A stretch of DNA of 64,000 nucleotides from Thraustochytrium sp. TN22 (lineage: Eukaryota; Sar; Bigyra; Thraustochytrida; Thraustochytriidae): the NCBI GenBank assembly GCA_013306675.1, contig JABLUY010000003.1, positions 132,896 to 196,895 on the forward strand, given 5' to 3'. Each line of letters begins with the position of its first letter. Within the stretch, counting starts at the first letter, position 1. Below are positions 1 to 64,000 of the stretch, piece after piece. The notes under the pieces were generated by a model. The model searched no databases, had not been told where the DNA came from, and saw only the letters and a list, made by a program, of their open reading frames with translations. A program made the translations under genes and the position numbers.

Positions 1-74
1 GAACATTAAGTACGTTCGGGGCTCCCATGGTGTGGCGTGGCGTGGCGTGAGTCTAACGGGCAACATTTGCGCAG
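1..74 (+). other. 3' part of an intron of the deaminase gene
   Basis: These bases read as intron. A CTAAC branch-site match lies at 53-57, a CAG acceptor at 72-74, and protein similarity to the deaminase begins directly downstream. The donor lies outside the window. Confidence 0.7.
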
Positions 75-600
75 GCGCGAGAATGTCAACATCCTGGACG
101 GCAACGCCGCGGATCTCGAGGAAGAATGTCGCAAGTACGAGGAGAAGATCGAGAAGTACGGTGGCATTGAGCTGTTCTTGGGCGGTATTGGGCCGGACGG
201 ACACATTGCTTTCAACGAGCCAGGCAGCTCGCTGGTGTCGAAAACGCGCGTCAAGACGCTGGCATACGACACGATCGTGGCGAACTCGCGTTTTTTCGGC
301 GGCGATCTGAAGCAGGTGCCGCGCATGGCGCTCACGGTGGGCGTCGGCACGGTCATGGCGGCGCGAGAGGTTCTCATCATCATCCTTGGCATCACCAAGG
401 CGCTCGCGCTGGCCAAGTGCATCGAAGAGGGCGTCTCGCACATGTGGACCGTGTCGGCGATCCAGCAGCACCCGCGTGCTTGCATCGTATGCGACGAGGA
501 TGCTACGATGGAGCTGCGCGTCAAGACGGTCAAGTACTTTAAGGGCCTGCAGCAGACTAGTCGTGAGCTGGGCCAGTCCTCGGACTACGGCGTGCCGTGA
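75..600 (+). CDS. GNPDA: Glucosamine-6-phosphate deaminase, 3' exon (5' partial)
   Basis: This is the C-terminal exon, about 175 residues of a roughly 280-residue enzyme that converts glucosamine-6-phosphate to fructose-6-phosphate and ammonia in the cytosol. The motif [17 protein letters not shown] holds the catalytic Asp and His of GPDGH and the Glu of [35 protein letters not shown] and [16 protein letters not shown] follow the animal enzyme closely. The exon starts after a CAG acceptor at 72-74, with a CTAAC branch site at 53-57. The last base of a split codon is at 75, so the intron is phase 2. The first catalytic Asp lies in upstream exons outside the window. The stop TGA ends at 600. 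Identity is secure; the gene is incomplete only because the window begins inside it. Confidence 0.95.
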
Positions 601-1001
601 GCTCTGCGCTGCCGCCATTTTTTCTTTGCCAAGCCTCCCAAAGAAGTGGTATCAATTCTCTGTGTTGATGAAAGTGGAAGGGGTGTTGATGAAAGTGGAA
701 GGGGTGAGCAAGGCGGGATGGGAACGAGAGTCGTACGCATTGTCGGCCATCGTCGTCAGGTCGCCGAAAAAAAAAGAAAGAAAAGGCTGAAATGGGCGAA
801 AAGAGAAAAGATGAGATGAATGACAGTGCGGCCGCAGACGGACAGACCGGCGGCCTAGCCTAGTAGTTAGGAGTAAGATATAAAGGACACACAAAAGAGC
901 AGATGCTGCGAGCCGCTCGCATGCATGCAGAACGGCCAGCGGCAGCTAAAAAGTCTAGCGAGGAGCGGTAGAGGCTCCACATGGTTGACTGCCTGTGGCG
1001 C
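601..1001. other. Convergent intergenic region with a 21-bp tandem duplication
   Basis: This is the space between two converging genes. It holds a perfect two-copy 21-bp tandem repeat at 664-705 (unit GTTGATGAAAGTGGAAGGGGT) and an A-rich tract at about 768-815. No coding signal was seen. Confidence 0.6.
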
Positions 1002-2369
1002 TCATGCGCTGGAAGGCGGCGCCGCGGCGCTCTGCAGGAGGCGGCGCGCCGTCTCGTCGTGGCCCTCGAGGCGCGCGAGCTGCACAGCGTCGAGGCCATG
1101 GTCGTTGCGGTCCTGAATACGGGCGCCGTGCTCCAAGAGAATCGACACGCAGTCGGAGCGGCCGGCCTCGGCAGCGGCGAGCAACGGCGTGTAGCCGTGC
1201 TTGTTGCGGCCGGAGATGAGGCGCTTGCAGCCCTCGCTGGCGGCCGACGAAGAGAGTAGCGCCCGCAGAGTGGTGGAGTGGCCGTTGCGCGCGGCGTGGT
1301 GCAGCACGTTGTTGCCGTGCTCGCAGGTGCAGTCGATGGAGCAGCCGACCTCGGCGAGCGCGAGCGCCGTCTCGCAGCGACCGGAGCGCGCTGCGAGGAT
1401 GAGCGGCGAGCAGCCGCGGCGGTCGCGCGCGTCGAGCTCGGCCTGCTTCTGCGCGAGCAGAATGACAATCTCGGTGTTGCCGAAAGAGGCGGCGAACATG
1501 GTGGGGGAAAAGCCAACGTCGTCGCGGACGTCGACCGTGGCGCCCTTGGCCAGAAGCAGGCGGGCAATGGCCGTGTAGCCGCCGCGCGCCGAGGCGAGCA
1601 GCGGGTTGGAGCCGTCCTTGGCGCGCGCCTCGATGTCGGCGCCGGCGCTAATGAGGTCCTTGACGACCTGCACGCGGTTGCTGACCACGCCCCAGAGCAG
1701 CGCGGTGCGACCCACCATGGCGTCCTTGAGCTCGAGCGCCGCGCCGCGCTTGAGCAGCATGCCCACGACGGCCTGGTGGCCGTGGCTGGCGGCCGCCATG
1801 AGCGCCGTCATGCCGCGGCGGTCCTGGTGGTTCACGTCGCTGCCTGCGTCCAGGAGCGCCTCGAGCGCGGGCGCATCGCCCTTGCCTGCGGCGCGCACGA
1901 GCTGAGCAGCCGCCTCGGCGGCGGCAGCGGCCGCCGCGTCCGCCAGCCCGCCCAGGCGCGCGCGTTTGCCGGCTTCCGGGCCCTCCTCGGCCATGGCGTC
2001 CACGCCGCGCTTGCGGCCGGCGGCCGGCTCGACCGGGCCGGAAGGCGAGGCCGCCCCGCGCGCACAAACGCATGCGGCCGTGGCCTCGAGGCTGGCTGGG
2101 CTCCGGTCCTTGCTGCGTTGCACGCAGCGGCGCGCCAGGCAGCGGTCCAGCTCGTTGATCTGGCCCATGAGGCAAAGCACGAAGCGGTCCGTGTTGTCGC
2201 CGCAGTGCGCCTTGACGGAGTCGTTCACGGCGTCGTACTCCTCCGACGACACCAGCTCGCGCAGGCTCTGCAGCAGCTTCTGCGCCGCGCGGTCCTTGTT
2301 CAGCCCCAGGCTCCGCGTGGACGCGCGCATGATGGCCTCCATCTCGCCCTCCTTGCGCGCCACGCTCAT
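1002..2369 (-). CDS. Ankyrin-repeat protein
   Basis: A 455-residue protein starting at an ATG at 2369. The first 90 residues are helical and unrecognised. Residues about 95-150 are low-complexity Ala/Pro with two short basic clusters (RKRG and GKRAR) that could act in nuclear import. From about residue 155 to the end, eight to nine ankyrin repeats run without a break, with typical pieces such as GMTALMAAASHGH, GRTALLWG, GYTPLLAAAEAGR and ALLDAGSDVN. Ankyrin stacks bind partner proteins; no enzymatic domain is visible, so the role is not known. It converges with the deaminase gene, and its upstream side is a GC-rich region of about 2.6 kb. Confidence 0.85.
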   Translation of the reverse strand: MSVARKEGEMEAIMRASTRSLGLNKDRAAQKLLQSLRELVSSEEYDAVNDSVKAHCGDNTDRFVLCLMGQINELDRCLARRCVQRSKDRSPASLEATAACVCARGAASPSGPVEPAAGRKRGVDAMAEEGPEAGKRARLGGLADAAAAAAAEAAAQLVRAAGKGDAPALEALLDAGSDVNHQDRRGMTALMAAASHGHQAVVGMLLKRGAALELKDAMVGRTALLWGVVSNRVQVVKDLISAGADIEARAKDGSNPLLASARGGYTAIARLLLAKGATVDVRDDVGFSPTMFAASFGNTEIVILLAQKQAELDARDRRGCSPLILAARSGRCETALALAEVGCSIDCTCEHGNNVLHHAARNGHSTTLRALLSSSAASEGCKRLISGRNKHGYTPLLAAAEAGRSDCVSILLEHGARIQDRNDHGLDAVQLARLEGHDETARRLLQSAAAPPSSA

Positions 2370-4929
2370 GGCGCCGCCGGCCGCTCGGTCTTTGCACGAG
2401 GTCCCGCGCCAAGTTCAACCTGAATGCCCGCCCGCCCGCCTGCCTGCCCGCCTGCCTGCCTGCCTGCCTGCCTGGCCGCAAGTCGCCCCAGCCGGCCGGC
2501 GTCGCCGCGCCCGCGCCTCGCGCCGCGCCGCGCCGCGCCGCGCCGCCGCCGCGCGCCGAGCCCTCGCGCGCGCGGGCGGAAGGAATTTGGCGGCGCGGCC
2601 TTTCGCGCGGGCCCTGGCTCCTGGCGGCGCCCGCCTGCCTGCCTTCTGTGCGTCTGTCTGTGCGGAGCAGCCTGGCCGCGTTTGCCCAGGCTCGGCGCGG
2701 CGCCCCCCTTTTTCCCTTTCTTTTCCACTTGCGGCGCGCCGCCGCAAGTGCGCGCCGCAAGTGGCGCCTCGCGCCGCAAGTCGCCGCGCGGCCTGGCCCG
2801 CTCGGCGAAACCGGGTGCCGCCTCGGCCCGTCACCGCCTGGCCGGCCTGGCTGTCGGTGGCACTGGCAGGCAGGGGGGAAAAAGGCAGAAACGTCACTTT
2901 CTGCTTTCTGTTAAATATGGCCACTGGCAGGGTGTCAACTTGCGGTGACAGGGGCAAAAGCCGGGTCGGGTCGAGCGAGAGCGAGCGAGCGGGCGGCGGC
3001 GGCGCGGCGCTCGGACGAAGCCGCTTCGCCCGCGGCGCCCGCGGCGCGGCGACGTCGCGGCGCGCGGCGGCGCGCGGCGGCCTGCGAGGGGAGGCCAGCC
3101 AGCCAGCCAGGGGCGCGCGGCGCACGGCGGATCTCGCGCGGCGCGACCGCGGTGCGGGCATTTTGAATTCCGTGCGCAGGAGCATGGGCGGCGCTCGGGC
3201 CGGCGCGGGGCAAAGCGCGGCGAGGCGCGGCGAGACGCGGGCGAGCGCGGCGGGGCGCGCGGCGCGGAGCGGGGAGCGCTGCGCAGTGCGCGAGGCGGAG
3301 TGCCCTGAGTGCCGAGCCGGGAGAGTGCGGTGGAGCCGCGTGGGCGGCGTGAGCATGAGGGCTGACGCGGGGAAGCCGTGGGGACCAGCCGGACCTCGCT
3401 GTCAGTCGGCGCTCCGTTTGATGTCGAACGAGGCGATCGAATACTTGAAGGGCCGCCCGTTGTCCGGCCGGGCGCCCTCCACCCGAGTCCACCGCGCGGG
3501 GCTCGGCCCAAGGCGGCTTGGCATGCAGCCGATGGATTAGCCGATGGCGATGATCGCTTGCGAGCGCTTGCGAGGACAAGCTCCGGGGGGGGTGCCCGGC
3601 TAGAATATCGTGCATCACTTGCACGATAAGAGCTTGCCAAGAGCTCCGCGTGGTGGCGGCGATGTTGAAGCGTCAACCAGCGCTTTTGTGCTTCGAACTC
3701 GACTTGGAACATGTGGGTGCAGGGGTGTGTCAAAGAGTCGCAAAGAGTCGCAAAGGCAGCCCAGCTCACTGGCAGGGCCGCGGCGTTGAGAGGTGTGTGT
3801 ATCTTGATTTGCAGTTTGGCCTCGGCTAAGTTATAGCTAACCCAGCTGCCAGCTCTCCGTTACTGTTAGCTTGGAGAGATCCAGCCTGGCCTACAAGTCA
3901 GGCCTTTCTTGCTCCGTCTGGCTGCACGGGTCGCTGCGTGCCGTCACCGTTCGGAGCGCTGCTTCTTGCCATGACCAGTGGCCCCGGACACCTTTTGTTC
4001 CCCGACCAGGTTGGTGGCAGCTCGCCTCGTCGGTGCCCTGCCGACAGTCCCCTCGACGACACCGCGCCTGCCAGTGAGGCGCCTCGACCGCTTACTAAAT
4101 TAGCACATGCCACGTGATGCAGTGCAACTTGACGAGGTGACTCAGGTGAAAGGTTTTTCCACTCCCGGCCGCCACCGGCCAGACGCGCCACGGCGCGGCG
4201 CGCCAGCTTGAAGCCTGCAAGTGCGCACAAGTGCGCAATGCTCGCCCGCGAAAGCCCGCGAAAGCGGCGCTCGCGGCGCGCAAGTGGGGCGCACACCGCG
4301 CGCAAGTTGAAGTCGTGGTCGGGCCAGGTCGGGCGGGCGCGTGGCTGGCGGCGAGCAGGCCCGCGCCCTCTGGCTGACACAGCTGACACAGTCAGCCCCG
4401 CTTGCGCGCCTTTGGAAATTGAAACCTTTCCCACTACCAGGCAGTGGCAATGCCCGTGTCGCCGTGAACGGCGTGAAGCGCATCATCGCTCTCCGCCCTG
4501 CAGCGGCGCGGCGCCCGGCCTGGCTCTGCGCGGCTGCGCGGCTGCGCGGCGCCAGCCAGCCATTCGCGCGCGCGTGCTGTGGCTGCTGCTGGTGCCTGCC
4601 TGCCTGCTCGGCGCGGTGCAGCGGGGCCCACGGGGCGACGGCGGCTCGGGCGCAGGACTGGCGCGGCCCGCGCTGACCGACTTGACTGCTCTGCTGTGAG
4701 CCCAGCCAGCACAGCGCGCCAGTGGTGGCAGCCAGGCAGCAGGCTCGACTTGACTCGCTCCCGATGTTCGACTCTCTGTTGTTGTTGTTGTTGTTGAACT
4801 TGACGTTGGTTGCCAGGTGAGCCTGAGCCACCACGACTTGCTGGCTGTGCACGCAGCTGCGCAGCGCGGAGACGGCAAAGCCCGATCGAACCAGCGCTAC
4901 GGGCTGCAGCGGAGGCGCGGCGGCGCGGC

Positions 4930-4977
<48 letters not shown>

Positions 4978-5025
4978 GCGGCGGCGGCGGCAGCGGCGGC
5001 AGCAGCAGCAGGCAGAACAGGCAAG
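2370..5025. other. GC-rich intergenic region with simple repeats
   Basis: This stretch of about 2.6 kb lies between the ankyrin gene (-) and the mitochondrial carrier (+). It contains a TGCC tetranucleotide run (about 2425-2475), GGCGC-type runs (about 2515-2560 and 3040-3080), and a CAG/CGG tract just before the carrier. Overlapping GC-rich open frames occur on both strands, but none shows a recognisable domain. Nothing else could be supported. Confidence 0.55.
4934..5012 (+). repeat. CAG/CGG trinucleotide tract upstream of the carrier ATG
   Basis: Fourteen uninterrupted CAG units occupy 4934-4975, followed by CGG and further CAG units. No in-frame ATG precedes the carrier start at 5026, so the tract is most likely in the 5' leader. 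A possible 5' UTR donor (CAG then GTGAGC, about 4813-4820) and the CAG before 5021 could also place it in an intron. Confidence 0.7.
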
Positions 5026-5934
5026 ATGGGGTCGGGCAAGAACACGATGATTGATATTGCCTCCGGCACGGCCGGCGGCATCGCGCAGGTGGTGGCCGGC
5101 CACCCGCTGGACACCATCAAGGTGCGGCTGCAGACGCAGGTGCCCGGGCCGGACGGCAAGATGCCGTTCAGCGGCATGGCGGACTGCGCCAAGAAGACTT
5201 TCTCCAAGGAGGGCGTGAGCGGGCTCTACAAGGGCGCGGCGTCGCCCCTGCTGGGCGCCATGGCGCACAACGCCGGCGTCTTCTTCTCGTACGGCCAGGC
5301 CAAGAGCATCACCGGCGCCAACGAGGTGGGCGCGGACCTGTACAAGTTCTTTCTCGCCGGCGCGCTCGCCGCCGTTCCCATCACCGTCGTGGAGACCCCG
5401 GTGGACCTGCTCAAGATCAAGCTGCAGGCGCAGGTCGGCGAGGGCGAGTACGAGGGCGTCTTCGATGCGGCGCGCAAGCTGTCCAAGGTGCACGGCATCG
5501 GCGGTCTCTACCAGGGCGTGGCCGCCACGACGCTGCGCAACATCCCGTGCTTTGGCCTCTACTTCTTCGGTTCTGAGTTCGGCTATCGCCTCGTGAACAC
5601 GCCGGGCGAGCCGGCCACCCCGAAGCAGGTCTTCCTCGGCGGCCTCGTTGGTGGCGCCTGCGCCGGTGGCGCCTTCTGGGGCATCCTCTACCCGCTCGAG
5701 ACCATCAAGACGCGCATGCAGAGCGACCACATCGCCATCGAGATGCGCCGCTACAGCAGCATCATGGACTGCGCCACCAAGACCTACGCCGAGGGCGGCA
5801 TGGCTGCCTTCTACAAGGGCTACATCCCCTCGCTCACGCGTGCCGTTCCGGTCAACGCCGCCATCTTCTGTGCCGTCTTCAATGTCAAGGACGCCATGAA
5901 GAAGCACTTCGAGCCCATTGACACCTTTGCCTAA
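5026..5934 (+). CDS. Mitochondrial carrier (SLC25) family protein
   Basis: A 302-residue protein, the normal length for an SLC25 inner-membrane carrier. Three tandem repeats each begin with the family signature: HPLDTIKVRLQTQ near residue 25, TPVDLLKIKLQAQ near 125 and YPLETIKTRMQSD near 222. Each is followed by the usual G-rich second half (GLYKGAASPLLG, GLYQGVAATTLRN, FYKGYIPSLTRAVP). Six membrane helices are implied. The sequence resembles the carnitine/acylcarnitine, ornithine and basic amino-acid branch more than ADP/ATP carriers, but the substrate cannot be fixed by eye. The start is the first ATG in the frame; the upstream frame codes only a poly-Ala run from the CAG tract and has no ATG. 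Confidence 0.93.
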   Translation: MGSGKNTMIDIASGTAGGIAQVVAGHPLDTIKVRLQTQVPGPDGKMPFSGMADCAKKTFSKEGVSGLYKGAASPLLGAMAHNAGVFFSYGQAKSITGANEVGADLYKFFLAGALAAVPITVVETPVDLLKIKLQAQVGEGEYEGVFDAARKLSKVHGIGGLYQGVAATTLRNIPCFGLYFFGSEFGYRLVNTPGEPATPKQVFLGGLVGGACAGGAFWGILYPLETIKTRMQSDHIAIEMRRYSSIMDCATKTYAEGGMAAFYKGYIPSLTRAVPVNAAIFCAVFNVKDAMKKHFEPIDTFA

Positions 5935-6503
5935 ACTCCGCGCGCGCCAGGCGCTGCCAGCCGCCATCCAGCACCGTCATGCGCCGACGAGCGCGAACGA
6001 TCACTGCCGATGTGCGCGGCTGGGCGCGCCACCCACCCAAAACGCGAGCCGAAGAGGTAATCAGACCCTCTTCGGCACTGGCCCTTTTGAAATCGAACAT
6101 GTGCCGCGAGTGAGCGCGCCATGCTGGGCGGCCTGGCTGCGAGCCGACGTGGAACGCGAGAGAGCTTTGACACTACGCGGCCTTTTAGCTAGCTAGCGAC
6201 GTTTCTTCTTCTTCTGTGTGCAAGCATATGTCTTTGTGAGCGCCCCGTTGTAGTGACTGCCGCCCGTCCGTGCGAACAGGCTGGTCGATTGGCCTTGCTC
6301 TCTTTGACAACTGCTCGGACTGCCTTCTTTCTCATGCGAGGCTTCTCATGCGAGGCTTTCCGGATTCTCTTGTTGCAGCTGCAGAGGCTGCTGTACCGCG
6401 ATACTGCTTTTCGAGGAAATCGTGCGAGTCCCTGGCAGTGAGGCAATGTAGTAACATAGTTGATTGACTTGATGCAGGCCAGGCTAGGGTTCTGTGGAGC
6501 AGC
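5935..6503. other. Convergent intergenic region with a perfect stem-loop
   Basis: This region lies between the stops of the carrier (+) and the WKF protein (-). It holds the 9-bp inverted repeat at 6049-6075, listed separately, and a GCTAGC-type cluster near 6184-6196. No gene was seen. Confidence 0.55.
6049..6075. repeat. Inverted repeat, 9-bp stem and 9-nt loop
   Basis: CCGAAGAGG at 6049-6057 pairs perfectly with CCTCTTCGG at 6067-6075 across the loop TAATCAGAC. It lies about 115 bases past the carrier stop and could fold in that gene's 3' UTR. A transcript-end or stability role is only a guess. Confidence 0.6.
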
Positions 6504-7130
6504 TCACGCCTCTGAAGCCTTGGCCTCCTCGATGGCCTCCAAGACCTGCTTGGCACGCTTGTACTTGGCGCGCATAAACTTGATCTTGTACTGAACATTG
6601 TCGCGCTGCTCATCAGAGGTGGAAGATGCAGCCTTCTTCTCCAGCTTTGCGACGCGGTCGGCGAGCGTGTTCCCGTCGGCCTCGACCTCGGCCACGACCT
6701 TGGCCGCCTCCTCGCGAACGCGCTCGAGCGCACCGCCCTTGACACTTTTCAGGTAGTCCAGCACAAGGTCCGAGAACGCACTCTTGCCTACGGCCTTGCG
6801 GTCCAGCAGGTGCTGCAGGACCCAGGTCTGCTGCATCTTGTTGAATTTCCACGAATCGCGCTCATCGCGCCACGTCTTCAGGTACGCCTCGGCGGCCTTG
6901 GCATGCTTGGCCTTGCGCTTGCGCGCGGCCTCTGCCTCGCGCTTCTCGGCCTCCTCGCGCGCCTTGAGGTTCTTCTGCCGCCGCTCCTCCTGCGTTTTGA
7001 CACGCTCCTCGCGCTCGCGCCGCTTCGTCGCGCGATCCGGCTTCACGCGCGCCAGAGGGTTCTCCGGCAGCGCGCGCTTGCGCCCCCTGCGTGCGCCGCC
7101 CTCTGCGCCGCCCGCCTCCGCCCTAGCCAT
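6504..7130 (-). CDS. WKF-domain protein (C7orf50-like)
   Basis: A 208-residue protein starting at the only in-frame ATG (7130). The N-terminal half is very basic (RRGRKRALPENP, then a long K/R/E-rich helix, residues about 35-105), as in nucleolar proteins. Residues about 110-150 match the WKF domain (DUF2373): DSWKFNKMQQTWVLQHLLD, followed by KSAFSDLVLDYLKSVKG. The C-terminus is another charged helix. Human C7orf50 has the same order and localises to nucleoli with a likely link to ribosome biogenesis; that role is inferred from the family. Its start faces the IMP dehydrogenase gene across a divergent region of about 1.5 kb. Confidence 0.85.
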   Translation of the reverse strand: MARAEAGGAEGGARRGRKRALPENPLARVKPDRATKRREREERVKTQEERRQKNLKAREEAEKREAEAARKRKAKHAKAAEAYLKTWRDERDSWKFNKMQQTWVLQHLLDRKAVGKSAFSDLVLDYLKSVKGGALERVREEAAKVVAEVEADGNTLADRVAKLEKKAASSTSDEQRDNVQYKIKFMRAKYKRAKQVLEAIEEAKASEA

Positions 7131-8649
7131 CTTCGCTCGCCCGCGCCGGCGACTCTGCTCCCGCGCGCCGCGCGCGCGGTCCGCACCGCCGCCGCCGCCG
7201 CCGCCGCCACTCGTTGTTAGCAGCTGACAGGCGCTTGCAGTGACATTGACAAGAGCCCTCGGGGACCTGCAGAACCCGCTGCGCTGCACGACGCGTGGAA
7301 ACCACCGTCACCAACTGCGCCAACAGCGCCGCCGCGGTCGCGCAGCGGGTCCGCGGCAGCGGGCGCTTGCGGCGACGATCTTATCTTTGAGACTTGAGGT
7401 GCCTTTTGGCCACATGTCGGAAGACAAAGCGCTTCGCCAATGCGTTCGTTGGCGAGTTGGCTCCGGACCGAGGCTGACAGTGAGTTCAGGCTGACGTGGA
7501 TGCTTCATGTATAGGCTGCTCGGCACAGGTTGTGGACGTAGAAGTTAGCGAGCCTTGACGACCGTTGTGGCACATTGCCTTCCTACCTCGCGCCGCGCCG
7601 ACTTGTGAGTGATTGACTGTTTTGCTTTGGCTCCGCGCAAAGGCACCGGCGGCTGAGCTCACCGCACGGTCAAAGTCGGTCACCTTCAGGACGGTTGGGC
7701 CGTGATAGTGCCCTCGCCTCGAGCCGCGAGTTGAGCGAACCGGAGGCGCAATCTCGGCTCTCTAGCGTTCGTTCAACGCTCATGCTCGCCACCTTCTCAT
7801 TGTAGTGAACCCCCCCCCCCCCTCTTCTGTACTGTACAGCAAGTGGCAGCCGCCAAAGGCCGTTGTGTGCCGCCTGCTAGCCTGCTGCACATCTTGTCTT
7901 GCACTCGCCCGAGTCTCGCCGTTGCCGTGTCAGCCTGGGCGACGCCCCAATTCTACGACGCGCGTCCCGAGGCTCCGGCACCTTCGAGTCATCGTGACGC
8001 ATCTGACCTTCTTCTTCTTCTTCGTCACTGGCTGACCGTCGCTCGCGAGCCTGCCAGTGCCACGTCCGAGTCCACAGTGGCCCGCTGGCTGTGCAGGGTG
8101 TTGTTGCCAGCGAATCGGCAGGCCCGGCCAGCCAGCCCGCGGCGGTTGGCTGGCTGGCTGGCTGGCTGGCTGGCGCAGGCAGGCAGCCAAGCTTGCTGGG
8201 ACCAACTTGCTGCCGTGAGGTCTTCGCTCCGCCCGGCAGCAGGACGGCGCCCGGCCGAGAGGCCGCGGCCGCGGCGCCTCCGGCGGACCCCGGCGCGGCG
8301 GAACATTTGGACCTCGAAGAAAGGCGAAGAAAGCACGAACCAAGTTTGGGTGGTTGCGCTGGCCAGTGGCGCAGTGAGCCGCGCGGAATAGCCGTGTTGC
8401 GGCGGCGGCGCGCAAGGGCCGCAACGGCGCGGCAAAGGGCGGGTCGGCCGCGCGGCCGGTGGGTGGTCCACGCCTCGCGCAAATCCGGATCGCGATCAAC
8501 GGCGGCGGCGCGCGCTCGAGGCGGGAGAGCAGCGGCGGCGCGCGGGCAGAGCGGCGACAGGCAGGAGCGGCCCTCGGCGGCGGCGGCGAGCGCGCGAGCG
8601 AGCGAGCGAGCGAGCGAGCGGAGGAAAAGGAGGAGCTCGGCCGGCGAGA
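7131..8649. other. Divergent promoter region between the WKF protein and IMPDH
   Basis: About 1.5 kb separate the two start codons. Features seen are a poly-C run (7809-7822), a GGCT tetranucleotide array (about 8146-8174) and a GAGC array (about 8595-8620) ending 30 bases before the IMPDH ATG. No convincing coding frame lies inside. Confidence 0.55.
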
Positions 8650-10191
8650 ATGCAGGCCTTTCCGAACGCACCGCTGGACCATGTGGGCGGCGACGGGTAC
8701 TCCGCGGAGGACCTGTTCTGCAAGCTGGGGCGCGGCACGGCGTACACGTACGATGACGTCATCCTGATGCCGGGCCACGTGGGCTTTGGCGTGAGCGAGG
8801 TGTCGCTGGAGACCAAGCTGACCAAGAAGATCAGCCTGCAGCTGCCGTTCGTGTCGTCGCCCATGGACACGGTGACGGAGAGCGAGATGGCCATCAACAT
8901 GGCGCTGCAGGGCGGCATCGGCATCATCCACTACAACAACACGATCGAGGAGCAGGCCGCCCTGGTGCGCACGGTGAAGCGGTACAAGAACGGCTTCATC
9001 ACGGACCCGATCGTGCTGTCCCCGAACCACACGATCGCCGACGTGGACCGCATCAAGGCGGAGAACGGCTTCTCCGGCATCCCCATCACGATCGACGGCA
9101 AGATGGGCTCGCGGCTGGTGGGCTTCGTGTCGAACCGCGACGTGGACTTCCTCGAGGACCGCTCGCGCAAGCTGTCCGAGGTCATGACCACGGACCTCGT
9201 CGTTGGCCAGGAGCGCTGCACGCTGAACGAGGCCAACATGATCCTGCGCGAGTCCAAGAAGGGCAAGCTGCCCATCGTGAACGACAACTACGAGCTCATC
9301 AGCCTGTGCAGCCGCAACGACCTCAAGAAGAACCGCGACTTTCCACTCGCCAGCAAGGAGCCCACGAGCAAGCAGCTGCTCTGCGGCGCGGCGCTCAGCA
9401 CGCGCCCTCACGACCGCGAGCGCATGCAGGCGCTCGTGCAGCAGGGCGTCGACTGCGTCGTCATCGACTCGTCCCAGGGCGACTCCATCTACCAGCTCGA
9501 GTTTGTCAACTGGATCAAGAAGGAGTACGGCGACTCCATCCAGGTCATTGGCGGCAACGTCGTCACCTCTTCGCAGTGCCTGCACCTCATCAAGGCGGGC
9601 GTCGACGGCCTGCGCATCGGCATGGGCGTGGGCTCCATCTGCACCACGCAGGAGGTCTGCGCCGTCGGCCGTGCCCAGGCCACCGCCGTCTTCCACACGG
9701 CGCGCACCGCCGCGCTCCACGGAGTTCCCATCATCGCCGACGGCGGCATCTCCTCCTCGGGCCAGATCACCAAGGCCCTGGCGCTCGGTGCCTCCACCGT
9801 CATGATGGGTTCCATGCTCGCCGGCTGCGAGGAGAGCCCCGGCGAGTACTACTTCCAGGACGGCATCCGCCTCAAGAAGTACCGCGGCATGGGCTCCGTC
9901 GAGGCCATGGAGAAGGGCTCCTCCAAGCGCTACTTCGCCGACAAGAAGAACATCGTCAAGGTTGCCCAGGGCGTCTCGGGCGCCGTCGTTGACAAGGGCT
10001 CCGTCTCTCGCTTCCTGCCCTACGTCGCGCAGGGCGTTCGCCACGGCTTCCAGGACCTTGGCGTCAAGAGCATCCCGGAGCTCCATGAGGGCCTCGCCAA
10101 GGAGTCTGTGCGCTTCGAGCTCCGCACGCATGCCGCGCAGCGCGAGGGCTCCGTGCACGGCCTCTATTCTTACGAGAAGCGCCTCTTCTAA
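8650..10191 (+). CDS. IMPDH: Inosine-5'-monophosphate dehydrogenase
   Basis: A 513-residue enzyme, the same length as the animal protein, catalysing the NAD-dependent oxidation of IMP to XMP, the committed step of GTP synthesis. [13 protein letters not shown] opens the barrel and [12 protein letters not shown] follows. A pair of CBS domains spans about residues 115-235 ([30 protein letters not shown]). The active-site loop [11 protein letters not shown] places the catalytic Cys at residue 331. The phosphate loop [20 protein letters not shown], the Arg-Tyr flap (SSKRYF), the [11 protein letters not shown] element and the SYEKRLF tail are all present. The start is an ATG at 8650, which gives the expected N-terminus. 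Confidence 0.98.
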
Positions 10192-11505
10192 TTTGAAGCG
10201 AGCGGACATTGCACTGTAGTAGCACTTCTTGCCCAGCTGCCGAACCCACTCGACCCGCGACGCAGGCGCAGGGAGGGCGACAAGAGGACGTAAATTTCCT
10301 GGCTAGTTATCTTGCCATACACACACATACATACATGCATACATACATACAACCATACATGATGTCTCCATAATGCTGCGTCGGTGAGAATGGGCCAATC
10401 CGCCCCCGCAACCGAGTACGTACCATTGTCTGCATGAGATTTCCCATCTCCTTGCCTCCCGCCGCGTCGTTGCTTGCTCCCGAGACACTCATGCAATCCC
10501 CCGAAGGCTCTTTTCGTTCCCAGTGCACCCCAGGCAGTCGGTCTGCGCCCGTGCCAAGGTCCCTTGCCCCCCCCACCCATCCGCAAACCACGTCTCTGGG
10601 GTGAAACCTCATCTCCCCTTTCGACTGCGCGACTGCGTCACTCGCCCACTTGCCCCCCGTGCGGCCAAAAGAAACTTCAATTTCGATGCGTCCTTTCCAG
10701 TGCCAGCCACCAGGGTCTGGGCAAGTCCCGCTTCCTCCCGACCTTGGGACTGGGGACACGTAGAACTCAACTTGTTATTTGCACCTTTCCACGCGAACGC
10801 GGCCGCCGTTCAAAGAGCGTCCCTCCACCAGCCAGCTGAAACAGATTCCGAAACATTAGGTAGTTGATACGAAGCGCAGACGGAAAAGGCCATGAGTCCG
10901 AATGATGGCGGGCACTGCATCTGAGCCGTGCAAGTGCAGTGCAGGACAGGGCAGCGCTGCCTCCTCCAACAGGGCAGCGCTTTCTCTCTCGTCGATCTCT
11001 CTCTTTCTTCATCGTCACGCACGCCTTGTTGGCCACCGGCCGGCCGGCCGGCCAGTCGCAGGCACGCTTCCTCGAGACACGGCGCGCCGCGTCCTGGCTG
11101 TTCAAACTCGAACTTGCTTCGGCAGGCGGCGGGCGGCCAGCCGGGTGCCGGCCACCGTCAGGCGGACCAAGACCCCGCGCTGCGGGTAGCGCCCAGCTAG
11201 CGAGAGCTGTAGGAGGGGGGCGCGCGCACACCGTTCTAGCGGCGCGCTGCGGGGCGCGTCTGGGCCACGCTCCCAGCGGGCGGGCAGCGACCTACCTCGC
11301 TTGTTCGCTTGGCGTCTAGCCGGCTGGGCAGCGCGCAACCAAAGCTCCGCCTCGCCATCTGCAAGCAAGCGAGCAAGCAAGCAAGCAGGCAAGCGAGCAT
11401 CGTCTTGCGGCGCGACGCGACGCGACGCGGCGCGGCGCGGCGCGGTGCGGTGTGGCGCGGCGCGGCGCGGCACGGTGCGGCGCAGGCCACGCGGGAGAGG
11501 GCGCC
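10192..11505. other. Intergenic region between IMPDH and the DENN-WW gene
   Basis: About 1.3 kb. A CATA microsatellite lies at about 10316-10360 in the likely 3' UTR of IMPDH. GCGAC/GGCGC pentanucleotide runs at about 11405-11475 precede the first exon of the next gene. No further gene was recognised on either strand. Confidence 0.55.
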
Positions 11506-14500
11506 ATGCCGAAGCGTCTCGTGCACTCCATCGCAGGTAAGTGCGGCGGCGGCGGCGAGGCAAAGGGCGCGGTAAAGGGCGCGGCAAGCGAAGGCGAGGA
11601 GAGGAGAGGAGAGGAGAGGAAAGGAAAGGTGAAGCTGACGGGTAGAGTCGGCGCTCGCAGTCGCGGAGTTTGATGAGCTCCAGGGCAACACGCTCAGCTA
11701 TGTGTACCCGGCGGAGCCCGAACCGGTCATCACGAGCCACCGGCGCGAGGACATTGCTGAGCTGTGCCTGCCGGACGGTGGCCACAAACACAGCAGCGAT
11801 TGCATCTACATATTGCTGACAGCCGAGCGGAATACGCCGCTCTATGGCTTCGCCTACTTTCGCAACCGCGAAAGCGCCGCCGAGAAGCGCGGCGCCAAGC
11901 AGCTCGCACTCCTTGTCGTGGCCACCTCGCCATACTTTGACCGCTTCCGGCCCTTTCTTACAGTCGCTGTCGAGGAGTACCTTGACAGTAATCAGAACAA
12001 GGCCGTCATCCACCAACTCTACGGCGCCCTCGAGAAGTCCTACCGCCGCACGCGCCGCCTCGCGGCCAATCGGCACAAGTCCTATGACAGCCTGGTCCAC
12101 CACGCCATCGAGAGCAGCGAGGAGGACGACGACCTTCTTCTCCAGGCCCGCCGGCCTGTAGCGCGTGTCGGCACCAACTCCACGCCCTCTTCGCCTTCGG
12201 GCCGGCGCCGCTCACAGAACGCGCCGGACCCGGACCAGCGCAGGTCCCTAGGCCGGGACCTACACGGCGGCATTGGCAATTCCACCGGCACTGGTGAGGG
12301 CAAACGACGCTCAAGCGCCCGTCTGAGCCTGCGTAGCAACCGGAGCTCCGCCACTCGCGCTAGCTGCGAGGCCGGTGAGACCACCACCGAGGCTGACTTC
12401 GACGCGAAATCCGAACTCGAGGCAGACGTGGAGCCGGCCGACCGCGAGGAGGAAGAAAACGGCGGCATCGTGGAGAACGGCGTGCACCGAACGAGCATCT
12501 ACTTCGGCAAGCTCAACAAGGTGCAAAACGGTCGCGGCCTGGACCACCTCGGCGTGCTGTCCAGCTCCTCCACCTACACGATGCACCTGTGGGGGCGGAT
12601 GTTCGTGATGCAGCCGCTACACACGCTGCGCAGCAACGAGTTTGGCGGTGTCTCCCTCCGGGACGTGGTGCTCAAGTTCCGCGTGCAGACTATGGCGCTC
12701 TGGGCCGCCCTCGTGGGCTTGCGCCGCGTGCTTGTGTGTGGGCCAGATAGTCAGGCGGAGACCGTCGGTGCGCTCGTGCTCTCCACCCCGCTTCTGCTCG
12801 GCCCGCTTGGCGCGCTCATCATCCCGAACCTTGTACCGTACGCCACGCTCGCCAATGTCGACCCGGTCACGCAGCACTCCAGCTACGTCTGCGGCACCAC
12901 GAACGGGCTCTTCGTCACCAAGGAGGCCTGGTACGACATCGCCATTGACCCGGTGAGCGGCAAGCTCACGGTGAGCGGCGCCAGCAGTATGGATCGCTCA
13001 CTCCTCAAGGTGCAAGGCTCGGACCTGGCCTTCATCAACCGCGTAATTGACGGCATCGAGAATGGCAAGCGTGAGGAGGATTGGGTGCGCTTTGAGTTCG
13101 CCACCTACACGCAGGACTTTCTCGACACTGTGCGGGAAATTGAAGTGGAGCGCCAGGCCCGCAACCAACCCTTGCAGCAGCAGCAGCAGCAGCAGCAGCA
13201 GAACGGTCTAGCGCAGGGCAACACACCGCCCGTAGTCGTAAGCCCCGGTCACGCGCACTCCAACTCGGACTTCTCCGGCACCACGTCCGAAGCGTCTGGC
13301 CTCGAGGCTGAGGGCTCGCGCTCGCGCCTTCTGTCCGTGCAACTGTGGCGCCAGCGCAGCACCAAGACCAAGAACAAGACGCCATTCCTCAAACGCAAGG
13401 CGCCCAAATCAGCGACCGAGAAGATTGCTCGCACCTTTGCTGGCTCTCCACTCTGGTTGCGCTACCGCTGGATGCAGCTCAACCCCGAGTCATACTCGAC
13501 CAGTCGTAAGCATCTCTCCAGGGTGCACGTGGTGCGTAACACGAGCCAGGGCGAGGACGCGGCATCCGGCTCGCTGCCGCCGCAGCCCCCGCAGCGACCT
13601 CGTGGCTGGAAGCGCAACGAGGACTCCGCCAAGCCGGACCCTGTCAGCGTCAAGCCTGTCAGTGCCAAGCCGGAGCGCACGTCAGCCAAGATGGAACCCG
13701 CCTCCACTGCCATGCCGGAGCCGCTTCTCAAAACAATGCCAGAGCCCGTTTTCACCGCACTGCCCGGCATGGCATCCTCGAGGACGCCGACGCCAACGTC
13801 GATGCCTCCAAAGACGCCCCCTCTCCCGACCTCCGCAGGGCCCGCGTCTCTGACCAACTCGAGCGGAGCGAGCTCCAAGAGAGGTGGCATGATGTCTGTG
13901 CTGATGTCGCGTCGCGGCTCGTCGCAGCAGCGCAGCTCGGCGTCCGCCTCTCTCCCTCCCAAGGTGGACATGAAGTCCGTCGCGCAGGCCTGCATCGTGC
14001 GCCGCGACAGCATGCGGCACACCGGGCGCTTCTCGGCTACTGGTGAAGACCAACCGCACCAGCGGGAACATGAGCAAGAGCAAGAACAAGAGGAACAAGA
14101 GCAACAAGAGTGGCAGGCAGCAGGGGACGGGCCGACGAGGGTGCTGAGCCAGGAGTTTTGCGCCCTCGAGCCGGACGACCTGGCGGCGGACGACTTTGGC
14201 AGCTCCTCCGGAAGAAGTTTCTCGTCGGACGATTCGATGCAAGCCGCACACGACCGCACGGCCGCCTACCTGGCGCAACAGTTGCATCCAGAGGAAGGCA
14301 GCAAGTCGCACGACAGCGATTCAAAGTGGCGCACGGCCATGACACCCGACGGCAAGGTTTACTTGTGGCACGTTGACACGAAGGAGACCAAGTGGCCGTC
14401 GGAGCCGGATCCGAATGGGCGGCCAGCGCGCAGCATTCGTGGGACCGCGCTCAAGCAGGAGCAGCAGCAGCAAGAGTATGGGGTGGTGGCCTCGCACCGC

Positions 14501-14980
14501 GGCGAAGAACCCGAGGAGGACGCGACCCCGCGGCGCCGCTCGCGCTTGAACCAGGCTCACACCGCACCAACGCCCGAGGGCGAGACGGCCTCGAGCGATC
14601 GCGAGTTCTTCGACGTGTCCACGGCGTCCATGGCAGACCGCCGACGCTCGCTCGGCGCCGCGTTGGGTAGGCAGCACTCGCGGGCGGCGTACGGACAGGA
14701 CAGTCGTGACGAGGACGAGGACGACGATGGTCTGGGTGAGGGCGAGGGCGCGACAAAGTGGGTAATGCTCAAGGGCCGCTGGCAACGCGTCACCGTACTA
14801 ATGCAGGAGGATCTGGAGCTCAAGACGGTGCGCAAAAGTGACTGGGTGGAGGCGTACACGCTGGAAGGCGAGAAGTTCTGGCACAACCTTCGGACCGGCG
14901 TCTCCCAGTGGGAGTTCCCCGGGACAATCACAACCAAGTCCTCGAGCGCGACGCCGCCCACGTCCGCCTCCGTGGCATGA
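11506..14980 (+). CDS. DENN-domain protein with two C-terminal WW-like domains (spliced)
   Basis: Two exons, 11506-11536 and 11661-14980, give 1116 residues. Exon 1 is only 31 bases (ATG CCG AAG ... then donor GTAAGT at 11537). The intron has a CTGAC branch site at about 11636 and a CAG acceptor ending at 11660. The join gives VAEFDELQGNTLSYVYP, the usual opening of a DENN module. Then come LCLPDGGH, YGFAYFRNRES, KRGAKQLALLVV, and near residue 406 SSYVCGTTNGLF, as in AVL9-type DENN proteins. DENN proteins are Rab exchange factors; that role is inferred. A poly-Gln tract (13173-13200) and a long Ser/Pro-rich region follow. WW-like segments lie at about residues 897-930 (W...KVYLWHVDTKETKWP) and 1070-1098 (EKFWHNLRTGVSQWEFP). 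Without the intron no ATG is available in frame. Confidence 0.85.
11537..11660 (+). other. Intron of the DENN-WW gene
   Basis: 124 bases: donor GTAAGT, a purine-rich GAGGA run in the middle, branch-site match GCTGACG about 25 bases before the end, and acceptor CAG. It interrupts a Val codon (phase 1). The spliced reading restores a canonical DENN N-terminus. Confidence 0.85.
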
Positions 14981-15149
14981 GAAGGCAGCGTGAGCAAGCA
15001 AGAGGGCGCCAAGGACAGGCGCCAAGCGCACTTGGTATTTGTAGGAAACAAGAAAAACGTGACGATGATGGACAGTGAGAAAGAAAAGAAAGGTAACACT
15101 CAGGCTCTTCTCGATCCAACAGCAGCTGGGCGGGCGGCCCCTGGCCGTC

Positions 15150-16244
15150 TCAAAGCTCCGGGTACATTTGCGCCGGGTCACAGCCCAGCTCGGTGAGCTT
15201 GATCCACGCCTGGATGGCGTCCGCCTTAAAGACGCGCCGGTTACGGTCGTAGTAGCGCACATGCCTGGCGAACTCGGGGTCCCAGCCAAGCGCCATGTCG
15301 GCAACGAGCATCATCCAGCGGCGGCCCGCGAAGAAAAGCTCGAACTGGCGCTTGCCTGCCGCCGTGCGCTTCTCGCGGAAGGAGCCAAAGGCGTTGTTGT
15401 AGAGAGACATGTAGCCGAGGCCGCCGTCGTAAGCGTTCCACTCGTGCGGCGCGAAGGCGTACCAGGCGTTTTCGTAGCCGCTGTGCTCCGGGTGGCAGCG
15501 ACCGAACTGATGCCCGAGTAAAATGAGACAGACGGTCTCCTTGTCATCGAAGCCCATGCGCTGGAAGGTGGCACGCACCGCGTTGATGGTGGGCGCCTCG
15601 CGCACGTGTGGCGGCGCGTCAGGCGGCGCGTCTGGGTCCGGCCCCAGGTCCGCCGCAGGCAGACGCGAGGTGTTCGGGTTCACCGTGCCGTGGCCAAACG
15701 GGCACTTGCCCGTGCCATAGATGCTCACGGCCGTGTCAGGGTCGTAGTCCGGCCGGCCCGTCTTGAACGGAATGTGCGGGCCGCCTGCGTACTCGATGGC
15801 CACCGTGCCGGCCAGGACCCAGAGGTCGGCGTACGAAAGCCAAGGGAAGCGCGCCTTGATGGGCTCCAGCAGCTCGCGCGCCTTGCCCAGCCCGCTGTTC
15901 TCCGGGTCGTTCGCCTCCTCCTCGAAGTTGTACGTGCCGCCCCACGAGCCGCCGTTCCCGGCGTCCTTGTCGTACGTGCCGCACATGTGCCAGGAGAACC
16001 GGATGAACAGCGGCGCGTGGCTGCCATCGTCGTGGTTTGGCGCCCACATGATGCGCCTCAGAGCGTGGCGTACTTCGGACAGGTCGCGCCGCCCGGCCTG
16101 GTCGCCCTCCGCCGCCGCCGTCAGCTCCGCCGAGGTCTCCCCCGCGCCGCCGCCGCTGCCGCCGCTGCTCATCATCGACGCGCCCCGCGTCAGCCGGGAC
16201 CCAAGCCGCGGCAGAGCGCTCGTCAGCGTCCTCCGCGCGGACAT
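15150..16244 (-). CDS. CCP: Cytochrome c peroxidase-like class I heme peroxidase, mitochondrial
   Basis: A 364-residue protein from an ATG at 16244. The first 35 residues have five Arg and no acidic residue, as expected of a mitochondrial targeting peptide. The distal heme pocket IRFSWH gives R82, W85 and H86. The proximal His is H245 in LLGHQFGRCH, the Trp equivalent to yeast CCP Trp191 is W261 in SGYENAW, and the proximal Asp is D316 in VADMAL. These define class I (CCP/ascorbate peroxidase) enzymes, which reduce hydrogen peroxide. The targeting peptide and overall pattern favour cytochrome c peroxidase, but the electron donor cannot be settled by eye. Its stop lies 170 bases from that of the DENN-WW gene (convergent). 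Confidence 0.92.
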   Translation of the reverse strand: MSARRTLTSALPRLGSRLTRGASMMSSGGSGGGAGETSAELTAAAEGDQAGRRDLSEVRHALRRIMWAPNHDDGSHAPLFIRFSWHMCGTYDKDAGNGGSWGGTYNFEEEANDPENSGLGKARELLEPIKARFPWLSYADLWVLAGTVAIEYAGGPHIPFKTGRPDYDPDTAVSIYGTGKCPFGHGTVNPNTSRLPAADLGPDPDAPPDAPPHVREAPTINAVRATFQRMGFDDKETVCLILLGHQFGRCHPEHSGYENAWYAFAPHEWNAYDGGLGYMSLYNNAFGSFREKRTAAGKRQFELFFAGRRWMMLVADMALGWDPEFARHVRYYDRNRRVFKADAIQAWIKLTELGCDPAQMYPEL

Positions 16245-16737
16245 GCGCGCCTGCTCCGAGCTCCGAGCGGACCTGCGAGTAGTATGCTTGGCCGCGCGCG
16301 CAGCCGCCGCCGCGCCGCCCTCGGAGATGGACGCGCCGTTTCCGACGCTTTCTGACGTCCACTCTGACGTCCACTTGTCGAGCGCGGCATCCCCACTGGC
16401 ACTTCAAGCACTTCAACTTGCACGCGCCACGCATTGCACGGATTGCCACGCAAGTCAACGAGGAAGGCGGGGACTTTGGCCCCGGGTTCCCCGGGCTCTC
16501 CTTCGTGCACAACGCTGGTTGCGCCAACGCGCCGCTGGACCAGCGCTGGGATGCTTTTCCTGTTGCGTCCTTCGTGGTGTCTTCCGCACCCGCCGCTACG
16601 ACCAGCGTGCGCTTTGTTCTTCGTTCCTTGGCCACGCTTTGCGCATCATGATGCCAGCAGTTCCCTTTCTCACCGATCTTATCTGCCTGTGCCGCTTGCC
16701 TGTCTTGTGGCGCGACTTGGCTCCCTACTCGACCATC
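16245..16737. other. Intergenic region upstream of the peroxidase
   Basis: About 490 bases between the peroxidase start (-) and the gag-like frame (+). No coding or structural signal was recognised here. Confidence 0.5.
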
Positions 16738-17631
16738 ATGGCTCCGAGCGCTGGCGCTCCTGGTGTGCCTGATACCGCGAGCGCCCCTGCTGCGCCGGGT
16801 ACTGATGCGCTCACCGACTTCGCGGCGGCCGTCCGCCTCCAAAGCATGCTGCCGACGCTCTCCGAGATGACGCGCGGCGCGTTCATCGCGTGGCAGGCCC
16901 CGTTCGCCGTCGCGATGCGCAACATCGGACTCAAGATCGCCTTTCATGGCCTCCCGTTTCCTGGCTGGACCCCGGACGTGTCCCAGCCGACGCTCCTCCC
17001 GGAGTCTGTGTCCACCATGCAGGATGAAGTTCTCTTTCAGTACCTGACCCAGTCCCTGCATCGTTCGCTGCATCCCTACTTGTTCAATAAGCCTATAGGC
17101 AGTGGCTGCCATGCCCTGCATCGCCTCGCTTCGACCTTCTTCGAGACCACCATCGACGCCAAGCTGCAGGCCAAGCTGCAGGCCAAGCTGCAGGCCAAGC
17201 TGCAGGCCAAGCTGCAGGCCCTCCAGGATCTCCTCCGCTTTCCCGCCTTCCCGGCGCTACCGCCTGGCGGGACCCTCGAGGCATGCAATCAGCACTTCGC
17301 CGATTTCATCGCACTCAGCGACCGGTTGGACGAATCCTACACCCGGGACGAGCTGGCCTTCGTCGTCCTGACCCGCAGCCTACCGAGCAATCACGTCGGG
17401 ATCAACGACCTTGTCGACAGTCTCTACCTCAAGGACGTGGCGCCTGCGCTGTGCGAGGCTGCACGGCAGAGATACCAGAGTCCTGGCGCAGCGAGCGTTA
17501 GCGCGACACCGGCAGGTACTATGCCACCCACATTAGGCGTGGAGCGGGGCGATGGATGGGTTGGCAAAGGGTGCGTGGCCGTGCACGGCATCGAAGAGGA
17601 CAAGCCCAAGTCTGGGAGAGGCAGTCAATGA
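16738..17631 (+). mobile_element. Gag-like fragment of an LTR (Ty1/copia-type) retrotransposon, fossil
   Basis: A single frame of 297 residues. The middle resembles the helical capsid region of copia-type Gag: a segment with STFFETTIDAKLQ, then CNQHFADFIALSDRLDESY, then DELAFVVLTRSLPSNH, matching the pattern of a short linker, an Ala/Leu helix and a LP-ending helix. A 12-bp unit is repeated five times inside it at 17158-17217. No protease, integrase or reverse-transcriptase region and no terminal repeats were seen nearby, so this is at most an incomplete remnant. Age cannot be judged. It could instead be an unrelated lineage-specific gene. Confidence 0.35.
17158..17217 (+). repeat. Five-copy 12-bp tandem repeat
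   Basis: The unit GCCAAGCTGCAG is repeated five times without mismatch and codes the tetrapeptide AKLQ in the gag-like frame. This suggests recent slippage. Confidence 0.9.
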
Positions 17632-18236
17632 AGAGGCGGGAGGGAGCTCAGGTTGGCTTGCTTACCCTGGAGGAAGGAAGGTCAATGAAGTTGCAATCTT
17701 TGGGGTGGGGCGTGGCCATTGCCAACGCCAATGCGAGGGTTCGAGAGGCTGGTACCAAAAGCAACTGGCGATGCCCTTTCTTTTCTCGCGCAGGGGTTCT
17801 TGCGCACTTGCAAGTGGCCACTACTTTGCATACGGGGTCATCAATGGCGCCTGTGCAAAGCAGCTGTAGTGCGTGACCGTGCGATCGCGTCCTTGTTGTT
17901 TTCTCCTTCCTTTTCTTTTTCCGCCGAGGCCAAGCAAAAGAGAACCAAGCGAGCCCGACGACATGCTGCGCTCGGTGACAGCGCATTCGTCGTCTTCACC
18001 ACCGTATCGCCGCTCGGAGCTTTCGCAACGAAAACCATTCCTTGGCGCCCTTCTCCACGGGCGACCGCAACGCCCAGATGCCCACGCTCACGTTCGAAGC
18101 AAGCTACACGTATAGCGCCCACCCTCCTGCCTCACGACATCATGCCCCGTGCATGCCAGCCGCTGCAGTGCTGGCTCGCGCGCGCCCAGGCGGCCGCGCC
18201 GGCGGGCCAAGCCTTGGAGTGACGGTTAGGTAGGCG
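17632..18236. other. Intergenic region upstream of POLA1
   Basis: About 600 bases with lower GC than the flanking genes. A TTCGAA box lies at 18093-18098, 139 bases before the first POLA1 ATG. No gene was recognised. Confidence 0.5.
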
Positions 18237-21200
18237 ATGGCGGGGTCGCGGCGGTGGTTAGGCTCGCCTCGCGCGCCCGACCGGGCGAGCAAACGGCGAA
18301 GACCCGGTCGCGCGCTTCGGTCGCGCGCGGTGCGTGGCAAGCGCGGGCGGGCGGCAGCGCGGCGCGGCAGGATGTCGGGGCGGCCGGCGCGGTCGCGCGA
18401 GTCCAAGTCGGCGCGCGCGCGGCGCGAGGCGCTGGAGAAGCACCGGCGCATGCGCGAGCTGGGGCTGCGAAACGCGGACCTGGACGAGAGCAGCGAGTCG
18501 GAGGACGAGGGCGCGCAGGAGAGCGACCGGGCGCGGCTGCGCGCGGCGGAGCGCGAACTCGGCGACTTCGTGGTGGACGACGACGGCACGGGCTATCAGG
18601 ACCGCGACGACGACGACGACGACGACGATGACGAACATGCCGGGGAGGACGCGGCGGACGACGCCAAGGCGCGCGGCAAGAAGAGCGCGCAGGCCCGCCG
18701 CAAGGAGAAGCTGGACGCCAAGGAGGTGACGGGCAGCACGCCGTCGCTCAAGAGCATGTTCACGAAGATGGGCAAGGACCGCGCGAACGCGGTGGGCCCG
18801 CGGAGCGGCGGCGGCAGCGGCGGCCTGGGCGCATCCGCGAAGGAGGCGGCGGCCGAGGCCGAGGCGCTGGCGGGCGGCTCCTTCATGGACTCCATCATGA
18901 GCGATCTGCTGCAGTCGAGCTCTGCCAAGAAGCGCAAGAAGGGCCACAAGCTCAAGCGCAGCAGCAAGAAGAAGCGAAGCAGCGAGGGCCTGCGGGCCGC
19001 CCGTGCGGCGCGCGCGGAGGAACAGGAAGGCGACGAGGAGGCCGAGGAGGAGATGCTGGGGGCCTCGCACAGCGGCGGTGCTCGGGCCGCGACCACTGCG
19101 GCCGCCGACAGTGACGAGGATGACGACGCTCCTCTCATGATGGGTGGCGACAGTGACGACGACGAAGATGACAACGACGCTGCCGTGGAGACTCGGGAGG
19201 TCCGCAAGGCGGCGGGCAAGAAGGAAGAGACGGACGACGTTGCGATGGAGGACGTCTCGCCCGCAGACGTGCCGGGTGAGGTCAAGAAGGAGGAGGAGGA
19301 GGAGGAGGAGGGCGGGGATGAGCCGTCGCCCAAGGCGGCGGCGGCGGCAGCCAACCCCGCGCCGACGGGCAAGGCCGCTCTGCTTGCGGCGGCGCGCAAG
19401 AAGCCCGTGCGCAGCGCGCCAAAGCGCAAGCCGCCATCGACGCCGCCTCATCAGGACAAGGGCGTGACGTTCATGAGCACGCCGCCGGCCGGACGCGGGC
19501 CTGCGGGCGACGACGACGACGACGGGTCCGAGGACAAGGACTCCTCCGGGTGGCGTTCGAGCCAGGCCAAGGCGGCCGAGGCAGACGAGGCTGGGAGTGG
19601 CGCGGCGGGCGCCGGCGCGGCGGCCGTGGCGGCCGACAAGGTGATGGAAGATCTCGAGGAGGAGGACGGGCGCAAGTACGTGGACCTCTTCTGGCTGGAC
19701 ATGTACGAGAACTACTACACGATGAAGGGCCGACTGCACCTGTTTGGCAAGACGTGGTGCAAGCGCACGAAGCAGTTCGTGAGCTGCCACGTGGAGGTGC
19801 ACGACCTGAACCGCGTGCTCTACGTGTTGCCGCGCAAGGACGCGGAGTTCCAGGACGTCTTCGCGGAGGTGCAGAAGAAGATTGTGGAAAAGGTGGTGAG
19901 CCGCAACAAGCAGGGCGAGCGCGTGTACAAGTGCCGCAAGACGCTGCTCAAGTACGCGTTTGAGCTGCCGGGCGTGCCGCGCGAGGAGACCGAATACCTG
20001 GAGGTGCAGTACCCGATGTGCGCGGAGAAGGAGCGCGTGGCCTTTGACGCGGATGGCGACACGTTCGCGCGCGTCTTCGGCACGCATCAGACGGGCGTGG
20101 AGCAGTTCCTGCTGGCGCGCGACATCATGGGCCCCGGATGGCTGCGCATCTACGACGTGCAGAGCCCGGGCGAGCGCGTCTCGTCGTGGTGCCGGTACAA
20201 CTTCGTGGTGGACGGGCCGCGGTCTGTGCACACGCTCAAGGATGTCCTGGTGCGGCAGGCGACGGCGGCGGCCGAGGAGGGCGGCACGGACGCTTCGGCG
20301 AGCATCTCGCTTCCGCCCCCGCCTCCGCTGCGCGTGCTCTCGCTCTCGCTCAAGACCAAGGTGGACGCCAAGTCGCACGAGCATCAGATCATGGTGGTCT
20401 CGGGGCTGCTGCGCGACGAGGTGGATGTGGTGAGTGCGACGGAGGGGGCCGAGGACCCGGCCAAGGCGCGTGCCTTTACGATTGTCCGCGGCGAGAAGAC
20501 GGGCGCCGGCTTCCCGGTGGGCTTCAGGGAGGCGGCCAAGCGGCGCGGCCCGCAGATCTCGGTGCAGTCGAGCGAGCGCGCGCTGCTAAGCTTTCTGCTG
20601 GTGCAGCTGCACAAGCACGACCCGGACATGATCGTGGGCCACAACATCCGCAACTTCGAGCTGGACGTACTGCTGGCGCGCATGCGCAAGCTGGACATTG
20701 GTATGCAGTGGTCCAAGGTGGGCCGGCTCAAGATGGCCAAGATGCCCGGGCGGCGCGCGGATGGCGGCGGCTTCTTCGCCGGGAGCAACCTGACGCCCGG
20801 GCGGCTGCTGCTGGACACGTTGACGACGGCACGCGAGCTGCTGCTGGGCCAACGCAGCTACGCGCTGAACGAGCTGTGCCGCACGCAGCTGGGGCGCGAG
20901 CGTCACGAGGTCACGCCAGTGCAGGTGCCGCAGTACTACCAGGAGAAGGACTGGCTGTTCAAGCTGGTGCAGCGCAACGAGGCGGACGCCTGGCTCACGC
21001 TGCTGTTGGCCTTCAAGCTGGAGGCCGTGCCGCTGACCATGCAGCTCACGCAACTCGGCGGCAACCTGTGGTCGCGCACGCTGGCGGGCGGCCGCGCGGA
21101 GCGCATCGAGCACCTGTTGCTGCATGAATTCCATCGCCAGGGCTACCTGCTGCCCGACAAGGTGTTCAAGTCCGATGCGGAGGCCAAGGGCGGCAAGGGC

Positions 21201-23399
21201 AAGAAGGGCAAGGGCAAGGCGGAGAGTGGCGGGGACGCCAGCGGCAACAAGGAGTCGCGGTCCGCGGCGCGCAAGCCCAAGTACGACGGTGGCCTGGTGC
21301 TGGAGCCCAAGACGGGCCTGTACGACAAGTACATTCTGCTGCTGGACTTCAACTCGCTGTACCCGTCCATCATCCAGGAGTATAACATCTGCTACACGAC
21401 GGTGGACCGGCCGCGCGACGCGCTGCTGGAGAGCGAGCAGCAGCAGATGGAGGACATGCAGCTGCAGCACGATGGGGACGAGGACGGGGACGGCGGCGCG
21501 GCGGCGGAAAACGTGAACCTGGACGACCTGGACGCCATCCCCGAGCTGCCGGACCGCGCCAAGTACCCGGACCTGGCGATCCTGCCGTCGCTCATCAAGA
21601 CGCTGGTGGACCGGCGCCGGCAGGTGAAGCAGGCGCTCAAGTCGGAGCGCGACCCGAGCAAGCGCAAGCAGCTGGATGTGCGGCAGAAGGCGCTCAAGCT
21701 GACGGCGAACTCCATGTACGGCTGCCTGGGCTTCAAGGGCTTTCGGTTTTTCGCGCGCCCCGTGGCGGCGCTGGTCACCTCGCAGGGCCGTTCGATTCTG
21801 CAGAACACCGTGGACGTGGCACAGGACCAGCTCGGGCTCGAGGTGATTTACGGTGACACGGACTCCATCATGATCAACACGCGCACCACGGACCTGGACG
21901 CCGTGAACCGCATCGGGCAGCGCGTCAAGGCGGAGATCAACAAGCTGTACAACCTGCTGGAGATTGAGCAGGACGGCGTCTTCAAGACGATGCTGCTGCT
22001 GAAGAAGAAGAAGTATGCGGCGCTCGCGCTCAAGGAGATCAAGACCGACAGCGGCGAAACCAAGGTGGTTGAGGAGAAGGAGACCAAGGGTCTGGACCTG
22101 GTCCGCCGCGACTGGTGCGAGCTGTCCAAGGACATTGGTCACGCCGTCCTGGACCACGTGCTGTCGGGTAAGCCATACGACGAGGTGGTGGAGGGCATCT
22201 ACAAGTGCCTGGACAGTGTGCACGAAGCCATCAAGGCGGACCAAGTGCCGCTCGAGAAGTACGTCATCACCAAGGGCCTCAACAAGAACCCGCGCGACTA
22301 CCCGGACGCCAAGAGCCAGCCGCACCTGCAGGTGGCGCTGGCCATGGTGGCCAACAACAAGCCGGTCAGCGTGGGCGACCACATTCCATATGTGATCTGC
22401 ACCATGACTCGCGATGAGTTTCAGCGCAAGGCGCGCGAATTCGCGGAGCGTGGCGTCAAGACCGAGGACGGCACCGAGGCGGAGAACGAGGAGCCGGCCA
22501 AGCCCACATCCTCGTCCTCGTCTTCGTCTTCCTCGGCCGCCTCCTTTGCGCAGCGCGCCTTTCACCCGGACGAGATCCGCCAGGCGCCCGGCGGCATGCT
22601 CAAGGTCGACACGGAGTGGTATCTGAAACAGCAGATTGTGCCGCCCACGCGGCGCCTGTGTGAGCCGATCGAGGGCACTTCGCCGGGCCAGATCGCCGAG
22701 CACCTGGGCTTGGACCCGCGCCACTTCCAAGGCGCCCAACAGCTGTCCGCCGACGACGAGGATCTGCTCAACATCGTCGACGTACCGGACGCCGACCGCT
22801 TCAAGAGCTGCGACCGTGTCATGCTCACCTGCGCATCCTGCGGCCTGGAGCACCCGTTCCTGGGCTCCGTTGCGCTGCCGCAGGCCCTGGCCGCCGTCGT
22901 GCCGGAGAAGCAGCAGCAGAGCAACGCCGCGCAGTCCGGCCTGCACTGCCCCAAGTGCGAGCACCCGGTCGACCTGACGCACCTCAGCAACCTGCTGCAC
23001 CTGGCGGCGCGCAACGCCGTGAAGCGGTACTACGAGGGTTGGCTCCTGGCAGACGACCCGTCCGCCGATCTGCGTACGCGCCAGCAGTCCGTGCTCGGCC
23101 AGTCCTTCACCCTGCACGGCCGCCGCGTGCAGCTCGTTCCCGAGTACCCGGCCTCCACGCTCTACACGCAGCTGCGCTACCTTGAGAGCCTCGTCAACGC
23201 GCCGCACGCCCTCGAGGACCTGGAGAAGCACTACTCGTCTCCGTCCAACCTCGTCACGCCGCCCGCGCCCCTTCCCAAGATCACCCGCGACGCCCTGGAC
23301 GACCTCCAGCGCTCCCTCAACGCCAACTACCTCGCCAGATCCGCATACAACTGGGTCCAGCCGGACCTCTTCCAGCGCGCCTTTAGGCTCGCCAACTAA
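18237..23399 (+). CDS. POLA1: DNA polymerase alpha catalytic subunit
   Basis: An uninterrupted frame of 1720 residues, the family-B polymerase that extends primers made by primase. The N-terminal 470 residues are charged and low complexity. A second ATG at 18372 (MSGRPARSRESK) begins the part that resembles the conserved p180 N-terminus and may be the true start. Catalytic motifs are motif A DFNSLYPSIIQEYNICY at residue 1037, motif B KLTANSMYGCLGF at 1154 and motif C YGDTDS at 1205. The inactive exonuclease fold is marked by MIVGHNIRNFELDVLL. The first C-terminal metal module is intact (C1532, C1535, C1571, C1574). The second, which should lie near residues 1600-1650 before YPASTLYTQL, has no cysteine at all. 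It is longer than the usual 1450-1500 residues because of the N-terminal region. Confidence 0.97.
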   Translation: MAGSRRWLGSPRAPDRASKRRRPGRALRSRAVRGKRGRAAARRGRMSGRPARSRESKSARARREALEKHRRMRELGLRNADLDESSESEDEGAQESDRARLRAAERELGDFVVDDDGTGYQDRDDDDDDDDDEHAGEDAADDAKARGKKSAQARRKEKLDAKEVTGSTPSLKSMFTKMGKDRANAVGPRSGGGSGGLGASAKEAAAEAEALAGGSFMDSIMSDLLQSSSAKKRKKGHKLKRSSKKKRSSEGLRAARAARAEEQEGDEEAEEEMLGASHSGGARAATTAAADSDEDDDAPLMMGGDSDDDEDDNDAAVETREVRKAAGKKEETDDVAMEDVSPADVPGEVKKEEEEEEEGGDEPSPKAAAAAANPAPTGKAALLAAARKKPVRSAPKRKPPSTPPHQDKGVTFMSTPPAGRGPAGDDDDDGSEDKDSSGWRSSQAKAAEADEAGSGAAGAGAAAVAADKVMEDLEEEDGRKYVDLFWLDMYENYYTMKGRLHLFGKTWCKRTKQFVSCHVEVHDLNRVLYVLPRKDAEFQDVFAEVQKKIVEKVVSRNKQGERVYKCRKTLLKYAFELPGVPREETEYLEVQYPMCAEKERVAFDADGDTFARVFGTHQTGVEQFLLARDIMGPGWLRIYDVQSPGERVSSWCRYNFVVDGPRSVHTLKDVLVRQATAAAEEGGTDASASISLPPPPPLRVLSLSLKTKVDAKSHEHQIMVVSGLLRDEVDVVSATEGAEDPAKARAFTIVRGEKTGAGFPVGFREAAKRRGPQISVQSSERALLSFLLVQLHKHDPDMIVGHNIRNFELDVLLARMRKLDIGMQWSKVGRLKMAKMPGRRADGGGFFAGSNLTPGRLLLDTLTTARELLLGQRSYALNELCRTQLGRERHEVTPVQVPQYYQEKDWLFKLVQRNEADAWLTLLLAFKLEAVPLTMQLTQLGGNLWSRTLAGGRAERIEHLLLHEFHRQGYLLPDKVFKSDAEAKGGKGKKGKGKAESGGDASGNKESRSAARKPKYDGGLVLEPKTGLYDKYILLLDFNSLYPSIIQEYNICYTTVDRPRDALLESEQQQMEDMQLQHDGDEDGDGGAAAENVNLDDLDAIPELPDRAKYPDLAILPSLIKTLVDRRRQVKQALKSERDPSKRKQLDVRQKALKLTANSMYGCLGFKGFRFFARPVAALVTSQGRSILQNTVDVAQDQLGLEVIYGDTDSIMINTRTTDLDAVNRIGQRVKAEINKLYNLLEIEQDGVFKTMLLLKKKKYAALALKEIKTDSGETKVVEEKETKGLDLVRRDWCELSKDIGHAVLDHVLSGKPYDEVVEGIYKCLDSVHEAIKADQVPLEKYVITKGLNKNPRDYPDAKSQPHLQVALAMVANNKPVSVGDHIPYVICTMTRDEFQRKAREFAERGVKTEDGTEAENEEPAKPTSSSSSSSSSAASFAQRAFHPDEIRQAPGGMLKVDTEWYLKQQIVPPTRRLCEPIEGTSPGQIAEHLGLDPRHFQGAQQLSADDEDLLNIVDVPDADRFKSCDRVMLTCASCGLEHPFLGSVALPQALAAVVPEKQQQSNAAQSGLHCPKCEHPVDLTHLSNLLHLAARNAVKRYYEGWLLADDPSADLRTRQQSVLGQSFTLHGRRVQLVPEYPASTLYTQLRYLESLVNAPHALEDLEKHYSSPSNLVTPPAPLPKITRDALDDLQRSLNANYLARSAYNWVQPDLFQRAFRLAN

Positions 23400-24184
23400 C
23401 CTAAGAATGACACAAGAACTGCGACAAATGAAAGATCCGCCAACAAATGAAAGAACCGCCAACAATCTCAGGCTTGGACGTCATGGCTTGTGCGAAGCCT
23501 TGCTGGCTGATGAGAGTGCAAAGCAACGAGACGAGTCCATCTATACATGTCGTCAACGAGCGCCATGATGCTGCTGATGGACAGGCATGCGCTGGCAATC
23601 ACAGCTTCATTGAACGTAACGGTGTGGGTAGGGTAGGGTACCTTCAAGTTCGCGCTATTGTCAACTCGAAGTTCGCCTCCTGGCTGTCCTGGTCCTGGGC
23701 CGGCCCAGAGGTGGCCGATCTTCCGCCGAGGAAAAAGTTGCACAAACACACGTGACGATGGCCAGTGCACACCCTCCAGCGCTACGCAATGGCACGTACG
23801 GCCTTTCTCTGACGTTCATGCAGTGCACTCTCGGCCCGCAAGCCTGCGGCTTGGCGTCGCGCCTTCCCCTTGGCGGCCGCCGCGGCCTGTGTGCGGGCGC
23901 GTTTGGGCCTTTCTTCTCAGCGCGGCCCAGCGCAGGTTCCTTCCGGCTCACACCGCCGCTCACCCACAATCATTCACAATGGCCGGGCTGCAGCCTGCCA
24001 CTGCAGAGCCGGCAGTCATCGCGGTCAACGCAGCGCGTCACGCGTGCAGACTCGAACTCGTGCACCGCACTGCACTGCCAGACGTTGGCAGTGCGTGTGG
24101 CCGCAGTCTGCAGAATCTATTAGCACTGCGGCAGGCAAAACAGCAAAGCCGCAACGTGCGCTGCTCGATCCTGGCGAGCACTGC
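23400..24184. other. Intergenic region after POLA1
   Basis: About 780 bases. Contains a two-fold GAAAGA(T/A)CCGCCAACAA repeat near 23427-23465 and three GGGTA units at 23626-23640. No gene was recognised. Confidence 0.5.
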
Positions 24185-25876
24185 ATGGGCAGGACGGGCG
24201 CAATGGCGACCATCATCGCTATGGCGGCCATCATCGCAATGGCGTTGGTGCAGGGGGCGAGCGGCAGGCCGCTAGCTCCGGCCGATTGCCCGGTGGTTGC
24301 GACCGTGGAAGCGGCACGTGGCGCGTGCGGGGGCGAGTTCAGGCCTTGGGGCGAGCTCAGCTCCGGGGAGAACGTCTTTGGCGATCTGGATGAGAGCCTC
24401 TTGGAGGGCCCGTACTACTGCAGCACGTGCGGTATCGGCTATGTGTGCCCAGATGCGGATTGCGCTGACCATGTGAGGTGGCCGTTCACCGTGGACGTTG
24501 GTGATGCCGTCGAGAACGCCCTCGAGTACGAGACGTCGTTGAATTCGAGCGGAAGTCTCGACGAAGCGGAGCAGGCGCTCGCTCTGCTGGAGGTGGAAGA
24601 GTCTAGGCTTGCCGTGTACGGGCCCTGCAACGTGCGGCCGAGCTCGACAAGCTGCGCAGCACTGCAAGAGGCGTGCGTAGAATCAGGCAGCGGCTGGCTC
24701 ATGGAGGCGACGTCCTGGGATGAGTCGGCCAAATTCCGGTGCTCCAGTTGCGCGGACTTCACACTGTTTGACTTGAACGAAGCGGACCAGGACAGCTTTA
24801 CGCTTCCAAGCATGTTGGCCATGTACTTCTGCGTTGCAGCGCTCTTTGCCGCGGGCGCCGCGATTGATGCGGTGCGCTACCTCAGGGCCGGACAGGAGGA
24901 GTCTCCCGAGGCAAAGACGGCGCAGGCTCCTCGCAATTTCTGGCGCTGGCTGAGCGTCTTTCTGCTCCGTGGTCTTGGCTACGTGGACAAGGAGGAAGAA
25001 GTGGTTCGGCTTCGTCGGCGGCTGATGTGCTTCAGGTCGAATTACCGCGCCAGCGACAAGTCTCGTTGCTGGGACCTGTGCATAGACAGTATGATCCAGT
25101 ACCTAGCGCTGACGTTCCTGGCAGTCGGCATGACGGTGGTTCTCCGAAGCGCTGGCACACCACCGTATGAGGGGTGGAGATTCAAGTGCGCGTATCTGAC
25201 GGAGACCAGCGTGACGCTGTCCAACACGAATCTGAACGCCACGGAGACCTATGGGCCAGTGTTTCTCGAGAACGACTTTCGCACCAATCTAGACTGGCGC
25301 GCGGAGCGGTGGGTTGCTGAGACGGGTTACGAAGCCTCGAATTTCACGATTCAGGACGAGGAAGGCTGGGCGGAGTCCGTTTATTGGTGGCACATTTCGG
25401 GCTACGTCGACACTGGAATGCCGCCGGTCTTCTCTGCCAAGGACCTCCTGGGCGACTTTCTTGCCGTGGCACTCTCGGTCGGACTTCACATGCTCCTGCA
25501 GCCGCTGGAGGACTCGGGGCGTATCCTGCCCGGCACGCATCGCATCCTGTACTTTGTGAGCTGCCTCGTCTTCATGATTGTGATCCTGGTCACTGTCGAA
25601 TACAGCGAAGACGGATTGTGGCTCTCACTCGTCACTTCCTCTCTGATCGTGTACCTTTTCAGGTGGCCTCTCGGTCCGGTGATCTTCTGGTACTTGGGCG
25701 CTGCGCTCGCGGCGCTCCTTCGTTTCCACCCCAAGCCTCGCATGCACATGGTGACGACGCAGACGACGCAGCCCATGGAAACACATTTCCAGCCCACGCA
25801 GCAGCAGCAGGTGCAGCCAGTGCAGCAGGTGCGACAGCTGCCCCGAGGTGTTCGGGAGATCAGGCCGCCCGTGTGA
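24185..25876 (+). CDS. Multi-pass membrane protein with Cys-rich extracytoplasmic domain, unrecognised
   Basis: 563 residues from the first in-frame ATG. A hydrophobic signal sequence (ATIIAMAAIIAMALVQG) is followed by a domain of about 190 residues with at least twelve Cys, including YYCSTCGIGYVCPDADC and FRCSSCADFTLFDL. The first membrane span is near LAMYFCVAALFAAGAAI. A basic cytoplasmic loop, a span at MIQYLALTFLAVGMTVVL and a second soluble domain of about 95 residues with N-glycosylation sequons (NLNAT, SNFT) follow. The C-terminal third has three or four spans (DFLAVALSVGLHMLL, ILYFVSCLVFMIVILV, WLSLVTSSLIVYLF, VIFWYLGAALAALL) and a Gln-rich cytoplasmic tail. No family was recognised. 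It may be a receptor or cell-surface protein, by topology only. Confidence 0.75.
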   Translation: MGRTGAMATIIAMAAIIAMALVQGASGRPLAPADCPVVATVEAARGACGGEFRPWGELSSGENVFGDLDESLLEGPYYCSTCGIGYVCPDADCADHVRWPFTVDVGDAVENALEYETSLNSSGSLDEAEQALALLEVEESRLAVYGPCNVRPSSTSCAALQEACVESGSGWLMEATSWDESAKFRCSSCADFTLFDLNEADQDSFTLPSMLAMYFCVAALFAAGAAIDAVRYLRAGQEESPEAKTAQAPRNFWRWLSVFLLRGLGYVDKEEEVVRLRRRLMCFRSNYRASDKSRCWDLCIDSMIQYLALTFLAVGMTVVLRSAGTPPYEGWRFKCAYLTETSVTLSNTNLNATETYGPVFLENDFRTNLDWRAERWVAETGYEASNFTIQDEEGWAESVYWWHISGYVDTGMPPVFSAKDLLGDFLAVALSVGLHMLLQPLEDSGRILPGTHRILYFVSCLVFMIVILVTVEYSEDGLWLSLVTSSLIVYLFRWPLGPVIFWYLGAALAALLRFHPKPRMHMVTTQTTQPMETHFQPTQQQQVQPVQQVRQLPRGVREIRPPV

Positions 25877-26435
25877 CGGATGATGCCGTGCAACCTGACA
25901 AGGCCCGCGTGACCATCATAAGGCCACCACCATCACCACCAGGGCACTAGCATGAAATGCATTGATTCGAGGAAGGCGCGGACGAAGAACGGATAGTGCC
26001 ACGCCACGGTGGCGAGGGAAGCGTCGCGCGTCTCCTGTTGGCGCTTTGTTCGCGGTTGGCGCTTTTACGCTCCTAGCCCGCGCCTCGCGTGTACAGGGAA
26101 CAACATCATGATTGACTTTGAGTGGATGCGAGTGGATCAACAAACAGAAAGCGAATGTCGTAGAGTCTCAAATCACTTTCATGTTGCCATTTGGAAATCT
26201 TTGCCACGGTGGCGAGGAAATCCACGCGCTTCGCGACTTGCACTTGACCACTGGCCGACTCTCGGAGGTCTGGTCAGCCTGGCGCCGGCGAGTTGCCCTG
26301 CACGGCGCGGGCTTTGCTGCCTTGGCCTGTCACCACGGCCCCGGTGACGCCGTTGACAACTTGACGGCTCTCCGCGACGGCGGCTTCGCGCCCAGGCTGC
26401 AGAGCGCCAACCTGAGGGCGAAGAACCCGCGAGCG
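25877..26435. other. Intergenic region before the metallophosphatase
   Basis: About 560 bases of lower GC. An in-frame upstream ATG at 26181 could extend the next protein by 85 residues, but the bases between look non-coding. No other gene was seen. Confidence 0.5.
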
Positions 26436-27509
26436 ATGCGAGGCGCGATGCGGGACAGAGGCGCGGCGCGCGGCAGGCGGCGGCGGCGGCGCGCGCACAC
26501 GCTCTTGGCGATGGCAGCGGCGGTGGGCCTGGGGTTGCTGGTCGTGGCGGCCGTGACGGCCGGCTACCTGGAGCAGTGCAGCGACGGCGGCGGCGAGGCC
26601 TGCGGCGAAGCGGTGGCGAGCGAGCGGGCGGCGGAGTGCGGCGCGGACGGCGTGATTACGGCGTCGCGCGTGGTGGCGGTGGCGGACGTGCACGGTGACC
26701 TGGAGCGGCTGGAGGTCGCCTTGGAGGCCGTGGGCGTGGTGAGCGAGGGCGCGCGCGCCGAGGAGCGACACTGGACGGGCGGCGAGACGGTGCTGGTGCA
26801 GACTGGCGACATCATGGACCGCGGGCCGGACTCTGTGCGCATCTTCGAGTGGCTGCAGCGGCTGACGCGCGAGGCGCGCGAGGCTGGCGGCTGCGTGGTG
26901 CAGCTGCTGGGCAACCACGAGCTCATGAACCTGGCGGGCGACCTTCGGTACGCGCACCCGGGCGAGACGGCGAACTTTGGTGGCGGCACGGAACGCCGGC
27001 GGCAGCTGGAGGCGGGCGCGGAGTTGGGGGACTTTTTGCGCGGGCTGCCGCTGGCTGCGCGCGTAACGCAGCGCGACCCGGAGGACCCGGCACGCGAGAC
27101 GACGACGGTCTTTGCGCACGCAGGCGTACCATCGTGGCTGGCGGCGCGCGCTTCGGTGGCGGAGATCAACGCGCAGGCGCGCGAGGTGCTCCAGGGCGCC
27201 TCCTCGCGGGCTGTGCAGCGTGCTGCGGTGACGGACCGCATGTTTTTGGGCCAGGGCCCTCTGTGGACGCGGCTCTTCGCCGAGCACGACGAGCGGTCCG
27301 TGTGTTCGGAGCTCGAGTCAACTCTGGCGCATCTGGGCGCAGACCGCATGCTCGTGGGCCACACCGTGCAGCCGCGCGGCGAGCCTACCGTGCGGTGTGG
27401 TGGCCGCCTCGTCCTGGCTGACACGGGCATGTCGCGCGCCTACGGCGGCGGGTATTCTGTGGTTGAGTTCTCGCCGGATGGCCGCTTGCAGTTGCCCATG
27501 GCGGCCTGA
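26436..27509 (+). CDS. Shewanella-like (SLP-type) metallophosphatase, membrane-anchored
   Basis: A 357-residue protein. After a basic start (RGRRRRRRAH) comes a single hydrophobic segment (LLAMAAAVGLGLLVVAAVTAGY, broken here only by eye), so it is probably a type II signal anchor. The catalytic domain has the full calcineurin-like set: VADVHGD (D84, H86), GDIMDRGPDS near residue 125, GNHEL near 159, FAHAGVP and MLVGHTVQ. These bind two metals and hydrolyse phosphoesters. The pattern and length fit bacterial-like SLP phosphatases found in plants and protists rather than PP1/PP2A. Substrate unknown. The start at 26436 was chosen because it sits just before the basic anchor; an alternative ATG is at 26181. 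Confidence 0.85.
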   Translation: MRGAMRDRGAARGRRRRRRAHTLLAMAAAVGLGLLVVAAVTAGYLEQCSDGGGEACGEAVASERAAECGADGVITASRVVAVADVHGDLERLEVALEAVGVVSEGARAEERHWTGGETVLVQTGDIMDRGPDSVRIFEWLQRLTREAREAGGCVVQLLGNHELMNLAGDLRYAHPGETANFGGGTERRRQLEAGAELGDFLRGLPLAARVTQRDPEDPARETTTVFAHAGVPSWLAARASVAEINAQAREVLQGASSRAVQRAAVTDRMFLGQGPLWTRLFAEHDERSVCSELESTLAHLGADRMLVGHTVQPRGEPTVRCGGRLVLADTGMSRAYGGGYSVVEFSPDGRLQLPMAA

Positions 27510-28409
27510 GCAGCGATCGATGACTGCGTCTTGACTTAGCTGCTACAAAGAGCTTGAGGGGAGGTAGATTGACTGTGAGAAGCGCGGCGCGAGCAGAGAG
27601 AGAGAGAGAGAGAAGAGCAAGTTAGTAACCTAAAGAATGTGCACAAGAGATAAGCTGTAGGACGAGGTGGAGGAAAGACGCCCAGCGTGAGAGAATAGCA
27701 GTTGTATAGTAGTCGTAGATTGATCTGGGCTGCGTAGCAACTGCCGCGTAACGCGAGAGACAAGCCATTTTGGATCAACATCCTCGAACGTAGACGGACT
27801 CGGCGCGAGCGAAGAGCGCGAGAGGATCGATCACTGCTGGCGATGACGAGGTCGCAGTTGGCTGTCCACCGTTTTGTTCATGGCGGGAAAGCCCCCGCTG
27901 GCGGATCCAAGCATGCCTCGCGCGCATGGCGCTGATGGCCTGTAGGATGAGGTTGTTGATTTTAACGGACTTGAACAAAGAAGATCGATCGTCACGGTGG
28001 CTATGCACAAATTGCGCAGCGCAAAAGAGTTACGAAAGGGTTACATTCTCAGAGCTGATGCAGATCGGCAGTTACAGATCGGTCGTGGCTGTGCAAAAGA
28101 TGACGGGGTCGTAGACGGCTGGACATCTTGACTGCGCGCGTACGGCGCAAGGTGCTTCCCCAGGGCGGTATGAAAAGGACATGAACCTCCAGCACGGCAC
28201 CAGCTGAGATTGTGTACGAGAGAAAAAACAACAGAGCGCGGTACTTTGATCAAAGCATCAGTTGTTATAGACAAAGCCACCGGCGCCCAAAGCACGCAGG
28301 GGCAGGCGGGACATCAGGGTGGGTTGACAGAGAACAGACAAAAGAGGTGTGGAGGAGATGAAAGAGAGAGCGAGAGAGAGTGCGCGCAGGCTCACGCGAA
28401 GGAGGTCTC
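27510..28409. other. Convergent intergenic region
   Basis: About 900 bases between the phosphatase stop and the stop of the next gene on the other strand. It is A-rich compared with the flanks, with GA dinucleotide runs at 27595-27615 and 28361-28380. No gene or RNA was recognised. Confidence 0.5.
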
Positions 28410-29744
28410 TCACTTGTAGGCGACGACCCTGCGCGGGGGCGCGTGTTCGTCAGTGGCGGGGGCGCTGCGGCTGGAGGTGGACAACACGACCGAGGCAAGC
28501 AGCTTGATGAAGAGGATGGTGGCGAGGAGCATGTCCCAGTAGCTCACTTCGTTGCGCTTGCGCTTGGCGAGCGCGCGATCAGCCCGCGTCACGTTGGTGG
28601 CGCGGTGGATCTGCGGGTAATAGGCGGCCTGGCCTTGGCCCTGAGATTGCGCGGCGCCGAGCGGCGCGGCGGCAGGGGGCGGCGACACTTGGCGCTTGCG
28701 GCGCTCGGTGGGGCGAAGCGGGACGCGGCGCTCGGCGTTGGAGGCGGCTGCCGCGGTCGCAGCCGATGAGGAGAACGACGACGAAGAAGACGAGGCGCCG
28801 GCCGAAGGGTATTGATAGTTCATGGGCGTCGGCGGGACCTTGGAGCTCTTGAGGCCAGTGCAATTCACGGACGTGGTGCCGTAGAGCATCTCACCGAACT
28901 CGTCGTTGGGAATGGTGCGCAGATCGGGCCGCTGACGACTCAAGTTCCGGCTGCGACCGATATCGCGAAAGGCCCTGCGCTTCTCCTCGCGCTCCTCCGG
29001 GGAGAGGTCGTACTCGATGACGGTGACGCTCTCAGCAAAGAAAGCGTGGCGGTCGGCCAAGGAGGCGGGCGCGGTCTCGCGTTGCTGCTCCAGCCGTTTA
29101 GGCTCGGGCTTGGCGTGGCGCTTCTCGGCGCGGTCGAGGTCGAGCGCAAGGTCGAGGTCGAGCGCGAGGTCGAGGCCGATCCCGAGGTCGAGGTCGAGAT
29201 CAAGCACGTCCACCACGTCGGCGTGCGCGTGCGCGTGCGCGCGCTTCGCATCGGCACGGGCATCGGTGGCGAGCGCCGGCGAGCGCGCGGTCCTGCGCGC
29301 GGGCGTCAGCTGCCGGCGGCGTGTGCGTGACGCACGCTGCGCAGGGCGCGCGTGCGGCTCCTCGGGCGCGCTCCGAGTCGGCATGGCGGCGCGGGTCCGC
29401 GCGCGGAACTCCTCCTCGTCCTCCTTGCACTCCTCCTGCGGCGCGCGGCGCTGCGCGCGCAGATTGAGCTTTTGCCGCTGCTCCAGCTCCGGCGTGACGC
29501 CACTGCGGCTGGTGGGCCGCCCCTTGCGGGTCCGAACGGGCGGCTCGGCCTCGTCTACCTTGCTTTTAAGCGGGCCGGCGCGGCTGATGGCGGCCGCCGG
29601 CCTGGTGCGGCGCGCCGGCTGCGGCTTGGTCGGTGTGTGGTGGCGCGCGGGCTGCGCAGCGCCGCGCAGGCGGTCTGCGGCGCGCTCGGCCTCGGCCACG
29701 GCCGCCACGACCTCCTGCTGCACGGCCGCGGCTGCCTTGCACAT
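28410..29744 (-). CDS. Low-complexity protein with one C-terminal membrane segment, unrecognised
   Basis: 444 residues from an ATG at 29744. The N-terminal 250 residues are basic and Ala/Arg-rich, with a striking Asp-Leu alternation near residues 180-210 encoded by a GGTCGA-type hexanucleotide repeat (29128-29200). A more ordered stretch follows (FFAESVTVIEYDLSPEEREEKR, split here as FFAESVTVIEYD and LSPEEREEKRRAFRD). A Ser run and the single hydrophobic segment YWDMLLATILFIKLLASVVL lie about 30 residues from the end, suggesting a tail-anchored topology. No family was recognised. The frame is long and ends in a convincing membrane helix, but the repeat-driven composition leaves some doubt. 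Confidence 0.6.
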   Translation of the reverse strand: MCKAAAAVQQEVVAAVAEAERAADRLRGAAQPARHHTPTKPQPARRTRPAAAISRAGPLKSKVDEAEPPVRTRKGRPTSRSGVTPELEQRQKLNLRAQRRAPQEECKEDEEEFRARTRAAMPTRSAPEEPHARPAQRASRTRRRQLTPARRTARSPALATDARADAKRAHAHAHADVVDVLDLDLDLGIGLDLALDLDLALDLDRAEKRHAKPEPKRLEQQRETAPASLADRHAFFAESVTVIEYDLSPEEREEKRRAFRDIGRSRNLSRQRPDLRTIPNDEFGEMLYGTTSVNCTGLKSSKVPPTPMNYQYPSAGASSSSSSFSSSAATAAAASNAERRVPLRPTERRKRQVSPPPAAAPLGAAQSQGQGQAAYYPQIHRATNVTRADRALAKRKRNEVSYWDMLLATILFIKLLASVVLSTSSRSAPATDEHAPPRRVVAYK

Positions 29745-31300
29745 GGAGCGCGCGGACGGCGCGGCGGCGCTTGGCTTGCTGGTTTGGTCTGCCTGGCCTG
29801 GCCTTGCCTGCAGCGCGCCGCAGCCGGCGCCGGCCCAACCTTTGTACGCTAGAGGTAGTTAGCGAAAGCCACGGCGCGTGGCGGCGCGTCGCTCTCGCGG
29901 ATGTGGCGCAGCCGCCTCAGCTAAGCCTGCGTGGATGGTTTCCACGCTCCGCGCGCACGCACGCCCGCTTCGCTGCCTTGGCTGCCTGCTTGATGGACAG
30001 GCAGGCGCCCGAGCGAAATCGCGGCGCCGGCCGTGCGGGGGCGACACCGCCAACACGCAACACACGCACCAGCCGCAGCCGTAGCCCACGGCCACTGGCA
30101 CCCCGCTGCCTGCAACTTCCGCCTGCCTCTTTCGCCGTTGCCGACGCCGCGCCGCGGCCGGCGCGTGCGCCGCCGCCGAGCGCGACGCGACGCGAGCCGA
30201 GACGCGAGGCGAGGCGAGGCGCGGCGAGGCGGGGCGCGCGATTGAAGCGCGCGAACGAAGCGCGCGGAGAGGCGCCGAGAGGAGCGAGGCGAGCTTGGCG
30301 GCTTTCGCTAGCCAGGCTAGCTCGGGCGGGCGGCCAGTCACAACCAGCCAGCCAGCCAGCCAGCCAATGGCAGGCGATTTGAAAAGGAATCCACGAGCCT
30401 GGACCGAGCGCACGCGGACGCGCGGCGACCGGACGCGGCGCGGGCGCGGGCAGCGTGGCGGCGCGGCGGCGCGGCGCGGCGCGGCGCGCTCAGGAGGCTA
30501 CGATGGTAGGCGGCGCAGCGCTCAGACAGAGTCTGGGCTCGCCGTCGGAGGCCCTCCCTCACTTCCAGCCAGGCCCTCGAAGCGCGACCAGACGCGAGCC
30601 CCGTTTGAAACCAGCGAAAGCGAATGCGAAAGCGCTGCCAGCCTGCCTGCCTGCCTGCCAGCGTCGGCCCGCGCGGCTCCGGTCTGCGCCAGCGCCTCTG
30701 CGCGCGCCGCGCTGCGCTGCGCTGCTGCGCTGCTGCGGCGGCGGAGCGGAGTCCAGGGTCTGCCGCCACCGCGCAAGCGGCGCAAGCGGCGCAAGCTGCT
30801 GTGTTAGTTGGACGAACGCGGTGGGCACCGGGCCGGGACCGGGCGCGCCCGTCCTGAGGCGGCGAAAGCGATTTCGTTTCGATCGGGACGCGCGGCAGGC
30901 GGGCGGAGACCGCGCCGATGACGAGTCGATCTGGGCGGCGGCGCGGCGGCGCGGGCTCGCTCTCCTCTCCTCTCCTCTCGCGCGCGCGGCGCTCGGCTCG
31001 GCTCGGGGCGGGCAGGCCGCTGGCGCGGGCGCTGCGGAGCGCTGCGCTTCTGCGGAGCGCGGGCAGCGGCGCGGCGCGAGCCGAGGCCGGGCGAGCCGCG
31101 TTTGGAGTTTGCTCGCTTGCGTGCTTGCTTGCTTGCTCGCTTGGCGCCGCGAGGCATCAACGCGCAGACGCGACGCGTCGGGTGCCCGGTCTGCGCTGCG
31201 GCGCTGCTGCGGTGGCGCTGTGCGCCGCGCTCTTCAAGTCAACTAGGCCTAATTGGCGGATCGCCCGCCTGAGTGGGCGATAGTCGCGAGGATCTCCGAA

Positions 31301-31326
31301 GACAGACAGACAGACAGACAGACAGA
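31301..31326. repeat. GACA tetranucleotide array
   Basis: Six and a half uninterrupted GACA units. Confidence 0.9.
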
Positions 31327-31863
31327 CGGAGCGCTCGGCCACCGCGGCCACGCCCGCACAACGCTCGCACGCTCGCCGCGGCGCCGCGGCCGGCCACGGC
31401 CGGCGGCGCGAGACGAGAGCGTCGTGCGTGCCGTGACGTGCGCGCGCGTGCGCGCTCGGTGCGCCGCGGGGCCGCCGCGCTCGCGCCGCGCCGCGCTGGC
31501 CGCGCCCTTCGCGGCCAGCCAGCCGGCCGGCCAGCCGGCCAGCCAGCCGGCGAGCGCGCTACTTACTAGCTGGCCGAGCCGAGCTCTCGAGCCGAGGGCT
31601 GCCTGTGCCTTCCGGCGACGCCCGGGGCCCAGCCGCCGCCCGCAGCTGCCCGCTGCTGGTGCGGGGGCCGGTCGAAGCTGCACTGGCCGGCCAGAGCGCA
31701 ACGCGAACTCGAGGCCGGGTCGAGCCGAGCCGACTCGGGTCGAGGCGGGTCGAGCGAGCCGAGCCGCGCCGCGCCGCGCCAAGCCGAGCCGAGTCGAGCC
31801 GAGTCGAGGTCGAGTCGCGGCGAGTGGAGCCGAGAGGAGGCTACCAGCGAACGAAGGATCGGT

Positions 31864-31892
31864 CGAGCGAGCGAGCGAGCGAGCGAGCGAGC
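31864..31892. repeat. GAGC tetranucleotide array
   Basis: Seven GAGC units followed by overlapping GATC/CGATCG palindromes to about 31915. Confidence 0.9.
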
Positions 31893-32174
31893 GGTCGATC
31901 GATCGTCGATCGGCCGCATGACAGTGCCGTGCTCACAGGCAGGCTCATGCTCAGGTTGGAGCTGCGCGTGGCCGAAGGCTGAGCAGTCAAGGGCGAACGC
32001 GGTGACGCGGACGTGCAATACGAGCATTCCATGTGCATGTGCAGTTACAAAGACGCGCGCGCTCGGGGCGGCGGCCAGGCGCTCGGACAAGTCGGAGTGC
32101 TGATCAGTGAGTTGACACCCGTGCGCCGCCTGGTGCTGGTTGCTCTCGTTCTTGCGGGCCTTGTGGCGGCGCAG

Positions 32175-32195
32175 CGAGCTAGCTAGCTAGCTAGC
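32175..32195. repeat. AGCT/CTAG palindromic array
   Basis: Five overlapping AGCTAGC units. A second copy lies at about 32514-32536 and shorter ones near 34838-34930 and 35665-35690. Confidence 0.85.
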
Positions 32196-32322
32196 AAGGC
32201 CAGGCTAGGCGAGCTGAGAGGAACGAGCGCGACTTCGCCAAAGTCGGGTTGACTCGACCAGCGCTCTCGCGTAGACGTCGAGCTCAAGTTCATCCCGAGG
32301 CTCGCGGGCGTTGCGCCGCGCC

Positions 32323-32364
32323 GAGGCGAGGCGAGGCGAGGCGAGGCGAGGCGAGGCGAGGCGA
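32323..32364. repeat. GAGGC pentanucleotide array
   Basis: Eight tandem GAGGC units. The same unit forms arrays at about 30203-30225 and 48001-48033. Confidence 0.9.
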
Positions 32365-33319
32365 GCGCCTCGCGCGCGCGGGGAGGAGACAGGAAAGCAT
32401 AGCGCCTCGCCTCGCAGGCGGAGCCTGTGGTTTCGTGGGCGCCGTTCAACGGGGCGAGGCCTAACGGGTGACCGGGGCGGAGCGAGCGACTACTTGCAAA
32501 CAAGCAAGCTCTAGCTCGCTAGCTAGCTAGCTAGCGAGGACCAACCGCAACTTGAAGCTCGCGCGGCGACCGCGATTGGCGCTGCCCAGGCTGTGCCGCC
32601 CCGGCTGCCAGGAGCCAAGCCAAGCCAAGCCGCGCTCGCCCGCCGCTGGCCGCCTGGCGAGTCGCGGCCGAGGCAGCGATTGCGAAAGACCCGCTGGGCG
32701 CGCGAGCGGCGAGCCTCGGCCGGGCGAGCCTCGGCGAGGCAGGGGCACGCGCTTCCTGATGGCGAATGGGCGCGATGACGCGGTGGCGCAACTTGGACTT
32801 GGGTTGGCCTCGCTTTGGCCGCTTCCAAGCAACCTTGGCAAGTGGCAGCAACGGCGTCCGCTGGAGACGAGACATGGCCTTACACGGGACGGTACACCGC
32901 CTGGGCGCAGGCCGCGCAGCGCAGCGCAGCGCAGCGCAGCGCACTGGCAGCGCAGAGCGGGACACGGGAGGTGACGAGCCGCCCGCCCACTGCCACGCGC
33001 GCGCGGGGCCGTCGCGGCGCGGGCGGCCGGGCGCGCGGATGGCTGGCTGCTGGCTGGCCGGCGGGCCGGCCGACTGGCCGGCGGGCCGGCCGACTGGAGG
33101 GCTGATGGCAGCCTGCCAGTGGCCGGCCACTGGCCGAAGCGCGGTAGTCGGGGGAGCCCGACTTGTACGACGGCGCAGCGAGTCGTGAGCAGACTAACCG
33201 CTCCGGGGAAGCGTCCCTCGACCAGCTCCTGCGCCGTCGACAGGACCACTCTCGCGCGGCTTCGCGGCCAACCATCGCAGCTCTGAGCTCTCATCAAGGA
33301 GGACCACTGGCTGGCCGGC

Positions 33320-33322
33320 CGG

Positions 33323-33370
<48 letters not shown>

Positions 33371-33371
33371 C
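33320..33371. repeat. GGCA tetranucleotide array, 13 units
   Basis: Thirteen uninterrupted GGCA units, the longest tetranucleotide array in the window. Confidence 0.95.
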
Positions 33372-34514
33372 CGGTTGCCACGGCAGAGGCTGGCTGCCTG
33401 CGGCACACGTGGGCGCGGCGCACGGCGCGCGGCGCACGGGGCGCGGGGCGCGCCGCCGCGCCCGGGGCCTCTCTCTGCCGCTGCACGCAGACGGGGCTCT
33501 GCCGCGTTCGTCCCCATGCTGGTCACGCAACCCACCCCAGGTCCCGCAGCGGCTCGGTCTTGGGCGCGATGTGGGAACAGCAGGTCGGTGGAGGACGGCC
33601 ACCCTCGCGAGCGGCGCAATTCTCGCCGCACCTGGGGGGGCAGGTGGGGCCCTCAGCGCTACACGCACTCGCGGGCGCCCTGGTTGCAAGCTGACGCTCG
33701 CAACGCGTCGCGGCGGCCACAGACGCCCCATACCCCCGCTCCGCCGCGCCCGCCGCGCCCTGGAACAGGGACCAACCCGCTTCCCAACGCAGCGAGCCCG
33801 CCGCGCGGCGCGTCCACCACGCTGATCACATGATCCGCGACCGCGCCTCGCCGCGTCGGCCGTGGTTCGCTGGCTGGCTGGCTGGCTGGCTGGCGGGCGG
33901 GCGGGCTGACTCAGCCTGGCCGCAGCCACGCGGCTAGGCCCGGCGCCGGCGCAGAGGGCGCCGAAGCGTGATGGCGGTGGGCCGTCCGGCCGCAAGCGCG
34001 CACGCTCGCTGGCTGGGCAGAGGGCAGCGTTCGCGGGCTCGCAAGCGTCCGGAGAGGGCTGGCCGCTCGCTGCCAGTGGCCAATCCACGGCGGCGACGCC
34101 CTCCAGTTTGGTTGTCCGCGGATTCGGAGGTCAGTCGAAGCTGGGCGAGCAGGAGCAGCCGGGTCCCGCTTCGCGGCGGCGGCAGCGCGTGCCGACGTGG
34201 ACGGCGGCGGCTGGCTACGGTACTACCGTCCCGATTCTGACTGTCTGGCTAGCGGTGTTGCCCAGAGTGCGGGAAAGTGCCCCCAAAGGACACAGATCTG
34301 TGGGGCGGGCTGCGGGAGTTCACGCAGCTGCAGCGTGGCAGGCGGGGGCGTGTATAGGGGCACAGCTGGGGGCTCCGCGCGACGTCCAAGCGCTGGCCAC
34401 CGCATCATGCGCGCAAGCAATGACAAGGAGCCGCGGCGCCGCCGAACTCGCCGCAGATGTGCGTCTTGACCTGGCTGCGCGTTGGCCGGGGAGCATCGAG
34501 CAAAAGCGACTCGG

Positions 34515-34613
34515 ACAGTGAAAGTTATGATTACTAGCGCGAGAGGGCTGCTGTGGTCTGGGCAGTGAAAGTTTCTAGTACTACTTAGCGCGAGAGGGCT
34601 GCTGTGGTCTGGG
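34515..34613. repeat. Imperfect tandem duplication of about 47-51 bp
   Basis: Two copies begin CAGTGAAAGTT and end GCTGCTGTGGTCTGGGC. They differ by a small indel in the middle (ATGATTACTAGC against TCTAGTACTACTTAGC). Confidence 0.85.
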
Positions 34614-35177
34614 CTGCGCAGTGCTGCGCCCCTCAGATCGCGCGGCACGGCGTCCGGTCGGCGGCCAGACTGCAGCAGCCCTGGCAGGTTCGATGGGCAT
34701 GACGCGGGTGCCCCGTGCGGCGCAGCTGGCCCTTGAAGGCGTCGCGCCATCGCACACGCCGGAGAAGCGACCTACGCGCCGCGGCGCTCTGCCTCAGTGG
34801 AGCCATGACAAGTGTGGGAGAAAGCTGCCTGCCTGCTCTAGCTACTAGAGCTAGTGGGCCAATCGACTGAAGAGGCGAGGAGAGAGCTTGTGGCTTCTGG
34901 GGCAATGGTAGCTAGCTAGAGCTAGCTGGCTAAGGCGTTCCACCCACCCACCCACCCACGCACTCACTCGGAGGGCAGGACCCGACCGCGCCGCGCCGCC
35001 GCGCCACCACGCCACCGCGGTCGAGCCGACGCAAACCTGCCCCCGGCCACGGGCAGCGCACAGGCAAGCACACTGGCGAGGCAGCCAGGTGCGAACGGCG
35101 CGCGGGCAAGGCACTGGCAGGGCAAGGACAAAGATACCGACCGGCCACCGTGTTTTGAGGCGCCCTTCGCACTGGCC

Positions 35178-36150
35178 TTGCTCAACAACCCGCAGCTGAC
35201 TTACGATAGAGGAAAAGCAGAAAGCGAGCCGCCGGCATTTGCAGCCAGCCGTGGCCGACGTGCAGGCCAGTTTTCATTCGCGGGCGAGAGCGCCGGCGAG
35301 CGCAGCGTGGCTCCGGTGTTCACGTCATCAGGACAGAGATCTGTGGTGATTTCTGGCCGACTCGGACTCGGACTCGGACTCGGTCGTGGGCGAGTCATGC
35401 ATTACGCGGTGCCTCCACGACTACGCGTGCGAGAGCGTGCGTGCCGAGCCGACTCGGAGCCGAGGCGAGGCGAGGTGAGGCGAGCCCGAAGGTTGTCGCG
35501 TCGGCGAAGTTGTCGGCACGCCTGCGGATCCCGCTGGCGGGCGGGCGGGCGGGCTGCAGCGGCCGGCCGACGCCAACGCTGCGGCCGAACGACCGAGCGC
35601 AGGTAAGTTCGCCAGTGGCAGCGACGACCGAGGCATCCTCCTCCCCGGCCCACCGACACGGGTGCTGACAGGCTAGCTCAGGCTAGCTTGGCTGGTGCAG
35701 GATGCGGCGCGGCCGCGTCACCGCGCGTAGGAAGGAACGCGAGCGAGGGCTTCTGCCAGCAGCAAGCAACACCGGCAGCCAGCAGACGCCTGCGAAGCGC
35801 GCTGCGAAGGAAAGGAAAACTCCTGGCTCGGCAGCCGGACGGAACCCGAACCTGCAGCGCGAGCCATCATCCTTGTGCGCAGGCGCCGGCGCAGGCGCCG
35901 GCCGGCGCAGGCCCAGCCCGGCCGCACGCTGAACGGCGGCGCGGGACACAGCTCACGCGCGTCTTGGGTAAGTAGTTAGTTGGCGACCCAACTTCGGTGG
36001 GAGCCTGAGCAGGGGCGCAGGCCAGCAAGGAAGGAAGTCACACGGAGCAACGCACCTGCTACTGGCAGTGGCTGGCCGGCCAGCGGGCCTGGCCGGCCGT
36101 CTGACGTCCAACAGAAGTCGATGCGCTTTACAATTGAAAGCTGTAAGTTG
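35178..36150 (+). other. Possible spliced transcript of unknown type
   Basis: Three GTAAGT donors lie within 550 bases on the + strand (35603, 35968 and 36148). The first is followed by GCTGACA (about 35664) and a CAG acceptor ending at 35700, giving a 98-base intron of the same form as the proven ones here. The second is followed by CTGACG at 36101 and an acceptor ending at 36114. The flanking exon-like segments code only Arg/Ala-rich peptides, so a non-coding RNA or chance are both possible. Confidence 0.25.
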
Positions 36151-37471
36151 GTACGGTCAGCCACATGTGGCCAGCCACAGAAGTCTGCTGTCAGGCTGAC
36201 AGCCTCACCACTGCACTGCGCCGCCGCTTCACTGTCAACGTCCACGTCATCATAGCATGTTGAGCGGCGAACGTGCAACACACAACACAGGCGCGTCACC
36301 GAGCCGCCGCAGGGCCGCACTGCCAGATGGTGTCGTCCAGAAGCCGTCCAAAGAGCACAGGCACCCCCGACTCCCCGAACGGCGGCGGCCGCCCGCCGGC
36401 ACGCGAGCGCTCGGCCTGCAACCTGGGCTACTCCTACCCCGCCGGCCCTGCGCACTTTTTTTTGCGCTGCGCTGCGCTGCGCTGCGCTGCGCTACGCTAC
36501 GCTGCGCTGCGTGGCACCGTGGCCGCGGCCGCGATCCGCAGAAGTTTGCTGCGCCACGCGCCAAAGCGTGCAGGGAAGGGAGTGGACCGCCGGACTTGTT
36601 GGAGGTTTCGAGCGTCCTAGCAGAAACCGCCGCAGTTCAAGGTTCAAGGCAAGCAAGCCCTTGCTCGTCCCCGATCACATGACTGTCTTGGCCAGCGCCG
36701 CACCACTGGCAGCCAGGCCAAGCTCTCATGGATCCAGATCGTGCGCATAACTTATCGCGAGGATTTCGTGAGAAAAAGAGAAGGAGAGTTTCTGTCAGAC
36801 GCTCGGCCAAGTTAGTTGGCTGCGATCGGCCTCGCGGCCTTTGTTGATGCCGTCGCCATGGTCGAGTACGCCGCGAATACTTGGCTTCCGGCGGCCGAAA
36901 CATGACCTTCTCCTGCAGTGCTTCTCTGGCTCGCGAGCTCGCGAGCTCGCTCTGCCAATGGCCGGTAGGGTGGCTCTCGCAGCAGCCGGCCGGCCGCCGG
37001 CGCTCGTCGTGTTCTCGATCACGGGCCGGCCTTCCGAACGCAAACGCCAGCAAGACTTCTCGCACGATGGCCGATGGCAGCCGCAACAACAAGAAAGGCG
37101 CAATCAATCCTTGCTCCGCAGAAGAGCGAGCTCATCGTGAATATGCAGTGATGTTAAGCCTTGCCTAGTGTAGGCCTAGTGATGGCCGATGGCCGGTCAT
37201 ATGCCAGGTGTGCATGCGCGGCCGTGGCGGGAGAGTTGTTGTCGTAACTTCGAGGGTACTAATGGTAGCCAGCCGAAGGCTCCTTGAGGTACGATGGGAA
37301 ACTTCGACCGGGAGATCGAGAAGAGAAAAAAAGGCGCAATCCTTGCTGCAACCAGCCTGAGACGCTTGTGTGTTCGTACCTGACATGTTCGCGTCAGTGT
37401 TGCTGCGCTTTTCACCTTTTCACCTGCCACCACTGGCAGCTGCCAGCTGACTCATTCATGGACTGATTGAT

Positions 37472-39175
37472 TCATGGCATTTGCGAGTCGCCAGCGTTAT
37501 TGCGCTTGGCCGCCGTGACGTCGACGAGGTCGTCGAGGAGGGCCTGCTGCTGGAAAAGGTTTTGATGGTTATGGTCGATGGAGGCGAGGAGCGCGAGGAT
37601 CTCCGGCTGCAGCTCGCGCTGCCAATACGGGATGGAGGTATCGTTGAGGAAGGTCTTAGCGGGCGTCTTGAGGCGGCTCAGGCCGACATCCTCCTCCTCG
37701 CCGTCCCCATCGGAAGGGTGAGATTCAACGGAGGCGGTGGCGGAGTTTGCGTTGCTGTTGCTGCCGCCGCCCTTGCCATCCATGTTGGAATGGTGGTCGG
37801 CCCTGCTGGCCGCCGACTGGCGGCCGCCGGCGCCGCGGCCGTCGGCGTCGTTGCGTGCACCGTCAGCGCCGTCGTCACCGCCATCAGCACCTGCCTCTGC
37901 GCCACGAATCTTGGTGGACTTGCGCTTGCCGGTGGCTTGGCGCTGCTTGCGCTTGCGCTTGCGCTTGCTGGCGCTCGCACGGCGACCTGATTGCTGCGCC
38001 AACTTGGCGTCGCCCGCCTGCGCCGGCGACGCCTCCTCGCGCAATTTGCGCTGTCGCTTGCGCTCGTTGGCGCGCTCCAGCGAATTTACAATGACTGCGA
38101 TCATGAGGTTGAGCACGATGAACGTCTCCAGTACAATGAAGAGCGAGATGAGAATCATGAACTGCGGCGCGCCCGACGGGTCCTCCGCCAGCACCGTCAG
38201 GTAGTATTTGGACCAGTCGTCTAACGAGATGAGCTGAAAGAGCGAAAACATCGCCGCGAACAGCGTGTCGAAGCGCCCTGGGAACATGTCGCCGTAGAGC
38301 GTCACGAAAATGATCGAGAAGATGTACAGAAGCAGCATCAGCAGCAAGATAATGGACCCCATGGCCGGAATCGACCGAAACAGCGTGGAGATGATGAGCT
38401 GCAAGTTCTGCAGGAAGCTGATCGCGCGCAACGCGCGCATCGCGCGAAGCGCCTTGAACACACGAAACAACCGGAAGATGGACGGTGACAGCCCCGAAGA
38501 GTCGTTCAGCACCGTGTACATGGCCGTCTCCACCACGCTAATCGACACGATGAAGGCGTCGAAGATGTTCCACCCCGAGTCCAGGAAGCGCTCCTGCTGC
38601 GCATAAAGCTTCATGGACAGCTCCAAGATGTAAATGCCCATCAGGATCTTGTCGAAGATGTCGAACCAGTACGCCGCCACCAGCATCGTTGATTCCACGT
38701 TCTGCAGTGTGATGAGCACGCTATTCAGAAAAATCGCGCCAAGGATAAAGTTTGAGAATCGCGAGCTCTTCACCACGCGGTTCACATACATGCGAAACGG
38801 GCTCCACTTGCGCCGTGTGGGCCGCCCCGCGTGGCCCTGCGAACCGCGCCGTGCCCGCGCCGGGTCCGGCACTGGTGCCGGAGCCACGCGTCGGCCCCAC
38901 CACCGCCGAAGCGCACCGCAGCACGCCCCGCGCGTCGCAGAGCTCACGCGCTGCAGCCGCCCGCGTTGACTGCTCACCGACGTCAATCCAGACTCCCTAC
39001 TTTCCTCTCGGATGATGATGCCGTTCACCCCGGCTTTCTCTACCGCGGCCATGAAAAGGCTCCCGCGCAGCCTGCCGGACGCACTGAGCGAAATCTCGCT
39101 CTCCGCCTCGCGCTGCTCGCGCTGCTCGCGCTGCGCCGCCGGCGTCACCGCCGCGGACCCACGCAACAGCGGCAT
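37472..39175 (-). CDS. Single-domain voltage-gated cation channel (CatSper/EukCat-like)
   Basis: 567 residues from an ATG at 39175. One six-helix voltage-gated unit is complete. S2 carries LELSMK and S3 WNIFDAFIV. S4 reads FRLFRVFKALRAMRALR with a basic residue at every third position. S5 is a long hydrophobic helix. The pore loop MFSLFQLISLDDWSKYY has the SLDDW filter (residues 317-321), matching the [TS]x[DE]xW filter of CatSper and single-domain eukaryotic channels. S6 ends LNLMIAVIVNSLERA. Like bacterial sodium channels it should work as a tetramer. The 200-residue cytoplasmic tail is basic (KRKRKRKQR), then acidic, with a short helix at the end. Ion selectivity (Na or Ca) cannot be read. 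It diverges from the TBC gene. Confidence 0.9.
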   Translation of the reverse strand: MPLLRGSAAVTPAAQREQREQREAESEISLSASGRLRGSLFMAAVEKAGVNGIIIREESRESGLTSVSSQRGRLQRVSSATRGACCGALRRWWGRRVAPAPVPDPARARRGSQGHAGRPTRRKWSPFRMYVNRVVKSSRFSNFILGAIFLNSVLITLQNVESTMLVAAYWFDIFDKILMGIYILELSMKLYAQQERFLDSGWNIFDAFIVSISVVETAMYTVLNDSSGLSPSIFRLFRVFKALRAMRALRAISFLQNLQLIISTLFRSIPAMGSIILLLMLLLYIFSIIFVTLYGDMFPGRFDTLFAAMFSLFQLISLDDWSKYYLTVLAEDPSGAPQFMILISLFIVLETFIVLNLMIAVIVNSLERANERKRQRKLREEASPAQAGDAKLAQQSGRRASASKRKRKRKQRQATGKRKSTKIRGAEAGADGGDDGADGARNDADGRGAGGRQSAASRADHHSNMDGKGGGSNSNANSATASVESHPSDGDGEEEDVGLSRLKTPAKTFLNDTSIPYWQRELQPEILALLASIDHNHQNLFQQQALLDDLVDVTAAKRNNAGDSQMP

Positions 39176-39975
39176 CTCTTGCACGAGTCACGCAGCCACC
39201 CAGCTCGCCTCGCGTCCTCTGCCTCGGCTTTGATCTTGGCCTTTTTGCTCGCGAGCCCCCTTCGCCAGAAGCGCGCTCCACGCGCGCCTAGCCCAGGGGC
39301 TCCCTCCCTCCCTCTCTCTCTCTCTCTCTCTCGCTGCGCTTCTCTGCGCTCCGTGCTGCTCGGCCGCACCAGCACCGCGAGCGCCGCGGCAGCGCTCTTC
39401 TGCTCTTCTGCACCCAGCTGCTGCAGGCCCGAGTCGCTCTTGTACCTGGGCCTGGGCTCTGTCTGGCAGCGAGCTCGCGAGCTCGCTCGCCTCGCTGCCT
39501 CGGACCCGGACTCGAACTCCAACTTGAAGGCGTACCCGCACAATGGCCGTTACGGCGCGCGCGCGCGAGCGAGCGCTCACCGCTCGCTCGCGTGCCGCGC
39601 AGCGCAGCGCAGCCCGGTGGCGCGGGCGGCGGCGACCAGGGCGGCACGGGGATCAATTCCGGCCGCTGCGTGTCGCGCGCGCGCGCGGCGGCGGCGGCGG
39701 CGGCGGGGGAGCGGCGCCGCGCGCGGGCGGCGCGCGCGCCGGGGCCGCCTCGCCGTGGCCGCGGCCGCGGCCGCGCCCGGCGGCTCGTTTCTCGCCGTTC
39801 AGACTCAGGCTTTCGCCCTCCTTTTCGCGCTGCGCTCCATTTCGCCCGCCGGCGCGGCCTGCCAGAGCGTCGCGAGCGAACGAAGCGGCTCGCGCGAGGG
39901 CGAGGACGCGCTGGCGGTGCTGGGAGGCGGTAGTGCTGGCCGGCGGACGACTGCGCCGCCGCCCTCGTCGCAGCC
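39176..39975. promoter_or_regulatory. Divergent promoter region, channel and TBC gene
   Basis: 800 bases separate two outward-facing ATGs. It contains a pyrimidine CT array (39310-39332) and several GCGAGCTCGCGAGCTCGC palindromes (about 39471-39488). Core promoter elements could not be placed. Confidence 0.45.
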
Positions 39976-42900
39976 ATGCACGAGGCGCACTGGCGCGAGC
40001 TCACGCGCAGGTGGCACAAGGCGCCGGCCACTTGCCGCGAGCGCGTCCTCGAGGAGATTCTCTCCGGCAAGGGCGTCCCGCCTTACATTCGTAGCGAGCT
40101 TTGGATGGTCGCCTCTGGCGCTGGCAAGAAGATGCAGTCCTTCCCCAAGGTCTACGAAGACTACCTGGCAGAGGCCTCACGCCGCCTTCAGGTGTCCACG
40201 CCCACAGACTTTTCCCAGGTCGAGCTGCAAATTCGCAAGGACATCAAGCGCACCTACCCTCTCTTTCTCAGCACAACCACGACCGCCGCCGCGGCGACCG
40301 CAGCACAAGCAGCAGCACAGGCCGCAACAGCAAGTTCAGCCGACGCCGCTGTCGCGGGTGCCGCCAAGGCAGACCCCTCCGATGTCCCTGTCGACGCCGA
40401 CGTCGATGAACAGCACTGGCAGCACCATGAACGCGCGCTTTACAATGTCCTCTGCGCATGTGCGCTCGCGGCCGGTCCCAAGAAAGAGGCTTCCTACCAC
40501 CAGGGCCTCAACTACATGGCAGCACTTCTTCTCATCCTCATGCACGAGCGGGAGGACGACGAAGACGTCTCGGGCGGCGCCGCTGGTGCTTCCCATGCTC
40601 GCAACGACGCACCGAACGCACAGAATGCACCAGCGGCAGCGGCGGCCGCCAAATCCACGTCGAACCACACATTAACTGGCCGCCTAGCCAACGCGAGGTT
40701 AGGCGCGAGAGGTCGTGGCCTTGTCGTGCAGACCCTCAAGGAGGAGGACAACGAGGACTACCTGCTGGGCGAGGACCAAGACGGCCTCCGGCATCTGGAC
40801 GAGCCCGGCCGCAGCGGACTCGAGAGCGAGGACAAGAGCGATGCCGGCACGCCTAGAAGCGGGGGCCTGCGCGCCGAGGCGGCGACCGCGGACGGCTCCC
40901 TCGCCTGGCGTCGTGCCGAGGTCAAAGCATTCTGGGTACTGCAGTCGCTCTTGCAGGACTACAACCTGGCCGGCATCTACGACTGCCACACCTCCTTCTT
41001 GCAGCAGTTCCTGGACCAGTTTGACCTTCTCGTGCGCAGGTTCCAGCCGCGCCTGCACCGCCATCTCGAGCATGGCCTCGAGGGCGGCTACCCGGTAGTG
41101 CTTTTCGCCATGGACTGGTTCACCACGCTCTTTAGCTACAGCATGCGCGTCGACGCCGTCTACCTCATCTGGGACCTCTTTCTCGTCGCGCGCCTCGACG
41201 AGACGCTCTACGTGGCCGGCCTCGCCGTGCTCCTGCACCTGCGCGACCACCTCATGGCCATCAAGTCCTTTGAGGAAATGGCTGCCTGCTTCAAGCGGTT
41301 GGTGCGTGCCATCTCGGCGCGCGACCTGCTCGCCTCACTGCGCGTCGTCGTGCAACGCATCGTGCCGTCCGAGCTCATCCCGCCCGGCCGCTCCACGCTC
41401 GCCTGCATCGAGCGCGCCATGTTCGACGCCTCCAACGAGCTTACCACCACCGAGTTTGACGCCACGCAGCTCGTGCGCGCCGTGCAGCTCGGCGACGCCA
41501 AGTCGCTCGAGGTCGAGCTCGCCAAGTACAAATTTCCTGTGCTCTTGCTCGAGCGCATGCTCCTCACCGCCACCATGCTCGGCCACGCCGCAGCCGTGCG
41601 CACCCTGGCGGCCGTCTGCGACCCCTCGTGCCGCAGCTCGCTTGCCGCGCTCGAGGGCCTCTCCCCGCTGCACCTCTGCGCCCTCATGGGCCAGCCCACC
41701 GTCGCGCGCGTGCTGCTGGCCGCGGGCGCTTCGCGCACGCTGCGCTGCAGCGCCGCCGTGCTCGAGCCCTTTGCGCTCGCGCTGGAGGGCGTGACGGGCA
41801 CCCTGGAGCTTGGTGGCGGTCTCACCCCGCTCCAGGTCGCCGAGGCCGTGCGCCGCATCTCGCGCGACGCCTCAATCGTCGCCAGTGCGTATGCGGGCAC
41901 CTCCGCCAGTGCCGCCTCCACGCCGACCTCGGGCCAGGCTCGGCGCCGCGCCTCCTTCGGCTCCGCCTTTGGCGCCCTCCACGTCGACGACGCCGCTGGC
42001 GCTGCCTCCGACGCCGGCTCCGTTGCGTCCACCGGCACCGCGGCCCCAGGTCGTCCCGCGTCGATGCGTGCAGCGCAGCAGCAGGCGCGCTCCGGCCCGT
42101 CCGCCGTGGAGCTCGTCCTGCTCGGGGACGTCTGTGTGTCCTGCGGCCGCCTGCTGGAGCGCCGCTCCACCGAGGCTAGCCGCCACTCCATCTTTGCAAC
42201 CATCGTCAATGCGCTCACGCCCGACTGGGACGAAGCCGTCCCGCGCGCCACGCACAAGCCCAACCCGTGGGACGGTGGCGACCTCTGCGGCGACTGCGCG
42301 CCGCGCCCCGCGCGCGACGTGCGCCTGGACCTCCCACTCAACGCGCGCACCTGGCATTGCGTCAACTGTAAGCGCGTGCTACTGCGCGAGCGCAAGGTGC
42401 AGTGCCGCCGCTGCAACTACTACTGCTGCGCCGCCTGCACCTTCACGCGCCGCCAGCTTCTCCCGCAATTCAAGGAGGCCGTCCCGGTTTGCTCCAACTG
42501 CCACCACGTGCTGCGCTCCTGCCCGTGCGACGAGGCCAGCTGGCGCAGCTACCAGGTCCGCTGCGACCATACACCCATCGACAACCTCGCCGTTGCCTCC
42601 GCGGCCGCCGCGCTGACGCACTGTGCCTGCGAACAGTGCCTGCAACGTCGCTACGCGATCCGCGAACCTGCGCACGTGGCGCGAGAGGCGCGCTACGACG
42701 CCGCACGCCCGCTCTTTCAGGCGCGCGCCGCCCTTGCCCATGGTTTCTGGGCCGCGCAGGGTGGCCGCTCCATGCTCGCGCAGCCCGCGCTCCAGGCCAC
42801 AGAGGGCATCCTCGCCTTTGTCCGCGACGCCGAGGACTTCATCGTCAAGCGCACCAATCCTGCCGTCACCGCTCGTCGCCGCCAGCGCCGCGAGTCGCCA

Positions 42901-43194
42901 ACATCGTCGTCCAGCGCCGCCACCGCCTCCCTGGCGCACCTCTCGCAAGACTACCGCGCCCTTGGCGGGAATGGCAGCCAGGAGCACCTGCACGCTGGCG
43001 ACGACAGCGCTGCCGACGCTGCCGCCGACGCCAGGCCCTCGCGCGCCTTTCGCGACTACCGCTCTGAGCTCGTCGAGTTCTACACGGTCTGGAACCCGTC
43101 CCAGCTTGCCAAAGTCGACGTCCTTCTCGCCAAATACAAAGGCAAGGAAGACAAGCTTCTCACGTCTCTGCACTCCATGTACGCTAAGCGGTAA
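39976..43194 (+). CDS. TBC-domain RabGAP with ankyrin and FYVE-like zinc modules
   Basis: 1072 residues from an ATG at 39976. The TBC domain starts near residue 35 (YIRSELWMVASG). It has the arginine finger in IRKDIKR (R92) and the glutamine finger in YHQGLNYM (Q176), so Rab GTPase activation should be catalytically competent. Acidic low-complexity inserts split the domain (residues about 98-140 and 195-310). The second half continues with AFWVLQSLLQDYNL, VVLFAMDWFTTLFSY and IWDLFLVA. Ankyrin-like repeats follow (about 496-590, LSPLHLCALMGQPTVARVLLAAGA). Two Cys modules follow: CVSC...LCGDC (720-775) and a FYVE-like finger with CVNC, CRRC, CCAAC and CSNC (794-838). The FYVE WxxD and full RRHHCR signatures are absent, so lipid binding is doubtful. 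Confidence 0.9.
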   Translation: MHEAHWRELTRRWHKAPATCRERVLEEILSGKGVPPYIRSELWMVASGAGKKMQSFPKVYEDYLAEASRRLQVSTPTDFSQVELQIRKDIKRTYPLFLSTTTTAAAATAAQAAAQAATASSADAAVAGAAKADPSDVPVDADVDEQHWQHHERALYNVLCACALAAGPKKEASYHQGLNYMAALLLILMHEREDDEDVSGGAAGASHARNDAPNAQNAPAAAAAAKSTSNHTLTGRLANARLGARGRGLVVQTLKEEDNEDYLLGEDQDGLRHLDEPGRSGLESEDKSDAGTPRSGGLRAEAATADGSLAWRRAEVKAFWVLQSLLQDYNLAGIYDCHTSFLQQFLDQFDLLVRRFQPRLHRHLEHGLEGGYPVVLFAMDWFTTLFSYSMRVDAVYLIWDLFLVARLDETLYVAGLAVLLHLRDHLMAIKSFEEMAACFKRLVRAISARDLLASLRVVVQRIVPSELIPPGRSTLACIERAMFDASNELTTTEFDATQLVRAVQLGDAKSLEVELAKYKFPVLLLERMLLTATMLGHAAAVRTLAAVCDPSCRSSLAALEGLSPLHLCALMGQPTVARVLLAAGASRTLRCSAAVLEPFALALEGVTGTLELGGGLTPLQVAEAVRRISRDASIVASAYAGTSASAASTPTSGQARRRASFGSAFGALHVDDAAGAASDAGSVASTGTAAPGRPASMRAAQQQARSGPSAVELVLLGDVCVSCGRLLERRSTEASRHSIFATIVNALTPDWDEAVPRATHKPNPWDGGDLCGDCAPRPARDVRLDLPLNARTWHCVNCKRVLLRERKVQCRRCNYYCCAACTFTRRQLLPQFKEAVPVCSNCHHVLRSCPCDEASWRSYQVRCDHTPIDNLAVASAAAALTHCACEQCLQRRYAIREPAHVAREARYDAARPLFQARAALAHGFWAAQGGRSMLAQPALQATEGILAFVRDAEDFIVKRTNPAVTARRRQRRESPTSSSSAATASLAHLSQDYRALGGNGSQEHLHAGDDSAADAAADARPSRAFRDYRSELVEFYTVWNPSQLAKVDVLLAKYKGKEDKLLTSLHSMYAKR

Positions 43195-43484
43195 TAAGTA
43201 TGAGGTTCCCTCCCTCCACCTCGCATGTTGCGGCGATCAAGACTGCCAGCATCTCCCACGAAATGGAACACAACCGCAAGGCGGCGCTTCCCTCCTTTCG
43301 TTTGCTTGAGTCGGGGTCCGTGGCATGTATGATTCGCCAACAGCGTTTTCAGCTAGACTGGAGAAAAAGTCTCTTCTTCTTGACCAGGACCGAACACGGA
43401 CATCTTATCAGAAACGAATGATTCATCGTGTTGAATGTGGAGGGGTGCTCAGCTACTTGGTACACTACCGCTGCGAGAGCGGGA

Positions 43485-43515
<31 letters not shown>

Positions 43516-43520
43516 GCAAT
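43195..43520. other. Convergent intergenic region with a CT array
   Basis: 326 bases between converging stops. A CT dinucleotide array (43481-43515) runs up to the stop of the CCT gene. Nothing else was seen. Confidence 0.6.
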
Positions 43521-44380
43521 TTACTTGCTGCTGCTGCTGTTGTTGTTATTGGTGGAGGTGACGGTGGAGGCATCTTGCGCAGGGTGGATGCTGTCGGTCA
43601 GGTCTACCGGAGCTGTAGGGCCCGGAGCTGCAGAGCGCGGAGGGGGCGTGGAAGCGGACACGGCCGTGGATACAGAGCGCTGCTGCTGCGGCGTGGACGG
43701 AGGCACCGGCGCGGCAGCTGCAGCCGTCGGCGCTGTCCCAGCAGCGGGACGCTGCCGAGGCGGCGCAGAGCCCGGAACGGCGCCGACACCGAGACCGGTG
43801 TTCATTGAGGGTCGTGGCGCCGAGGAAGGCACAACGCGCTGGGCGCCGGCCCTCACAGGCGTGGTGAACCCTGCGGCGGCACTGGGTGCCGGAGCAGAAC
43901 TCCTGACGGGCGTGGTGGCAGTCGTCACGGGCGCGCGCGACGCAGGCGTGGTGGCCGTAGGCGGCACGCGGGCCGTGGTGCTGACCCTGCCAGCGCCGCC
44001 CGTCGGGGTGGTGCTGGCGCGGCTCACGCCGCGCGGTGCCGGCATCATCTTGACCGTCTTGCGGTTGCCAAGTCTGTCGATGCTCGTGATGGTGCGCGCG
44101 CCGCTGGCCGCCGTTGTGGTGATGCGCCGCTCGCCGTTGGGGCAAATCATCGTGGTGGTACGAGTGCCGCTCGCAGTCACCGTAGTGATGTAGCGCGTGC
44201 CGTCATTCGCCTGCGAAGTGAAGGTGCGCGCGCCATTGTTGTTGATGATACTGGAGGCCGGGCGCGGCTGCTGCGACGGCTGCGGCGGGCCACGTGACCC
44301 ACCGGACGGCACACCACTGGTCGTGGTTGAAGATGCTGCGCGCGCGGCGCCACTAGCGGGAACGGGCGACGATAGCGTGC

Positions 44381-44414
<34 letters not shown>

Positions 44415-47400
44415 CTGCTGCAGCTGCTGCTGAGGCTGCTGCTGAGGCTGCTGCGATTGCTGCGGCTGAGACCTGGACAAAATGCCGGTAGCAGCGTGCA
44501 GCGGCGCGTTCATCTTGCCCGTGCGCGGGTTCACCGTGGCCCCTGGAGCGCCAGCGGCCGTGGTGGCCGAGCGGTTCGCTGCCGTCGTGGTGGTGGAAAG
44601 AGCCACGCCGACAGGCTTCCCGGCCTTGTTCATCGAACTCTGCGGGTGGAAAGGCTGTCCATTGGACGTGGCAGCGACTGGCCTCTGCGTGGCTGTCGTC
44701 GTCGCCGTGTACCGCTGCTGCTGCTGCTGCTGGGCCGCAGCCATTGGCTGGCGCACGCTCGAGAACGTCGGCGCCGTCGCGCGCACCTGCTGGGCCTGCG
44801 TCTGCTGTTGCATGGGGACGCCCGCACGTGCCTGCACGCCATTGTTGCCCGCCGGCACGCCCAGACGCGCGTTTGGGGTTTGGCCCGGCACCGCCGTGCG
44901 CATCTGCTGCTGTTGCTGCTGCGACTGCGGCCTGGCAGGCGCCAGACGGCTCTGCTGCTGGGGCTGCAGATGCTGGTGCTGAGGAGCGCGCTGCTGCTGC
45001 TGCTGCTGCTGCTGGTGCATGGCCACGGGCGCGCGCTGCTGGGGTTGCTGGTGCAGGTGCTGCTGCGGCTGGCCCGGACGATGCATCATCGAGTGGGGCT
45101 GCTGCTGGCCCACGCCAGCGCGCACCGGCTGGCCTGGCACCGACGGGTGGCGGGCCGAGAGCACAGGCTGGCCCGACATGGTGCGCACGGCGCCCGGATG
45201 GCGCGGCGCCAAGGCTGCGCTGGGAAGCACGCCACCCGAACCGGGCGGCGGCGGCGGCGGCGCACTCGCCGCCGTGGCGACGGGCGAGCCACTCTCGGAG
45301 CCGCCCTGGTCCGCCAGCACCTGGTTCTGCACATGGCGCGGCACGAAGCGGCCCTTGACGCGCGGCCGAGAGTCGGCCAGCGCCTTGCGGCAGCCATACT
45401 TGACGCGCTTGAGCCAGACACGACGCTTGCGCTTCTCGAGGAACTTCTCGATGCGGCGGCGACGCTGCTCCATGGTGAGCGTGCCGATGGTCGCGTTGCG
45501 GTTCGCCATGCGAGCCGACAGCGAGAAGGTGGGCGGCGGGCACACCGGACGCTGCGGCGCCGGGACCGGCGCGGGTGCGGCGACCTTGGGCGGCGCCGAC
45601 GCCGGCGCCACCTTGAGCACCGGGGCGGCTGACGCCGCCGGCTTGGTCGCATCGTCGCGCGCCGCGCTCACGGGCGTCGTCGGAGGCGGCGGAACCGTGG
45701 CGGCGGCCGCGGCCGCGGCCGCCGAGGCCGCAGCGATGGGCGAAGCGGCGGCCGCCGGTGCGTTGCTCGCCAACCCCTTGGCCTTGTTGGCCTTGGACTT
45801 GGCGGGCGCCGAGGCGGGCACCTTGACCTTGCTCGCCTTGTTGGCCTTGGGCGTCATCTTGCTGGCGCGCGCGGCCGCCACCGCCGAGTTGAGCGAGCCC
45901 TTGCTGGTGCCGGGCTTGGAGCGCAGCGAGTGGGCGCTGCCGCCGAGGTGGTGCACCAGGTCGCCCGCATCCGAGTCCGTGTCCGAGTCCGAGTCGTCCG
46001 GGTGCGCGTCCGAGGCGACGCGCAGGTAGACAAACATCTGCTTCTGGCGGCTCGGGATGCTGGCGCGCGTGGGCGACGTCTTATACAGAGGCGGGAGGCG
46101 CTGCGTCATGGTCGGGATGGACCGCGGGCGCTTGCCGCGCGAGAAGGCAGCTGCCGACATGCGCGACTTGTAAATGGCCGTCTCGCGCTCGGCCAGTGCG
46201 CCGCTGTGCTGAGGGATGCGCAGCGTGATGCGGCGATGTCCGGCGCCCGGGGGCGAGGACGACGAGGACGCGCCCGCCTGGCGGCCCTCGGTGATGCTCT
46301 CGAGGTCATCCTCCTCGAGCAGGTCCCAATCGTCCTCGGCGCGCTCCGAGCACGAGGTGAGCTCCAGCATCGAGGTGGGCAGCATGGAGAACTCCAGGCT
46401 ATAACCGCGCGGGCGCGTCCGCGACGAGGGTGATGGAGGCGCGACCTCAAAGTCCGTCTCGTGCACCCAGTCGAAAGACTTCCCGCGCGAGCGGAACGAG
46501 GCTAGCGAGAAGATGCTGCTGGACCGATCGCGCGGCATCGAGGCGGCCACCTCTGCCACCGTGTCGTCGGGGAAGTCCAGCAGCGCCGGTGGTGGCCTGG
46601 GCATGGTAAAGCGGACCGACGCAAGCGTCGGCGTGCCCAGGCTTAGCAGGCTGCCGCCGGCCGAGTCAAGGCTCAGAAGCGAGCTTGAGCTGCTGCTCGA
46701 CCCGCTGCGTGCCTTGGTCATGAGAAACGATGAGTCCGCGCCGCCAAGGCTACTACTGCTGGCAGCGCCTGCGTCTAGTAGTGGCGAGATGCCGCTGCCG
46801 CTGCCGCCGCCGCCGCTGCTGCTGCTGCTGCTAGCCGCCGCCATGCCGCCGTCCTTCTCCTCGGCCTCCTCCCTGCCGTCTTGTGGGCGAGACTTGATGG
46901 GGCTATTTTTTCTCAGCAGGTCAGAAGCGCGCGATCGCCGCTTCTCCATGGGCAGCGGCATAGCGAATGAGAAGGTCGACGAGATGCTCGACAATGACGA
47001 GAGCGAGGCGGCGCGCTGCCGCGCCGCCGCGCGCGCCGCACGCGACGACACCGCGTTAATACCGCCTGGTACGCCGCTCGTACTGCTGCTGCTACTGCTG
47101 CTGCTACTAGCCCCTGCCTCCTTGACGAGATTGTTGTTGCTCGTTGCCGACACTGTTGATGATGACGACTTGTTCGTGGATGCTGAGGCGCCGCTGGACG
47201 TCGAAGAGGCCGGAGCCAGCTTCATCTCACCGTTCTCCTCAAGCGTGACGTCCACGTCCAGCATGGCGTCGTCCTCCACGAGGCTCAGCATGCCCTGCTG
47301 GAGAAGCAGCTCGAACGTATCGGCGGCCGACAGGCGTGGTGAGGCCGACGGCGCCGAATCATCGTCGTCGCCATCGAGATCCAGGGCCTTCTTCATGCTA

Positions 47401-47441
47401 TACGCGTCTTTGAATTCACCGACCTCCAGCAGACTCGACAT
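43521..47441 (-). CDS. CCT-domain protein with Gln-rich regions and 11-residue repeats
   Basis: 1306 residues from the first in-frame ATG (47441). Residues about 650-700 form a CCT domain: RRRRIEKFLEKRKRRVWLKR, VKYGCRKALADSRPRVKGRF. CCT domains occur in CONSTANS-like and TOC1-like regulators and bind NF-Y subunits or DNA, so a nuclear regulatory role is inferred. No B-box or receiver domain is visible. The rest is Ser-, Ala- and Gln-rich, with long poly-Gln runs (for example around 44380-44415 and 44990-45015). Residues 1070-1135 (44037-44234) hold six 11-residue repeats of the form GxRxITTxxxS, described as a finding. Basic clusters near the CCT (KRKRRVWLKR) would serve nuclear import. Confidence 0.85.
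44037..44234 (-). repeat. Six 11-residue protein repeats in the CCT protein
   Basis: Units begin GAR, GTR, GTR, GER, GAR and GNR at exactly 11-residue spacing. The consensus is G-x-R-x-I-T-[ST]-x-x-x-[SND]. DNA identity between units is low, so the pattern looks kept at the protein level. Confidence 0.85.
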
Positions 47442-48780
47442 CGTCAGGGATGCACGCACAGCACAAGTGCCTTGCCCGCCTGCCTGCCTGCCTGCCTGCC
47501 GGCTATAAAGGTGCTAGCTAGCCGCCAAACGGAGCCGCCCACGGCTGCGTCTGGACTTGCGCTGTGTGTTTTTTTTTTAGGTCGCGCCCGGCCGCAACGA
47601 AGCTGTCTACAAGCAATGCGCGCCGTCGTCAGTCACGCTCCCGCGTCGCCAGTCTCCTCCTCCGCCGCCGCGTCCCCTCCTCGCGCCGGCGCGCGCCGGC
47701 GCCCTGCCGCTCGCCAGCGCCAGTGGCGCCTTCGCTCGCCTTGCCGTTGTGCGTGGCGTGGCGCGGCGCGCTCCCGCCGCCTCATCCTCCGTCGCCCGGC
47801 TCACTCACTGTCCGCTCGCGAGCGCGTCCGCCGCCGCTCGCGCCAGCGCCGCGCGCCGCGCGCGAGGCCCGCGGCCCGCGCGGCGCGAGGCTGCGCGGGA
47901 TGGCCGGAGGCGATGGGATGGGATGCGATGAGATGGGATGAGGAGCAAGGCAGCAAGCTTCGCTTCTTGAGACTTGAATAGAATACGGCGCCGCGCGGCC
48001 GCGAGGCGAGGCGAGGCGAGGCGAGGCGAGGCGGGGCGCGCGGGAGAGCGCGCGAGGGAGGGCAGGGCGCCGCGCTGCGCGGCAGAGCGAGGCAGAGCGA
48101 GGAGGGAGAGCGCGAGCACGGCGCGAGCGCGGCGCGCGGGAAGGGAGGAAGGCAGAGCGCGGCGCTGCGGCGCGGCCTAGCGTTTCCCGTAGCGCGGGAC
48201 TAGCGAAATCCGCCGAATGGGTGGCCGTGGGGGAGGCGCAGGATATCCTCGCCCGCCGCGGCGAGGGCGCACGCAGCTCCTTCCTGGGCGCCTGGCCTGT
48301 GCTTCCTGGCCCAGCCTGGCGCGCCTCCGGCCCCGTACGGCGTCCAAGTCCGGCCGTACTTGCGCTCCGTGCGGTGCAGTGCCCGGTGCTGCGCCGCTGC
48401 GTTGCGTTGCGCGTTGCGATGCGCTGCGATGCGCTGTCGCCGCGCCGCGCCGCGCCGCGCCGCCGCGTGGTTAAGCGCTAGCAGGAGGAGCCCGAATCAC
48501 TGGTCCTGGGACGCGCGCCAACAACCGCCGTCGGAGGAGGGCGGTCTCGTGGTCGCGAGTCGCCAGTGCGTGCGACCGCCGCTCGGATTGCAGAGAAGTT
48601 TCTTGTGGCTGTCTGGCTGTGTGTTTTTTCTTGCGCACCTCGCTCCTGCCCACCGCCTGCCAGTGGACGGCCGCTGCGGCCAGCCTGAGGCCGGGCCAGC
48701 CGTTGCGTTGGCGTGCGTCGTGCCGTGACCGGTCTTTCATTGGTCTTGCTGCTCCTCTTGTCAGAGTCAGAATGAATGAA
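47442..48780. other. Intergenic region upstream of the CCT gene
   Basis: About 1.3 kb with a TGCC array (47479-47501), a GCTAGCTAGC cluster (47513-47523), a short poly-T tract (47571-47578) and a GAGGC pentanucleotide array (48001-48033). No coding gene was recognised. Confidence 0.55.
48001..48033. repeat. GAGGC pentanucleotide array
   Basis: Six tandem units of the same GAGGC motif found at 32323-32364. Confidence 0.9.
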
Positions 48781-49718
48781 TCAGACGAGGGCGACCGAGC
48801 CCTCACGGATGAAGTTGCGCACCAGTCTGTAGCGGATGGCGAGCAGGTCCCCGGCCTGCATCTGGACGGGGGCATTGTAGCCCGTCGGGTCTACCTCCAC
48901 CTCGCCAACGTCCCTGCGCACTCGGCACAGCACAAACTTGTCTAGGTCCGGCGCTGGAACTGTGCGTTTTTGTTGTTGTTTTTTTGTTCACATTTTGCGT
49001 GGTCAGTATTCGCAACTCTGGTGGTGCCAGCCTTGGCGCAAGCGCGTCGCTGCGCCCGCGCATCTCACGTACTCATGTTCACCTGATTCGTCTGGTCGTC
49101 CAGCTTGCGGTGCACCGCGGGCATCTTGGAAAGCGCCAGCTTGCGCAGGTGAGACGCCTGCAGGCCCGCAAACCGCTGCATGAAGCGGACCTCGGCCGCG
49201 CTCAGATTCTCCGCCGCATCCTCGTTCTGGAGCAAGTAAAATGCCTGCTGCTCGATCTTGCGCAGCCGCGTGCGCAGGTACTCTACAATCACATAGTTGA
49301 CGCGGTCCAGCTCCATCTGGTACACCATGGCGCGCATCATCTTGCGCACGTCCTTCTCCAGCTCCTCCACGAGGTCCTGCCGTGTCTGCACGGCCTTCTT
49401 GAGCTTGTCCACCAGCAGCTCCTCATACGGCAGCAGCTCCGGAGCCCCCTGTACGCGTGCACGCACCGTCCGTCACCGTCAGCTCGTGTTGTTGTTGTGT
49501 TGTTGCTGCTGTTGCTCACCAGGCGCTCCTTCACTCACCTTCTCATTACGCAGCGCCTGCCGCAGCAGGTCCACATCCACGACGCGCGCCCGCGACCCGA
49601 GCGTCGCATCAAAGTCCGCATACTCCTCCGCGAACTCGCGTTCCACACGGGCCTCGTCCACCTCCAGCTGCTGCGCGCCCGCCGCCAGGTCCTCCTCCTC
49701 GTACGCCGCCTGCGCCAT
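48781..49718 (-). CDS. SLD5: GINS complex subunit SLD5 (three exons)
   Basis: Exons on the minus strand are 49539-49718, 49073-49448 and 48781-48959, giving 244 residues. SLD5 is one of four GINS subunits that join MCM2-7 and CDC45 in the replicative helicase. Exon 1 (ATG at 49718, first in frame) ends LLRQALRNEK at a GTGAGT donor. Exon 2 begins GAPELLPYEELL and carries the A-domain helices (MELDRVNYVIVEYLRTRLRK). It ends at a GTACGT donor. Exon 3 gives IPAPDLDKFVLCRVRRDVGE, then AGDLLAIRYRLVRNFI, the C-terminal B-domain. Intron 1 is 90 bases with branch GCTGACG; intron 2 is 113 bases. All phases match and the family landmarks appear in order, so the model is strong although no single frame covers it. 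Confidence 0.93.
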
Positions 49719-50363
49719 GGCGCTCCCTCCCTTTCGCTTGCTCCCGTCGCCGTTTGCCGCGGCTCCCAGCTTCAGCGCCGCGCCGCGCCGCGCCTCGCGC
49801 CTCGCAGGCTCGCGTGCTCGCTCGCAGGCCCAGGTCCGCGTGCGCCGCCGCCTGCCGCCGCCTGCCGCCGCCCGCCGCCGCCGCGCAGTGGTTGGCCGCC
49901 TGCCGCGCCTCGAGCGCGATTTGATCGCAAGCCTAACGACCGCGCCGCGGCCGGCCCGGACTCGCGCGCTGCCCCGTCTCGGCCTGCTCGCCGCGCCGCG
50001 CCGGGGGGCACCGGGCGCGGCGCGCTGTTTTTCCTCTCGTGTCCGAGTCCCAGCGGTGGTTGGGTTCACGTTCTTGCTTTTTTCGAATCACTGGCACGGC
50101 ACGGCACGTTCGAATCGCCCGGCAATTTGAAAACGCAGCCCGCCCGCCCGCCCGCGCGCGCGCGCGCCGAGCGCGGCCTCGTGCAGCCTCGTGCAGCGGC
50201 AGCGCGACGCCCAGGCTGCGCGGACTGCGAGCGAGTGCTCGGCTGCGCCTTGTGCGGACGCTCTTGGCCCGCTCAGGCTCTGGGCCAGGGGTTCTGGGAC
50301 TGGCCTCCGACTGCGAAGGTTAGGCTGGTGGTTTGTTTGGTGCAGGCACGGCGCAGCGTGCAC
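49719..50363. promoter_or_regulatory. Divergent promoter region of SLD5 and the CXC gene
   Basis: 645 bases between the two ATGs. It contains three TTYGAA boxes (50082-50087, 50109-50114, 50126-50131). A possible 5' UTR acceptor (GGTGCAG at 50339-50345) lies just before the CXC start. Confidence 0.5.
50082..50131. promoter_or_regulatory. Cluster of three TTYGAA (CHR-like) boxes
   Basis: TTCGAA at 50082-50087, TTCGAA at 50109-50114 and TTTGAA at 50126-50131. TTYGAA is the cell-cycle homology region element bound by the LIN54 CXC domain in animals. The adjacent gene encodes a CXC protein of that type. Confidence 0.4.
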
Positions 50364-51932
50364 ATGGCGCTGTGGAGGCGCTTGCAGCGCGAGGGCGGCG
50401 ACGTGGACAAGGCGCTGCTCAAGCAGCGCCAGGCGAACCAGGACCTCCTCATGAAGGCGCTGCATGCACCTGGGCTCGGAGGCCTCGCGGAGGACCGCTA
50501 CGTCGAGGCGATGCGTCTGGAGCTTGTCATCTTTCTCCAAGCCGACGACGAGGCCGAGTACAACATCCTCTGCAGGCTCGTCGCGGATCGCCTCGTCACC
50601 GCGCACGGGCTGGTCGACGCCGCCGCGACCGCCGACCCCCTCGCCACTATGCAGCTGCCCTTGGACGTCGCGCTCAGCGTGCCCGGCTCCCCGTCCATGG
50701 ACATCTTCGGTCCCATGCCGGGCGACTCAGACTACGACGCCGACGCCAACGACGACCAAGCCCTCGACCTCGACATCGGCATCGACCTTTCCAGCCCAAG
50801 TCCCGTGGACGATCAGGAGGATGCCTCCACATCAGCCAGCGCCGACACGGACACCATGCACGCGGCCATCGCCGCCAAGCGCTCCTGGCTTCGCAGCGCA
50901 GACAACGACGAGGCCAGCGACCGTGGCGACCTGGACGGGACCGACGACAGGGAGACCGCCGTCGACCACCAAGTTGCTGACGGTCAGCAGCGCCAAGCTA
51001 CCTCGGCCGATCGTCAGCAGGCTGGCACTGAGCACGACAGGACTACTGCATCTAGCGACATCGACCACCAGGCTGCTGCACCGACAATGGTCAGCGACAT
51101 CGGCCACCCTGTGCAAGCCGCCGTCGAGCAAGGTGCTGCCGTCGCCGAGCACATGATTGCACCGGCGATGACCTCGACCTCCAACGGGCCCGGTGTGACG
51201 CAGGAGTCGCTTCGCCGCAGTGTGCGGCTGCGCTCTCTCGCAGAGCAGTCACTTCAACCAACGCCATCTGGGCTATTGGCGCCAGAGCCTGCTGCCGCTC
51301 CGCCGCTCAACGCACCGGCGGCATCGACCGCTGAGTCGGACTCGATCGCGTCGCCCCTCAGCAACGCGAGTGATGATGACTTTGTCGCAGACGATGAGGA
51401 CGAAAGGGACGACGACGATGATGAAGCGTTCGACCCCGACGCCGACATGGACGTAAAGGAGGAGGAAGTCCACGACGAGGTGTCGGACGACGACAAAGAC
51501 GACGAAGACTTTAGCCCGGCGTCGGCCAAGCCCAGCACCGGCGTGCGCAGGAAGCGGAGGAGCAGCGAATGTCCGGGCGCAGGGGCGCCCCGGAAGCGGA
51601 AGCCCGCGCCGCTCAAGGACTTTTGCTGCTGCAAGCGGTCCAAGTGCCTCAAGCTGTACTGCATTTGCTTTGCGAAGAGCGTCATGTGCGACGCCCAACA
51701 GTGCTCGTGTGTCGGGTGTCTGAACAACACCAAGCACAGCAAGGCGCGCGACGAGATGATTGCCCGCCACTTGGAGCGGGATCCAGACACCTTTGTGCCG
51801 AAACGAGAGCGAGCCAGCGGTAACTGCAAGTGCAAGCGGTCGCGCTGCCTCAAGCTCTACTGTGAGTGCTTTGCGGCCAAGCGCAAGTGCAGCCTCAGGT
51901 GCTCCTGCAGGTCCTGTCTGAACAAGACCTGA
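50364..51932 (+). CDS. Tesmin/TSO1/LIN54-type CXC (CRC) domain protein
   Basis: 522 residues from an ATG at 50364. The first 90 residues are helical (ALWRRLQREGGDVDKALLKQ). The middle is acidic and Ser/Asp-rich. The C-terminus, about residues 415-522, has two CXC repeats: CCCKRSKCLKLYCICFAK with its downstream Cys set, and CKCKRSRCLKLYCECFAAK with RCSCRSC. They are joined by a linker with the expected ERDPDTFVPK signature. The tyrosine in each LKLYC, which contacts DNA in LIN54, is kept. Such proteins bind TTYGAA elements and act in DREAM/MuvB-type cell-cycle regulation in animals and plants. The protein ends right after the second CXC, lacking the helical tail that LIN54 uses for complex binding. 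Confidence 0.92.
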   Translation: MALWRRLQREGGDVDKALLKQRQANQDLLMKALHAPGLGGLAEDRYVEAMRLELVIFLQADDEAEYNILCRLVADRLVTAHGLVDAAATADPLATMQLPLDVALSVPGSPSMDIFGPMPGDSDYDADANDDQALDLDIGIDLSSPSPVDDQEDASTSASADTDTMHAAIAAKRSWLRSADNDEASDRGDLDGTDDRETAVDHQVADGQQRQATSADRQQAGTEHDRTTASSDIDHQAAAPTMVSDIGHPVQAAVEQGAAVAEHMIAPAMTSTSNGPGVTQESLRRSVRLRSLAEQSLQPTPSGLLAPEPAAAPPLNAPAASTAESDSIASPLSNASDDDFVADDEDERDDDDDEAFDPDADMDVKEEEVHDEVSDDDKDDEDFSPASAKPSTGVRRKRRSSECPGAGAPRKRKPAPLKDFCCCKRSKCLKLYCICFAKSVMCDAQQCSCVGCLNNTKHSKARDEMIARHLERDPDTFVPKRERASGNCKCKRSRCLKLYCECFAAKRKCSLRCSCRSCLNKT

Positions 51933-51975
51933 CCGTGAGAAATTGAAAAGACAAGGGGAAAAGGAGAGGACAGCC

Positions 51976-52040
51976 TGAGGAAAAGGAAACGGAAACGGAA
52001 ACGGAACCGGAACAGGAAAAGGAAACGAAAACGGAAAACA
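51976..52040. repeat. GGAAAC-type hexanucleotide repeat
   Basis: About ten imperfect GGAAAC/GGAAAA units in the likely 3' UTR of the CXC gene, close to the convergent myosin stop at 52200. Confidence 0.8.
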
Positions 52041-52199
52041 ATCTCTCAACACGTTCATGTACATGATGATACGCAACTTTGAGAGGAGGCAGACGCGGTC
52101 GCACGTGCGCGGGCGCACAGCTGGGTGCGCACTTGCGGCCATGTCAGTCAGTCAGTCGGTCAGTCCGAAAACAGGAGCGGAGGCGAGCCTCATAGACGA

Positions 52200-55100
52200 T
52201 CAGGTGACGAGGCTGTCTGATGAGGGGTGATTCACCATCGTTCCGCGCGAGTCGGCGGCATCAGCCTCGTAAAAGACCGGAGAGTCCGGAGGCAAGGTCA
52301 GAACGCCCCAGCAGTGATCGCAGACCGTCACCGAGGCGTTCTCGCCGAACTTGGCGATCGGATACTTGTGGTTGGAGCATTTGGAACAGCTGATGCGGCC
52401 ACAGTGCTTGCAGTAGTGTTGGTCGCGAAAGAAGGCGAAGCCAGAGGTACAGACCGAGCACTTGTCCTTGTTGCGCTGGAACTGCTTCGCAAGCGCCTCG
52501 TTCGGTGGGTGTTTGATGTGGCGCAACAGCTGCACGGCGAAGCCCTGCGGGACGATGTCAATGGGCGTCTCCTTGTGCTGGTTCTGCACAAAGAGAGGCG
52601 CGCCCATGCGCACGAGGCGGTAGGCGATCTTGCGGCTGTTCAAGAGGCAGGCAATGTGCAGAGCCGTGTTGCCGAGCTTGTCCTGCTCGTGAAGGCGCAC
52701 ATTGTCGCGCTCGAAGCGACGCAGCGCCTTGGTGGTAGCGTGGCTGTTGGAGCAGAGAATGATGAGCGGCGTTTGGCCCGCGCGATTCTTGAGGTTCGGG
52801 TCGAAGTCGTTCTCTAGCAGGACACTGATCGCACGGGCCATCTCGATTGGCGCCTCGCTCGAGCACACGAGATGCAAGGCCGTGTTGCCGTTCTGGTCCG
52901 GCAAGTCGCGCGGGTCCTCCGAAACAGCACCGCCCGCCTTATCTGGCTGTTGCTGCTGCTGTTGTTGTTGTTGTTGTTGTTGCTGCTGCTCGGAATCAGC
53001 GCTGCCTGGGCTCACACTGGCCGGAGACTTGTGTTGCATGGAGCCAAAACCCAAGAGATTCTCCAGCATCTTCACATTGCAGATGCGGGCCGCGTGGTGC
53101 AGCGCAGTCTGGCCCTGGTCATCGCCGCGAGAGAGGCTGGCGCCATGCTTAAGCAGCTCGTGCATGCACATGATGGCGCCCACGCGGACTGCCGCGTGCA
53201 GCGGCGTCTGGCCGTGTTGGTTGGCGCCCTCGCGGTCTGCGCCGCCTTGCGCGGCGCGATCGCCCCGCGCGATAGCGCCATGGCGGATCAGCGCCTGCGT
53301 GACGGGCAGTGCCTTATCGCCGAGGAGCACGGCCTCCATGAGCGGGGAGTTGCCATGGCTGTTCTTGGCGTGCACGTCGGCACCATGCTCCAGAAGCAGC
53401 TGAACAATGCGTTGTGAGGCGTCCGGCCCGGTCCGAAAGGCACGGATCGCGGCGTGCAGCGCTGTACGCTCCTTCTGGCTGCAGCCCTCGTTCGGGTCCG
53501 CACCCTCTGCAAGCAGATCCTCCACCACGGCCGCGTGGCCGTCGCGTGCCGCGAGCGTCAGCGGCGGGACGCCGAGCGCGAGCGCCGTCTGGCGCACCGC
53601 GTCAAGGTCCACGGTCGGCACGGCCTCCCCGTCCTCGTCAAAGACCAGCTCGCCTTCGTTGTTGATGTAGCGCACGCCAACCAGGCCCAGCGGGATCTCG
53701 CCGCTCGCATTTGCCTGGTCGCCTACCAGAAGCGGCGAGCTCGAGGAGCGGAAGAGCGCCGCGGGCGAGTGCTCGCCAGGGCGACGCTGCGCCGCGCCGC
53801 GGCCCTCTCCGCCCTGCAGCGTCACAAGCGCTCCGTCCTCGCCAGGCTTGAATGGAGTGCGGGCCGAGGCCGAGGCCTCCTTGGTCTCCACGCGTAGCTC
53901 CTCGTGGTCGAATCCACGCAAGGACTGCGCCTTGCGGTCCGCGAAGCTCCCGCTGCCGCCATGCCTGTTCTTGTCCATGAGGAGGTTCGTGCGGAAGACG
54001 TCCACGGTGTTGTCGGCGCCCGCCTGCCGTTGCGAGGCGCGCCGCGCCAGCTTGTACGAGTGCGCCGACGTGGGCGCGCGCTGCTTGCGGTGAAAGCTGT
54101 CGCCACCACTAGGCGAGGCAACATCATCGTCGCCCAGGACCGCCAGCAGCGAGTCGTCCGCGTTGTCCTCCTCGTCCGAGGGCAGCTGCTCGATCTGCGG
54201 TGACCGCAGCATGACGCCGCGGTGCAGGGCCTCCTCGATGATGGCGCCGCCGCTGTGGCGCCGCCGATGGCGCGCCCGGCCCGGGGTGGGCGTGCGCACC
54301 GGGGCGGCCGCCTGCTCGCCGCGCTTCAAGAAGCTTGGGATCATGCTCGCCGAGGGCCAGCCCATGCGCGGCGAGGCAGACTCGGTGCTGGTGGCCGGGC
54401 TCGAGGGCGCCGCGCCTTGTGCCGCGAGGCGCGCCCAGGTCGCGAAGACGCCGTGCATTCGGTCGCGGCGCTGGCGGCGCGTGCTCAAGTCCACGAGCTG
54501 GCGCAGGCGGCGCGTCTGCACGAGGCTGGCGTGCCACGCCACAAAGTGGCGGCGCAGCTTGTTGGCCGCAAACACCTGGCCAAGGCGCTCGAAGAGCAGC
54601 TTCTCCTCGAGCCGCAGCACGGCCCAGCGGTTCCAGGATCGAAAGACGCGCAGCATGATGGAGCGCTCGTTGCGCGTCGCCAGCAGACCGTCCAGGCGGC
54701 CCGCGTGCACGCTCCGCAGCGCCTCGGCGTGCCAGGCCGCAAAGCAGGACTCCAGCACGCGGCGCTCGCGGCGCTGCGCGGCGCGGCGCACGAGAACTTC
54801 CTCGCGGCGCGCCTCGGCACCGACGCTGGCCAGCTGCGCGAAAGCGCGGCGCAGCCGGCGGCGCTCCAGGGCGCGACGCACCATGGCCACGCGCTCGCGC
54901 AGCGCACGGCTCTCGCGTGCCGCAGCAGACCACACGCTGATTACATGCTGCGCTGTGCGCCGCGAGCGCCGATCCACGAGCAAGCGTGCCTGCAACATGC
55001 TGGCGGCCTTGGCCTTGGCCTTGGTGAGCTCCGTGAGCTGGTGCTCGAGAAGCGCGACCTTGGCGTTGGATGATTCCCGGTAGTCCTCGAGCGCCGTCGC

Positions 55101-58100
55101 CTTGAGCTCGTCGTCCTGGCGCAGCTCCTCTGCGGCGCGCTCGGCACGCGCCAGCGCCTCGCGCAGGCCGTCTGCCTCCTGATGTGCAGTGCGCAGCTCG
55201 CTTTCCAGGTCGATGACCGCGGCGGACCGCGTCGCATCGCGGTTCGCCTCGCGCTCGCGCTCCAGCTCCGCAATGCGCGCCTCCAGCTCCTCGCGCGCCT
55301 CGACCGCCTCGTCCAGTTCCGCCTGCATCTTGGCACGGCCGTCCTTGGCGGCGTTCAGCGCCAGCTCCAGCTCGCTCTGCTTGATCTCCGCCTGGTTCTT
55401 CAGGCTCGTTTGCTGCGCGAGGAAGGACTTGACCTCGTCCACCTCCGCCTGCTTGCTCTCCAGGGATTCCACCAGCGCCGTCAGCTGTGACTCCAGCTCC
55501 AGTTCCAGCGCATGCGCCGCCGCCTGGCCGGTCGCGCCTGGCGACGCAGGGCTGCCCGCTTCCTCCTCCTGCTCCGCCGGTCGGGCCGCGCCCTCCAGCA
55601 GCGCGGCGCGCTTCGCCTCCACCGCGAGCCGCTTTTCGCGCAGCTCCTCCTCGAGCCGCTTCGCGTCCGCAGCCTCCTTCTCCGCGTCCTGCTGCTGCAG
55701 CGGCTGCCGCGCGGGCACAGGCGAGGCCGCCGACACCGTCGCCTGGTCCAGCTGCTGCAGCTCGTCACCAAACACCTCGGCGTACCAGTCGTCGTCGACC
55801 GCCACGGCTGCCGTACTGGCGGCTTCTGCCTCCGGCCGCGGCTTCTCTGGGCTCGGGCTGCTTGTGCCTGCTGTTTCCGCCATCGCCGCAGTTGGGAGCG
55901 CCTCGCGCATCTGGGCAACCGCAGCGCGCACCTTTTTCAGGTGGAACCACAGCCTGACCGTGACCGAGGCGGCGGCCAGGACCGCGACCCCGCGGCGAGC
56001 ATCCTCCGGCGAGGGCGAGGGCAAGGCCCTTGGTGGTGGCGTTGCTGACAGCTGCTGCTGATCCTCGCTGCTGGCCGCCGCAATTGGCGCCGCGGCCAGC
56101 TGGCTGCGCAGCTCCTTGAGCTGCGCGCGAAGCGCGTCACGCTCCTCCATGACCTTGCCAAGGTCCCGAGCGCCGCGCTTCTTGGTGCGAACAGCGTCGC
56201 GCGCCTGGCGGCAGCGCGTGCAGCACTGGATGGCCACGGCTGCCTTGCGCTGGAGCATAAAGTCACGGCGGAGCTTGGCGCCGCGGGCCCAGCTCTGCAG
56301 ACGGAGCTGGGCCCGGTCGCGCCGCAGCGCGCGCGCCTCGAGACGACCCTTGCGGCCGCGCTCGGCGCTCTGGATGCGGATGGCCGCGCCACGGATCTGC
56401 ACGTAGGCGCTTCGGAAGAAGACCATGCGCACCCAGGCCTGCACCGCGAGGCTGGCCTTCTCGCAGCGCAGGCGATGCGCGGCGCGACGCGCGAGCATGG
56501 CCCGCGCCGCCGCCTGAAGGCGCACCGTGGCGGCCCGTTGCCGCAGGTAGCGAGCGCGGCTCGCACGCGCGCGCAGCGCGGCGCCCACGAGCGCCGCGGC
56601 GCGCCTCTGCCAACGCGACCACCAGCGCTCCAAGAGGTCGTGGCCGTGCTTGCGCATAAAGACCTTGGTCTTGCCCACCTGCGTGAGCGCGTCCAGGCGG
56701 TCCTCGCCGAGGTCTCCCCGCGCCTCAGCGTGCGCATGCAGGAGGGCGACGGCGTCCTTGGCGAGCTGGCGTGCCGCGTCGCGCTCCAGCGAAGCGAGCC
56801 CGGGGAGCGCCGCCAGCAGCTTGGCACCGCGCGCCACGAGGTCCTTGTCCGCGGCGGCGCCGCCGCCAAAGAGCGTGCGGGTCGCGGCGGGGCCGGCCAG
56901 ACGGCCGTAGCGCTCCAAAAAGGTGCGGTGCGGCATGCGGATCGGGAAGCCAGCGCGCGCCACGCGCACGGCCTCGAGCACGCCGCCGCAGCGCAGCTGG
57001 CCCACCACGCGGCCGCGGTGAATGAGCTTGGCGCGCGCCGCGTCGTTGGGCTTGATGCAGCGAATGTAGTGCGGCGCCGTGGCCTCGACGGTCTCGATGA
57101 GCGCGTTGAGCTGACGCTTGAACTCGGCACTGACGGAAGCCAGCGAGAGCGCCGACCGCCGCTGCGATCCGCTGTTCTGCCGCGCCGGCATCTGCTTGCC
57201 AGCGCTGCCGGCAGCCCCGCCGCGCTTCTTGGAGGCGCTGCCGGGGCCGCCCGTCGCCGAGGCGGCCTCGTCGCGCAAAAAGCGCTCCTTGACGAAGCCG
57301 AAGCCGGCCGACTGCATGAGGTCCACGACTTCCTGCCGCAGCGCGTCGCGGTTCTTGTCGCAAAAACCAGCCGAGTCGTACGTAACGGCGCCGGCGTAGT
57401 GTTGCACGACGAACTCGCCGCGCACCCGCTGCGCCTTGGACGCCTCGAAGCGGTCGCGCGTCCCGCAGGCCTCGTACAGCTTGCGTGCGAAGCCCTGGTC
57501 GTTACCCTTGGGCAGGCGGCACTCGTCGTCAAGCATGGCCAGAATGCCCATGCCGGCCTCGCCGGCCCCCGCGCCGTCGATGAGCTCGACGGTCGCGGCG
57601 TTGGACGGGAAGTCGATGAAGCTCCAGTTGATCTTCTCCTTGGCGTAGATGGTCTGCTCGTGCTTGAAGACGAAGTCATTGAACTGCTGCTGCAGGCGCT
57701 CATTCGCGTAGTTGATGCAGAGCTGCTCGAAGGAGTTGTGGCGGAAGATCTCAAAGCCGAAGATGTCCAGCACGCCGATGAAGCGACGCACCTTGGCGCG
57801 GTGCCGAATGCACTCGTTAATGCGGCACACGAGCCAGTCGAAGGTGCGGCTGTACATGCTCTTGGCGAGGGCGTCGCGCGTGTCGGCAGCGTCGCCAGGC
57901 TTGAGCGGCACCTCAAAGGTCTCGCCGCCGGCGTTCACCTTGCGCGTGCAGAGCGCCTTGACGATGCCGGCCTCGGGCAGGTCCAGCAGCGCCGCCGCGG
58001 CGGTGAGCGCGGCCGCCGACGCCGCATCGTCCGTGTTCACCTCGGAGCCTGGCGCGTCCTGGTCCATGCCGCCCGCAGCGTCGACAAAGGCAAGGTTGCC

Positions 58101-59426
58101 CAGATGCAAGACGACGGCCACGACCTTGAGCACGGCGTCGCGCTCAGCGTCGTCAAGGCCCATGATAGCCATGGACCGCTTGGTGACTGCGAGCTGGTCA
58201 GCATCCGAGACGCCGTCGCGGCGGTCCGAGCAGCCGCCGGCGCTGAGAAACTCAAAATCCTCCGGCGCCTGGTCCTCGCCCAGGTGCCAGGCGCTCTTCT
58301 CCTCGGGCGATCCGCCAAAGAGCATCTGGTAGAAGACATGATAGCCGCGCTCGCCCTCGCCCTGCTGCGTGATGCGAACCTTCTCCAGCAGGTAGGTGGC
58401 GATGGAAGCGCCCACCAAGAAGCCCTCACCGTCGAACTGGATCTGGATGAACTTGCCGAAGCGCGAGCTGTTATCGTTGCGGATCGTGCGAGCGTTGCCA
58501 AAGGCCTCCAGAATTGGGTTGCTCTCCAGCACCTGCTGCTCGATGGAGTAGTCTTGTGGCGCCGTCGAGGCCTTGTTGGTGGCGGCGTCCGGGTCGTCCT
58601 TGCCGTCGTCCTTGCCGCCGTCCAGGTACTCGGACACGTGCAGCACCTCGTGAACGGCTTGGCCGTCCGCCCGCGGACGACGCGCCACCGTAGCCAGGTA
58701 CTGCATGACGATCTTGGTGGACTCCGTCTTGCCGGCGCCGCTCTCGCCGCTGATGAGGATGGACTGGTCCTGGTCGCCGCCCTCGCGGCCGGACTTGTCC
58801 ACCAGGCAGGCGTACGCGGCGGCCGCCACCGCGTACACGTGCGGCCGCGCCCCGCTGCCACCGGCGTCGTCCGCATCGCCGCCGCCGGTCGCCACCGTCG
58901 AGCCTAGCGCGCCGCGGTGGTAGGATTCCAGCGTGTCGCTGCTGTACAGGGGCAGCCGCTCGAACGGGTTGAGCGCCAGCAGGATGGGGCCGCACCACGT
59001 GTAGATGGTCGACGTCCAGAACCGCTCGCAGAGCGCCTGCAAGATGGCCGGCTCGTGCAGGTGCACGAGCTGCACGAGGTCGGCCGGCGGCTCGCTCCAC
59101 GCGTTCCGCTCCACCACGTCCTCGTGCGCGACGCGCACGGTGTCGCCGTCGCCGTCGCCGGGCGAGGCGGCCTCATCGTCCTCGCTCTCATCCTCGCTCT
59201 CGTCGCCCCTCGCCGCGCTCGGCCGCTTCCTGTTGAGGTCCGCCCACGACTCGAGCACGAGCGAGAGTTCCTTGGCGTCCAGGTCACCGGCGTCGTCGCC
59301 GACCACGCGCGCTGGCACCCAGCCGACCTCTTCGTCTTCGGGGTCCGTCTGCTGCTGCTGCTGCTGCTGCTTGTGCCCGCCGCCCACGCCCTCCGCGCCT
59401 GCGCGCACCCACACGCGCCTGCTCAT
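52200..59426 (-). CDS. Myosin heavy chain with IQ, coiled coil, Sfi1-like, ankyrin and FYVE domains
   Basis: 2408 residues in one frame from an ATG at 59426. The motor has the P-loop GESGAGKTESTK near residue 222, switch I NDNSSRFGKF, switch II DIFGFEIF and the actin-binding LNALIETVEATAPHYIRCIK. Five or six IQ-type segments follow (about 925-1080). A coiled coil spans about 1260-1475. Residues about 1475-1670 hold six helical repeats with an aromatic or Leu every 33 residues (W1499, L1532, W1565, W1598, W1631, W1664), resembling Sfi1 centrin-binding repeats. Ankyrin repeats (about 1940-2290) are interrupted by a poly-Gln run. A FYVE finger near 2320-2375 (CSVC, RDQHYCKHCGRISCSKC, CDHCW) should bind PI3P on endosomes. 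Myosins with ankyrin and FYVE tails are typical of stramenopiles. It would move membranes on actin. Confidence 0.93.
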   Translation of the reverse strand: MSRRVWVRAGAEGVGGGHKQQQQQQQTDPEDEEVGWVPARVVGDDAGDLDAKELSLVLESWADLNRKRPSAARGDESEDESEDDEAASPGDGDGDTVRVAHEDVVERNAWSEPPADLVQLVHLHEPAILQALCERFWTSTIYTWCGPILLALNPFERLPLYSSDTLESYHRGALGSTVATGGGDADDAGGSGARPHVYAVAAAAYACLVDKSGREGGDQDQSILISGESGAGKTESTKIVMQYLATVARRPRADGQAVHEVLHVSEYLDGGKDDGKDDPDAATNKASTAPQDYSIEQQVLESNPILEAFGNARTIRNDNSSRFGKFIQIQFDGEGFLVGASIATYLLEKVRITQQGEGERGYHVFYQMLFGGSPEEKSAWHLGEDQAPEDFEFLSAGGCSDRRDGVSDADQLAVTKRSMAIMGLDDAERDAVLKVVAVVLHLGNLAFVDAAGGMDQDAPGSEVNTDDAASAAALTAAAALLDLPEAGIVKALCTRKVNAGGETFEVPLKPGDAADTRDALAKSMYSRTFDWLVCRINECIRHRAKVRRFIGVLDIFGFEIFRHNSFEQLCINYANERLQQQFNDFVFKHEQTIYAKEKINWSFIDFPSNAATVELIDGAGAGEAGMGILAMLDDECRLPKGNDQGFARKLYEACGTRDRFEASKAQRVRGEFVVQHYAGAVTYDSAGFCDKNRDALRQEVVDLMQSAGFGFVKERFLRDEAASATGGPGSASKKRGGAAGSAGKQMPARQNSGSQRRSALSLASVSAEFKRQLNALIETVEATAPHYIRCIKPNDAARAKLIHRGRVVGQLRCGGVLEAVRVARAGFPIRMPHRTFLERYGRLAGPAATRTLFGGGAAADKDLVARGAKLLAALPGLASLERDAARQLAKDAVALLHAHAEARGDLGEDRLDALTQVGKTKVFMRKHGHDLLERWWSRWQRRAAALVGAALRARASRARYLRQRAATVRLQAAARAMLARRAAHRLRCEKASLAVQAWVRMVFFRSAYVQIRGAAIRIQSAERGRKGRLEARALRRDRAQLRLQSWARGAKLRRDFMLQRKAAVAIQCCTRCRQARDAVRTKKRGARDLGKVMEERDALRAQLKELRSQLAAAPIAAASSEDQQQLSATPPPRALPSPSPEDARRGVAVLAAASVTVRLWFHLKKVRAAVAQMREALPTAAMAETAGTSSPSPEKPRPEAEAASTAAVAVDDDWYAEVFGDELQQLDQATVSAASPVPARQPLQQQDAEKEAADAKRLEEELREKRLAVEAKRAALLEGAARPAEQEEEAGSPASPGATGQAAAHALELELESQLTALVESLESKQAEVDEVKSFLAQQTSLKNQAEIKQSELELALNAAKDGRAKMQAELDEAVEAREELEARIAELEREREANRDATRSAAVIDLESELRTAHQEADGLREALARAERAAEELRQDDELKATALEDYRESSNAKVALLEHQLTELTKAKAKAASMLQARLLVDRRSRRTAQHVISVWSAAARESRALRERVAMVRRALERRRLRRAFAQLASVGAEARREEVLVRRAAQRRERRVLESCFAAWHAEALRSVHAGRLDGLLATRNERSIMLRVFRSWNRWAVLRLEEKLLFERLGQVFAANKLRRHFVAWHASLVQTRRLRQLVDLSTRRQRRDRMHGVFATWARLAAQGAAPSSPATSTESASPRMGWPSASMIPSFLKRGEQAAAPVRTPTPGRARHRRRHSGGAIIEEALHRGVMLRSPQIEQLPSDEEDNADDSLLAVLGDDDVASPSGGDSFHRKQRAPTSAHSYKLARRASQRQAGADNTVDVFRTNLLMDKNRHGGSGSFADRKAQSLRGFDHEELRVETKEASASARTPFKPGEDGALVTLQGGEGRGAAQRRPGEHSPAALFRSSSSPLLVGDQANASGEIPLGLVGVRYINNEGELVFDEDGEAVPTVDLDAVRQTALALGVPPLTLAARDGHAAVVEDLLAEGADPNEGCSQKERTALHAAIRAFRTGPDASQRIVQLLLEHGADVHAKNSHGNSPLMEAVLLGDKALPVTQALIRHGAIARGDRAAQGGADREGANQHGQTPLHAAVRVGAIMCMHELLKHGASLSRGDDQGQTALHHAARICNVKMLENLLGFGSMQHKSPASVSPGSADSEQQQQQQQQQQQQQQPDKAGGAVSEDPRDLPDQNGNTALHLVCSSEAPIEMARAISVLLENDFDPNLKNRAGQTPLIILCSNSHATTKALRRFERDNVRLHEQDKLGNTALHIACLLNSRKIAYRLVRMGAPLFVQNQHKETPIDIVPQGFAVQLLRHIKHPPNEALAKQFQRNKDKCSVCTSGFAFFRDQHYCKHCGRISCSKCSNHKYPIAKFGENASVTVCDHCWGVLTLPPDSPVFYEADAADSRGTMVNHPSSDSLVT
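54415..55005 (-). repeat. Six 33-residue Sfi1-like repeats in the myosin tail
   Basis: Cores are VISVW, AFAQL, CFAAW, VFRSW, HFVAW and VFATW. The last position recurs at exactly 33 residues five times in a row, in an Arg-rich helical background. Confidence 0.75.
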
Positions 59427-59923
59427 CCTCGCGCGCGCGTGCTCCGGCCGCTGCGCCTCGCGCCGCCGCGATCCCTTTTCGAAATCGATCGCCGCTCGAT
59501 CCCCGCCGCGCTGCGCCGCGCCGCGCAGCGCCAGCCGCGCAGCGCCAGCCGCGCAGCGCCGCCGCCGCCCGCGCTCGCCCGCGCGCCCGCCGCAGCAGGC
59601 TTGCTCGTCTGCCGCGCGCCGGGCGCGGCCAGCTCAGCTCTGCTGCTCAGCTCAGCTGACTTTTCGAAAAAACCTAGCCGCTGTTCATTCACTCACTCAC
59701 GCACGCACGCCACGCACGCGCACAAGCAAGCAAGCCTCTGCGGTGCTGGCCAGTGCACAGGCGGCGGCAGGAAAACTTTCTTCTCGGGTCCCGAGTCCTT
59801 TTCTCCTCTCCTCAGGCTCCAAGCTCAGGCTCCTGCGCTGTCTCCTCGCCGTTCAGGCCGCCGCTTCGCCGCGGTCACGTCCACCGGAACGGAAGCCTGT
59901 ACGGCGACGCTGCACGTGCGCGC

Positions 59924-59959
<36 letters not shown>

Positions 59960-60467
59960 CGGACCGCCCGCCGGGCGCCCGCGGCGGCGCGGCGGCGGAG
60001 CTGCGGCCTCGCGGGCTCGCATTCGCCGCCGCGCGCCGCCACGCCGGAGGCTTCTCGCCGCCTCGGGCAGGCGGCCAACTCGCCGCCTGCCTGCCTGCCT
60101 GCCCGCCCGCCCGCGTGGTCGCGGCAGCGGAGCGCGCAGAACTCGCGGTCAGAACTCGCAAACTTTCCTGTCGGAAAAGGAGAAAAATGACGTCCAAAAT
60201 GCATAAAGTACGGTCGCCAGGTCAGCGCGAAAGGGCCTAACGGGATAGGCCGCGCCGAGGCGGAGGCACGCCGCGGCGAGGATCGCGCGGGCAGCGCGGA
60301 TGATCGATCGAATCAAATCCTCGCAAGCAAATCCTCGCCGGAGCGGCGGGCGAGGCTCGCGCGAGGCCGGCGAGGCGCAGGGCGGCGCGGCGCGGCGCGG
60401 AGGCGCAGGCGCGGGCTCCGGCGCGGCCCAGCGGGGGCGCAGGCGAGGGCGCGGGTCGGCGGGCGGC
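59427..60467. promoter_or_regulatory. Divergent region between myosin and the PH-ankyrin gene
   Basis: About 1 kb. Two TTTTCGAA elements lie at 59476-59483 and 59661-59668 (50 and 235 bases before the myosin ATG), a CT array at 59925-59956, and a TGCC/GCCC array at 60083-60113. No gene was recognised inside. Confidence 0.45.
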
Positions 60468-61765
60468 ATGGCCGAGGCCGCCATGCAGCGCGGCGGCGGA
60501 GGAGGAGGCAGCGGCGGCGGCGGGCCCGTGGCCACGGGCGTGCGCGAGCCCTGGGAGAAGGCGTGCACGTTTGAGGGCCCGCTGCTGAAGAAGAGCGACT
60601 GGCTGAAGAACTGGAACTCGAGGTACTTTCGCATCAGGGGCAGGACGCTGTGCTATTATGAGAACCAGATGAGCAGGATCGCGCGCGGCGAGATTCCGCT
60701 CATTGGCGGCCAGGTGGCTCCCGTGACCGTGGCGGACCCGGCCAGGAAGTTTGTGCTGCAGGTGCGCACCGCCAAGGGCGAGGATTACCTGTTTGGCGCG
60801 CTCTCCGAGGAGGATCGCAGGGATTGGATTGCGCAGATCCAGCTCGCCATCACCCGCGGCCCCGCCGTGCAGGCGCGGCGCCGCAACGGCAACGGCAACG
60901 GAGGCGAAGTCGGAGTCGCAGGCGGAGTCGCAGGCGGAGGCGGCCCGGGCGCGGCATCGCCGACATCGCCACCCACGGCTGGGGCAGCAACGCCCAGTCC
61001 GGGCGGCATCGACACGGAAGCCGCCACGGACGATGGCGTCGTGGAGGTGGACGACGAAGACGAGAATGAGAGTGGCGTAAATGACCTCGTGCGCGGCACG
61101 GAGGCGCTCGACATGGACGGCCCGATGGACGAGCCGCTCATGGGCGGCCAGCGCTTCCCGCGCGACTTCCAGCCGCCACCGCCGCCGCCCGACGCTGAGG
61201 ACCCACTCTCGTACCTCATGTCCGTGCCGGATGCACGCTCCTCGCAGTCCTCGAAGCGGACCACCCCGCGCGGCAGACGTTCCGCCGGCGCCGAGAGCGC
61301 CTTTGCGCAGAGTGAGACCGTGGCCAAGGCGCAGCCCGCGCCAAGGCACGCGTCCAGCGCACCGCCTCGGGCGAGGCCATGCAGCGCTTGGGTGGCGAGG
61401 CTGGCACTGGCTCTGGCGCCGGCACCGGCCTCGGAGCCGGTACGCCAGCCCCCCTGGCAGCCCCGGGCGCGAGTCCCGCCGCCCTGGACGGCGTGGCACT
61501 GCGCGACGCTGTCAAGTCTGGCGACCTGAGCCTTGTGGAGAGGATTTTGGCCGTCAACCCGGCGCTTGCGCAGTCCAAGAACACGCTCAACAACTCTGTC
61601 CTTCACGTCGCGGCCATGTTCAAGCACGAAGAGATCTGTATGCGCCTCGTGGAGGCGGGCGCCGACCCCACCCTCGAGGACGCCGGGGGCGAGACCCCGC
61701 TGTCGCTCGCGCCTGTGTCCGTGGCGAACCGCATGCGTGCGCGTTTTGAGGCCAGCCGCTCATGA
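60468..61765 (+). CDS. PH-domain and ankyrin protein, reading frame changes midway
   Basis: The first frame starts at ATG 60468. After a Gly-rich leader it encodes a clear PH domain (about residues 33-130: GPLLKKSDWLKNWNSRYFRI, ending DRRDWIAQIQLAI), then acidic and Pro-rich sequence to about 61320. Continuing the same frame to a stop at 61529 gives low-complexity sequence. From about 61316 the next frame is open and encodes KARVQRTASGEAMQRLGG and then two ankyrin repeats (LRDAVKSGDLSLVERILAVN, SVLHVAAMFKHEEICMRLVE), ending at 61765. The shift equals one missing base. A normal intron is not visible in the overlap. PH and ankyrin modules suggest a membrane adaptor. Either one gene with a base error or indel, or two overlapping parts. 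Confidence 0.7.
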
Positions 61766-62217
61766 TACCCTCGCCACGTGCCACGCATTCAGCTAGGCTA
61801 GCTCTAGGCACGAGCCGCGCTCCGACACACAAGGTGCCGCTGGCCGCATGCGATAAACGACGCGATGTACGATGCTGCTCCTCCTTGCTTTTTTGGGGAT
61901 CTCTCTGACCCCCGGACCGACTCGACTCTCTCATGGATGCCATGTATGGATGCCATGTATGGATGCCATGTAATGGATACCATGTGGAGATCGCATTCCA
62001 AAGTTGTCAAGCAGTCCCTCCGTGCGACAGTGCGTCTTCGCCAAAGTCTCAACACAGCTCTGTCGTGCAACTGGAGCACGCGTTGCGCTGCCTGTGCAGG
62101 CTCGTCACGCAATGCCATCTCTCTGGTTGCCTGGAAAAGAAGACTTATAATTTGTTGTTGTTGTCACCCAGCCTGCTCAGGCTGCAACGTGGAATGCAGT
62201 GGCTACACAGCCTGCTC
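61766..62217. other. Convergent intergenic region with a 13-bp tandem repeat
   Basis: About 450 bases between converging stops. A 13-bp unit (ATGGATGCCATGT) is repeated three times plus a variant copy at 61933-61987, and a GGCTAGCTCTAG palindrome lies near 61796. No gene was seen. Confidence 0.6.
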
Positions 62218-63646
62218 TCAGTAGGCGCCAACGACGCGCAAAAAGGGTGTGGCAGCCTCGAGGCGGCTGAGGGCGGCACGCAGCGCCTCGCTGTCGAGGG
62301 CGTCGCTCTCGATCTCGCAGAAAAAGGCCACCTCAGAGGCGGCGCCGGAGGGCTGAGCGATGCTCTCGAGGCAGGAGAGGTTGACGGCGTCGAGCGCCTG
62401 GAGCGCGTCCACTAATGAGCCGGGCTTGTGCGCGACGCCAAAGAAGGCAACAACGTGCGTCTTGCCCTCGCTGAGCGAGGACTCGACAGGGCTGATGACA
62501 AAGTAGCGACCCCATCGCGACTCGTCCTGCGGGTCGACAAAGTGCACGAGGCCGCTCACCTTGAGGTTGGACTCGAGCAGCGCGCGCTGCGTCTCCTTGC
62601 AAAAGCCGGTGGACGCGCGCTGGATGGGCACGAGACCGAAGCCAACCTGGTTGCGCGAGACGGCGAGGAAGGCCTCCTCGACCGTGGTGCAGCTCAGAAA
62701 GTCGCCGTCCTTGACGTCCACGAAGCGCGTCTGCGCCGCCTGGCGCGCCAGGTCGTCGTCGGTCTCCACGATGGCCACCGCGGGCCGGTCCAGCCGCTGC
62801 AGCAGATAGTCCACCTGGACGTCCTTGTTGAGCGGAATGAGGTAGTCGCGGTACAGGCGCGCGATGATGTCCGGCTTGACCTTGAAGGCGCTGTCCGCGC
62901 CGCTGTCCGGCGCCGCGCCGTCCGTGCCGTAGCGCGACGCCTTGGTGCGGACGCGCTCCACCACGGCGTCCTCCACCTGCACGTTGGTCAGCGCCTCCAT
63001 GATGCCGGCAGCATCGTTGGCCGCAATCATCTGGCTGAAGCGCTCGCGCTCCGCCTGGAACTTGGCCTCCGCCACGAACTTGCCATAATGGATGCGCTTC
63101 GACAGCGCCTGCAGCACGGCGATATCCGCTGCGCAAGTCGAGCCGTACTCGCCGTCGTCCTCGGCCTCCTCCCCGACGCACAGCTCGTCCAGGATCTTGG
63201 ACACGTACACGTTGAAGACCTCCGCGTTGATGTTGATCAGGTTCGGCTTGAGCGGGCTCGCTTTGGGCGGCGCCGGCGCCACGCTGCGCGGCAGCAGGTC
63301 GCCAAAGAAGGCGTTCTCGTCGGGGCTGTTGTACCGCCCCAGCTTCGCGTGCAGCGACTCCGTCTCCTTGAGGAAGTGCTCCATGAAGCTCAGCTTGCCG
63401 CCCGCGCTCGCCTCGTCCAGCCCGCGCGCGTTCACGCGCGCGCGCAGCACCTCCGAGTCGCCGCGCGCATAGCACACCTTGTTGCGCGCGAACTGCGCGC
63501 GCTCGATCAAGGCAAAGATGATCGTCTCCTCCTGCCGGATCAGCGCGCCGCGAATGTCGCTCAGCTGTGCCGCCACCTCGCTCCCATCAGTCAGTCCACC
63601 GTCCCGGCTCGCACGCGCGCTGCGCGCGCCGCGCGCGCGTGCGCTG

Positions 63647-63677
<31 letters not shown>

Positions 63678-63850
63678 CGCAAGCAGCCGGGCCAGGCCAG
63701 GCCACTACTTCATCCGCCATGCCACGCCACGCCAGGCCGAGCGCGCGCAAGCAAAGGCGCAGCGCGCCTGCCCTTGCTGCCTTGCTGCCTGCCTGCCTGC
63801 CTGCCTTGCGCGCCGCTGCCGCCACGTACCTTGAGCGGGAGCGTCTCCAT
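62218..63850 (-). CDS. Chorismate mutase with PDT-like and ACT C-terminal extension (two exons)
   Basis: Exons 63830-63850 and 62218-63564 give 455 residues. Exon 1 is seven codons (METLPLK) before a GTACGT donor; exon 2 opens LSDIRGALIRQEETIIFALI, the usual N-terminus of eukaryotic AroQ chorismate mutase (chorismate to prephenate, for Phe and Tyr). The mutase spans residues 8 to about 265, with SPDENAFFGDLL, SKRIHYGKFVAEAKFQ and the end DVQVDYLLQRLD. The tail of about 190 residues is not found in yeast or plant mutases. It has a short segment like the first lobe of prephenate dehydratase (TTVEEAFLAV, FGLVPI), WGRYFVIS in place of the TRF active-site strand, and an ACT domain (VVAFFGVAHKPGSLVDALQA, LSCLESI). 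The dehydratase part is too short to be active; the ACT domain probably senses an amino acid. Confidence 0.88.
63565..63829 (-). other. Intron of the chorismate mutase gene with TGCC arrays
   Basis: 265 bases with a GTACGT donor and a GCACAG acceptor (minus strand). It contains two tetranucleotide arrays (63648-63678 and 63785-63806). The frame happens to stay open through the intron, but that reading is repeat-coded Gly-Arg-Gln-Ala and does not resemble the family. Confidence 0.85.
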
Positions 63851-64000
63851 CGTGCCGACCACTGCGAAGGCGCTTTGCGGCAGCTCCGGCCGCCACACAC
63901 ATCCACCACTGCCCACGCCTGCCGGGCTGCTCGGACGCAAGTACCGTGACCCGTATCATCTTCGAGCTCGAGCTGACTGCGAGTCAGGCGCTGGCGTCAG

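Follow-up and report, generated by a model that had tools for sequence, protein, structure and literature searches.

Sfi1 repeats are described as having a 33-residue periodicity with the motif Ax7LLx3F/Lx2WK/R (PMC5112337), and the minimal Sfi1 motif has been given as [FLW]xxW[KR] (PMC10180636). The centrin-binding triad within the repeat consists of a Trp at position 1, a hydrophobic residue at position 4, and a less conserved position 8, and it can run in either direction (PMC8622359). The repeats of Toxoplasma SFI1 carry the reversed triad: position 1 is Trp in 32 of 32 repeats, and position 4 is Phe in 12 of them (PMC9406199). In the portions of the literature consulted, Sfi1-type repeats are found in proteins of the centrosome, spindle pole body, centriolar plaque, and basal body. 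Among the papers listed by a literature search combining Sfi1 and myosin, no title or abstract opening deals with a myosin with Sfi1 repeats, and narrower searches likewise gave none, a result that leaves absence from print unproven.

Among the myosins, class XXXIV of Phytophthora and Hyaloperonospora combines a motor, an IQ motif, a coiled coil, ankyrin repeats, and a C-terminal FYVE domain (PMC2375034). Labyrinthulomycetes, oomycetes, and ochrophytes are reported to have further myosin classes of their own, and dozens of myosins are unclassified orphans (PMC5583752). A precedent for a myosin and centrin acting together comes from Toxoplasma, where MyoJ and centrin 2 co-localize and are both needed for basal constriction (PMC5477499). 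MyoJ differs from the protein described here in that the available part of that report mentions no Sfi1-like array, and its link to centrin comes from localization and depletion (PMC5477499).

The window considered here is a stretch of 64,000 nucleotides from Thraustochytrium sp. TN22 (contig JABLUY010000003.1), and it is GC-rich (61–75%). Its minus strand contains a frame of 2477 codons without interruption (52200-59633), in which an ATG at 59426 gives a myosin of 2408 residues; residue r of this protein is encoded by 59427-3r to 59429-3r. The gene and its recognizable domains are as follows.

52200-59426, minus strand: myosin gene, one open frame with its ATG at 59426, 2408 amino acids plus stop
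56652-59081, minus strand: myosin motor, about residues 116-925, Pfam Myosin_head 689 bits
56172-56624, minus strand: IQ-type neck, residues 935-1085, two strict IQ matches and about six by eye
55002-55514, minus strand: coiled-coil-like stretch, about residues 1305-1475, the coiled coil judged by eye
52527-53567, minus strand: ankyrin repeats, about residues 1954-2300, Pfam Ank families in up to 7 stretches
52302-52475, minus strand: FYVE-type zinc finger, residues 2318-2375, Pfam FYVE 46 bits against a cut-off of 27.8

The motor, ankyrin repeats, and FYVE finger are all above their Pfam cut-offs, and because they share the same frame the frame is taken to be coding. A motif check finds the P-loop (GESGAGKT), switch I (NDNSSRFG), and switch II (DIFGFE) all intact, and the best match of the motor in the PDB has an E-value of 4e-148. 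The strict IQ pattern occurs in the neck at residues 1018 and 1043, the one Pfam IQ match in the protein (9.9 bits) falls under the cut-off of 20.3, and the neck has a net charge of +36. The coiled-coil-like stretch is acidic (net charge −17) and proline-free, and it leads directly into an array of six 33-residue units that is the main subject of this report. The prolines bordering this region are at 1296 and 1674, with none in residues 1297-1673. A Pro/Ser-rich linker follows the sixth unit, and the ankyrin repeats further on are interrupted by a poly-Gln stretch. The neighbouring frames, across 48813-51932 (plus strand), 43521-47513 (minus strand), and 60249-61529 (plus strand), contain a tesmin/TSO1 CXC domain, a CCT motif, and a PH domain.

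The domain order of the TN22 myosin, with its coiled coil judged by eye, is identical to the motor-IQ-coiled coil-ankyrin-FYVE order of class XXXIV (PMC2375034). The class XXXIV description gives one IQ motif, five ankyrin repeats, and a coiled coil that is short (PMC2375034), whereas the TN22 protein has several IQ-type motifs and the Sfi1-like array, and its coiled-coil-like stretch extends over about 170 residues. No such array is mentioned in the available part of the class XXXIV description, which served for this comparison in place of the sequences (PMC2375034), and an array there may have gone unannotated. A preliminary description of this DNA held that no described myosin has this combination of parts. 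That statement stands for the array, but the motor, IQ, coiled coil, ankyrin, and FYVE arrangement is that of class XXXIV (PMC2375034); the domain frame is already known, and the array is its only new part.

The array begins where the coiled-coil-like stretch ends and comprises the following units.

54900-54998, minus strand: unit 1, residues 1477-1509, core VISVW, partial triad A/I/W
54801-54899, minus strand: unit 2, residues 1510-1542, core AFAQL, Leu in place of Trp
54702-54800, minus strand: unit 3, residues 1543-1575, core CFAAW, full triad L/F/W, Ala at -16
54603-54701, minus strand: unit 4, residues 1576-1608, core VFRSW, triad M/F/W
54504-54602, minus strand: unit 5, residues 1609-1641, core HFVAW, full triad L/F/W
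54405-54503, minus strand: unit 6, residues 1642-1674, core VFATW, triad M/F/W

The units are anchored on W1499, L1532, W1565, W1598, W1631, and W1664, and all five steps are exactly 33 residues, just as the preliminary description had reported. The four cores it quoted, those of units 3-6, are likewise correct; units 1 and 2 read VISVW and AFAQL. The span it gave, 54415-55005, corresponds to about residues 1475-1671, and the six full 33-mers occupy residues 1477-1674 (54405-54998).

The periodicity has been probed in several ways. Of the six Trp residues in 1477-1674, five fall in one phase of 33, and five of the seven Phe residues likewise fall in a single phase, an outcome reached by random placement in 0 of 200,000 trials for each residue. 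The self-similarity of the array at a shift of 33 (mean BLOSUM) is matched by none of 20,000 shuffles, and none of 3000 shuffles reaches the same value at any shift from 20 to 50. Within the range of shifts from 5 to 99, the highest self-similarity occurs at 66, 99, and 33, with the next shift, 37, well below. Furthermore, the likeness between units does not depend on the aromatic anchors, as it is equalled by 0 of 5000 shuffles when the F and W columns are taken out. When the units are compared in pairs, 4-10 of the 33 residues are identical, and at the DNA level 32-52% of the bases, values that rule out a recent tandem duplication as the origin of the array. With so few residues in common, the period has outlasted the sequence.

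The array is rich in Ala (16%) and Arg (22%), contains 7% Glu, and has a net charge of +29. A stable single alpha-helix has dense Glu together with Lys/Arg. Judged by composition, the array is not of this type, with 7% Glu against 22% Arg.

Read in the reversed direction, the triad of the myosin array has Trp at position 1 in five of six units, Ile or Phe at position 4 in all six, and Leu or Met at position 8 in five of six, and it is complete in units 3-6. The array shares with the Sfi1/SFR repeats of yeast, human, Toxoplasma, and Tetrahymena a 33-residue period, a reversed 8-4-1 triad, a basic character, a mostly helical prediction, and a genome that encodes centrins. In contrast to Sfi1, the residue right after the Trp position is never Lys or Arg (0/6; S, A, H, N, H, and A stand there), Ala is found 16 residues before it in one unit of six, and unit 2 has no Trp. 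The array also differs in having only six units, in lying inside a myosin, and in giving no Pfam Sfi1 match. Indeed, neither the whole myosin nor the segment matches Pfam Sfi1 (PF08457) at E-values up to 10, although this test has little power because it also misses the Sfi1-like protein of the same genome. A phmmer search of the PDB with the segment gave nothing but one chance match (E 0.94). The viral collection gave no result with either the array or the C-terminus of the myosin as query, nor did the prokaryote collection with the C-terminus.

The Sfi1-like protein just mentioned provides a yardstick. In frames of at least 150 amino acids from 56 loci (269,729 amino acids, overlaps included, from a genome of 38 Mb in 453 contigs), chains of at least four [FLIVMWY]xxW motifs at a spacing of 24-42 occur only in the myosin gene and on contig C415. 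The stretch on C415 (C415:16272-19745, loci L057 and L056) is a frame of 1157 residues in which [FLY]xxW units are numerous, apparently the genome's Sfi1-type protein. No Pfam family matches its last 981 residues. The genome-wide Pfam Sfi1 search gave a sub-threshold match (E 0.53) on the minus strand of C415, which looks spurious; the array in the C415 protein lies in the same stretch on the opposite strand, where the motif scan came upon it by luck. Of the 23 pattern matches in the C415 protein, 15 were kept as profile units: matches 81, 652, 980, 992, and 995 were never used, and the overlapping matches 467, 990, and 1075 were dropped after the first profile. The same 15 units underlie the final profile, the HMMER unit model, the combined profile, and the count of K/R after Trp, which stands at 8 of 15. 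The C415 protein thus resembles the myosin array in its many [FLY]xxW units, but it differs in the irregular spacing of its 15 picked anchors (29-190), in its K/R residues, and in having no motor.

The final C415 profile is ungapped, anchored on Trp, and contains nothing from the myosin. Among the 2376 positions scored in the myosin, it places units 1-6 at ranks 4, 3, 1, 2, 5, and 8. The six-unit register sum in the myosin is 66.3, compared with −12.5 for the best stretch outside the myosin gene, in a null of 459 segments and 117,597 registers (L036, L056, and L057 excluded) that includes two copies of the myosin gene and whose frames are mostly not real genes. When five-unit sums are compared over the periods that fit (20-51), a period of 33 scores 60.6 and the next best scores 3.0. 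An earlier version of the profile, with 18 units and lighter pseudocounts, ranked the myosin units 23, 18, 2, 1, 3, and 9; it was overfitted, as C415 units left out of it scored −1.4 bits on average, and units and weights were changed once afterwards. The z of 11.7 obtained with that version is inflated because its shuffles brought Pro and Ser of the linker into the helix, and the register test with the final profile and the Trp/Phe placement test are fairer.

Cross-matches by HMMER are weak. The model of C415 units reaches at most 10.7 bits per unit on the myosin, with a negative score for the whole protein, and the reverse comparison reaches at most 9.0 bits. No protein search of the genome connects the myosin array with the C415 protein, and common descent of the two is therefore not shown. 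When nine C415 units were combined with myosin units 3-6 in one profile, it found no Sfi1 chain in the PDB, with one chance match at E 0.67. Searches of the genome's own proteins for further copies gave weak candidates at C420:219595 (E 0.012), C435:4707 (E 0.21), and C447:38278 (E 0.62). The first of these (C420:219595-219792) lies in a 1222-residue frame, matches the C415 repeat protein, and is possibly a further Sfi1-like protein.

The proposal of an Sfi1-type array, made in the preliminary description, therefore holds in part: the period, the triad, the register match to the C415 protein, and the centrins encoded in the genome speak for it, while the missing K/R after Trp and the missing Pfam match speak against it. 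As a description of anatomy, the Sfi1-like reading of the sequence is well supported. The array is called Sfi1-like here and is not filed as a member of the Sfi1 family, because the Trp-anchored profile was revised once, most of the null frames are non-genes, and the HMMER cross-matches are weak.

A search for the array in the other myosins of the genome has been made in part. The genome has 66 matches to the myosin motor, corresponding to about 46 genes once matches are merged by position. In thirty myosin loci, one of them the present gene, the sequence covered ends about 500 residues beyond the motor match, before the place that the array occupies here; the survey also took in seven further stretches, as well as six tail stretches that may or may not be in frame with their motors. 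Within this partial survey, a profile of both unit sets (L036, L056, L057, L031, and L037 excluded from the null) found no array in the other 1374 segments of the loci. No segment has more than three scattered positions that score above 6 bits, compared with 23.7–37.1 bits for the myosin units, which are themselves members of the profile. The nearest motor among the loci compared is that of L001 (46% identical), a protein that has a coiled coil as well as IQ motifs; the part of it that was read contains no array. About 46 myosin genes in 38 Mb is a large set, and several of the tails, such as those of L003, L008, and L010, appear by eye to be helical and of no assigned type.

The preliminary description assumed helical repeats, and this has been probed with an AlphaFold2 model of residues 1455-1680 made from the single sequence without an alignment. 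The model contains one helix from 1489 to 1574 (units 1-3), with block pLDDT values of 74-93 up to about residue 1564 and 59 at the helix end. Past about 1565 the model is poor, with shorter helices of low confidence and a gap at 1575-1584, and the mean pLDDT is 65.9. All six cores, from position 4 to position 1, are helical in the model, confidently so only to about 1564. One continuous helix through the repeats is thus borne out in part: the confident part of the model, the helical cores, and the lack of proline up to residue 1673 are compatible with it, and the low-confidence break at 1575-1584 with an interrupted helix.

Candidate partners for such an array are encoded in the genome, which has at least 148 matches to EF-hand pairs; seven short EF-hand stretches were read. 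L058 is a clear centrin (caltractin, 4e-80; centrin-2, 9e-76), whose best calmodulin-named chains score 2e-56 (a fusion) and 6e-46. L059 is a second centrin-type protein (centrin-2, 4e-44; Cdc31, 2e-42). By eye, L064 looks like a third centrin, split by an intron, and L061 looks like a calmodulin. The centrin encoded by L058 has a net charge of −15, as against +29 for the array.

Taken together, these features suggest that the stretch is probably, with considerable reservation, an Sfi1-type array in which each 33-residue unit is a predicted site for one centrin-type EF-hand light chain. The rivals to this reading differ in what they make of the same helix. The array could be a second light-chain lever for calmodulin or another EF-hand protein and not for centrin, its resemblance to Sfi1 being that of any EF-hand target helix. 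This is considered unlikely. The putative calmodulin of L061 and the large number of EF-hand pairs would supply the partners, the array (+29) and the IQ neck (+36) are both basic, and no Lys or Arg follows the Trp; however, the 33-residue step and the reversed 8-4-1 triad are those of Sfi1, the array is in register with the genome's own Sfi1-like protein, and no IQ match falls within the segment.

Similarly doubtful is a purely structural helical repeat without a light chain, in which the aromatic residues would pack into a bundle, against another part of the tail, or against the motor in an autoinhibited state. The short, low-confidence helices in the second half of the AlphaFold2 model and the degenerate units 1 and 2 are what such a repeat might show. 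Yet Trp is kept in five of six units and little else is, and together with a charge of +29 this is a better fit to a target helix for acidic partners; moreover, the motif recurs in the C415 protein. A pattern arising by chance or low complexity in an Ala/Arg-rich helix is highly improbable. The content of Ala and Arg and the Leu that replaces one of the six anchors would allow it, but none of the 200,000, 20,000, or 5000 random versions reaches the observed phase or self-similarity, and the shuffle, placement, and profile tests rule it out at these thresholds.

If the stretch is an Sfi1-type array, the following arrangement can be proposed for the myosin. The coiled coil would pair two chains and yield a two-headed actin motor. 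Just behind it, a segment that is predicted to be mostly helical and is strongly basic would present one reversed 8-4-1 triad (L/M-x3-F-x2-W) per unit, so that each chain might carry about four to six centrins, most surely on units 3-6. The light chains would stiffen the tail into a stiff or calcium-sensitive strut that spaces the motor from the cargo end or links the two, and the length or folding of the tail may depend on calcium. Beyond the Pro/Ser-rich linker, the ankyrin repeats and the zinc finger would hold the cargo. It is conceivable, albeit quite improbable, that the tail goes further and contains its own centrin filament segment, in which calcium alters the length or stiffness of the strut and ATP-driven stepping is combined with a calcium-driven contractile or elastic element.

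In the preliminary description, the FYVE finger was expected to link this chain to PI3P membranes. The eight zinc-binding Cys residues are present (2323, 2326, 2339, 2342, 2347, 2350, 2369, and 2372). FYVE domains that bind PI3P carry the signatures WxxD, R(R/K)HHCR, and RVC. A motif check found none of the three anywhere in the myosin protein. Where the solved FYVE domains 9f43 and 1vfy read RRKHHCR and NRKHHCR, the myosin reads RDQHYCK, and it reads TVC in place of their RVC. Binding of PI3P through this finger is doubtful because these signature residues are changed, and its ligand may be different from PI3P.

A 33-residue array of this kind in a myosin, if the Sfi1-type reading is true, would mean that the actin-motor and centrin systems physically meet in one chain. 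It would also offer a simple way to test whether centrin can serve a myosin as a light chain at a site other than the IQ neck. Should the class XXXIV myosins of oomycetes share the array, a whole described class would have an overlooked light-chain array on its cargo side.

A separate observation on the same genome concerns lipid synthesis; together with the GC-rich window and the many motors that read in one frame, it fits a thraustochytrid. A 3044-residue frame at C124:26703-41142 matches the polyunsaturated fatty acid synthase subunit PfaA with 2540 bits, and the frame next to it, divergent and 2083 residues long, matches the PfaA model in part.
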